From assembly GCA_022804995.1 (NCBI GenBank), contig JAAWUC010000010.1, positions 1 through 32,642 on the forward strand: DNA of 32,642 nucleotides, given 5' to 3'. The notes beneath the pieces were generated by a model. That model had not been told where the DNA came from. It saw only the letters and a list, made by a program, of their open reading frames with translations, and ran no database searches. Of this stretch, positions 1 to 32,642 are shown piece by piece. This DNA is from Oscillospiraceae bacterium (lineage in GTDB: Bacteria > Bacillota > Clostridia > Oscillospirales > Oscillospiraceae). How positions within the stretch are numbered: the stretch's first letter is position 1; the number at the start of each line of letters is the position of its first letter. A program made the translations under genes and the position numbers.

Positions 1-231
1 AGGCTTTGGAAAAATTGTGAGCGTAAACTCGTTATTTCTGCTCAGATTCTTACTTTCGCCCTCATTGCCATCCTCATCAGAAGATATTAAACAGGCTCTG
101 AGGTGTTCGCACCGGTCCGCGTGGGGCTGGGGCAACTCCCGGTAGAGCTCAGAGGCATATTTCAGGGTTGCGTCGTTCTCGATGTAGGGGACGATGTATT
201 CGTTGTAAAGCGTGTTCAGGAAATCATCCAT
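1..231 (-). CDS. Hypothetical protein, N-terminal part only (cut by window edge)
   Basis: The minus strand is open from an ATG at 231 to the window edge, giving 77 codons with no stop. A good ribosome site (GAAAGGA) lies about 10 bases upstream. The protein starts MDDFLNTLYNEYIVPYIEND and is acidic, with a helical-looking first half and a low-complexity Asp/Glu/Asn stretch near residues 50-65. I do not recognise it with confidence. The opening is reminiscent of small DUF6809-type proteins of Clostridia, but that is a guess. It is divergent from the XRE regulator at 323, so the regulator may control it. Base use is more AT-rich than most neighbours. Confidence 0.55.
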   Translation of the reverse strand, partial: MDDFLNTLYNEYIVPYIENDATLKYASELYRELPQPHADRCEHLRACLISSDEDGNEGESKNLSRNNEFTLTIFPKP

Positions 232-256
232 TGTTCTTTTTCCTTTCTTGTAGTAA

Positions 257-299
257 AATGCACATAATTCAATGCTATAGTGATATTATAATGCACTGA
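257..299. promoter_or_regulatory. Divergent promoter region with AATGCAC direct repeats
   Basis: The 91-base gap between the divergent genes at 231 and 323 is AT-rich. It holds ATTATAAT (285-292), which reads as a TATAAT -10 box on both strands. The heptamer AATGCAC occurs at 257-263 and again at 290-296, 33 bases apart (about three helical turns), which suggests a repressor site for the adjacent XRE protein. No clear -35 box is seen on either strand. Confidence 0.35.
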
Positions 300-322
300 G
301 TTCGTTGCGTCAAGAGGTAATT

Positions 323-547
323 ATGGAATTTCGAGAATTTTTTAAGGACCGTCTGCGTGAACTGCGCAAGGAAACCGGTGAAACGCAGCAGCAGGTAGCA
401 GATGCTCTCCATATCCCACGGCAGCATTATCAAAAATTTGAGCGAGGGGAAAATCTGCCGAGCCTTGAAAAATTTATGGATTTAGCAAAGCACTTCGGCG
501 TGTCCCTGGACTATCTCGCCGGATGGACGGAGGAGCGTAGAAAATGA
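323..547 (+). CDS. XRE-family helix-turn-helix transcriptional regulator
   Basis: This 74-residue protein is essentially a single Cro/C1-type HTH domain. The core (residues about 8-62) runs RLRELRKETGETQQQVADAL, then IPRQHYQKFERGENLPSLEK and the closing helix FGVSLDYLAGW, which is typical of small repressors of this family. I chose ATG 323 over an upstream in-frame TTG at 305 because AAGAGGT sits five bases before the ATG. Its stop overlaps the next gene's start (ATGA), so the two are translationally coupled. It is likely an autoregulator acting on the divergent promoter just upstream. There is no ligand domain, so the signal is unknown. Confidence 0.85.
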   Translation: MEFREFFKDRLRELRKETGETQQQVADALHIPRQHYQKFERGENLPSLEKFMDLAKHFGVSLDYLAGWTEERRK

Positions 548-771
548 ACCTGCAAAAAGCCCGCCTGCTGCTGATTCTCTTCGGCGCGCTGGGATTGGTT
601 CTCCTGCCCCTGGGGGCGGTTCTCCGGTCCGATCTGATTCTCTACGCCGCGCTGCTGAGCTATGTCCTGGCGGTGGCGGTTTGGTTTCGCTTCAACCGCT
701 GTCCCCACTGCCATAAGCACCTGGGCCGCAGTACCGGCCTCTACTGCCCCCACTGCCGGGAAAGACTGTAA
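544..771 (+). CDS. Small membrane protein with C-terminal zinc ribbon
   Basis: The protein has 75 residues. Two hydrophobic segments (about residues 7-27 and 32-49) are followed by a cytosolic-looking zinc ribbon with two CPHC knuckles separated by 12 residues, which should bind one zinc ion. Its start overlaps the stop of the XRE gene by four bases, and ispE begins 17 bases after its stop, so it sits inside an operon. The function is unknown. Small two-helix zinc-ribbon proteins of this type are common in Oscillospiraceae. Pairing with an HTH gene suggests a sensor or partner for the regulator, but that is inference. Confidence 0.75.
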   Translation: MNLQKARLLLILFGALGLVLLPLGAVLRSDLILYAALLSYVLAVAVWFRFNRCPHCHKHLGRSTGLYCPHCRERL

Positions 772-788
772 TATCCGGGAGGACGCCC

Positions 789-1655
789 ATGACCTGTACC
801 GAGCCGGCTTACGCCAAACTGAATCTGTCCCTGGATATCCTGGGCCGCCGGAGCGACGGCTACCACGACATGCGCATGGTCATGCAGTCCGTCACCCTCC
901 GCGACACCGTCACCCTGGAGGAGCGGGGGGACGGGGCCCTGTCGATCTCCACCTCCCTGCCCTTCCTGCCCTGCGACGAGAGCAACATCGCCGCCAAGGC
1001 CGCGCGGCGGTTCTTCGCCGTGACGGGCCTGCCCTTCCCGGGCTTGGATATCGATATCCGCAAATCCATCCCCGTGTGCGCCGGCATGGCCGGGGGCAGC
1101 AGCGACGGGGCGGCGGTGCTCCGGGCCCTGGGCCGCGCTTACGCGCCGGACCTCCCCCCCGCAGAGCTGGAGGCGATGGCGGCGGCGGTGGGCAGCGACG
1201 TGCCCTTCTGCGTCCGGGGGGGCGCCGCCCTGGCCGAGGGCCGGGGGGAGGCGCTGACGGACCTGCCGGGCCTGCCAGCCTGCTGGTTCGTGCTCTGCAA
1301 GCCTGGCTTCTCCATCTCCACCCCGGAGCTCTTCGCCCAGGTGCGCTGCAAGCGCCTGCGCTGCCGCCCGGACACCGCCGGACTCCGGCGGGCCCTGGAG
1401 GCGGGGGACCTGGAGGGCGCGGCCCGGCGGATGTACAACGTGTTCGAGACCGTCCTCCCCCGAAAGCACGCCCAGGTCTTTGAGATCAAAAGCGCCCTGC
1501 TGGATCTGGGGGCCCTGGCGGCCTCCATGACCGGCAGCGGTCCCACGGTCTTCGGCCTCTTCCGGGACCGGGGCCGGGCGGAGACGGCGGCGGAGGCCCT
1601 GCGGGCCCGGTATCCGGCGGTATTTCTCTGCCAGCCGTCGGGACGGGCTGTATAA
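789..1655 (+). CDS. ispE: 4-diphosphocytidyl-2-C-methyl-D-erythritol kinase
   Basis: This GHMP kinase phosphorylates CDP-methylerythritol at the 2-hydroxyl with ATP, the fourth step of the non-mevalonate (MEP) route to isoprenoids. It has 288 residues, the usual length. The opening AYAKLNLSLDILGRRSDGYH is the family signature, with the substrate-binding Lys and Asn near residues 9-11. The glycine-rich ATP loop PVCAGMAGGSSDGAA lies near residues 97-111. A C-terminal GHMP motif, MTGSGPTVFGLF, lies near 246-257. GGGAGGA precedes the ATG. It lies 17 bases after the zinc-ribbon gene, so it is probably co-transcribed with the XRE regulator, which is an unusual setting for ispE. Confidence 0.95.
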   Translation: MTCTEPAYAKLNLSLDILGRRSDGYHDMRMVMQSVTLRDTVTLEERGDGALSISTSLPFLPCDESNIAAKAARRFFAVTGLPFPGLDIDIRKSIPVCAGMAGGSSDGAAVLRALGRAYAPDLPPAELEAMAAAVGSDVPFCVRGGAALAEGRGEALTDLPGLPACWFVLCKPGFSISTPELFAQVRCKRLRCRPDTAGLRRALEAGDLEGAARRMYNVFETVLPRKHAQVFEIKSALLDLGALAASMTGSGPTVFGLFRDRGRAETAAEALRARYPAVFLCQPSGRAV

Positions 1656-1663
1656 AACCGGAA

Positions 1664-1708
1664 AAGACCGTCTATACTGGAGACAACAACTCCGGAATAG
1701 GCGGTCTT
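1664..1708 (+). promoter_or_regulatory. Long near-perfect hairpin between ispE and the next gene
   Basis: Positions 1664-1682 (AAGACCGTCTATACTGGAG) pair with 1690-1708 (CTCCGGAATAGGCGGTCTT) around a seven-base loop. Of 19 pairs only one is a true mismatch and two are G-U. No T-run follows, so it is not a standard terminator. The 3' arm contains AGGCGG, the only ribosome-site-like sequence upstream of ATG 1714, so folding would hide it. It could be an RNA switch, a processing site or a protein-binding site. Confidence 0.5.
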
Positions 1709-1713
1709 AAACC

Positions 1714-1941
1714 ATGAAAACACGTGATAAGCTGATTCTGTCCATCCTGGCCGGTCTGGCGGCTATGGTCCTGTACGCCTCGCCCATGTGGTGGGGGGTG
1801 GTCTTTTCCCCCATCGCCCAGCCGCTGACCACCAGCGGGGAGGCGGCGGAGGAGAGCGGCCTCGTCTGGGAAAGCGGCGAGGCGGAGGTGCGGCTGAAGT
1901 CCCTGGAGCTGCTGCGGGGGCTCTTCGGCCAGCGGCGCTGA
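1714..1941 (+). CDS. Small hypothetical protein with N-terminal membrane anchor
   Basis: The protein has 75 residues. A short basic start (MKTRDK) is followed by a hydrophobic segment (about residues 7-32), then an acidic polar tail with EAAEESGLVWESGEAEV and a helical C-terminal end. It looks like a bitopic membrane or secreted protein. No family is recognised. It follows ispE by 58 bases across the long hairpin and is closed by a terminator. Its only candidate ribosome site lies inside the hairpin, so translation may be structure-dependent. Codon use matches the neighbours, which supports a real gene. Confidence 0.55.
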   Translation: MKTRDKLILSILAGLAAMVLYASPMWWGVVFSPIAQPLTTSGEAAEESGLVWESGEAEVRLKSLELLRGLFGQRR

Positions 1942-1950
1942 AAAAAATGT

Positions 1951-1978
1951 CCCGTCCGGCAGGGCGGGGCGTTTTCTA
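1951..1978 (+). terminator. Rho-independent terminator
   Basis: The stem CCCGTCC/GGGCGGG (1951-1957 with 1962-1968) has a four-base loop and is followed by GCGTTTTCTATTTC. It closes the ispE-side transcription unit just before a strong new promoter. Confidence 0.75.
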
Positions 1979-1982
1979 TTTC

Positions 1983-2010
1983 TTGACTTGCCCCGGCCAG
2001 ATGGTATAAT
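1983..2010 (+). promoter_or_regulatory. Sigma-A promoter of the nitroreductase-NUDIX/mrnC/rqcH operon
   Basis: TTGACT (1983-1988) and a perfect TATAAT (2005-2010) are separated by 16 bases. The leader to the ATG at 2073 is about 55 bases and carries an AAAGGAGG ribosome site. Confidence 0.8.
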
Positions 2011-2072
2011 AGGGTCAGAAGAAAAGCGGAGGGCAGCTCCCTCCGCGCCGCAGACCAGAAAGGAGGATCCCC

Positions 2073-3203
2073 ATGACCCTATCGGAAGCTGTCCTGAGGC
2101 GCGTCTCCGCGCGGGCCTATCTCCCCGAACCCATCGACCCCGGCCGGCGACGGCAGCTGGAAAAGATCATCAGCCAGTGCAATGCCCGCTCCGGCCTGTC
2201 TATCCGCCTTGTCTGCGACAGGCCGGAGCCCTTCGCCGGCGTCAAGAGCTGCGGGCTGTTTACCGGCGTGCGCCACTATCTGCTCTTCGCAGGCCCCGCC
2301 TCGGACCCGGACCTCCGGGAGAAGTGCGGCTACTTCGGGGAGACAATCCTCCTCACCGCCACGGCCATGGGCCTGGGTACCTGCTGGGTGGGGGGTACCT
2401 ACGACAGGTCCGCCTGCCTGAAGGCCCTGGACGGGGGGGAGGAGCTGGTGTGCGCTGCCGCCATCGGCCACACCCCGGAGACGCCCACAGGCCGGGAGAA
2501 GCTCATCCGCCGGGTGGTGTCCCGGAAGAGCAAGTCCATCCCGGAGCTGGCTTCCGGCCTGAGCCAGGCTCCGGACTGGTTCATGTCCGCCATGGCCTCG
2601 GTCCAGCGGGCCCCCTCCGCCCGGAACCGCCAACCCGTCCTCTTCGAGCGCCTGCCGGACAACACGGTCCGGGCGGAGCTGCTGGAGGAGACCGCCTTCT
2701 CTCCGGTGGACCTGGGTATCGCCAAGCTCCATTTCGAGCTGGGGGCCCACGGTGGAACCTGGACCTGGGGCAGCGGCGGAACGTTCACCAAGGCCCGGGA
2801 GGAGAAGAGCTGCGGCGCGGTCATCTGGCGGGGCACGGCGGAGGAGCACCAGTTCCTCCTGGCCCAGCACGGCGCGGGCCACTGGAGCTTCCCCAAGGGC
2901 CATGTGGAAAAGGGGGAGAACGAGAAGCAGACCGCCCTCCGGGAGATCAGGGAGGAGACGGGGCTGGACGTGGACCTGGACACCCGCTTCCGGGAGGTGG
3001 TGACCTACTACCCCATGCCGGAGGTTATCAAGGACGTGGTGTTCTTCCTGGCCCGGCCCTCCGGCGGCGTGGAGCACGCCCAGGAGGAGGAGATCGCGGC
3101 CCTGGGCTGGTTCACCTTCCGGGAGGCCCGGCCCCTGGTGACCTTCGCCTCCGACGAGGACGTGCTTCTGGCGGCGGAGGCGTATATCAAAGGAACGGAA
3201 TAG
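2073..3203 (+). CDS. Nitroreductase-family / NUDIX hydrolase fusion protein
   Basis: Two domains are joined in 376 residues. Residues about 1-235 resemble the TM1586-type nitroreductase family (opening SARAYLPEPIDPGRR, a GYFGETILLTATAMGLGTCWVGG segment near 89-111, and SARNRQPVLF near 181-190), expected to bind FMN. Residues about 240-376 are a NUDIX hydrolase with a perfect box: GHVEKGE, seven residues, then REIREETGL (near 276-300). The SFPKGHVEKGE context resembles asymmetric Ap4A hydrolases. A strong GGAGG ribosome site precedes the ATG. It is the first gene of an operon with mrnC (10-base gap) and rqcH. The substrate cannot be read from sequence; nucleotide or dinucleotide clean-up is inference. 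Confidence 0.85.
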   Translation: MTLSEAVLRRVSARAYLPEPIDPGRRRQLEKIISQCNARSGLSIRLVCDRPEPFAGVKSCGLFTGVRHYLLFAGPASDPDLREKCGYFGETILLTATAMGLGTCWVGGTYDRSACLKALDGGEELVCAAAIGHTPETPTGREKLIRRVVSRKSKSIPELASGLSQAPDWFMSAMASVQRAPSARNRQPVLFERLPDNTVRAELLEETAFSPVDLGIAKLHFELGAHGGTWTWGSGGTFTKAREEKSCGAVIWRGTAEEHQFLLAQHGAGHWSFPKGHVEKGENEKQTALREIREETGLDVDLDTRFREVVTYYPMPEVIKDVVFFLARPSGGVEHAQEEEIAALGWFTFREARPLVTFASDEDVLLAAEAYIKGTE

Positions 3204-3213
3204 TGGAGATTGT

Positions 3214-3630
3214 ATGACAGATTATTTTGACCTGCGCCTGACGGAGGATGAGCTCCGGGCCATCAGCAGCGTTGGCCTGGCCCACTGCGGGGACGCGGTT
3301 TACGAGCTGCTGGTGCGCTCCTGGCTCTGCGCCCACGGGAGGGCCACCGGCAAGAGCCTCCACCGCGCCACGGTGGAGCTGGTCCGGGCCGGAGCCCAGG
3401 CGGTGCGCGCGGACCGCGTCCTTCCGCTGCTGACGGAGGAGGAGCAGGCGGTGTTCAAACGGGGCCGCAATGCCCACGTTCACACCGTCCCCGCCAGCGC
3501 CAGCCGGGCGGACTACTTAAAGGCCACCGCCCTGGAGTGCCTGCTGGGCTGGCTGTACCTGCGGGGGGAGCGGGGGCGGATCAACCAGCTTTTTGCCGCT
3601 ATGATGGAGGAAACCGACGATGCCACTTGA
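3214..3630 (+). CDS. mrnC: Mini-ribonuclease III
   Basis: This is an RNase III-type endonuclease without the double-stranded RNA-binding domain. It matures the ends of 23S rRNA in Firmicutes. The 138-residue length fits the family. The signature GLAHCGDAVYELLVRSWL holds the catalytic Asp near residue 26, and RNAHVHTVPASASRADYLKATALECLLGWLY (split here by the conserved Asp/Tyr) carries the second acidic site with Glu near residue 110. GGAG lies five bases before the ATG. Its last 11 bases overlap the start of rqcH, which indicates translational coupling. In Bacillus the gene sits elsewhere, next to cysS, so this neighbourhood differs. Confidence 0.93.
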   Translation: MTDYFDLRLTEDELRAISSVGLAHCGDAVYELLVRSWLCAHGRATGKSLHRATVELVRAGAQAVRADRVLPLLTEEEQAVFKRGRNAHVHTVPASASRADYLKATALECLLGWLYLRGERGRINQLFAAMMEETDDAT

Positions 3631-5320
3631 CGCCATCTGCCTCTCCGGTGTGGTCCGGGAGCTGGAGGAGGCAGTACTGGGCCTGCGGATTGAGAAGGTC
3701 CAGCAGCCCTCCCGGGACCAGGTGGTCCTGACCCTCCGGGGGAACAGAAAGCTGCTGCTGTGCGCCGGGGCCAGTCAGGCCCGGGTCCACCTGACCAGGG
3801 CCCAGCGGGAGAACCCCGCCGCGCCCCCCATGTTCTGTATGCTCCTGCGCAAGCACCTGGGGGGCGGACGTATTGCCGCCGTGGAGCAGCCCGTTCTGGA
3901 GCGGGTGGTGAGCCTGACGGTCGATATTGTGGACGAGATGGGTGAGCCGGGCCGGCGGAAGCTGGTGGCCGAGTGCATGGGCCGGCGGTCCAACCTCATC
4001 CTCCTGGACGGGGAGGGGCGGATTGTCGACTGCCTGCGGCGGGTGGACATGGAGATGAGCCAGCAGCGGCAGGTCCTGCCGGGGCTCTTCTACCGCCTGC
4101 CGCCAGGGCAGGAGAAGGCCAATCCCCTGGAGATTGACCGGGAGGGCTTCCGGGCCCTCCTTCGCCAGCCGGGGGAGTCCCGGGAGGCGGACGCGCTCCT
4201 GCTGGACAGCTTTTTCGGTATGTCCCCCCTGGTCTGCCGGGAGATCGCCGCCGGAGGGGAGCTGGAGGACTCCTTTTTCCGCTGGCAGGAGACGGTCAGA
4301 GAGGGACGCTTTACCCCGTGGCTTTTGACAAGGGACGGAGCGCCCTTTGACTTCTCCTACCTGCCCATCCGGCAGTACGGCGGGGAGATGGCTTTGGAGG
4401 AGCGGGAGAGCTTCTCCGCCCTGCTGGACGAGTTCTACGAGAAGCGGGAGCAGGCCGAGCGGGTGCGGCAGCGGGGGGCGGACCTCCAGCGGGCGGCCTC
4501 CACCGCCCGGGACCGGGCCAAGCGGAAGCTGGCCATGCAGGAGAAGGAGTACGCCCAGACCCAGGACCGGGACCGTCTGCGCCTGAGCGGGGAGCTCATC
4601 ACCGCCAACCTCTACCGCATGGAGAAGGGGCAGAAGCTCCTGCGGGCTGAGAACTACTATGAGGAGGGCTGTCCCGTTATGGACATCCCCCTGGACCCCC
4701 TCCTGACACCCCAGCAGAACGCCGCCAAGTACTTCAAGCGCTACAGCAAGGACAAGACGGCGGAGAAATACCTCACGGAGCAGATGGCCTCCGCCCGGCG
4801 GGAGCGGGACTGGCTGGAGAGCGTCCTGGACGAGCTGAGCCGGGCGGAGACGGAGCAGGACTTCCTGGACATCCGCCGGGAGCTCCGGGAGGCGGGATAC
4901 CTGCGCGGCCAGAGCGGCGGCAAAAAGGAGCCCAAGCGGCCCCCCAGCCGGCCCAGGGCCTTCCGCTCCAGCGGGGGATTTCTCATCCTGGTGGGCCGGT
5001 CCAACACCCAGAACGACCAGCTCACCCGGGAGTCCTCCAAGACCGACTACTGGTTCCACACCCAGCGCATCCACGGCTCCCACGTGATTCTCCGCGCGGA
5101 GGGCCGGGAGCCGGACGAAGCGTCCATGACGGAGGCGGCGGTCCTGGCGGCCTGGTTCTCCCAGGGGCGGGAGAGCGCGTCGGTGGCGGTGGACTACACC
5201 CAGGTCCGCAACGTCAAGAAGCCCAATGGAGCCCGGCCCGGCATGGTGGTCTACGACCCTTACCAGACCGCCTATGTGAAGCCGGACGGGAATCTGGTGA
5301 AGCGCCTGGCCGAGGGCTAG
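3620..5320 (+). CDS. rqcH: Ribosome quality control protein RqcH (NFACT family)
   Basis: This is the bacterial Rqc2 homologue. It binds stalled 50S-peptidyl-tRNA complexes and recruits tRNA-Ala to add alanine tails that mark the chain for degradation. At 566 residues it has the family length. The NFACT-N domain (about 1-180) starts PLDAICLSGVVRELEEAVLG. A helical coiled-coil middle (about 260-430) is rich in Arg, Glu and Lys. The NFACT-R domain (about 445-555) includes LVGRSNTQNDQLT, DYWFHTQRIHGSHVI and VRNVKKPNGARPGMVVY, all diagnostic. It starts inside mrnC with GGAGG nine bases upstream. The older annotation of this family as fibronectin-binding protein should not be preferred. Confidence 0.93.
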   Translation: MPLDAICLSGVVRELEEAVLGLRIEKVQQPSRDQVVLTLRGNRKLLLCAGASQARVHLTRAQRENPAAPPMFCMLLRKHLGGGRIAAVEQPVLERVVSLTVDIVDEMGEPGRRKLVAECMGRRSNLILLDGEGRIVDCLRRVDMEMSQQRQVLPGLFYRLPPGQEKANPLEIDREGFRALLRQPGESREADALLLDSFFGMSPLVCREIAAGGELEDSFFRWQETVREGRFTPWLLTRDGAPFDFSYLPIRQYGGEMALEERESFSALLDEFYEKREQAERVRQRGADLQRAASTARDRAKRKLAMQEKEYAQTQDRDRLRLSGELITANLYRMEKGQKLLRAENYYEEGCPVMDIPLDPLLTPQQNAAKYFKRYSKDKTAEKYLTEQMASARRERDWLESVLDELSRAETEQDFLDIRRELREAGYLRGQSGGKKEPKRPPSRPRAFRSSGGFLILVGRSNTQNDQLTRESSKTDYWFHTQRIHGSHVILRAEGREPDEASMTEAAVLAAWFSQGRESASVAVDYTQVRNVKKPNGARPGMVVYDPYQTAYVKPDGNLVKRLAEG

Positions 5321-5332
5321 CAAAAAAATGGA

Positions 5333-5361
5333 TTGACAGGGCGGGAAAATGACGGTATACT
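5333..5361 (+). promoter_or_regulatory. Sigma-A promoter driving the riboswitch leader
   Basis: A perfect TTGACA (5333-5338), a 17-base spacer and TATACT (5356-5361) place the transcription start near 5367-5369, exactly at the first base of the aptamer. It begins only 12 bases after the rqcH stop. Confidence 0.85.
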
Positions 5362-5366
5362 CAAAA

Positions 5367-5491
5367 GCGTAAAGGGAGTAGCCTGCACAGTGCGGTCTGT
5401 GTTCGCTCAGCCGTCAATACGATTTTAGAATCCGGCTTTGTGATGAAATGGCGAGACTTTGCCGCGCGGCAGCGGCAAAGTCTCGCTTTTT
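5367..5491 (+). promoter_or_regulatory. yybP-ykoY-type (manganese) riboswitch with terminator
   Basis: The leader carries the conserved AAAGGGAGTAGC (5371-5382), a variable hairpin CACAG/CTGTG (5386-5390 with 5397-5401), then GCCG (5410-5413), the TCAATAC internal-loop strand (5414-5420), the GATT/AATC stem (5421-5424 with 5429-5432) and the closing CGGC (5433-5436). It ends with the diagnostic GGCGAGACTTTGCC. Helix P1 pairs GTAAAG (5369-5374) with CTTTGC (5457-5462), which is the 5' arm of the terminator. Ligand binding that stabilises P1 would therefore block termination and turn the gene on. Known members sense Mn2+. The sequence match is strong, but the ligand here is inferred from family. 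Confidence 0.85.
5451..5491 (+). terminator. Regulated intrinsic terminator of the riboswitch
   Basis: A perfect 15-bp stem (5451-5465 with 5472-5486), a six-base loop and TTTTT at 5487-5491 form a textbook terminator. It lies 40 bases ahead of the controlled gene. Its 5' arm is shared with aptamer helix P1. Confidence 0.92.
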
Positions 5492-5531
5492 GATACATGA
5501 GGGATAAATAACCAGTAAAGTGAGGAAAGCT

Positions 5532-7160
5532 ATGACATTTGCGGAATTAATGCTTTTTGCGGTCCGGCTGCTGGCCGGGACGGGGGTCTTTCTGGTGGGC
5601 GTCCACCTGCTGACCTCCAACATTGAGCAGCTGGCCACGGGAAAAATCAAGGAGCTGTTCGGAAAAACCGCCGACAGGCGGCTGGTCAACGTGGGCATCG
5701 GCGCGGCGGCCACGGCGCTTATCCAGAGCTCCGGCGTGACGACGGTGCTCATTGTGGGCTTTGTCAACGTGGGTATCATGAATCTGTACCAGGCGGCGGC
5801 CATGATTATGGGCGCCAACATCGGTACCACCGTCACCGCCCAGATCGCCGCCCTGAGCACCTTCCCCATCACCACCTATATCCAGGTGCTGGTCTTTGTG
5901 GGCATCATGATGAGCATGGTGTGCCGTCGGGACGGCCCGAAGCGGACAGGCATGATTCTGGCGGGCCTGGGGCTGATTTTCATCGGCCTGGCTTTGATGA
6001 GCGACGCCATGAAGGCCAACCGGGACGGGATTCAGGTCCTCTTTGAGACAGTGACCAACCCCTTCCTGCTGTTCCTGCTGGGCATCCTCCTCACGGCTCT
6101 GGTCCAGTCCAGCTCGGCCACCACCTCGGTCATTATTGCCATGTCGGTGGCGGGGCTCACCATCGGCACCGGGGGCAACGAGGTGCTGTATATCATCCTG
6201 GGCACCAACATCGGCTCCTGCGTGACGGCCCTGATGTCCTCCGCCACCGCCGGGACCAACGCCCGCCGGGCAGGGCTTATCCACCTCCTGTTCAACACCG
6301 GGGGATCGCTGCTCTTCTTCGCCCTGATGGCCTGCTGGCCCGGCTTTATGGAGGCGACCTTCCGCCGGTGGTTTGCCGCGCCGGCCACCCAGATTGCCAT
6401 GTTCCACACCTTCTTCAACGTGACCTGCACCGTGCTGTTCCTGCCCTTCTGCGGCGTGTTCGTGAAGCTGTCGGAGTTTTTTATCAAGGACACGGAAAAG
6501 AAGCCCCAGGAGCCCGCGACCTGCCTGGACGAGCGTATGCTGGCCACCCCCTCTCTGGCGATCTCTCAGCTGGAGAAGGAGCTGGTCCGCCTGTCCGACA
6601 CGGCCATGGGGGCTTTCCGCGTTGGATACCAATCCTTCGCCGAGAAGGACCGGGAGCTCATCGCGCCCACCCACGAGCTCATTGACCGGGCCAACGCCAT
6701 CAGCCAGTCCATGGTGGACTATATCATCCGCCTGGCCGCCAGAAACAAGCTCACCGGAAACCGGGCCATTTCCGACCTCCACAGCAACGTGGGCGATGTG
6801 ATGCGTATCGCGGAAATCGCCGACAACTTCACCAAGTACACCCATCGGACCATGGAGAGGAACCTGGACTTCTCCGAGGGGGTCAAGGCGGAGCTGGACC
6901 GGATGGTGAGCTGTGTGGAAAATCTGTATATCCTCACCCGCCAGGCCGTCCTGGACCGGGACGCCAGCCTTCTGCCGGAGATTGACCGGACGGAGAGCGA
7001 AATCGACGCCTTCCGCAAGCAGCTCATCGACGGCCACATTGAGCGGCTGAACCAGGGCGCCTGCCGCCCTGAGAGCAGCGGCGTGTTCATCAATCTGGTG
7101 TCCAACCTGGAGCGGCTCGGGGACCATCTGACGTATATCGCCCATACCGTTCAGCAGTAG
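5532..7160 (+). CDS. Na/Pi-cotransporter family protein with PhoU-like domain
   Basis: A 542-residue inner-membrane protein. Two inverted Na/Pi-cotransporter repeats carry the signature QSSGVTT (65-71) and QSSSATT (192-198), each followed by hydrophobic helices. GANIGTTVTAQ and GTNIGSCVTAL are the matching second motifs. A cytosolic helical C-terminal domain (about 340-540) is PhoU-like, as in YjbB/NptA-type proteins. ATG 5532 is preferred over GTG 5520 because GAGGAAAG lies just upstream. Phosphate movement is the family expectation. The manganese-type riboswitch directly upstream suggests a role in metal or metal-phosphate homeostasis. A convergent terminator follows. Confidence 0.9.
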   Translation: MTFAELMLFAVRLLAGTGVFLVGVHLLTSNIEQLATGKIKELFGKTADRRLVNVGIGAAATALIQSSGVTTVLIVGFVNVGIMNLYQAAAMIMGANIGTTVTAQIAALSTFPITTYIQVLVFVGIMMSMVCRRDGPKRTGMILAGLGLIFIGLALMSDAMKANRDGIQVLFETVTNPFLLFLLGILLTALVQSSSATTSVIIAMSVAGLTIGTGGNEVLYIILGTNIGSCVTALMSSATAGTNARRAGLIHLLFNTGGSLLFFALMACWPGFMEATFRRWFAAPATQIAMFHTFFNVTCTVLFLPFCGVFVKLSEFFIKDTEKKPQEPATCLDERMLATPSLAISQLEKELVRLSDTAMGAFRVGYQSFAEKDRELIAPTHELIDRANAISQSMVDYIIRLAARNKLTGNRAISDLHSNVGDVMRIAEIADNFTKYTHRTMERNLDFSEGVKAELDRMVSCVENLYILTRQAVLDRDASLLPEIDRTESEIDAFRKQLIDGHIERLNQGACRPESSGVFINLVSNLERLGDHLTYIAHTVQQ

Positions 7161-7236
7161 CCGGCCTGTCCTGCATCCTCCGTAAAAGAGTTTGAGGCTA
7201 CCGAATTTGAAGATTACTATATGACACTTGAAGCTG

Positions 7237-7267
7237 AGGCGGCATCCCTCTCAAAAGGATGCCGCCT
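7237..7267. terminator. Hairpin terminator between convergent genes
   Basis: AGGCGGCATCC (7237-7247) pairs perfectly with GGATGCCGCCT (7257-7267) around a nine-base loop. T-runs are poor on both sides, so efficiency may be modest. The rest of the 162-base gap 7161-7322 shows no gene. Confidence 0.55.
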
Positions 7268-7322
7268 TGCCTGCGCCTGGACTGCGTTTTTCAAATTTTA
7301 TGTGGGTCTGGGATAGAACCCT

Positions 7323-7595
7323 CTACAGCAGCGCAATAACCAGCCACACCGCCGAGGCGGCGACGGCCGCGCCGGCAATCCAGGCCCAGCGGGGGACCCG
7401 CTGCCAGAGGGGAAGCCGGACCGTCTGGGCGGCGGCGTAGCCCCGGGCGATGCGGCAGGCCTCCCCCAGCACCTGCTGGGAGGTAACGCCCTCCTGGGCA
7501 AAGGCCTCGTTTTTGACGATAAAGATGGCCTGCTCAAACAGCTTGGGGTCCGGGGAGTCGACGACAATCACACGGCGGGAAGTACCTTTTACCAA
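7323..7595 (-). CDS. Small membrane-anchored protein linked to spoIIE (unknown function)
   Basis: I read 90 residues from a TTG at 7595, with AAGGAG nine bases upstream. A soluble N-terminal part (GTSRRVIVVDSPDPKLFEQA and onward to about residue 55) precedes a basic stretch and one C-terminal membrane helix (about 70-90), so it is tail-anchored with the bulk inside the cell. An alternative ATG at 7703 overlaps the spoIIE stop (TGATG, with GGGAGG four bases before) and would add 36 proline-rich residues. A TATAAT near 7660 on the minus strand could drive it separately. Homologues in Oscillospiraceae are sometimes labelled translation initiation factor 2, which the sequence does not support. 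Its position suggests a sporulation role. Confidence 0.7.
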   Translation of the reverse strand: MVKGTSRRVIVVDSPDPKLFEQAIFIVKNEAFAQEGVTSQQVLGEACRIARGYAAAQTVRLPLWQRVPRWAWIAGAAVAASAVWLVIALL

Positions 7596-7702
7596 GGGGC
7601 ACCGCTCCTTTCCAACTGGAGAGTTTTGCTTGCGTTCCCAGTGTTTCCCGGCAGGGGGAGGATTATACGGCCGGACCGGGAATTTTTCAGCGGGCCCGCT
7701 CA

Positions 7703-9310
7703 TCACACCTCCCGCCGCCCTCTGTCCCCGGGCAGCAGATACAGGCACAGGGCCGAGCAGTCGTCGTCCCCGCCCCGGCGCGCTCGGCACTCCCGGAGGA
7801 CCAGACTCACCAGCACATTGGGGTCCTCCCCCTGCCAACCGGCCAGCAGGTCCTGGAGCCAGCCGTCGCTGGAGGAGTCGGCTACGCCGTCGCTGACCAT
7901 CAGCAGGAAGCTGTTCTCCTCCAGGGGGAACCGGGCGGGAGCGGGGACGCTCCCCGCGTCCTGGAGCCCGGCGGGGAGAGCGGAGCCGGTGAGGCGGCGG
8001 ACGGAGCCCTGGCGCTTGATGTAGGTGGGCGCGGCCCCGTACTTGTAGAGCGCCGCCTCCCCCGCCGCCAGGTCCACGGCCATGAGATCGATGGTGGTGA
8101 AGCTGCCCTTCTCGTCGCTGCGGAGGTTCAGGGCCGTGTTCAACGTCCCCAGGGCCATCTCCGGGGCGATGCCGGCCTTGAGGAACTGCTCCGTCAGGCG
8201 CAGGGCCATCTGGCTCTCCCGCTGGGCCTCCCGTCCGCTGCCCATGCCGTCGCTGAGGAGGAGGTACAGGGTGCTCCCCGGCCCCCGGAAGAAGGTCAGG
8301 CTGTCCCCGCACACCCGCTGGCCGTCCTTGGGGGTGGAGCCCATGGCCGCGTCGCAGGGCATCTCGTCCCGGCCGTCGGGCGACGGCTCCGGGGCGGACA
8401 TGGTCTGCACCACCAGCTCGCTGAGCTGGGCGTACTGGCCCTTTGTCCGGGCCCGCTCCGCCTCCAGCTGCCGGCGGTACTGGCGGCGGAGGAGGTGGGC
8501 GGTGGTCTCGGTATTGATGGCGGCCAGGAGCTGGGGGAAGTGGATACACCGGCTGGCGAAGTGGGAAGCGAAGTCCCCGGGCTCCGCCCTCCCCCGCTCC
8601 AGGATGACGGGGGTGGCGTCGTTGAAGGTGTTGAAGGTGGAGATATACTCCTTGTTCCAGCACACCTCCCGGAGGGCGCAGCCCCGGCAGGTGACCTCCG
8701 CCGCCCGGTCGAAGATGACGGCGGGGTTCTCCTCCTTTCTGGGCCCCGGCTGGCCGAAGCTGTCGCAGAGGGAGCGCAGGGCCTCGGCGGAGAGCTTCAG
8801 CCGCCGGCGCAGGCCCTCCATCTCCCGGGCGGCCTTCCGCCTGGGGATGACGGCCTCCCGCAGCAGCAGGGCGCAGTAGTGGCACAGGAGACCGGCCAGG
8901 ACCGTGCAGGCCGCCAGGCGGGTGAGGCTCTGGCCGGTGAGGCCCATCTGGAGGCTATAGGCCAGCTCCACCGCCAGGGTGGTCCCCGCCGCCGTCAGGG
9001 GGCGGAAGGAGGGATGGCGGAACCATTTGGTATCCCGGAAGGCGGAGAGGATGGAGTAAATGAGTACCAGGATGCCGCAGCACCGCAGTCCCGGCCCGAA
9101 GCCCAGAAAGGCGAAGCTCCCCGCCAGCCCCCCCAGCAGGGCGGACAGCGCGTCCCGCCCCGGACGGCACGCGGCCAGCAGTCCCGCCGCCAGAGGGGCC
9201 CGGCCGTCCAGGCAGCACCCCGCCGCCAGGAACCCCGCCCCGGCGAAGCCCGCCAGACGGACCCACTGTCCCACCTGCTGCCGCTCCAGCGCCGCGCCCG
9301 CGATTTTCAT
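7703..9310 (-). CDS. spoIIE: Stage II sporulation protein E, PP2C-type phosphatase
   Basis: This membrane phosphatase dephosphorylates SpoIIAA to activate sigma-F in the forespore. It has 535 residues, against about 825 in Bacillus. The N-terminal membrane part is shortened to roughly five hydrophobic segments (residues about 15-165). A linker follows with the cysteine cluster CRGCALREVCW near 222-232. The PP2C domain (about 320-530) carries GDSLTFF, LLLSDGMGSG, LMVSDGVAD and the terminal GDDDCSALCL with metal-binding aspartates. AGAGGGGG precedes the ATG. The short form looks complete rather than damaged. The gene is minus-strand and followed by the small membrane protein gene. Confidence 0.93.
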   Translation of the reverse strand: MKIAGAALERQQVGQWVRLAGFAGAGFLAAGCCLDGRAPLAAGLLAACRPGRDALSALLGGLAGSFAFLGFGPGLRCCGILVLIYSILSAFRDTKWFRHPSFRPLTAAGTTLAVELAYSLQMGLTGQSLTRLAACTVLAGLLCHYCALLLREAVIPRRKAAREMEGLRRRLKLSAEALRSLCDSFGQPGPRKEENPAVIFDRAAEVTCRGCALREVCWNKEYISTFNTFNDATPVILERGRAEPGDFASHFASRCIHFPQLLAAINTETTAHLLRRQYRRQLEAERARTKGQYAQLSELVVQTMSAPEPSPDGRDEMPCDAAMGSTPKDGQRVCGDSLTFFRGPGSTLYLLLSDGMGSGREAQRESQMALRLTEQFLKAGIAPEMALGTLNTALNLRSDEKGSFTTIDLMAVDLAAGEAALYKYGAAPTYIKRQGSVRRLTGSALPAGLQDAGSVPAPARFPLEENSFLLMVSDGVADSSSDGWLQDLLAGWQGEDPNVLVSLVLRECRARRGGDDDCSALCLYLLPGDRGRREV

Positions 9311-9345
9311 AGCTTGTCCCCCTCTTTCCCGGTCGTTGTCCTCCC

Positions 9346-9379
9346 ATTGTAGCAGGGCGGGAAAGAGAAGGATGTCGGG
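9346..9379 (-). promoter_or_regulatory. spoIIE: Possible Spo0A-type sigma-A promoter of spoIIE
   Basis: On the minus strand a TACAAT -10 box (9346-9351) has no normal -35 box at 17 bases. Instead CCCGACA (9373-9379), five of seven matches to the Spo0A box TTCGACA, lies 21 bases upstream of the -10 box. Spo0A-activated promoters in Bacillus, including spoIIE, have this wide spacing. The match is suggestive only. Confidence 0.3.
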
Positions 9380-9406
9380 AAATAATGGAAGAATTTTTCC
9401 CGTTTT

Positions 9407-10447
9407 TCAGGCGCGGGCGGGGCCCCTGTCCCAGGCGGACGCGGCCTGGACGCAGGCCCGGCAGAAGCCGTACAGCAAAACCAGATAGCCCATCAGGCGC
9501 AGGCCGGCGGGGATTGCCGCGTACCAGGGGAGCCGATCCAGAAGGTGGGTGTACAGCCGCAGAAGGGGAATGTGCCAGAAAAAGACGTATATGCTGACCG
9601 AGCCGAAGGCGCTGTGAAGGCCCGGACGCTCCAGCAGCCCCCTGACAGGCGCGCAGTCGGCCGCCGCCAGAATCAGCAGGGGACAGAGGAGGAAGGTGAA
9701 CACGTCCCGAGCGTCTCCTGCCGCCCCGGCGAAGCCCAGGGCCGCCGCCCGGAGGAGAAACACGCCCAGCAGTCCCGCCCAGACCCCCTCGGCAAGGCGC
9801 CGGCGCTTTTTGTCCCGGCCGGTGAGGAGCTCAAAGAGCAGACAGCCGAGAAAGTAATTGGAGAGGCCCTCCCCGTCCTGGGTGTAGCAGAAGGGGCCGC
9901 TCAAACCGGCCTTCAGGATCACCTGGCCCCAGAGGACCAGGGCGGCAAACCCATAGACAGACTTCCTTTTGAAAATCCGCAGAAACGCGAAATGGACGAT
10001 GTACAGCAGCAGAAGCTGGCTTAGAAACCAGCAGGGGAAGTTGTAGGGCAGGCTGTTTTCAAACCACCCGTAGTTGATGCACAGCAGATTCCGCAGAATC
10101 TCCCTGGGGCGCAGGCTTCCGCTCCCCGGCTGGCGGGCCAGGAAGAAGAGGCAGATCAGCTCCGTGACAAAATAGAGGGGGTAGAGCTTGGCCAGCCGGC
10201 GCTTCATGAAAGCAAAAAAGCCGACCTCCCCTCCGGCGATTTTGTCCCGGTAGCCCCAGGAGATGCACAGGCCGCTGATCATAAAGAAGAGATAGTTGCC
10301 CAGATACCCGCCCCACTGGTAGAAAAACCCCAGAGCGTTGGGAAAGGCCCCGGGGAAGCTCCCCTTGACATGGAAAAATACAACAGAAAAAATGGCGATC
10401 CCCTTCAGGGTGTCCAGCGATCTCCATCCGGCCTCTCCATTCCGCAT
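9407..10447 (-). CDS. Acyltransferase family 3 membrane protein (OafA/YrhL-like)
   Basis: A 346-residue integral membrane protein with about ten hydrophobic segments. It opens with the family hallmark SLDTLKGIAIFSVVFFHVKG, including the catalytic-type His near residue 27, then FFMISGLCISWGYR and FMKRRLAKLYPLYFV, all standard for acyltransferase 3. Members O-acetylate cell-surface sugars or antibiotics. The acceptor here is unknown. ATG 10447 is chosen because GGAGG lies eight bases upstream; an in-frame TTG 27 bases earlier has no ribosome site. It stands alone between spoIIE and a terminator, with no polysaccharide genes nearby. Confidence 0.88.
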   Translation of the reverse strand: MRNGEAGWRSLDTLKGIAIFSVVFFHVKGSFPGAFPNALGFFYQWGGYLGNYLFFMISGLCISWGYRDKIAGGEVGFFAFMKRRLAKLYPLYFVTELICLFFLARQPGSGSLRPREILRNLLCINYGWFENSLPYNFPCWFLSQLLLLYIVHFAFLRIFKRKSVYGFAALVLWGQVILKAGLSGPFCYTQDGEGLSNYFLGCLLFELLTGRDKKRRRLAEGVWAGLLGVFLLRAAALGFAGAAGDARDVFTFLLCPLLILAAADCAPVRGLLERPGLHSAFGSVSIYVFFWHIPLLRLYTHLLDRLPWYAAIPAGLRLMGYLVLLYGFCRACVQAASAWDRGPARA

Positions 10448-10472
10448 GACAGAGCCTCCCTCCAAATTTCTC

Positions 10473-10511
10473 AAAAAAACGCGTCCGGCTCACTCCGCCG
10501 GGCGCGTTTTT
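10473..10511 (-). terminator. Rho-independent terminator after the metalloprotease gene
   Basis: ACGCGTCCGGC (10479-10489) pairs with GCCGGGCGCGT (10497-10507) around a seven-base loop. The flanking A7 gives a T7 run on the minus strand, and TTTTT follows on the plus strand, so it could work in both directions. Confidence 0.85.
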
Positions 10512-10543
10512 CAATGCTTCCTTTTGTTCAGATGCGGACAGTT

Positions 10544-11254
10544 CTACGCCACGGCGGAGAAATTCGGATTTTCCTCCTCTTCCTCCCCCAGCTTCTGAGC
10601 CTCGGCGTACTTGTCCGCCGCCTGAGCGGCGGTAACGGTGCGGGTGGTGCCCCCGGAGATGTAGGGCTTGCCGCACTCGGGGCAGATGTCCGTGTGGAGG
10701 GTTACGCTCTGGCTGACCACCCGGCGTCCCTCCTGCCGGGCCTTGGCCTGCTCCCGGACCACGTGCTCGTTCTCGTGGCCCCGGACCGCCGCGGCGGCCT
10801 GCTCCGGGGCGATGTTGGTGGGGGTCTGGAAGGAGACGCCCATGTCGTCGGACCCGTCCTGGTACTTTCGCTTCTCGCAGGTCTCGCACTCGCCGTCCTC
10901 CAGGGCCTTCTGGGCGCTCTCCGCCCCTGCGGCCTCCTCCTCCGGGGACAGGGCCTCCTCCGGCTGGCCTTCCTCATAGGGCGTCATCCGCATCCGCACG
11001 GCCATCTCCGCCGGGTCAGCCCCCTCCCGCAGGGAGGGCAGGCGCGTCAGGGAGGGTTTCGCCTCCTCCCCCTTGACGGAGGGAACGGGGCGCACGGGCT
11101 CCACCGGCGTCTCCGGGGAGGCGGCGCGGCGGGCGGTCCATACCCCGCCGGCCCGCTGGGCCTCCTGTGCCTGACCGGCCTGGGGCCGTCCGGTATAGCG
11201 GGCTGCATTCGGGGCAGTATAATACATGCTCAAGCTGGAAACAGCTCCTACCAT
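10544..11254 (-). CDS. Putative metalloprotease, SprA-related family
   Basis: A 236-residue protein. The first 120 residues are low-complexity (Ala, Pro, Glu, Arg) and probably unstructured. The conserved core (about 125-215) has ECETCEKRKYQDGSDDMGVS, then the zinc-protease-type HENEH motif within AAAVRGHENEHVVREQA, then CPECGKPYISGGTT with a second CxxC pair. This layout matches the SprA-related putative metalloproteases. It has no signal peptide. ATG 11254 is preferred over GTG 11263 because AGGTG sits six bases before it. A single-gene unit with its own promoter and terminator. The activity and target of the family are unproven. Confidence 0.75.
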   Translation of the reverse strand: MVGAVSSLSMYYTAPNAARYTGRPQAGQAQEAQRAGGVWTARRAASPETPVEPVRPVPSVKGEEAKPSLTRLPSLREGADPAEMAVRMRMTPYEEGQPEEALSPEEEAAGAESAQKALEDGECETCEKRKYQDGSDDMGVSFQTPTNIAPEQAAAAVRGHENEHVVREQAKARQEGRRVVSQSVTLHTDICPECGKPYISGGTTRTVTAAQAADKYAEAQKLGEEEEENPNFSAVA

Positions 11255-11287
11255 ATCGCTCACCTCACATGAAAATTTCGTATCTAC

Positions 11288-11316
11288 AGTATAACAGACG
11301 CTTCCAAAAATAGCAA
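11288..11316 (-). promoter_or_regulatory. Sigma-A promoter of the SprA-like gene
   Basis: On the minus strand TTGCTA (11311-11316), a 17-base spacer and TATACT (11288-11293) lie about 35 bases ahead of the ATG. Confidence 0.7.
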
Positions 11317-11367
11317 GCCCCCTGTCTCCGGGATTTCAGTCCTTCCCCGGAAAATTTCCCGAAACTG

Positions 11368-11396
11368 CTGACAGGCGGGGACAGATATGGTATACT
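11368..11396 (+). promoter_or_regulatory. nagA: Sigma-A promoter of nagA
   Basis: CTGACA (11368-11373), a 17-base spacer and TATACT (11391-11396) lie 42 bases ahead of the nagA ATG. No clear GlcNAc-repressor operator is seen. Confidence 0.7.
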
Positions 11397-11438
11397 TTTT
11401 ATCACGGGGACAAATAAAATTTTTCTGGGAGGTACACT

Positions 11439-12539
11439 ATGCGCATCAAAGGCGGAAAGGTCCTCTTCGGCAGGACCTTCGTGGACGCGGACATCGCGTT
11501 TGACAGAGCGATTACGGCCATCGGGCGGCTGGAGGGCCCGGCGGACCTGGACGCCGCCGGGGGCTATGTCATCCCCGGCCTGGTGGACATCCATACCCAC
11601 GGGGCCGTGGGGGAGGACTTCTCCGACGGGAAGCCCCAGGGGCTCCAGCCCCTGGCGGACTACTACGCCGCCCACGGCGTCACCAGCTATCTGGCCACCA
11701 CCATGACCCTCAAGGAGGAGGTCCTGACCCCCGCTATGCACGCCGTCCGGGACTTCAAGCCCGGCGGCGGGGCCAAGTGCGCCGGGGTCCATCTGGAGGG
11801 CCCCTTCCTCAGCTTCGCCAAGCGGGGGGCCCAGGCGGCGGAGAACCTTCACAAGCCGGACGCCGCCCTCTTCCACCGGCTCAACGAGGCCTCCGGCGGG
11901 CAGGTGAGGCTGGTGACGGTGGCCTGTGAGGAGGAGGGGGCCATCCCCTTTATCCGGGAGGTCTCCCAGGTCTGCACCGTCTCCCTGGGCCACACCTCGG
12001 CGGACTACGACACGGCTATGGCCGGGTTCCAGGCCGGGGCCTCCCACGCCACCCACCTCTACAACGGGATGCCCTCCCTGCTCCACCGCGCGCCGGGGGT
12101 TATCGGCGCGGCCTTCGACGCCGGGGCCAGCGTGGAGCTCATCTGCGACGGGCTTCATATCCATCCCGCGGTCATCCGGGCCACCTATCAGATGTTCGGG
12201 GATAAGCTGAACCTGATTTCCGACTCCCTCCGCTGCGCCGGGATGCCGGACGGGGATTACGAGCTGGGGGGCCAGCCCATTGTGGTCAAGGACCACAAGG
12301 CCACCCTGCTGGACGGCACCCTGGCCGGGTCCTCCATCTCCCTGCTGGACGCGGTGCGCAACGTGGTCCGGTTCGGCCTGCCTCTGGCGGAGGCCGTGTA
12401 CGCCGCCTCCGCCGCTCCGGCGCAGGCCGTGGGCCTGGACGCCGGGGTGATTGCCCACGGCAAGGCCGCAGATCTGGTGGTGCTGGATAGAGATCTGAAT
12501 TTGAAAGCCGTGTTTGTGGACGGACAGAGAGTCTGCTGA
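11439..12539 (+). CDS. nagA: N-acetylglucosamine-6-phosphate deacetylase
   Basis: This amidohydrolase removes acetate from GlcNAc-6-phosphate, feeding amino sugars into glycolysis or cell-wall recycling. At 366 residues it has family length. The first metal motif is GLVDIHTHGAVGEDF (near 47-61). HLEGPFLSFAKRGAQ (near 116-130) carries the key Glu. SLGHTSADYDTA and HATHLYNGMPSLLHRAPG give the metal-binding His residues and substrate loop. ISDSLRCAGMPDG holds the catalytic Asp and the lid. The usual DAMRAAG is DSLRCAG here. GGGAGG precedes the ATG. It is a lone gene: nagB and sugar transporters are not nearby, so its partners must be elsewhere. Confidence 0.95.
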   Translation: MRIKGGKVLFGRTFVDADIAFDRAITAIGRLEGPADLDAAGGYVIPGLVDIHTHGAVGEDFSDGKPQGLQPLADYYAAHGVTSYLATTMTLKEEVLTPAMHAVRDFKPGGGAKCAGVHLEGPFLSFAKRGAQAAENLHKPDAALFHRLNEASGGQVRLVTVACEEEGAIPFIREVSQVCTVSLGHTSADYDTAMAGFQAGASHATHLYNGMPSLLHRAPGVIGAAFDAGASVELICDGLHIHPAVIRATYQMFGDKLNLISDSLRCAGMPDGDYELGGQPIVVKDHKATLLDGTLAGSSISLLDAVRNVVRFGLPLAEAVYAASAAPAQAVGLDAGVIAHGKAADLVVLDRDLNLKAVFVDGQRVC

Positions 12540-12550
12540 CCAGCCATATC

Positions 12551-12581
12551 AAAACGGGACAGCTGTAAGCTGTCCCGTTTT
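12551..12581. terminator. Bidirectional terminator between nagA and the CDF gene
   Basis: A perfect 14-bp inverted repeat, AAAACGGGACAGCT (12551-12564) with AGCTGTCCCGTTTT (12568-12581), has A/T runs on both flanks. It serves both convergent genes. Confidence 0.92.
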
Positions 12582-12582
12582 G

Positions 12583-13749
12583 TCATACATACCCCCGCTC
12601 CACCGTCACCACGGCGAAGTAGTTTCCGTCCAGGGCCCGGACGGCGGTCTGAATCCGCTCCGCCGCCTCCCGGTCCGGCAGGGGGCAGTCGTAGGGCAGC
12701 ACCGCGTCGAAGATCACATTGGTGTGGGTGTGGCCGGGGACCATCCGGAAGTCGTGGATGGAGATGCCCGGGTCGATGATCCCCACCAGAGCGGCCACCC
12801 GCTGGCGGGTTTCCGCCGTGACGCCGTCGTCCTGCTCTACCGGGTCCATGTGGATGGTGGCCAGACAGCCCATGGAGGCGTTCAGCTCCCGCTCCGCCGA
12901 GTCCACCACGTCGTGGAGCACCAGAATGTTCCCGTCGGCGGGGACCTCCGCGTGGAGGGAGATGATCCGCCGCCCCGGGCCGTAGTCGTGGACGATCAGA
13001 TCGTGGATCCCGATGATCTCGGGGAAGGAGAGGACCAGCTTCTGAACCTCCCGGACAAACTCCGGCGTGGGGGGCTGGCCCAGGAGGGGATCGATTGTCT
13101 CCTTCGCCGCGTTCACCCCCGCCCAGAGGATGAAGCAGGCCACCACCACGCCGCACCAGCCGTCGATCTGGAGGTTCCAGAAGTGGCCCGCCAGGGTGCT
13201 CAGCAGCACGGCGGTGGTGGCCAGGGTGTCGCTGAGGCTGTCGGCGGCGGTGGCGGACATGGCGGCGGAGTCAATCCGCCTCCCTACGCTCCGGTTGTAG
13301 AAGGACATGTACAGCTTCACACAGATGGAACACAGGAGGATCCCAGCCACCAGGGGGCTGAAAGTAACCGGCTCCGGGTGAAGAATCTTCTCAACAGAGC
13401 CCTTAGCCAGCTCCACCCCCATCAGCAGAATCGCCATGGACACCACCAGGCCGGAGACGTACTCCAGCCGCCCATGGCCGAAGGGGTGGCTTTTGTCCGG
13501 GGCCTGAGCCGCCAGTTTGAACCCCAGCAGCGTCACCACCGAGGATCCGGCGTCGGAGAGGTTGTTGAAGGCGTCTGCCGTTACGGCGATGGACCCGCTG
13601 AGGAGGCCCGCCAGAAACTTTCCGGCGAACAGCAGCAGGTTCAGCCCGATGCCCACGCACCCGCACAGCACGCCGTAGGCCCGGCGGACAGCCGGGTCTG
13701 TTACAGTATCGCAATCCCGGATGAACTTCCGGGCCAGGAAGGAGATCAT
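12583..13749 (-). CDS. Cation diffusion facilitator metal exporter
   Basis: A 388-residue proton-coupled divalent-metal exporter. Six hydrophobic segments lie in residues about 25-220, followed by the cytosolic ferredoxin-like domain (about 225-310) and an extra C-terminal stretch to 388. The transport site in helix 2 reads DAFNNLSDAGSS (NxxxD) and in helix 5 AADSLSDTLAT (DxxxD). The Asn/Asp set is typical of manganese rather than zinc CDFs, which usually have His in helix 5. HPFGHGRLEY is the conserved loop after helix 3. It starts three bases after the nhaC stop, so the two are co-transcribed. Mn export is inferred from the motif. Confidence 0.9.
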   Translation of the reverse strand: MISFLARKFIRDCDTVTDPAVRRAYGVLCGCVGIGLNLLLFAGKFLAGLLSGSIAVTADAFNNLSDAGSSVVTLLGFKLAAQAPDKSHPFGHGRLEYVSGLVVSMAILLMGVELAKGSVEKILHPEPVTFSPLVAGILLCSICVKLYMSFYNRSVGRRIDSAAMSATAADSLSDTLATTAVLLSTLAGHFWNLQIDGWCGVVVACFILWAGVNAAKETIDPLLGQPPTPEFVREVQKLVLSFPEIIGIHDLIVHDYGPGRRIISLHAEVPADGNILVLHDVVDSAERELNASMGCLATIHMDPVEQDDGVTAETRQRVAALVGIIDPGISIHDFRMVPGHTHTNVIFDAVLPYDCPLPDREAAERIQTAVRALDGNYFAVVTVERGYV

Positions 13750-13752
13750 AGC

Positions 13753-15081
13753 TTATACCGTACTCTCGTCAGATTTCCCGGATACAGCGCCGGGATAAAA
13801 CCACCGCTTGGTGAAAAAATAGCACAGAGGCGTCATCCACAGCAGCACCGCGTAGGGCACCGCCCGGCTGTCCGCCCCCAGCATGGACAGGGGGATAGAG
13901 CAGGCAATAGACCAGGGGATCAGGCCGGCGGTCATGATGCCGGAGTTCTCGATGTCCATGGCCAGCTCCTCCCGGGAGGAGTAGCACCGGCCCAGCAGCT
14001 GCTCGGAGAGGATGCTGGCCACCGCCTGGTTGCACAAAATTGCCGCGCAGAGGGTGGACACCGCCGTCATGGCCGGAAAGCGGCCGATTTTCGCCGCCAG
14101 AGCTTCCGCCTTCCGGTCCAGGGGCTCCAGGTCCCCGGTGCCCTCCAGAATGCCGGAGTAGAGGCCCGTCAGGGTGACGATGACATAGCTCACCGCCATG
14201 CTGGTGATGCCTCCGCCCTCCAGCACCGCCGCCAGGGCAGGGTCCTCCGGGTGGTAGCCGCCCCAGGCGGCGGAGAGGAGCTCCAGGGGGGAGAAGCCCT
14301 GGACCGCCAGGGCCACTGCGGCCGCGGCGGTAATGCTGGCGGCCATGGCCCATTTGATGGGGACCTTGAAAAGGGGCAGCAGGAACATCACCGCCGCCGG
14401 AATAAGAGCCGTCCAGGAGATGGTGAAGCCCTCCGTCAGGGCCGTCAAAACCTCCCCGTCCAGGGCGGAGAGGGGGTGGCGGGGGGAGAGGAACAGGTAC
14501 ACGCCCAGGGTAAGTACAGTGGGCAGGAGGCCTGTGCGGAGCATCTGGCGGACGTTGGCGTAAAGGTCCGTGCCGGTGACGGCGGCCACCAGGCTGGCGG
14601 CGGAGGAGGCGGGGGAGCACCGGTCCCCGAAGTAGGCTCCGGAGACGATAACCCCCGCGGCGGCGGCCGGGTCCACGCCTCCGGACCGGGCCAGAGCCAT
14701 GAGGATGACGCCCATGGTGCTGCACACGCCGTAGGAGGTGCCCAGCACATAGCTGAGGGCCCCGCTGAGCAGGAAGGCCGTTACCAGAAAGAGCCTGGGC
14801 GTCACCAGCCCCACGCCCTCCACAATGCAGAAGGCAATGGTGCCGCTGCACCGCCAGAGGCCGGTGATGACGCCGATAAGCAGGATGACCTTGACCACAA
14901 TGAGGCTCTTTTTGCACTTGGTCCAGGCCATATTCCACAGCTGTCCGGGGGTGTAGCCCTGCCGCCGGCCCAGGAGCCAGAATACAGCCAAGCCCCCCAG
15001 CAGGGCCCAGGCCACGGAGTGCCCCGTTGCCAGGGCGGCGGCCACCATGGCGAAAAAGAGGCAGAAGCAGAGTGCCAGCAT
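13753..15081 (-). CDS. NhaC-family Na+/H+ antiporter
   Basis: A 442-residue membrane protein with about 11-12 hydrophobic segments. The diagnostic NhaC motif GAYFGDRCSPASSAASLVA lies near residues 148-166, preceded by SYVLGTSYGVCSTMGVI, also conserved. Family members exchange external protons for internal Na+, and some exchange malate/lactate or other ions. It starts one base after the stop of the zinc-ribbon gene and ends three bases before the CDF gene, so all three are one operon. I withhold the symbol nhaC because the family is broad. The pairing with a metal exporter suggests joint ion homeostasis. Confidence 0.88.
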   Translation of the reverse strand: MLALCFCLFFAMVAAALATGHSVAWALLGGLAVFWLLGRRQGYTPGQLWNMAWTKCKKSLIVVKVILLIGVITGLWRCSGTIAFCIVEGVGLVTPRLFLVTAFLLSGALSYVLGTSYGVCSTMGVILMALARSGGVDPAAAAGVIVSGAYFGDRCSPASSAASLVAAVTGTDLYANVRQMLRTGLLPTVLTLGVYLFLSPRHPLSALDGEVLTALTEGFTISWTALIPAAVMFLLPLFKVPIKWAMAASITAAAAVALAVQGFSPLELLSAAWGGYHPEDPALAAVLEGGGITSMAVSYVIVTLTGLYSGILEGTGDLEPLDRKAEALAAKIGRFPAMTAVSTLCAAILCNQAVASILSEQLLGRCYSSREELAMDIENSGIMTAGLIPWSIACSIPLSMLGADSRAVPYAVLLWMTPLCYFFTKRWFYPGAVSGKSDESTV

Positions 15082-15082
15082 C

Positions 15083-15676
15083 TCAGTCCCTCCCCTTGAT
15101 GGTCAGGGTGTAGTGGCAGCAGAGATCGTCCAGATCCTCGCTGGCGGCGGCGGGGAGGCGGAGCCGTCCCCCGCAGTCCCCGCAGATGAGGTCCACCGCC
15201 CCGCTCAGGATCTCCATGGTATAACGCCTGCTGCCGCAGGAGCAGGAGATGCCGTCCCGGGCGGCGATGTCCTTGAGCTCAGAGAGGATTTCATACATGA
15301 CTGTGTCGTTGGCGAAGGCCTCGCCCTCCTCCCGGCGGCGGGCGGAGAGCTCCAGCTTTTCCAGGGCGGGGCGCACCCGGCGGATATCGCCGATATAGCA
15401 GCAGTGCTGCCTGGTTTTGGGGCAGGCCAGGGCCACGCCGCTCCCCTCCAGGACAGAGGAGACGGGGACCTCCGCCCGGTGCTCCCCGCCGCACAGGCCG
15501 CAGGGGACCGTGAGGCGGAAGACGCGGCCGTCGTTCTCCGCCGTCAGCTCGCTCCGGCCGCAGTCGCAGACCACAGCCGCCGCCGAGGCCATCAGGGCGA
15601 AGGCCGTCCGCTCCCCCAGGACGATTTTCTTACACTCCGGGCAGAGGCAGCCCAGAGCTCTCTTTTGTTCCGGCAT
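15083..15676 (-). CDS. Cytosolic multi-zinc-ribbon protein of unknown function
   Basis: The protein has 197 residues. It contains at least five cysteine knuckles: CLCPEC near the start, CDCG, CGLCGG, CSCG and CGDCGG, enough for two zinc ribbons. A middle section LACPKTRQHCCYIGDIRRVRP and a helical stretch link them. There is no membrane segment. ATG 15676 is chosen because AAAGGA lies seven bases upstream; longer in-frame starts have no ribosome site. It is the first gene of the operon with the antiporter and CDF exporter. It may be a metal-binding or nucleic-acid-binding protein. I do not recognise the family, though similar proteins occur in Oscillospiraceae. Confidence 0.75.
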   Translation of the reverse strand: MPEQKRALGCLCPECKKIVLGERTAFALMASAAAVVCDCGRSELTAENDGRVFRLTVPCGLCGGEHRAEVPVSSVLEGSGVALACPKTRQHCCYIGDIRRVRPALEKLELSARRREEGEAFANDTVMYEILSELKDIAARDGISCSCGSRRYTMEILSGAVDLICGDCGGRLRLPAAASEDLDDLCCHYTLTIKGRD

Positions 15677-15710
15677 GGGTATTTCCTTTCTCATCAAAGT
15701 CGGTTTTCCT

Positions 15711-15739
15711 ATTATACGATACTTCCCCCGCAATTTCCA
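15711..15739 (-). promoter_or_regulatory. Promoter of the zinc-ribbon/antiporter/CDF operon
   Basis: On the minus strand a perfect TATAAT (15711-15716) has a weak -35 box TGGAAA (15734-15739, four of six) at 17 bases. No riboswitch fits in the short leader of about 30 bases. Confidence 0.55.
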
Positions 15740-15825
15740 CACCGAAATAAATAATTTCAAAAATTCGGTGAAAAATAAAGAAACCGCCGGGTTCTCCGGC
15801 AAACCACCTATGGAGGCGAATCAAT

Positions 15826-16833
15826 ATGCAAAACCGTTTGGGGCGGCAGACCCTCTCCCTGGCACGCCCCCCTGTCATCCTCTCCCACGCCGCCGTCGGC
15901 GGGCGTCAGGAGGGGGAGGGACCTCTGGCCCACTGCTTCGACTGCCTCAGCGACGACAGCTTCTTCGGCGAGAAGACCTGGGAGAAGGCCGAGAGCGCCA
16001 TGCAGAAAACCGCCCTGAGCAAGGCCCTGGAGAAGGCCACCCTCTCCCCGGAGGCCCTGGACTACGTCCTGGCCGGGGACCTCCTCAACCAGTGCATCGG
16101 CACCTCCTTCGGCCTGCGGGAGTTCGGCATTCCCTTCTACGGCCTCTACGGCGCCTGTTCCACCATGGGGGAGTCCATCGCGCTGGCCTCCCTGCTCCTG
16201 TCCGGGGGGTGTGCGGACAAAATCGCGGCCATGACCTCCAGCCACTTCTGCACCGCCGAGCGCCAGTATCGGATGCCCGTGCCCTACGGGAGCCAGCGGA
16301 CCCCCACCGCCCAGTGGACCGCAACGGCGGCGGGCTGCGTGGTTCTGGCCGCCCAGGGCGAGGGGCCCCGGATCACCGCTGTCACCTGCGGCAAGATCGT
16401 GGACAAAGGCATCACCGACGCCAACAACATGGGCGCGGCCATGGCCCCCGCCGCCTACGACACCCTCTCCGCCCACTTCGCGGCCACGGGCACCGGCCCC
16501 CAGGACTACGACCTGGTGGTCACCGGCGATTTGGGCGTCCTGGGCCACCGGATCGTCATGGACCTCTTCGCCCAGGACGGGGTGGACATGGGCAAAAACT
16601 ACCAGGACTGCGGGATGCTCCTCTATGACATCCAGGCCCAGGACATGCACGCCGGGGCCAGCGGCTGCGGGTGCGCGGCATCGGTGCTGTGCGGGTATCT
16701 GCTGGGGCAGATGGAGGCCAACCACCTGCGCAAAATCCTCTTCGCCCCCACCGGGGCCCTGCTCTCCCCCACCTCCAGCTTCCAGGGGGAGAGCATCCCC
16801 AGCATCTGCCACGCGGTGGTTATCGAAAAATAG
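15826..16833 (+). CDS. spoVAD: Stage V sporulation protein AD
   Basis: A thiolase-fold protein that binds dipicolinic acid and helps load it into the forespore. At 335 residues it has full length. Typical segments are VLAGDLLNQCIGTSFGLREF, IPFYGLYGACSTMGESIA, HFCTAERQYRMPVPYGSQRT and DYDLVVTGDLGVLGHRI, near residues 84-103, 104-121, 143-162 and 225-241. A GGAGG lies nine bases before the ATG. A short inverted repeat CACCGAA/TTCGGTG precedes it. spoVAE follows after 19 bases. No spoVAC lies upstream, where it is normally found. A sigma-G promoter could not be recognised. Confidence 0.95.
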   Translation: MQNRLGRQTLSLARPPVILSHAAVGGRQEGEGPLAHCFDCLSDDSFFGEKTWEKAESAMQKTALSKALEKATLSPEALDYVLAGDLLNQCIGTSFGLREFGIPFYGLYGACSTMGESIALASLLLSGGCADKIAAMTSSHFCTAERQYRMPVPYGSQRTPTAQWTATAAGCVVLAAQGEGPRITAVTCGKIVDKGITDANNMGAAMAPAAYDTLSAHFAATGTGPQDYDLVVTGDLGVLGHRIVMDLFAQDGVDMGKNYQDCGMLLYDIQAQDMHAGASGCGCAASVLCGYLLGQMEANHLRKILFAPTGALLSPTSSFQGESIPSICHAVVIEK

Positions 16834-16852
16834 GAGAAGGAGAACGGTATGT

Positions 16853-17209
16853 ATGCAGTATCTCAACGCGTTCCTGTGCGGCGGCATCCTGTGTGCCATC
16901 GGGCAGATCTTCATCGACAGGACCAAGCTGACCCCTGCCCGCATTCTGACGGGGTTTGTGGTATGCGGCGTATTCTTGGAGGCCATCGGTGTGTACGGGC
17001 CCATTGCCCAGTGGGGCGGAGCGGGGGCGTCGGTGCCCCTGACGGGCTTTGGCTCTAACCTGGCCAAGGGCGTGGCAAAGGCGGTGGGGGAGAAGGGCTG
17101 GCTGGGCGTGATGACCGGCGGGCTCACCGCCACCGCCGGGGGCATCGCCGCGGCGGTGCTCTTCAGCTTCCTGGCCGCGCTGGTTTTCCGGCCCGGGGAG
17201 AAGCGGTAG
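16853..17209 (+). CDS. spoVAE: Stage V sporulation protein AE
   Basis: A 118-residue membrane protein of the SpoVAC/SpoVAE family that forms part of the dipicolinic-acid channel. About four hydrophobic segments: CGGILCAIGQIFI, ILTGFVVCGVFLEAIGVYGP, GVMTGGLTATAGGIAAAVLF and FSFLAALVF. GSNLAKGVAKAV is a conserved loop. The ATG at 16853 is chosen; an ATG four bases earlier is in a different frame. An AAGGAG lies ten bases upstream. It is followed by a terminator, so the unit is only spoVAD-spoVAE. Confidence 0.92.
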   Translation: MQYLNAFLCGGILCAIGQIFIDRTKLTPARILTGFVVCGVFLEAIGVYGPIAQWGGAGASVPLTGFGSNLAKGVAKAVGEKGWLGVMTGGLTATAGGIAAAVLFSFLAALVFRPGEKR

Positions 17210-17229
17210 GGACGGGACAACCAGAGAAA

Positions 17230-17260
17230 AGCGGGCTGGCCTCCTGGCCGGTCCGCTTTC
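17230..17260 (+). terminator. Hairpin terminator of spoVAD-spoVAE
   Basis: AGCGGGCTGGCC (17230-17241) pairs over 12 bases (two G-U) with GGCCGGTCCGCT (17246-17257), loop TCCT, followed by TTCCCGT. The T-run is weak. Confidence 0.65.
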
Positions 17261-17280
17261 CCGTATCTGAAAAATTCCTC

Positions 17281-17309
17281 TTGACAAATACCCCGGCGGG
17301 GTATATACT
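17281..17309 (+). promoter_or_regulatory. Promoter of the copper operon with CsoR operator in the spacer
   Basis: A perfect TTGACA (17281-17286), a 17-base spacer and TATACT (17304-17309). The spacer is a perfect palindrome, ATACCCC-GGC-GGGGTAT (17288-17304), which matches the GC-centred, TATA-flanked operators of CsoR repressors. Repressor binding would directly block RNA polymerase. Confidence 0.88.
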
Positions 17310-17324
17310 GGCACTGTCAGCAAA

Positions 17325-17343
17325 AATACCCCCAGGAGGTATT
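17325..17343 (+). promoter_or_regulatory. Second CsoR-like operator over the csoR ribosome site
   Basis: AATACC (17325-17330) and GGTATT (17338-17343) are a perfect 6-bp inverted repeat around CCCAGGA. It resembles the first operator and is centred 38 bases from it. It contains the GGAGG ribosome site of csoR, so it may be a second repressor site or only a hairpin in the mRNA. Confidence 0.5.
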
Positions 17344-17346
17344 GAG

Positions 17347-17646
17347 ATGGACCAGTGCTGTGACTGCCGCAAGAGCCGGAAACGGAGCGACGAGGAACTC
17401 CGCCGCCTGTGCAACCGCCTCAGCCGTATCGAGGGACAGGTCCGTGGCCTGCGGGAGATGCTTGGCAAGGATGTCTACTGTACAGACATTCTGGTCCAGG
17501 TCTCCGCCGTCAACGCCGCCCTCAACAGCTTCAGCAAGGAGCTGTTAAGCGAGCACCTGCGCACCTGCGTGGCGGACAATATCCGCCAGGGCAACGACGA
17601 GGTGATCGACGAGCTGGTTTGCGTCCTGCAAAAATTGATGAAATAA
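17347..17646 (+). CDS. csoR: Copper-sensing repressor CsoR
   Basis: A 99-residue all-helical DNA-binding repressor released by Cu(I). The three copper ligands are in exact register: Cys45 (in DVYCTD), His70 and Cys74 (in EHLRTC). The opening helix LCNRLSRIEGQVRGLREML is the family signature. The N-terminus carries extra cysteines (CCDC at 4-7), which is not general in the family. ATG 17347 is used with GGAGG seven to eleven bases upstream. An open frame extending back to 17281 would cover the promoter and is rejected. copA follows after 31 bases. Confidence 0.95.
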   Translation: MDQCCDCRKSRKRSDEELRRLCNRLSRIEGQVRGLREMLGKDVYCTDILVQVSAVNAALNSFSKELLSEHLRTCVADNIRQGNDEVIDELVCVLQKLMK

Positions 17647-17677
17647 AGAAACTCTTTCAGAAAGTCAGGTGAATCCC

Positions 17678-20260
<2,583 letters not shown>

Positions 20261-20273
20261 AAACAGTGAAAAG

Positions 20274-20319
20274 CACCGGACCGCTCTGTGGAGTTTCGCA
20301 GGCGGTCCGGTGTTTTTTT
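20274..20319 (+). terminator. Strong terminator of the copper operon
   Basis: CACCGGACCGC (20274-20284) pairs perfectly with GCGGTCCGGTG (20302-20312), followed by TTTTTTT (20313-20319). Confidence 0.92.
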
Positions 20320-20327
20320 ACTGTTTT

Positions 20328-20534
20328 TTATGGTTCGTCCGGCCGGTATTCCAGGACATCCTCCACCCGGCAATTCAAAATCCGGCAGAGGTCATTCAAG
20401 GTGACAGTGGAAATATTGCGGCCCTGCTTGAGAGAATCCAGCGTTCCCTTGCTGAACCGATGCCGGTGGATGAGGGTGTAGGTCGTGATGCCTTTTGTCC
20501 GTATGGTCCGCCACAGCGGGTCGTATGCAATCAT
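20328..20534 (-). CDS. Small Cro/C1-type HTH regulator
   Basis: A 68-residue protein of the short HTH family typical of Clostridia. The core reads PLWRTIRTKGITTYTLI, then FSKGTLDSLKQGRNISTVTL and LCRILNCRVEDVLEY, so two-thirds is HTH with no effector domain. I use ATG 20534, seven bases after GGAGG, rather than ATG 20540, which is too close. It points away from a strong plus-strand promoter at 20585-20613 with a palindrome in its spacer, and may repress it. A TATAAT on the minus strand near 20565 could serve as its own -10 box. Confidence 0.8.
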   Translation of the reverse strand: MIAYDPLWRTIRTKGITTYTLIHRHRFSKGTLDSLKQGRNISTVTLNDLCRILNCRVEDVLEYRPDEP

Positions 20535-20584
20535 GACCATCCCTCCTCCCGTTTATTTTTCCATTATAAATTTTCCCTTCTCTA

Positions 20585-20613
20585 TTGAATATTCCCGATA
20601 TACCGGGTATAAT
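20585..20613 (+). promoter_or_regulatory. Orphan promoter with palindrome and no evident gene
   Basis: TTGAAT (20585-20590), 17 bases and TATAAT (20608-20613). The spacer contains CCCGATATACCGGG (20594-20607), a near-palindrome with two mismatched positions. A GAGGTG ribosome site and ATG follow at 20628, but the frame ends after 31 residues at 20723, inside the 3' end of spmB on the opposite strand. The short frame reads MVSYFDGIIPASCIERSLIP and onward and is unlike any family I know. It may be a small peptide, a gene remnant or the start of an RNA antisense to spmB. Confidence 0.5.
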
Positions 20614-20679
20614 GCGGGTGAGGTGATATGGTGAGCTATTTTGATGGAATTATCCCAGCCTCCTGTATCGAGAGAAGCC

Positions 20680-21201
20680 TCATCCCCCGAAGAACAGCCT
20701 CACCGCGAAGGCCGCCGCCATAAATCCGGCCAGGTCCGCAATCAGCGCCGCCGGAATGGCGTACCGGGTTTTCCGCACCCCGGCGGAGCCGAAGTACACT
20801 GCGATGGTGTAAAAGGTTGTCTCCGTGCTCCCCAGCATCACCGCCGCCGTCCGGCCGATGGTGGAGTCGGGGCCGTAGGCCCCCATGAGCTCGCTGCCGA
20901 TGGCCAGGGCCCCGCTGCCGCTGACGGGCCGGATGAACAGCAGCCCGGCGGTCTCCGGCGGAATCCCCAGCCGCACCAGCACGGGTGAGAGCACCTGCCC
21001 CGCCGCCTCCATGGCCCCGGAGGCCCGGAGCATATAGACCGCCGTCATCAGTCCCACCAGGGGCGGCAGGATGTGGATCAGAATCGTCAGCCCCTCCTCC
21101 GCCCCCTTGGTCAGGGCCTCGTAGACGTTCACCCGCTTCCCCAGAGCGTACAGCGCTGTGCCCATCAGCAGCAGGGGAACCAGATAGGCAGAGTAGTCCA
21201 T
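20680..21201 (-). CDS. spmB: Spore maturation protein B
   Basis: A 173-residue membrane protein of the nucleoside-transporter/gate-domain family, needed with SpmA for full dehydration of the spore core. Several hydrophobic helices. The conserved RPVSGSGALAIGSELM (near 91-106) and LGSTETTFYTIAVYFG (near 123-138) are the hallmark gate motifs. Its ATG follows the spmA stop by one base, so the two are coupled. No terminator is visible after it. The C-terminal codons are overlapped by an antisense promoter region. Confidence 0.93.
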   Translation of the reverse strand: MDYSAYLVPLLLMGTALYALGKRVNVYEALTKGAEEGLTILIHILPPLVGLMTAVYMLRASGAMEAAGQVLSPVLVRLGIPPETAGLLFIRPVSGSGALAIGSELMGAYGPDSTIGRTAAVMLGSTETTFYTIAVYFGSAGVRKTRYAIPAALIADLAGFMAAAFAVRLFFGG

Positions 21202-21202
21202 C

Positions 21203-21790
21203 TCACCGTCCCCCCCGCCGCCAGATCCGGGCGAACAGCTTCGCCGCCAGAATCCCCGCCGTCACCGACAGCGCCGACGCCAGCCACACCGCCGGCAGGA
21301 TATCGAAGGGGCTCTCCGCCCCCAGGGCCCCCCGGACCCCCGCCACGGTGGTGGGCAGGAGCTGGATGGAGGCGGTGTTCATCACCACCAGCAGGCACAG
21401 CTCGTCGGTGGCGGTTCCGCCGCTCCTCGCGGCCATCCGCCGGGCGGCCTGGATGCCCAGGGGCGTAGCCGCGCTGCCCAGGCCCAGCAGGTTGGCGGAC
21501 ACATTAGCGGACACCGCCGCCAGGGTCTCCCTGTCCCGGCAGGCGTTGGGCAGCAGCTTTCCCAGCAGGGGCCGGAAGGCCCGGCTGAGGGCCTCCGTCA
21601 TGCCGCAGGCCTTCATCACGCTCATCACCCCGCCCCACAGGCACATCACCCCCGCCATGCTCAGACACAGCTCCACCGCCGCTGCCGCCCCTTCCATGGC
21701 CGCGTTTCCCACCGCGCCGATAGTTCCCTGAAACAGCCCGAAGAGGACCGCCGCAGAGACCATCCCCGTCCAGACCCAAGCCATTGCCAT
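21203..21790 (-). CDS. spmA: Spore maturation protein A
   Basis: A 195-residue membrane protein, partner of SpmB. Typical segments are GNAAMEGAAAAVELCLSMAG, MCLWGGVMSVMKACGMTEAL and ANLLGLGSAATPLGIQAARR. The last, with its GLGSAATPLG turn, is the family signature. ATG 21790 is chosen, eight bases after AAGGAG. A longer frame to 21952 would cover the promoter and is rejected. It is divergent from the AbrB-type gene at 21991. Confidence 0.93.
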   Translation of the reverse strand: MAMAWVWTGMVSAAVLFGLFQGTIGAVGNAAMEGAAAAVELCLSMAGVMCLWGGVMSVMKACGMTEALSRAFRPLLGKLLPNACRDRETLAAVSANVSANLLGLGSAATPLGIQAARRMAARSGGTATDELCLLVVMNTASIQLLPTTVAGVRGALGAESPFDILPAVWLASALSVTAGILAAKLFARIWRRGGR

Positions 21791-21851
21791 ATGCTTCACT
21801 CCTTTTCCTGAATATGGAAAACAGACCCGTCCGCTTCCCTTTCCTTTGCAC

Positions 21852-21880
21852 AATATATAATTTTTGTGACGGAAATATTC
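21852..21880 (-). promoter_or_regulatory. Possible sigma-E promoter of spmAB
   Basis: On the minus strand GAATATT (21874-21880), 14 bases and TATATATT (21852-21859) resemble the sigma-E pattern (ATATT, then CATACAAT). Bacillus spmAB is sigma-E dependent. It lies about 62 bases from the ATG. Confidence 0.4.
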
Positions 21881-21912
21881 GAAATTTTTGGAAAAAAATA
21901 AGTCGAACCCGG

Positions 21913-21956
21913 TTGACAGGGCACATCGTCTATGATATGCTAACACTAGCATATCA
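21913..21956 (+). promoter_or_regulatory. Promoter and perfect palindromic operator of the AbrB-type gene
   Basis: TTGACA (21913-21918), 17 bases and TATGCT (21936-21941) form the promoter. A perfect 10-bp inverted repeat, TGATATGCTA (21933-21942) and TAGCATATCA (21947-21956) with spacer ACAC, covers the -10 box and the start of transcription. This is a typical position for an autorepressor. Confidence 0.8.
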
Positions 21957-21990
21957 GTAGTGAAGGGAAAAACGTGAAGGAGGCTGTGTG

Positions 21991-22248
21991 ATGAAATCCA
22001 CCGGGATCGTCAGGAAAGTTGATGAGCTTGGACGGATCGTACTGCCGATTGAGCTGCGCCGGACGCTGGACATTGCGGAGCGGGATGCACTGGAGATCTA
22101 TGTGGAGGGCTCCACAGTCGTACTGAAGAAGTACCGTCCTACATGTATCTTCTGTGACAGTTCAAAAGACATTTCGATCTTCCGGGGTAAGAATATCTGC
22201 CCCAAGTGCCTGCGGGAGCTAAAATCCCTCCCGCCGCTCGAACAATAG
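21991..22248 (+). CDS. AbrB/SpoVT-type transcriptional regulator with zinc-finger tail
   Basis: An 85-residue protein. The N-terminal swapped-hairpin DNA-binding domain (residues about 1-47) reads STGIVRKVDELGRIVLPIEL, RRTLDIAERDALEIYVEG, as in AbrB, Abh and the N-terminus of SpoVT. The C-terminal part has CIFCDSS and CPKC, one zinc finger. AAGGAGG lies seven bases before ATG 21991. It probably represses itself through the palindrome over its promoter. It is divergent from spmA, so it might also affect that gene, though the sites are about 30 bases apart. The regulated targets are unknown. A strong terminator follows. Confidence 0.92.
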   Translation: MKSTGIVRKVDELGRIVLPIELRRTLDIAERDALEIYVEGSTVVLKKYRPTCIFCDSSKDISIFRGKNICPKCLRELKSLPPLEQ

Positions 22249-22263
22249 CCTGACAGAGAAAAA

Positions 22264-22294
22264 CGCCCGTCCCCCGTGGGGGACGGGCGCTTTT
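22264..22294. terminator. Strong bidirectional terminator
   Basis: CGCCCGTCCCC (22264-22274) pairs with GGGGACGGGCG (22279-22289). A-run upstream and TTTTT downstream make it useful for both the AbrB-type gene and the convergent M56 gene. Confidence 0.93.
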
Positions 22295-22321
22295 TGCGTC
22301 AGGGAGGCTGTGCCCGCCGGT

Positions 22322-24442
22322 TTATGCGGTTTTGAGGCCCAGCAGGACGCCGTCCCTGCCGTACTCCGTCCGCAGGGTCAGGCCCTCGCCGCTGTCCGAC
22401 ATGAAGCTGAACACGCCGCCGTCGGGCCGCTGGTCCGCGAAGCTGGCCACCGGCTGGCCGTTGTAGAAGAGGTTCCCCCGTCCGCCCACTGCGGGCTCGT
22501 AGGTCAGGCCGTAGTCCTTGTACCGGGCGAAGATCTCCTCGAAGGTCTGCCCGCCGGCGTTTCCCGTGTTTCCGGCAGCCGCAGCAATCTGGGGACCGGC
22601 GGAGGGCTGGGCGCAGTCGATGATATCCTGGTCAAAGCCCGCCTCCCCGGAAGCGGCCAGCGCGGTCAGCTCTCCGTAGGGATTATATGAGCCGTCGGGG
22701 TTGAATATGATCCCCCGGAGGGTGTGGACATCCACGGTTCCGCCGTCGTCAATATAGGTGTAGCCGATGCCGTAGAGGCCCGGCTCCCCCAGGGAGTACC
22801 CGTCCACAAAGCAGCGCACCCGCTGGCCGTTGTAAAAGAGGCCGTCCTGCTCGCTGCCGGTGAGGCCGTAGGGCTCGCAGGCCTTCAGCAGCTCAGATAC
22901 ATTTACCCTGGCCTCCTCCCGGAGCTCGGGGAGGTCCGCCGGGGAGGTGAACACGGCGGACACGCTCAGCGCGTCCTGGGCCTGCTCGTCACAGGTGGAC
23001 ACAAAGCCGTCCATGCCCAGGGAGATGTCGCCCATCTCATTGCCGTCCTTGTCCAGGACGCGCTTGGAATACAGCGCGCCCTTTTTGATGTTCTCCAGAA
23101 TCTCCTCATACAGGGCAATGGCCTCGTCCACCCTCTTCTGGTCCCAGACGAACCAGCCGTCGCCGCCGGTGTAGCCCCGCTCGCCGATGATCTCCTGTAG
23201 GTCCTTCTTCTCCTGCTCCAGCCAGTCCTCGTACTCCTCGGCGGTCCACCACTCCACCTGCCAGTTCTCGCCCCAATCGCCGTACTCGGCGTGGTAGCGG
23301 TCCTCGCTCATCCAGGTCTTTCCTCCATCGACGGAGCAAAGGGTATTGCCGTTCTCATCCTGCTTGCTGATGACACTGTCCATTATCAGCCCGGTGCTGA
23401 CGGCGCCGGTGTCCCGCTGGGCGGGGAAGTCCGTCTCCGGGGCGTTGGTGGCAAAAACCGTGGTGGCGATGGACATGACCACCAGCACCGCCAGCAGGGC
23501 GGCGAGAGAAATTTGCTTGCGTTTCATAATGGTTTTAATCCTTTCTTCGGTGGCGTTCCGGCTGAAATGGCTCCCGCTGGGGCTCCAGCGGCCCCGCTCC
23601 TCCTCCAGAGCCAGGAGGGTGAGGGCGTAGCCGCTGCGGTCCGCGCCAGCGCGCAGCACCGCCTCGTCGCAGCTCAGCTCCATGTCCCGCCCGGCCAGAA
23701 TATACATCAGCCAGACGCAGGGGTTGAACCAGTGGAGGCACAGGGCAGCGGCCAGAAGCCATTTGCGCAGGGCGTCGAAACGCCGGATGTGGGTGTACTC
23801 GTGTTCCAGAACATAGGCCAGCCCGGCGGTATCCGCCAGGTCCATCCCTTTTGGCAGGAGCACCACCGGATAGACCGCGCCGTAGGTCAGGGGCGCGGCA
23901 ATCCGGTCACTGAAGCGGACCTGGACCGGTCGGAACAGGGGGTGGTCCTCCTGCCAGCGGCGGACAAAGGCGTTGTCCAGGGGCAGGGACATGGCGTAAA
24001 CCCGGCGGCTGCGCAGGTGCCCCCACAGAAACCAGGCGGCCAGGAGCATCCCCACAGCGGCCCAGGCCAGCAGCGGGAGATTCACCGGCGGCAGGCGGAA
24101 GCCTCCAAGGCCGGCCGCGGTCTCCGCGGAGGTCCCCGCGTAAACGGCGGTGTCCTCCGCCAGGGAGAAGCCAGCCTCAAAGGAGGCGCCGGCGATCTGG
24201 ACCTGCCGGATCGCCGCCGTCTGGGGGATAGCCTCCCTCACAGGCAGCAGGGCCCGGATGGAGAACGGCGAGGTGAGCCGCAGGGGCAGCAGCAGCCGCA
24301 CCAGGCACAGGTCCCACAGCAGGCAGAACACCCGCCGGGGCACCCGCTCCTGGAAGCGGAAGCGGAGGACCATCGCGGCCAGAATCATCGTCGCGGCGGA
24401 GAGGGACACATGGCCCAGCGTCCCCAGCACCCCGGCGGTCAT
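22322..24442 (-). CDS. BlaR1/MecR1-like M56 membrane metallopeptidase with novel sensor domain
   Basis: A 706-residue sensor-protease. About four N-terminal helices surround the zinc-peptidase motif HEYTH (214-218), with the third ligand Glu in DMELSCDEAVL. Proteases of this family cleave or inactivate BlaI-type repressors. A helix near 312-332 leads to a large extracellular C-terminal part (about 340-706) that is not a penicillin-binding domain. It holds two related units with YGLT...LFYNGQ (525-540 and 644-663). The start overlaps blaI by four bases (ATGA). The signal is unknown; beta-lactam sensing is not supported. Confidence 0.88.
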   Translation of the reverse strand: MTAGVLGTLGHVSLSAATMILAAMVLRFRFQERVPRRVFCLLWDLCLVRLLLPLRLTSPFSIRALLPVREAIPQTAAIRQVQIAGASFEAGFSLAEDTAVYAGTSAETAAGLGGFRLPPVNLPLLAWAAVGMLLAAWFLWGHLRSRRVYAMSLPLDNAFVRRWQEDHPLFRPVQVRFSDRIAAPLTYGAVYPVVLLPKGMDLADTAGLAYVLEHEYTHIRRFDALRKWLLAAALCLHWFNPCVWLMYILAGRDMELSCDEAVLRAGADRSGYALTLLALEEERGRWSPSGSHFSRNATEERIKTIMKRKQISLAALLAVLVVMSIATTVFATNAPETDFPAQRDTGAVSTGLIMDSVISKQDENGNTLCSVDGGKTWMSEDRYHAEYGDWGENWQVEWWTAEEYEDWLEQEKKDLQEIIGERGYTGGDGWFVWDQKRVDEAIALYEEILENIKKGALYSKRVLDKDGNEMGDISLGMDGFVSTCDEQAQDALSVSAVFTSPADLPELREEARVNVSELLKACEPYGLTGSEQDGLFYNGQRVRCFVDGYSLGEPGLYGIGYTYIDDGGTVDVHTLRGIIFNPDGSYNPYGELTALAASGEAGFDQDIIDCAQPSAGPQIAAAAGNTGNAGGQTFEEIFARYKDYGLTYEPAVGGRGNLFYNGQPVASFADQRPDGGVFSFMSDSGEGLTLRTEYGRDGVLLGLKTA

Positions 24443-24798
24443 TTCAGCGCCTCCACCAGACGGCGGAGACGGTCGAGCTCCCCGCTGTCCAGCTTCCGGC
24501 CCTCCAGGAGGCAGGCCACCAGATGGTCGGCGGAGCCGCCGTACATCCGGTCAATGAGGTCCCTGGTCTCCCACTGCTGAGCCTCCTTCCGGCTGACCAC
24601 AGCCCGGCAGCGGAATCCCGGGTCCTCCCGGGCCACCAGGCCCTTCTCCACACATTTTTTGATGACGGTGTAGGTGGTGGTCTTGCTCCAGCCCACCTGG
24701 TCTGCCGCCCGGGCGGCCAGGTCCTTCGCTGTCAGCTCCCCGGCGGTCCAGAGGTTCTCCAGAATCCTCAGCTCGCTGTCGTACAGTTTTTCTTCCAT
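24439..24798 (-). CDS. BlaI/MecI-family repressor
   Basis: A 119-residue winged-helix repressor. The start LYDSELRILENLWTAGELTA and the recognition segment WSKTTTYTVIKKCVEKGLVARE are diagnostic of the BlaI/MecI/CopY family. The C-terminal helical part forms the dimer. ATG 24798 is chosen, seven bases after GGAG, rather than the frame extending to 24879, which would run through the operators. It is the first gene of a two-gene unit with the M56 protease. Its targets are the two TTCTA...TAGAA sites directly upstream, so it controls its own operon. Confidence 0.93.
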   Translation of the reverse strand: MEEKLYDSELRILENLWTAGELTAKDLAARAADQVGWSKTTTYTVIKKCVEKGLVAREDPGFRCRAVVSRKEAQQWETRDLIDRMYGGSADHLVACLLEGRKLDSGELDRLRRLVEALK

Positions 24799-24821
24799 GT
24801 CATGGCTCCTTCCTTGATGGG

Positions 24822-24837
24822 TTCTATCGCGATAGAA
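24822..24837. promoter_or_regulatory. BlaI operator 1 (perfect palindrome)
   Basis: TTCTATCGCGATAGAA is a perfect 16-base palindrome located just downstream of the blaI transcription start, between promoter and gene. Its centre is 30 bases, close to three helical turns, from the second copy. Confidence 0.8.
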
Positions 24838-24850
24838 TGACCATAGCGAC

Positions 24851-24879
24851 ATTCTATCCCAGTAGAACGAATTTGTCAA
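24851..24879 (-). promoter_or_regulatory. blaI promoter overlapped by operator 2
   Basis: On the minus strand TTGACA (24874-24879), 17 bases and TAGAAT (24851-24856). The second operator TTCTATCCCAGTAGAA (24852-24867) covers the -10 box and half the spacer. It matches operator 1 in both TTCTA/TAGAA arms. Confidence 0.85.
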
Positions 24880-24952
24880 GAGGAAGGTGGAAAAATATTA
24901 TGCCCCTGAGAGGAGACCGGGGGGATAATGAAAATTTAATCTTTCCCCCCTG

Positions 24953-24981
24953 TTGCATCACAAATGAGGATATGCTACAAT
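24953..24981 (+). promoter_or_regulatory. Sigma-A promoter of the ABC exporter gene
   Basis: TTGCAT (24953-24958), 17 bases and TACAAT (24976-24981) lie 53 bases ahead of the ATG at 25035. No BlaI operator pair is present here. Confidence 0.75.
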
Positions 24982-25034
24982 GATAAATTGTGAAATGATA
25001 GACATCCATCCTATAGAAACGGAGGCCCCTTCTC

Positions 25035-26786
25035 ATGGCAACCCGCGATTTCCACAGGCAGAGCCTGCTGGGCATCTTTGTCAGCTACTTCCGCCCTCAT
25101 ATGAAGCTCTTTCTGATGGATATGGTCTGCGCCCTGACCATATCCATTATCGACCTGTCCTTCCCCTTTGTCTCCCGAATCTGCATGAACGAGCTCATTC
25201 CGGAGAGCCGCTACACAGCCTTCTTCACGGTCATCGCCATTCTGCTGCTCGCCTACCTCCTCCGCTCCGTCATGCAGTACATCGTCTGCTACTGGGGCCA
25301 TACCTTCGGCGTGCTGGTGGAGGCCGATATCCGCAAGGATCTCTTCACCCACCTTCAGACCCTCTCCTTCGGCTTCTACGACAAAAACCGCACCGGCCAC
25401 CTCATGAGCCGCATGACCGCCGAGCTCTTCGACATCACGGAGCTGGCTCACCACGGCCCGGAGGACCTCTTTATCTCCGGCGTCACGGTGGTGGGCGCTA
25501 TTGCCATTATGTTTACTATTCAGTGGAAGCTGGCCCTGGTCATGCTCCTGCTGGTGCCAACCTTCCTTATCGTGGTGAACATCAACCGGCAGAAGATGGT
25601 TCGGGCCTCCCGGGCGGTGAAGCAGAATATCGCCAGCATCAACGCCGATATCGAGTCCAGCATCTCCGGTATGCGCACCGCCAAGGCGTTCTCCAACGAG
25701 AGTGCCGAGAATGAGAAGTTCAACGGGGCCAACGAGCGCTTCAAGACCTCCAAGAAGGAGCGGTATCAGGCTATGGCCAACTTCTTCGCCTCCATGGAGT
25801 TCTTTATGTGCATCATGCCCGTGTCGATCATCGCCATAGGCGGGTGGCTCATCATGGAGGGGGAGATGGACTACATCGACCTCACCACCTTCTTCCTCTA
25901 TATCACCACCTTCATCAACCCCATGCGCAAGCTGGCCAACCTCTCGGAGATGCTGGTGGACGGCATCGCGGGGCTGGGCCGGTTTGTGGAGCTCATGCGC
26001 ATTGAGCCGGATCTGAAGGATAAGCCCGACGCAATAGAGCTCTCCGGCGTCAAGGGGCAGATCGACGTGGAGAATGTGTCCTTCTCCTACGAACGGGACG
26101 ACACCGAGGTTCTCCACCACGTCTCCCTCCATGTCAAGCCCGGGGAGACGATTGCTGTGGTAGGACCCTCCGGCGGCGGAAAAACCACCCTTTGCAGCCT
26201 CATCCCACGGTTTTACGACGTGGGGGCCGGCAGCATCAGGATTGACGGCCTGGATGTGCGGGATGTGACCCAGCGGAGCCTGCGGCGGAACATCGGCGTG
26301 GTTCAGCAGGACGTGTTCCTCTTCGCCGCCAGCATCATGGAGAACATCCGCTACGGCCGCCCCGGGGCCTCCGCCGACGAGGTCATCGCCGCCGCCAAGC
26401 GGGCGGAGATCTATGACGACATTATGGCTATGCCCGAGGGCTTTGACACCTACGTGGGCGAGCGGGGCGTCCTCCTCTCCGGCGGGCAGAAGCAGCGCAT
26501 TTCCATCGCCCGGATCTTCCTGAAGGACCCGCCGGTGCTCATTCTCGACGAGGCCACCTCCGCCCTGGACAGCATCACCGAGGCCAAGATCCAGCGGGCC
26601 TTCGACGAGCTGGCCGAGGGACGGACCACGCTGATTATTGCCCACCGCCTCTCCACCGTCCGCAAGGCCAGCCGGATCCTGGTGGTCCGGGACGGGGTGG
26701 TCAGCGAGGAGGGCGCCCACGAGGAGCTGATCGCGAAAAATGGCGATTACGCGCAGTTGTACAGGACGCAGAATCTACATGGATAA
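25035..26786 (+). CDS. ABC exporter, fused membrane and ATPase domains
   Basis: A 583-residue half-transporter that would work as a dimer. The six-helix membrane domain (about 20-310) includes the conserved SFGFYDKNRTGHLMSRMTAE segment. The ATPase domain (about 340-580) has Walker A GPSGGGKTT, signature LSGGQKQRISIA, Walker B VLILDEATSALD and the switch His in IIAHRLSTV. It is MsbA/LmrA-like. The substrate is unknown; lipids, peptides or drugs are possible. GGAGG lies nine bases before the ATG. Its stop overlaps the start of ylmH by eight bases. Confidence 0.92.
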   Translation: MATRDFHRQSLLGIFVSYFRPHMKLFLMDMVCALTISIIDLSFPFVSRICMNELIPESRYTAFFTVIAILLLAYLLRSVMQYIVCYWGHTFGVLVEADIRKDLFTHLQTLSFGFYDKNRTGHLMSRMTAELFDITELAHHGPEDLFISGVTVVGAIAIMFTIQWKLALVMLLLVPTFLIVVNINRQKMVRASRAVKQNIASINADIESSISGMRTAKAFSNESAENEKFNGANERFKTSKKERYQAMANFFASMEFFMCIMPVSIIAIGGWLIMEGEMDYIDLTTFFLYITTFINPMRKLANLSEMLVDGIAGLGRFVELMRIEPDLKDKPDAIELSGVKGQIDVENVSFSYERDDTEVLHHVSLHVKPGETIAVVGPSGGGKTTLCSLIPRFYDVGAGSIRIDGLDVRDVTQRSLRRNIGVVQQDVFLFAASIMENIRYGRPGASADEVIAAAKRAEIYDDIMAMPEGFDTYVGERGVLLSGGQKQRISIARIFLKDPPVLILDEATSALDSITEAKIQRAFDELAEGRTTLIIAHRLSTVRKASRILVVRDGVVSEEGAHEELIAKNGDYAQLYRTQNLHG

Positions 26787-27564
26787 ATCGACAATCATCG
26801 CCAAAACCGCGCAGGAACCGGAGGACCGCCTCCTCCTGGCCCGGGTGCTGGACAAGTATGAGCAGTCCCAGCGGAAAAATATCCCCGCCGCCACCCCCTT
26901 CCTCTCCCCCCGGGAGCAGCGGCTGGCCCAGGCCCTGCTGAACGCCGCCGGGGTCCGGGACGGCTACGGGCTGGACGGGGGCTACGAAGAGGCGGAGCGG
27001 AAAATCCTGGTGTTTCTTCCGGACTGGATGGAGGAGGCGGAGGGGGAGCTGGTCTTTCTCCGGGCCTCCTTCCACGGCCAGGACAGCGCCCTCACCCACC
27101 GGGACATCCTGGGCAGCCTCATGGGCCTGGGGGTGGAGCGGGACCGGCTGGGGGACATCCTGGTCTCCCCGCACAGCGCGGATATCATCGCCGCGCCCTC
27201 CCTGCGGGACTTCTTTCTCCGGGAGTGGGGGGAGGCGGGCCGGGTGAGGCTGAGCGTCGCCGAGATCGGACGTGAGGAGCTGATTCTCCCCCAGGTCCAG
27301 GTGAAGCTCATCCGGGACACGGTGTCCTCCCTCCGCCTGGACGCGGTGACGGCCACGGCCTTCTCCATGAGCCGGGGGAGGGCAGCGGAGCTCATCGCCG
27401 CGGGCCGGGTGAATCTGGACCACGCGCCCTGCCTCAAGCCGGACAAACCGGTGGCGGAGGGGGCGGTGCTGACCGCCCGGGGCTTCGGCAGGGCCAGGCT
27501 TCGGGAGGTGGGCGGCCTGAGCAAAAAGGGCCGCACCGGGATTACGATAGAGCGGTATCTCTGA
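26779..27564 (+). CDS. ylmH: S4-domain RNA-binding protein YlmH (RqcP2-type)
   Basis: A 261-residue protein. The N-terminal YlmH domain (about 1-175) includes REQRLAQALLNAAGV, VFLPDW, THRDILGSLMGLGVERDRLGDI and LPQVQVKLIRDTVSS. The C-terminal S4 RNA-binding domain (about 183-245) reads RLDAVTATAFSMSRGRAAEL and AAGRVNLDHAPCLKPDKPV. In Bacillus YlmH binds 50S-peptidyl-tRNA complexes and supports ribosome quality control, the pathway of RqcH. The start lies inside the ABC gene and has only a weak upstream AGGA, so coupled translation is likely. In many Firmicutes ylmH sits with ylmG and divIVA, which are absent here. Confidence 0.93.
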   Translation: MDKSTIIAKTAQEPEDRLLLARVLDKYEQSQRKNIPAATPFLSPREQRLAQALLNAAGVRDGYGLDGGYEEAERKILVFLPDWMEEAEGELVFLRASFHGQDSALTHRDILGSLMGLGVERDRLGDILVSPHSADIIAAPSLRDFFLREWGEAGRVRLSVAEIGREELILPQVQVKLIRDTVSSLRLDAVTATAFSMSRGRAAELIAAGRVNLDHAPCLKPDKPVAEGAVLTARGFGRARLREVGGLSKKGRTGITIERYL

Positions 27565-27575
27565 GGAGGCATCAC

Positions 27576-27785
27576 ATGGAACAGCACAAGATCGACCGTA
27601 TCAACACCCTGGCCCGAAAGGCAAAGGCCGAGGGCCTGACGGAGGAGGAGCTCCGGGAGCGGGACGCCCTCCGGCGGGAGTATATCGACTCCGTGACCGG
27701 CAGTCTGCGGAGCCAGCTGGACAATACCTACCTGGTCGATTCCCAGGGGAGGAAGACGAAGCTGCGGAAGAAGGGGGAGCGGTAG
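27576..27785 (+). CDS. DUF896 (UPF0291) protein, YnzC-like
   Basis: A 69-residue helical-hairpin protein. The conserved core KIDRINTLARKAKAEGLTEE and the following ERDALRREYIDSVTGSLRSQ are the DUF896 pattern; the tail is basic. Bacillus YnzC is in the SOS operon, but the molecular role is unclear. GAGGAGG lies just before the ATG. It sits 11 bases after ylmH and two bases before the next gene, so it is in the same operon. Confidence 0.93.
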   Translation: MEQHKIDRINTLARKAKAEGLTEEELRERDALRREYIDSVTGSLRSQLDNTYLVDSQGRKTKLRKKGER

Positions 27786-27786
27786 A

Positions 27787-29238
27787 ATGGGCGACTACTA
27801 CGACAAGAACAAATTCACCGGCGGCGGACGCCAGCCACCCGACTACTCGGATCCGCCCAGGCGCTCCAGCGGCCGGAAGGGGCAGGACAACACCGGCTGG
27901 TACAGCTGGCCGCTGATCATTTTAATGTTCGCGGTGGGGGCCTGGCCCATCGCCCTAATCCTGCTGTTTTTCAACACCTTCGGCGGGGAGAGCAATCAGA
28001 AGCGGCGCAGTGCCGCCGGGGCCAAGGTGGAAAAGAGCGTGGAGGACGCGGTGGACAAGGTCATGCGGACGCTGGATCAGAAGCTCGCCCAGACCTCCGG
28101 CAAGACCGATCAAGCCATCCGCAAAACGGCGGCGGAGGTGGAGCGGACCATCCAGCGCACCGCCGACGAGGTGGAGCGGACCATCCGGCAGAATACCGGC
28201 AGCGCGGCGGGCCATGTCTACCCCAAGGCGGAGCCCGTACCCCCATCTCCGCCGAAGCCCGCCCCTAAACCCAAGAAGACCACCAAAAAGAAAAAGACCA
28301 AGGCCAAGCCCGCCGGGGTGCTCTTGCGGATCATCGGCCTGTGCTGTCTGGTCACGGGCTTCTTCATCGGCGCGGATTTTACCTCGGACCTTCTCAGCGG
28401 CTACTATGTGAGGTTTGAGGACCTTTTCGCCAGTCTGGGCTTTCTGGTTTCCGGTGGCGTCATGTTCTTCCGGGGCCAGTACCTCAACCGCATGAGCCGC
28501 CGCAGCCAGCGGTATATCCTGGCCATCGGCAATGTGGACGCCATGCCCCTCAACGAGATCGCCAAGCGGGTCAACCGCACCCCCGCCAAGGCCGCTAAGG
28601 AGCTCCAGAAGCTCATCGACAAGGGCTATCTGGGGGAGGACGCCTATATTGACTATGAGCGGGGGTACTTCCTCCGCTTCGGGGCCACCCTGGAGAAGGA
28701 AGAGCCGTCCGCATTTGTCCAGGAGGAGGAGCCCGTCTCTGAGCCCCCCAAGGAGGCTGGGGAGGGCTACTCCGGTGTTCTCCGGGACATCCGCCGCGCC
28801 AACGACCGCATCGCCGACCCGGAGCTGAGCCGGAAGATCGACCGGCTGGAGCAGGTCAGCGCCCTGATCTTCAAGGAAGTGGAGGAGCACCCGGAGAAGC
28901 GGGAGCGGATCCACACCTTCTTTGACTACTACCTGCCCACCACCCTGAAGCTGCTGGACGCCTATGCGGAGTTTGAGGAGACCGGGGTGGAGGGGGAGCA
29001 CCTGCGGGAGGCCAAGGAGCGGATTGAGCAGACCATGGACGCCATTGTGGGCGGCTTTGAGCACCAGCTGGACCAGCTCTACTCCAGCGACGCCATGGAT
29101 GTGGTCAGCGACATCAAGGTGATGGAGGCTATGCTCAGCCGGGACACCGCCTCCGCCGCCAAGGACTTCGGATATGACCAGACCCCGAAAAAGAAGAGGA
29201 AGGACGGGGAGGACGGCGGTCAGACGCTGCAATTATAG
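27787..29238 (+). CDS. XpaC-family (5-bromo-4-chloroindolyl phosphate hydrolysis) membrane protein
   Basis: A 483-residue protein. A polar N-terminus precedes membrane segments at about 38-62, then a coiled-coil stretch with two similar units KTAAEVERTIQRT and ADEVERTIRQ (about 110-140), a Pro/Lys-rich linker (about 145-175), and two more helices (about 178-240). A winged-helix-like segment (LAIGNVDAMPLNEIAKRVNR and on, near 244-300) follows. The C-terminal XpaC domain (about 330-465) includes FFDYYLPTTLKLLDAYAEFE. The family name comes from an old indirect assay; the activity is unproven. A TelA-type partner gene is not adjacent. Confidence 0.78.
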   Translation: MGDYYDKNKFTGGGRQPPDYSDPPRRSSGRKGQDNTGWYSWPLIILMFAVGAWPIALILLFFNTFGGESNQKRRSAAGAKVEKSVEDAVDKVMRTLDQKLAQTSGKTDQAIRKTAAEVERTIQRTADEVERTIRQNTGSAAGHVYPKAEPVPPSPPKPAPKPKKTTKKKKTKAKPAGVLLRIIGLCCLVTGFFIGADFTSDLLSGYYVRFEDLFASLGFLVSGGVMFFRGQYLNRMSRRSQRYILAIGNVDAMPLNEIAKRVNRTPAKAAKELQKLIDKGYLGEDAYIDYERGYFLRFGATLEKEEPSAFVQEEEPVSEPPKEAGEGYSGVLRDIRRANDRIADPELSRKIDRLEQVSALIFKEVEEHPEKRERIHTFFDYYLPTTLKLLDAYAEFEETGVEGEHLREAKERIEQTMDAIVGGFEHQLDQLYSSDAMDVVSDIKVMEAMLSRDTASAAKDFGYDQTPKKKRKDGEDGGQTLQL

Positions 29239-29250
29239 CACGGCATGGAA

Positions 29251-29284
29251 AGAGCCGCCCTGTCAGGCAGGACGGCTCTTTTTT
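29251..29284 (+). terminator. Rho-independent terminator of the ABC/ylmH/XpaC operon
   Basis: AGAGCCGCCCTG (29251-29262) pairs with CAGGACGGCTCT (29268-29279) with one C-A mismatch, followed by TTTTTT. ricT converges 12 bases later, and the A-poor left flank makes it mostly one-directional. Confidence 0.85.
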
Positions 29285-29295
29285 CGCGTGTTTCC

Positions 29296-30618
29296 TTACT
29301 CTCCGCCGTTCTCCCGGGGAGGCCGCCTCCGTGGCTTCCGGCGGCGGTTGGCGTTGCCGCCGGGCTTGGGCGCGGCCTGCTGGCCCTGCTGCTGGGCGGC
29401 GCGGTCGGCGGCGGCCTTCTTCTCGGCGGTAGTGCCGGTGGTGTGGGGCACGGCAAGCTTTTCCACTTTCTCCACCCGAACGGGCTTCTCCACGCTCCGC
29501 TGGCGGGGGGGATTTTTCCTGGGCGGGGCGGCTTCGGGTTTCTTCTCCGCCTTGACAGAGGGCTGCTGGTTATCGGGGGCGGGCTTGGGCCGGCTGTTGG
29601 GCCGGCCATTCCGGCCGTTCCGGCGGCGGCGGTTCCGGTCCTCGCCGGGGGCCTCAGACTCGCTGGAGAGCACGGAAGACACCGGGATGGGATCCTTCAC
29701 GCTCCCCATGCGGCGGAACACCCGCTGCTCCCGCTCCTCCTCCGTCTCCGGGGGATCGGCCCGCTGGGGGCGCTCCTTGGGGATCTCGATTCCCTCCCGG
29801 CTCCCCTTGCCGCTGCGCAGGACCCGGATCTCGCTGCCCTTGTAGCGCCGGGGGGCCTCAGGAGCGCTGTCCAGCCGGACCTGGACCTGCTCCCGCAGGA
29901 GGTCCACGCCGCTCACATTGCCCACGCCGTCAGGGGTATCCACAAAGCTGTCGTTCTTGGGCATCCGCTTGGCCGCGTCCTCGTAGGCGTTCTGCTCGTA
30001 CTTCAAACAGCACATCAGCCGCCCGCAGGTGCCGGAGATCTTGGTGGGGTTCAGGCTCAGGTTCTGGGTCTTGGCCATCTTGATGGACACAGGGATGAAC
30101 TCCTGCAAAAACTGCCCGCAGCACAGGGGCCGCCCGCAGATCCCCAGGCCCCCCAGCATCTTGGCCTCATCCCGGACGCCGATCTGCCGCAGCTCAATGC
30201 GGGCCCGGAACACGCTGGCCAGATCCCGCACCAGCTCCCGGAAGTCCACCCGGCCCTCGGCTGTGAAGAAGAAGATGATCTTGCTGCCCTCGAAGCTGCA
30301 CTCCACGTTAACCAGCTTCATCTCCAGTCCGTGGGCGGCGATCTTCTTCTCACAGATGCCGAAGGCCTCCTTCTCCCGCTTGCGGTTGTAGGCGGCGGCC
30401 TTGTGGTCGTTCTCCGTGGCGATGCGGGCCACGCCCCGCAGGGGCTGGACCACGCTCTGGTCTGGGACCTGGTGGTTGCCCTCCACGCACCGGGCGTACT
30501 CAATGCCCTGGGCAGTCTCCACCACCACATATTGATTGGGTTCTATCTGGAGCCCCTTGGGGTCAAAATAGTAATTTTTCGTTCCGCCCCGAAAGCGGAC
30601 GCTGATAACCTCTGCCAA
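29296..30618 (-). CDS. ricT: RicT/YaaT (PSP1-domain) protein with long basic tail
   Basis: A 440-residue protein. Residues about 1-270 are the RicT core: PSP1 domain (about 60-150) and the cysteine motifs CGRPLCCGQF and CGRLMCCLKYE (near 165-215), which in Bacillus hold an Fe-S cluster with RicA and RicF. That complex helps RNase Y process mRNA and supports sporulation. Residues about 275-440 are an unstructured tail rich in Arg, Pro, Lys and Ala, ending RRKPRRRPPRENGGE; Bacillus RicT (about 275 residues) lacks it. The start is a TTG with GGAGG nine bases upstream. It follows holB by 76 bases, the order seen in Bacillus. Confidence 0.93.
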   Translation of the reverse strand: MAEVISVRFRGGTKNYYFDPKGLQIEPNQYVVVETAQGIEYARCVEGNHQVPDQSVVQPLRGVARIATENDHKAAAYNRKREKEAFGICEKKIAAHGLEMKLVNVECSFEGSKIIFFFTAEGRVDFRELVRDLASVFRARIELRQIGVRDEAKMLGGLGICGRPLCCGQFLQEFIPVSIKMAKTQNLSLNPTKISGTCGRLMCCLKYEQNAYEDAAKRMPKNDSFVDTPDGVGNVSGVDLLREQVQVRLDSAPEAPRRYKGSEIRVLRSGKGSREGIEIPKERPQRADPPETEEEREQRVFRRMGSVKDPIPVSSVLSSESEAPGEDRNRRRRNGRNGRPNSRPKPAPDNQQPSVKAEKKPEAAPPRKNPPRQRSVEKPVRVEKVEKLAVPHTTGTTAEKKAAADRAAQQQGQQAAPKPGGNANRRRKPRRRPPRENGGE

Positions 30619-30694
30619 AGATTGGTTCCTCCTTTGTAAGCGGGAGCTCCGCCCCCGCCGCTGTCCGTATTGTTCTATGCTTCCCGGAAGGGGC

Positions 30695-31534
30695 TTACTG
30701 CCGCGTCTCCGTCAGTTCCGCCGCCAGCGCGCCGGTCAGGTGCCCGACGCCGATATTGTACCCGCAGCGGAGGAGATATTTCCCGAGGATGTCTACCGCC
30801 GCCGCCAGCCGCCGCCGGCCCATATCCCGGGCCAGCTGCCGGGAGAAGCCGTCCCCGCCGCCGTAGCACGCCGCCAGACCGCCGGTCAGGAGGGATCTGG
30901 CCTCCGCCAGCATGTCCCGCAGCTCCTCCCGTTTGCGCTTGCTGTTCTCCAGGTCCATAAAAAAGCCCACCAGATCCGCCCGCTTCCCGCTCCGCAGCAG
31001 CTCGCACAGCCGCCTGCCGCCGCCGTCCGCCTCTCCAACCGCCCCGGCGGGAGGCAGGCGCCACAGCTCCGCCCGGGAGCGGATGGTGGGCAGCAGGGCG
31101 GCGCTGTTGGCCGCGCAAAAGAGGAACGCCGCCTGGGGCGGGCCCTCCTCCAGCACCTTGAGCAGCACGTTCTGGGCCTTGGGCTCCAGCAGGGAGCAGT
31201 CAGGAAAGATGTACACCTTCCGCCGCCCCTCGTTGGGCAGGATATAGGCGTCGGCCCGCAGGCCCCGCAGGATCTCCATGGAGATGTTCTTGTGGTCCGG
31301 GTCCTCCGCCACCGTTACGTCCGGGTGGATGCCCCGCAGCACCTTCCGGCAGTGGGCGCAGATCAGGCAGGGCCGCTCCGCCGCCCCGCACTCCATCGCC
31401 GCCGCCAGATACCGGGCGGCGGCTGTCAAATCGCCCTCCCCGCTGAGGATGATCGCGTGGGCCAGGGCGTCCCGGCCAGCGGCCTCCCGCACGCGCCGGG
31501 CCAGCTCCGTCCCGGCAAAGGCTTCCGTTGTCAC
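30695..31534 (-). CDS. holB: DNA polymerase III delta-prime subunit
   Basis: A 279-residue clamp-loader subunit of the replisome. The zinc module CLICAHCRKVLRGIHPDV (near 56-73) and the sensor-region LLKVLEEGPPQAAFLFC (near 122-138) with TIRSRAELWRL are family signatures. The usual phosphate loop is degenerate here (SGEGDLTAAARYLA near 32-45, no GKT), consistent with the non-ATPase role of delta-prime. It starts with GTG 31534 preceded by GAGGGAGG. It is transcribed with ricT. Confidence 0.9.
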   Translation of the reverse strand: MTTEAFAGTELARRVREAAGRDALAHAIILSGEGDLTAAARYLAAAMECGAAERPCLICAHCRKVLRGIHPDVTVAEDPDHKNISMEILRGLRADAYILPNEGRRKVYIFPDCSLLEPKAQNVLLKVLEEGPPQAAFLFCAANSAALLPTIRSRAELWRLPPAGAVGEADGGGRRLCELLRSGKRADLVGFFMDLENSKRKREELRDMLAEARSLLTGGLAACYGGGDGFSRQLARDMGRRRLAAAVDILGKYLLRCGYNIGVGHLTGALAAELTETRQ

Positions 31535-31587
31535 GCCGCCGCCTCCCTCTCCAGCCGTCCGCCGCGGCCAGATGCAAAATTATATCT

Positions 31588-31617
31588 ATTGTATCATATC
31601 CCGCTGCGGAAAATCAA
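31588..31617 (-). promoter_or_regulatory. Sigma-A promoter of holB-ricT
   Basis: On the minus strand TTGATT (31612-31617), 18 bases and TACAAT (31588-31593). It lies 54 bases from the GTG start. The rest of the 244-base gap 31535-31778 holds the divergent ppdK promoter; no RNA gene is seen. Confidence 0.65.
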
Positions 31618-31697
31618 CCACCAACGGAAAAAGATTGAGGAAATTCAGCCGGGGCTCCAACCCAGGAAAATTTTGTGAAAAAAACGTCAAATCCCCC

Positions 31698-31726
31698 TTG
31701 CATTGCGGCCTCTGAACTTCTATAAT
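31698..31726 (+). promoter_or_regulatory. ppdK: Sigma-A promoter of ppdK
   Basis: TTGCAT (31698-31703), exactly 17 bases and a perfect TATAAT (31721-31726). A GGAGG ribosome site lies at 31765-31769. Confidence 0.85.
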
Positions 31727-31778
31727 GAAAGTCTGATGTGCGCATACTGATCATAATTTTTACAGGAGGAAAAGAAAC

Positions 31779-32642
31779 GTGAGCAAAAAGTTCGTATACC
31801 TGTTCTCCGAGGGCAACGGCTCCATGCGGGAGCTGCTGGGCGGCAAGGGCGCCAACCTGGCGGAGATGACCAACCTGGGGATGCCTGTCCCCCGGGGCTT
31901 CACCATTACCACCGAGGCATGCACCCAGTACTACGAGGACGGCCGCACCATCAACGCCGGAATTCAGGACGAAATCATGGAGTATATGTCCAAGCTGGAG
32001 GACATGACCGGCAAGAAGTTCGGGGACATGAACAACCCCCTGCTGGTTTCCGTCCGCTCCGGCGCCCGGGCCTCCATGCCCGGCATGATGGACACTATCC
32101 TCAACCTGGGCCTTAACGACCAGGTGGTGGAGGCCTTCGCCAAGAAGACCAAGAACCCCCGTTTCGCCTACGACTCCTACCGCCGGTTTATCCAGATGTA
32201 CTCCGACGTGGTCATGGAGGTGGGCAAGAAGTACTTTGAGGAGCTCATCGACGAGATGAAGCAGCGCCGGGGCGTCACCCTGGACACCGAGCTCACCGCC
32301 AAGGACCTCAAGGAGCTGGCCGAGCTCTTCAAGAACGAGTACCGGGAGAAGATCGGCGAGGAGTTCCCCCAGGACGCCCGTGAGCAGCTCATGGGCGCGG
32401 TGCGGGCGGTGTTCCGCTCCTGGGATAACCCCCGGGCCATCTACTACCGCCGCATGAACGACATCCCCTCCTCCTGGGGCACCGCCGTCAACGTCCAGGA
32501 GATGGTCTTTGGCAACATGGGCGATACCTCCGGCACCGGCGTTGCCTTCACCCGCAACCCCGCCACCGGCGAGAAGAAGCTCTTCGGCGAGTTCCTGATG
32601 AACGCCCAGGGCGAGGACGTGGTGGCCGGCGTGCGCACCCCC
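31779..32642 (+). CDS. ppdK: Pyruvate, phosphate dikinase, N-terminal third (cut by window edge)
   Basis: This enzyme interconverts pyruvate, ATP and phosphate with phosphoenolpyruvate, AMP and pyrophosphate, and works in PPi-linked glycolysis of anaerobes. 288 of about 875 residues are visible, all in the nucleotide-binding domain. [25 protein letters not shown] opens it (split here by the conserved GGKGANL), then [20 protein letters not shown] near 88-107, [26 protein letters not shown] and [13 protein letters not shown]. The start is a GTG with AGGAGG about nine bases upstream. It has its own strong promoter. The rest lies beyond the window. Confidence 0.95.

Follow-up and report, generated by a model that had tools for sequence, protein, structure and literature searches.

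A putative yybP-ykoY-type metal riboswitch upstream of Na/Pi-cotransporter-PhoU genes in Clostridia

The leader of a Na/Pi-cotransporter-PhoU (NaPi) gene in an Oscillospiraceae genome contains an aptamer of the yybP-ykoY type, as confirmed by its architecture and by covariation, and the same RNA recurs upstream of related genes. The leader is probably an ON riboswitch acting on transcription, and the protein under its control is probably a phosphate exporter or a restrictor of phosphate entry. The RNA type is known; its phosphate-transporter target appears to be new. The window analysed here is the whole stretch of 32,642 nucleotides, one contig within a 2.43-Mb genome. Its features at this locus are as follows.

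5333..5361, + strand: sigma-A-type promoter, TTGACA at 5333-5338, 17-bp spacer and TATACT at 5356-5361, read from the sequence.
5368..5467, + strand: putative yybP-ykoY-type metal aptamer, from models R1 and R2, covariation and folding.
5414..5420, + strand: L3 loop UCAAUAC (TCAATAC), closed by a G-C pair, from the sequence compared with that described in PMC6754395.
5450..5491, + strand: intrinsic terminator, its 5´ arm being the 3´ strand of P1 and its end T5487-5491, from folding.
5532..7160, + strand: Na_Pi_cotrans-PhoU gene (NptA/YjbB-like), 542 aa, from Pfam, NCBIfam and relatives.

The transcript is predicted to start just 5´ of the aptamer, and a loose promoter pattern occurs at most 50 nt upstream of 16 of the 33 RNAs found at NaPi loci. 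P1 pairs 5370-5374 with 5457-5461, and one fold adds 5367-5369 with 5463-5465. The AAAG of its 5´ strand (5371-5374) is followed directly by L1, GGAGTAGC, at 5375-5382; P2 spans 5385-5402 and P3 about 5404-5443. Within the P3 arm, L3 is flanked by GCCG (5410-5413), by GATT and AATC (5421-5424 and 5429-5432) and by CGGC (5433-5436), and GCGAGACTTTGCC lies at 5451-5463. These motifs had all been named in the first-pass annotation of the leader, and each is found where it was placed. A5416 in L3 is the counterpart of L. lactis A41, an invariant adenosine that binds the metal. This adenosine is present in all 199 matches from genomes of the window's taxonomic class and in 91 of 93 from outside it, the remaining two not being scorable. 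P1, L1 with GGAGUAG, P2, and P3 with L3 are thus all in the leader, and they covary. The P4 helix and its four-way junction are absent, with about 7 nt between P3 and GCGAGAC; P4 was not treated as defining, and by eye it is also missing from the MntP-linked relatives L063, L068 and L070. The encoded protein matches Na_Pi_cotrans (PF02690, 160.8 bits) and PhoU (PF01895, 51 bits) above the cut-offs, which bears out the earlier naming of a Na/Pi-PhoU protein as the riboswitch target.

A match to the Rfam model RF00080 (Manganese) above threshold had also been proposed, and here the prediction failed: the leader gave no match at the gathering cut-off (45 bits) or even at E ≤ 10. Nor did the model match at E ≤ 0.001 in the host genome or at E ≤ 0.1 in 20 related loci, and with stricter filters it exceeded its cut-off in none of 196 genomes of the window's class. 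Sub-threshold matches occur in 14 of these 196, where they precede P-type ATPase, MntP, GDT1-like, CaCA and HtpX genes. Because the model is insensitive in this class, its miss is weak evidence on membership; RF00080 was dropped as a criterion, and the element is not filed under it. For the same reason we built two models of our own. R1 was built from 16 family leaders, the window sequence among them; a G-C-closed L3 in all 16 biases its surveys towards that loop type. R2 was built from RNAs found before MntP, GDT1 or TerC genes, 25 in all, and does not contain the window sequence; its independence is partial, as R1 was used to collect and align its members, some of which came first from RF00080. 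In the whole window R2 finds a single match, at 5368-5467 (36.5 bits, E 4.6e-7, the E-values being rough), and in a whole-genome search it finds the leader with E 3.4e-5. The assignment to yybP-ykoY made in the first pass accordingly stands on architecture and on a model of other RNAs, and not on recognition by RF00080. Matches to mir-553, mir-8186, mir-4841 and BSnc120 were below their cut-offs, were positioned on the terminator hairpin and were rejected.

Conserved pairing in the aptamer exceeds chance. In an alignment of 91 homologues, which was fitted to the structure, 91.4% of the cells are paired, compared with 62.3% for shuffled and at most 46.6% for slid controls, and 692 cells have two-sided changes against 203. 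Of the five measures, one does not discriminate: two-sided changes occur at 25 of 27 pairs, a count that 40 of 500 shuffles also reach. When 5364-5465 is folded, AAAG pairs with CUUU to form P1, at a stability that 110 of 200 shuffles equal or better (z 0.17), and the fold of 5368-5466 is a different structure in which this P1 is absent. As folding energy does not favour P1, the evidence for this helix is covariation, not energy. For the terminator, folding of 5364-5495 gives a hairpin at 5450-5487 with a z of -4.16, and none of 200 shuffles is as good. The mutual exclusion of P1 and a 15-bp terminator proposed earlier is supported, one strand of P1 being common to both and the hairpin having 15 Watson-Crick pairs plus one G.U. 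A terminator sharing the P1 strand is present in 190 of 199 homologues, a figure that falls to 22 of 199 once the sequence downstream is shuffled; at one NaPi locus, L104, no recognisable terminator was found.

From this overlap we infer the direction of control. P1 and the terminator compete for one strand, the 3´ side of the former and the 5´ arm of the latter. For aptamers of this type it has been shown that Mn2+ steadies P1 and blocks the terminator (PMC6754395; PMC11087558), and metal is accordingly expected to activate the gene. At low metal, the 3´ strand of P1 would join the terminator and transcription would end before the gene. Mn2+, and possibly also Ca2+, would occupy the L1-L3 site via A5416 and hold P1, the terminator would not form, and the Na/Pi-PhoU gene would be transcribed. 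By exporting phosphate or restricting its entry, the protein could then serve metal-phosphate balance at high divalent metal. One review presents Mn2+ riboswitches as loosely metal-specific OFF switches (PMC11477304), contrary to the experimental papers.

The association with Na/Pi-PhoU genes is recurrent. R1 gave 60 matches in 53 of 120 genomes of the window's family, and five of these precede Na/Pi-PhoU genes, in five genera. A pattern search added a sixth case; it covered 300 family genomes and matched in 22, and the reversed-pattern control gave none among the matches listed. Four of the six proteins share 72-76% identity; against these four the remaining pair reaches 31-33%, and its two members are 48% identical. 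The RNA is present even at L132 and L133, where the NaPi genes are only about 31% identical to that of the window. A second sample consisted of the best 80 of 323 relatives by protein similarity, two of which are the window's own protein, and it overlaps in part with the genomes of the family survey. Here R1 found the RNA at 32 of 80 relatives (33 matches), and R2 found the same 32. All 32 fall among the 50 relatives with at least 58% identity, and none among the 30 below 58%. The expectation by chance is about 0.1 match in the same DNA, an estimate taken from the density in the family survey, where the search thresholds differ. The RNA is directly upstream in 29 of the 32, ending 49-251 nt before the NaPi protein match, and in the other three a Na+/Ca2+ exchanger gene lies between the two. 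The order RNA-CaCA-NaPi is seen at L262, L263, L277 and L134, and at L271 the CaCA and NaPi genes are adjacent, each preceded by its own RNA. Among 93 loci outside the window's class, for which first genes only were considered, none has NaPi as the first gene, which suggests a pairing restricted to the class of the window. The pairing put forward in the first pass is therefore real and recurring. The view that it is an unexpected one also held: among the matches listed in the open-access literature, we found no earlier report of a yybP-ykoY or manganese riboswitch with a Na/Pi-PhoU target, which may be mentioned elsewhere.

The RNA is absent from 18 of the 50 close NaPi relatives, two of which have less than 250 nt of upstream sequence. 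Upstream of NaPi at three of the loci, L245, L284 and L264, inspection by eye shows terminator remnants and a seemingly degraded aptamer, and it looks like the switch is being lost there. Such loci raise the question of whether the window, too, holds a mere constitutive attenuator, its aptamer inherited or decaying and its gene no longer under metal control in this species. We regard this as improbable given that promoter, P1, L1, L3 and terminator are all intact in the window and that L3 reads UCARUAC in 29 of the 33 RNAs at NaPi loci.

Other targets place the NaPi gene in a wider setting. In the window's class, 199 distinct matches precede genes for P-type ATPases (60), CaCA exchangers (32), OadB (24), CitMHS/ArsB-like proteins (18), GDT1 (11), flotillin-like proteins (10), MntP (9), Na/Pi-PhoU (6), SPFH proteins (6), TerC (4) and HtpX (2), with one unexplained cluster of four members and 13 others or none. 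The families are BLAST clusters named from representatives, and the shares are not a census because three kinds of search (RF00080, pattern and R1) were pooled to obtain the loci. As RF00080 misses most members found in this class, annotation of the regulon is probably incomplete. In B. subtilis, TerC proteins are reported to co-purify with FtsH, HtpX, FloA and FloT (PMC10246235), which may explain flotillin and HtpX as targets of a manganese switch. Among rarer arrangements, the RNA at L180, L230, L231 and L234, in four genomes of one genus, lies before what by eye is a long, secreted-looking protein, with no Pfam match for that at L230. Odd targets at L331, L332 and L335, at L342 and L370, at L219 and at L167 include a protein of unassigned family, proteins that by eye are LemA-like and ribonucleotide-reductase-like and, from its Pfam match, a KUP-type K+ transporter. 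At one place in G442 (L069/L158), tandem aptamers 410 nt apart lie upstream of a GDT1 gene.

In the host genome R2 finds two further such RNAs. One (L419, G000:C68:8597-8691; 43.9 bits) precedes a gene identified by eye, through its resemblance to L002, as encoding an OadB-like beta subunit of the Na+-pump decarboxylase, and lies directly downstream of a second Na/Pi-PhoU paralogue. The other (L103 588-717, in G000:C66; 23.5 bits and E 0.07 with R2, 56 bits with R1) precedes a flotillin-like SPFH gene, and its L3 starts with ACA rather than UCA, yet is G-C-closed. No credible yybP-ykoY-type RNA was found near the MntP gene of the host, and Cation_ATPase_N has no match in its genome. Elsewhere in the window, 17669-20260 encodes a CopA-like copper P-type ATPase that has copper-chaperone-like domains at its two ends.

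The ligand is probably Mn2+, by analogy with characterised relatives, and Ca2+ or mixed sensing is rather unlikely. Ca2+ stays a candidate because the leader of S. pneumoniae mgtA is described as a "Mn/Ca2+-sensing yybP-ykoY family riboswitch" (PMC11434433). Some RNAs with the yybP motif are stated to precede genes "not consistent with Mn2+ sensing", and the same paper, referring to work in preparation, holds that other divalent ions are probably sensed by some variants (PMC7266159). Of the earlier wording, a manganese-type switch, the type is thus retained, and Mn2+ itself becomes an assignment drawn from relatives, with Ca2+ beside it.

A specific form of the calcium alternative holds that RNAs with a G-C-closed UCA loop sense Ca2+, or Mn2+ and Ca2+ alike, and run a calcium-phosphate-sodium programme of Ca2+ exchangers, PMR1-type ATPases, Na/Pi-PhoU proteins and the Na+-pump decarboxylase. 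The partition of loop types within the class argues for it. Here L3 is A-U-closed in all 24 MntP, GDT1 and TerC RNAs and of the G-C type in all 66 OadB, CitMHS/ArsB-like, flotillin-like, SPFH, NaPi and HtpX RNAs; MntP and GDT1 RNAs in and outside the class together are A-U in 29 of 29, unlike the window. CaCA exchangers are frequent targets of the G-C type (26 of 32 within the class, 17 of 17 outside), and the CaCA-NaPi gene pairs under the RNA would suit the programme as well. Such a partition suggested a rule by which A-U loops mark Mn exporters and G-C loops other genes, and the rule held within the class except for P-type ATPases and CaCA. It fails outside the class for TerC, a family reported to function in Mn export (PMC10246235), in which 18 of 20 RNAs are of the G-C type (15 of the 20 proteins were named by motif, and 3 of those 15 confirmed in Pfam), and we therefore no longer take loop type to determine the ligand. 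Further points tell against a calcium subclass. The P-type ATPase tree requires 12 changes of loop type, and well-supported branches make 7 of these unavoidable. (The trees are quick ones with some long branches, covering 59 of 60 P-type ATPase and 31 of 32 CaCA proteins after short ones were dropped; one P-type ATPase row, L123, scores G-C in the alignment and A-U by eye, and the counts keep the alignment score.) Two NaPi RNAs, L285 and L286, carry the A-U type, as with MntP and GDT1, and the L. lactis RNA, with L3 UCAAUUC, is described as a Mn2+ structure (PMC6754395). On balance we rate a calcium-sensing subclass as rather improbable. Less probable still is the broader proposal that the branch of these RNAs with the G-C-closed UCA loop is, in Clostridia, a calcium or joint Mn/Ca switch linking the export of Ca2+ and of phosphate with the Na+ gradient, with CaCA exchangers, PMR1-type ATPases, Na/Pi-PhoU and OadB as one regulon. 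If true, it would provide a natural Ca2+ riboswitch and a direct control circuit from metal to phosphate.

Several targets move Na+ (OadB, Na/Pi, CaCA and possibly the CitMHS/ArsB-like proteins), and a sodium-responsive variant might be imagined, with OadB the target in 24 of the 199 matches and the unrelated Na+ riboswitch also targeting oadB (PMC9337991). We hold this to be very improbable: the RNA has the divalent-ion site known from yybP-ykoY, invariant adenosine included; the model of the Na+ riboswitch, RF03071 (Sodium), has no match in the window; and SPFH, HtpX, GDT1 and MntP, also among the targets, are unrelated to sodium.

Returning to a divalent-metal ON switch, most likely with Mn2+, we turn to the protein. 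By analogy with YjbB, reported as a Pi exporter, it most likely lowers cytosolic phosphate by export at high divalent metal. The transport direction could be the reverse, since S. aureus NptA is described as a phosphate importer (PMC13170248), and an importer helping to bind metal as phosphate is a possible role. In a sequence search of solved structures, only two SLC34 chains matched the protein. Two suggestions had been made earlier. For transport of Mn by this subfamily we found no support, phosphate export or restriction being a better fit to the relatives. The same fit speaks for phosphate being adjusted at high Mn, with the reservation that Ca2+ is a candidate too. A phosphate transporter, at times beside a Na+/Ca2+ exchanger behind one RNA, thereby joins the targets of a very widespread class of metal riboswitches, and the genomic pattern suggests that gut Clostridia may adjust phosphate as metal ions rise. 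It also makes testable the remark in PMC7266159 on yybP RNAs that precede non-Mn2+ genes and perhaps sense other divalent ions.

Compared with known systems, the protein resembles the NptA/YjbB Na+/Pi proteins in having Na_Pi_cotrans repeats and a PhoU domain, which in S. aureus NptA is said to affect the PhoPR system (PMC13170248). It differs in its leader, the sources consulted naming no riboswitch for those proteins. The Na+ riboswitch (RF03071, DUF1646), which 2 of 120 genomes from the family of the window contain, is similar in preceding some oxaloacetate decarboxylase genes (PMC9337991) and is otherwise an unrelated RNA. With the yybP-ykoY aptamers of L. lactis and X. oryzae, as these have been described, the window shares the P1/L1/P3/L3 layout, the invariant L3 adenosine, the P1 strand common to the terminator and, if our reading is correct, the ON logic. 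L3 departs from that of L. lactis at one of seven positions, UCAAUAC as against UCA41AU43UC (PMC6754395). Unlike the crystallised aptamers with their four-way junction, the window RNA has three helices and lacks P4, and it differs from the L. lactis and X. oryzae RNAs in targeting a phosphate transporter and in being unrecognised by RF00080. The closest relevant Rfam model is SSRC10 (RF02617; 21.9 bits against a cut-off of 56), which has the same L3 (CGUCAAUACG), no P4 in its consensus, a similar linker before GCGAGAC and a terminator, and whose downstream gene is not a phosphate transporter. In S. pyogenes SSRC10 precedes a putative calcium transporter, and it has a 67% homologue in S. pneumoniae, which we infer to be the same RNA as the mgtA leader. 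Filed as a Streptococcus sRNA, SSRC10 has the core of a yybP-ykoY aptamer and looks like a misfiled metal riboswitch.
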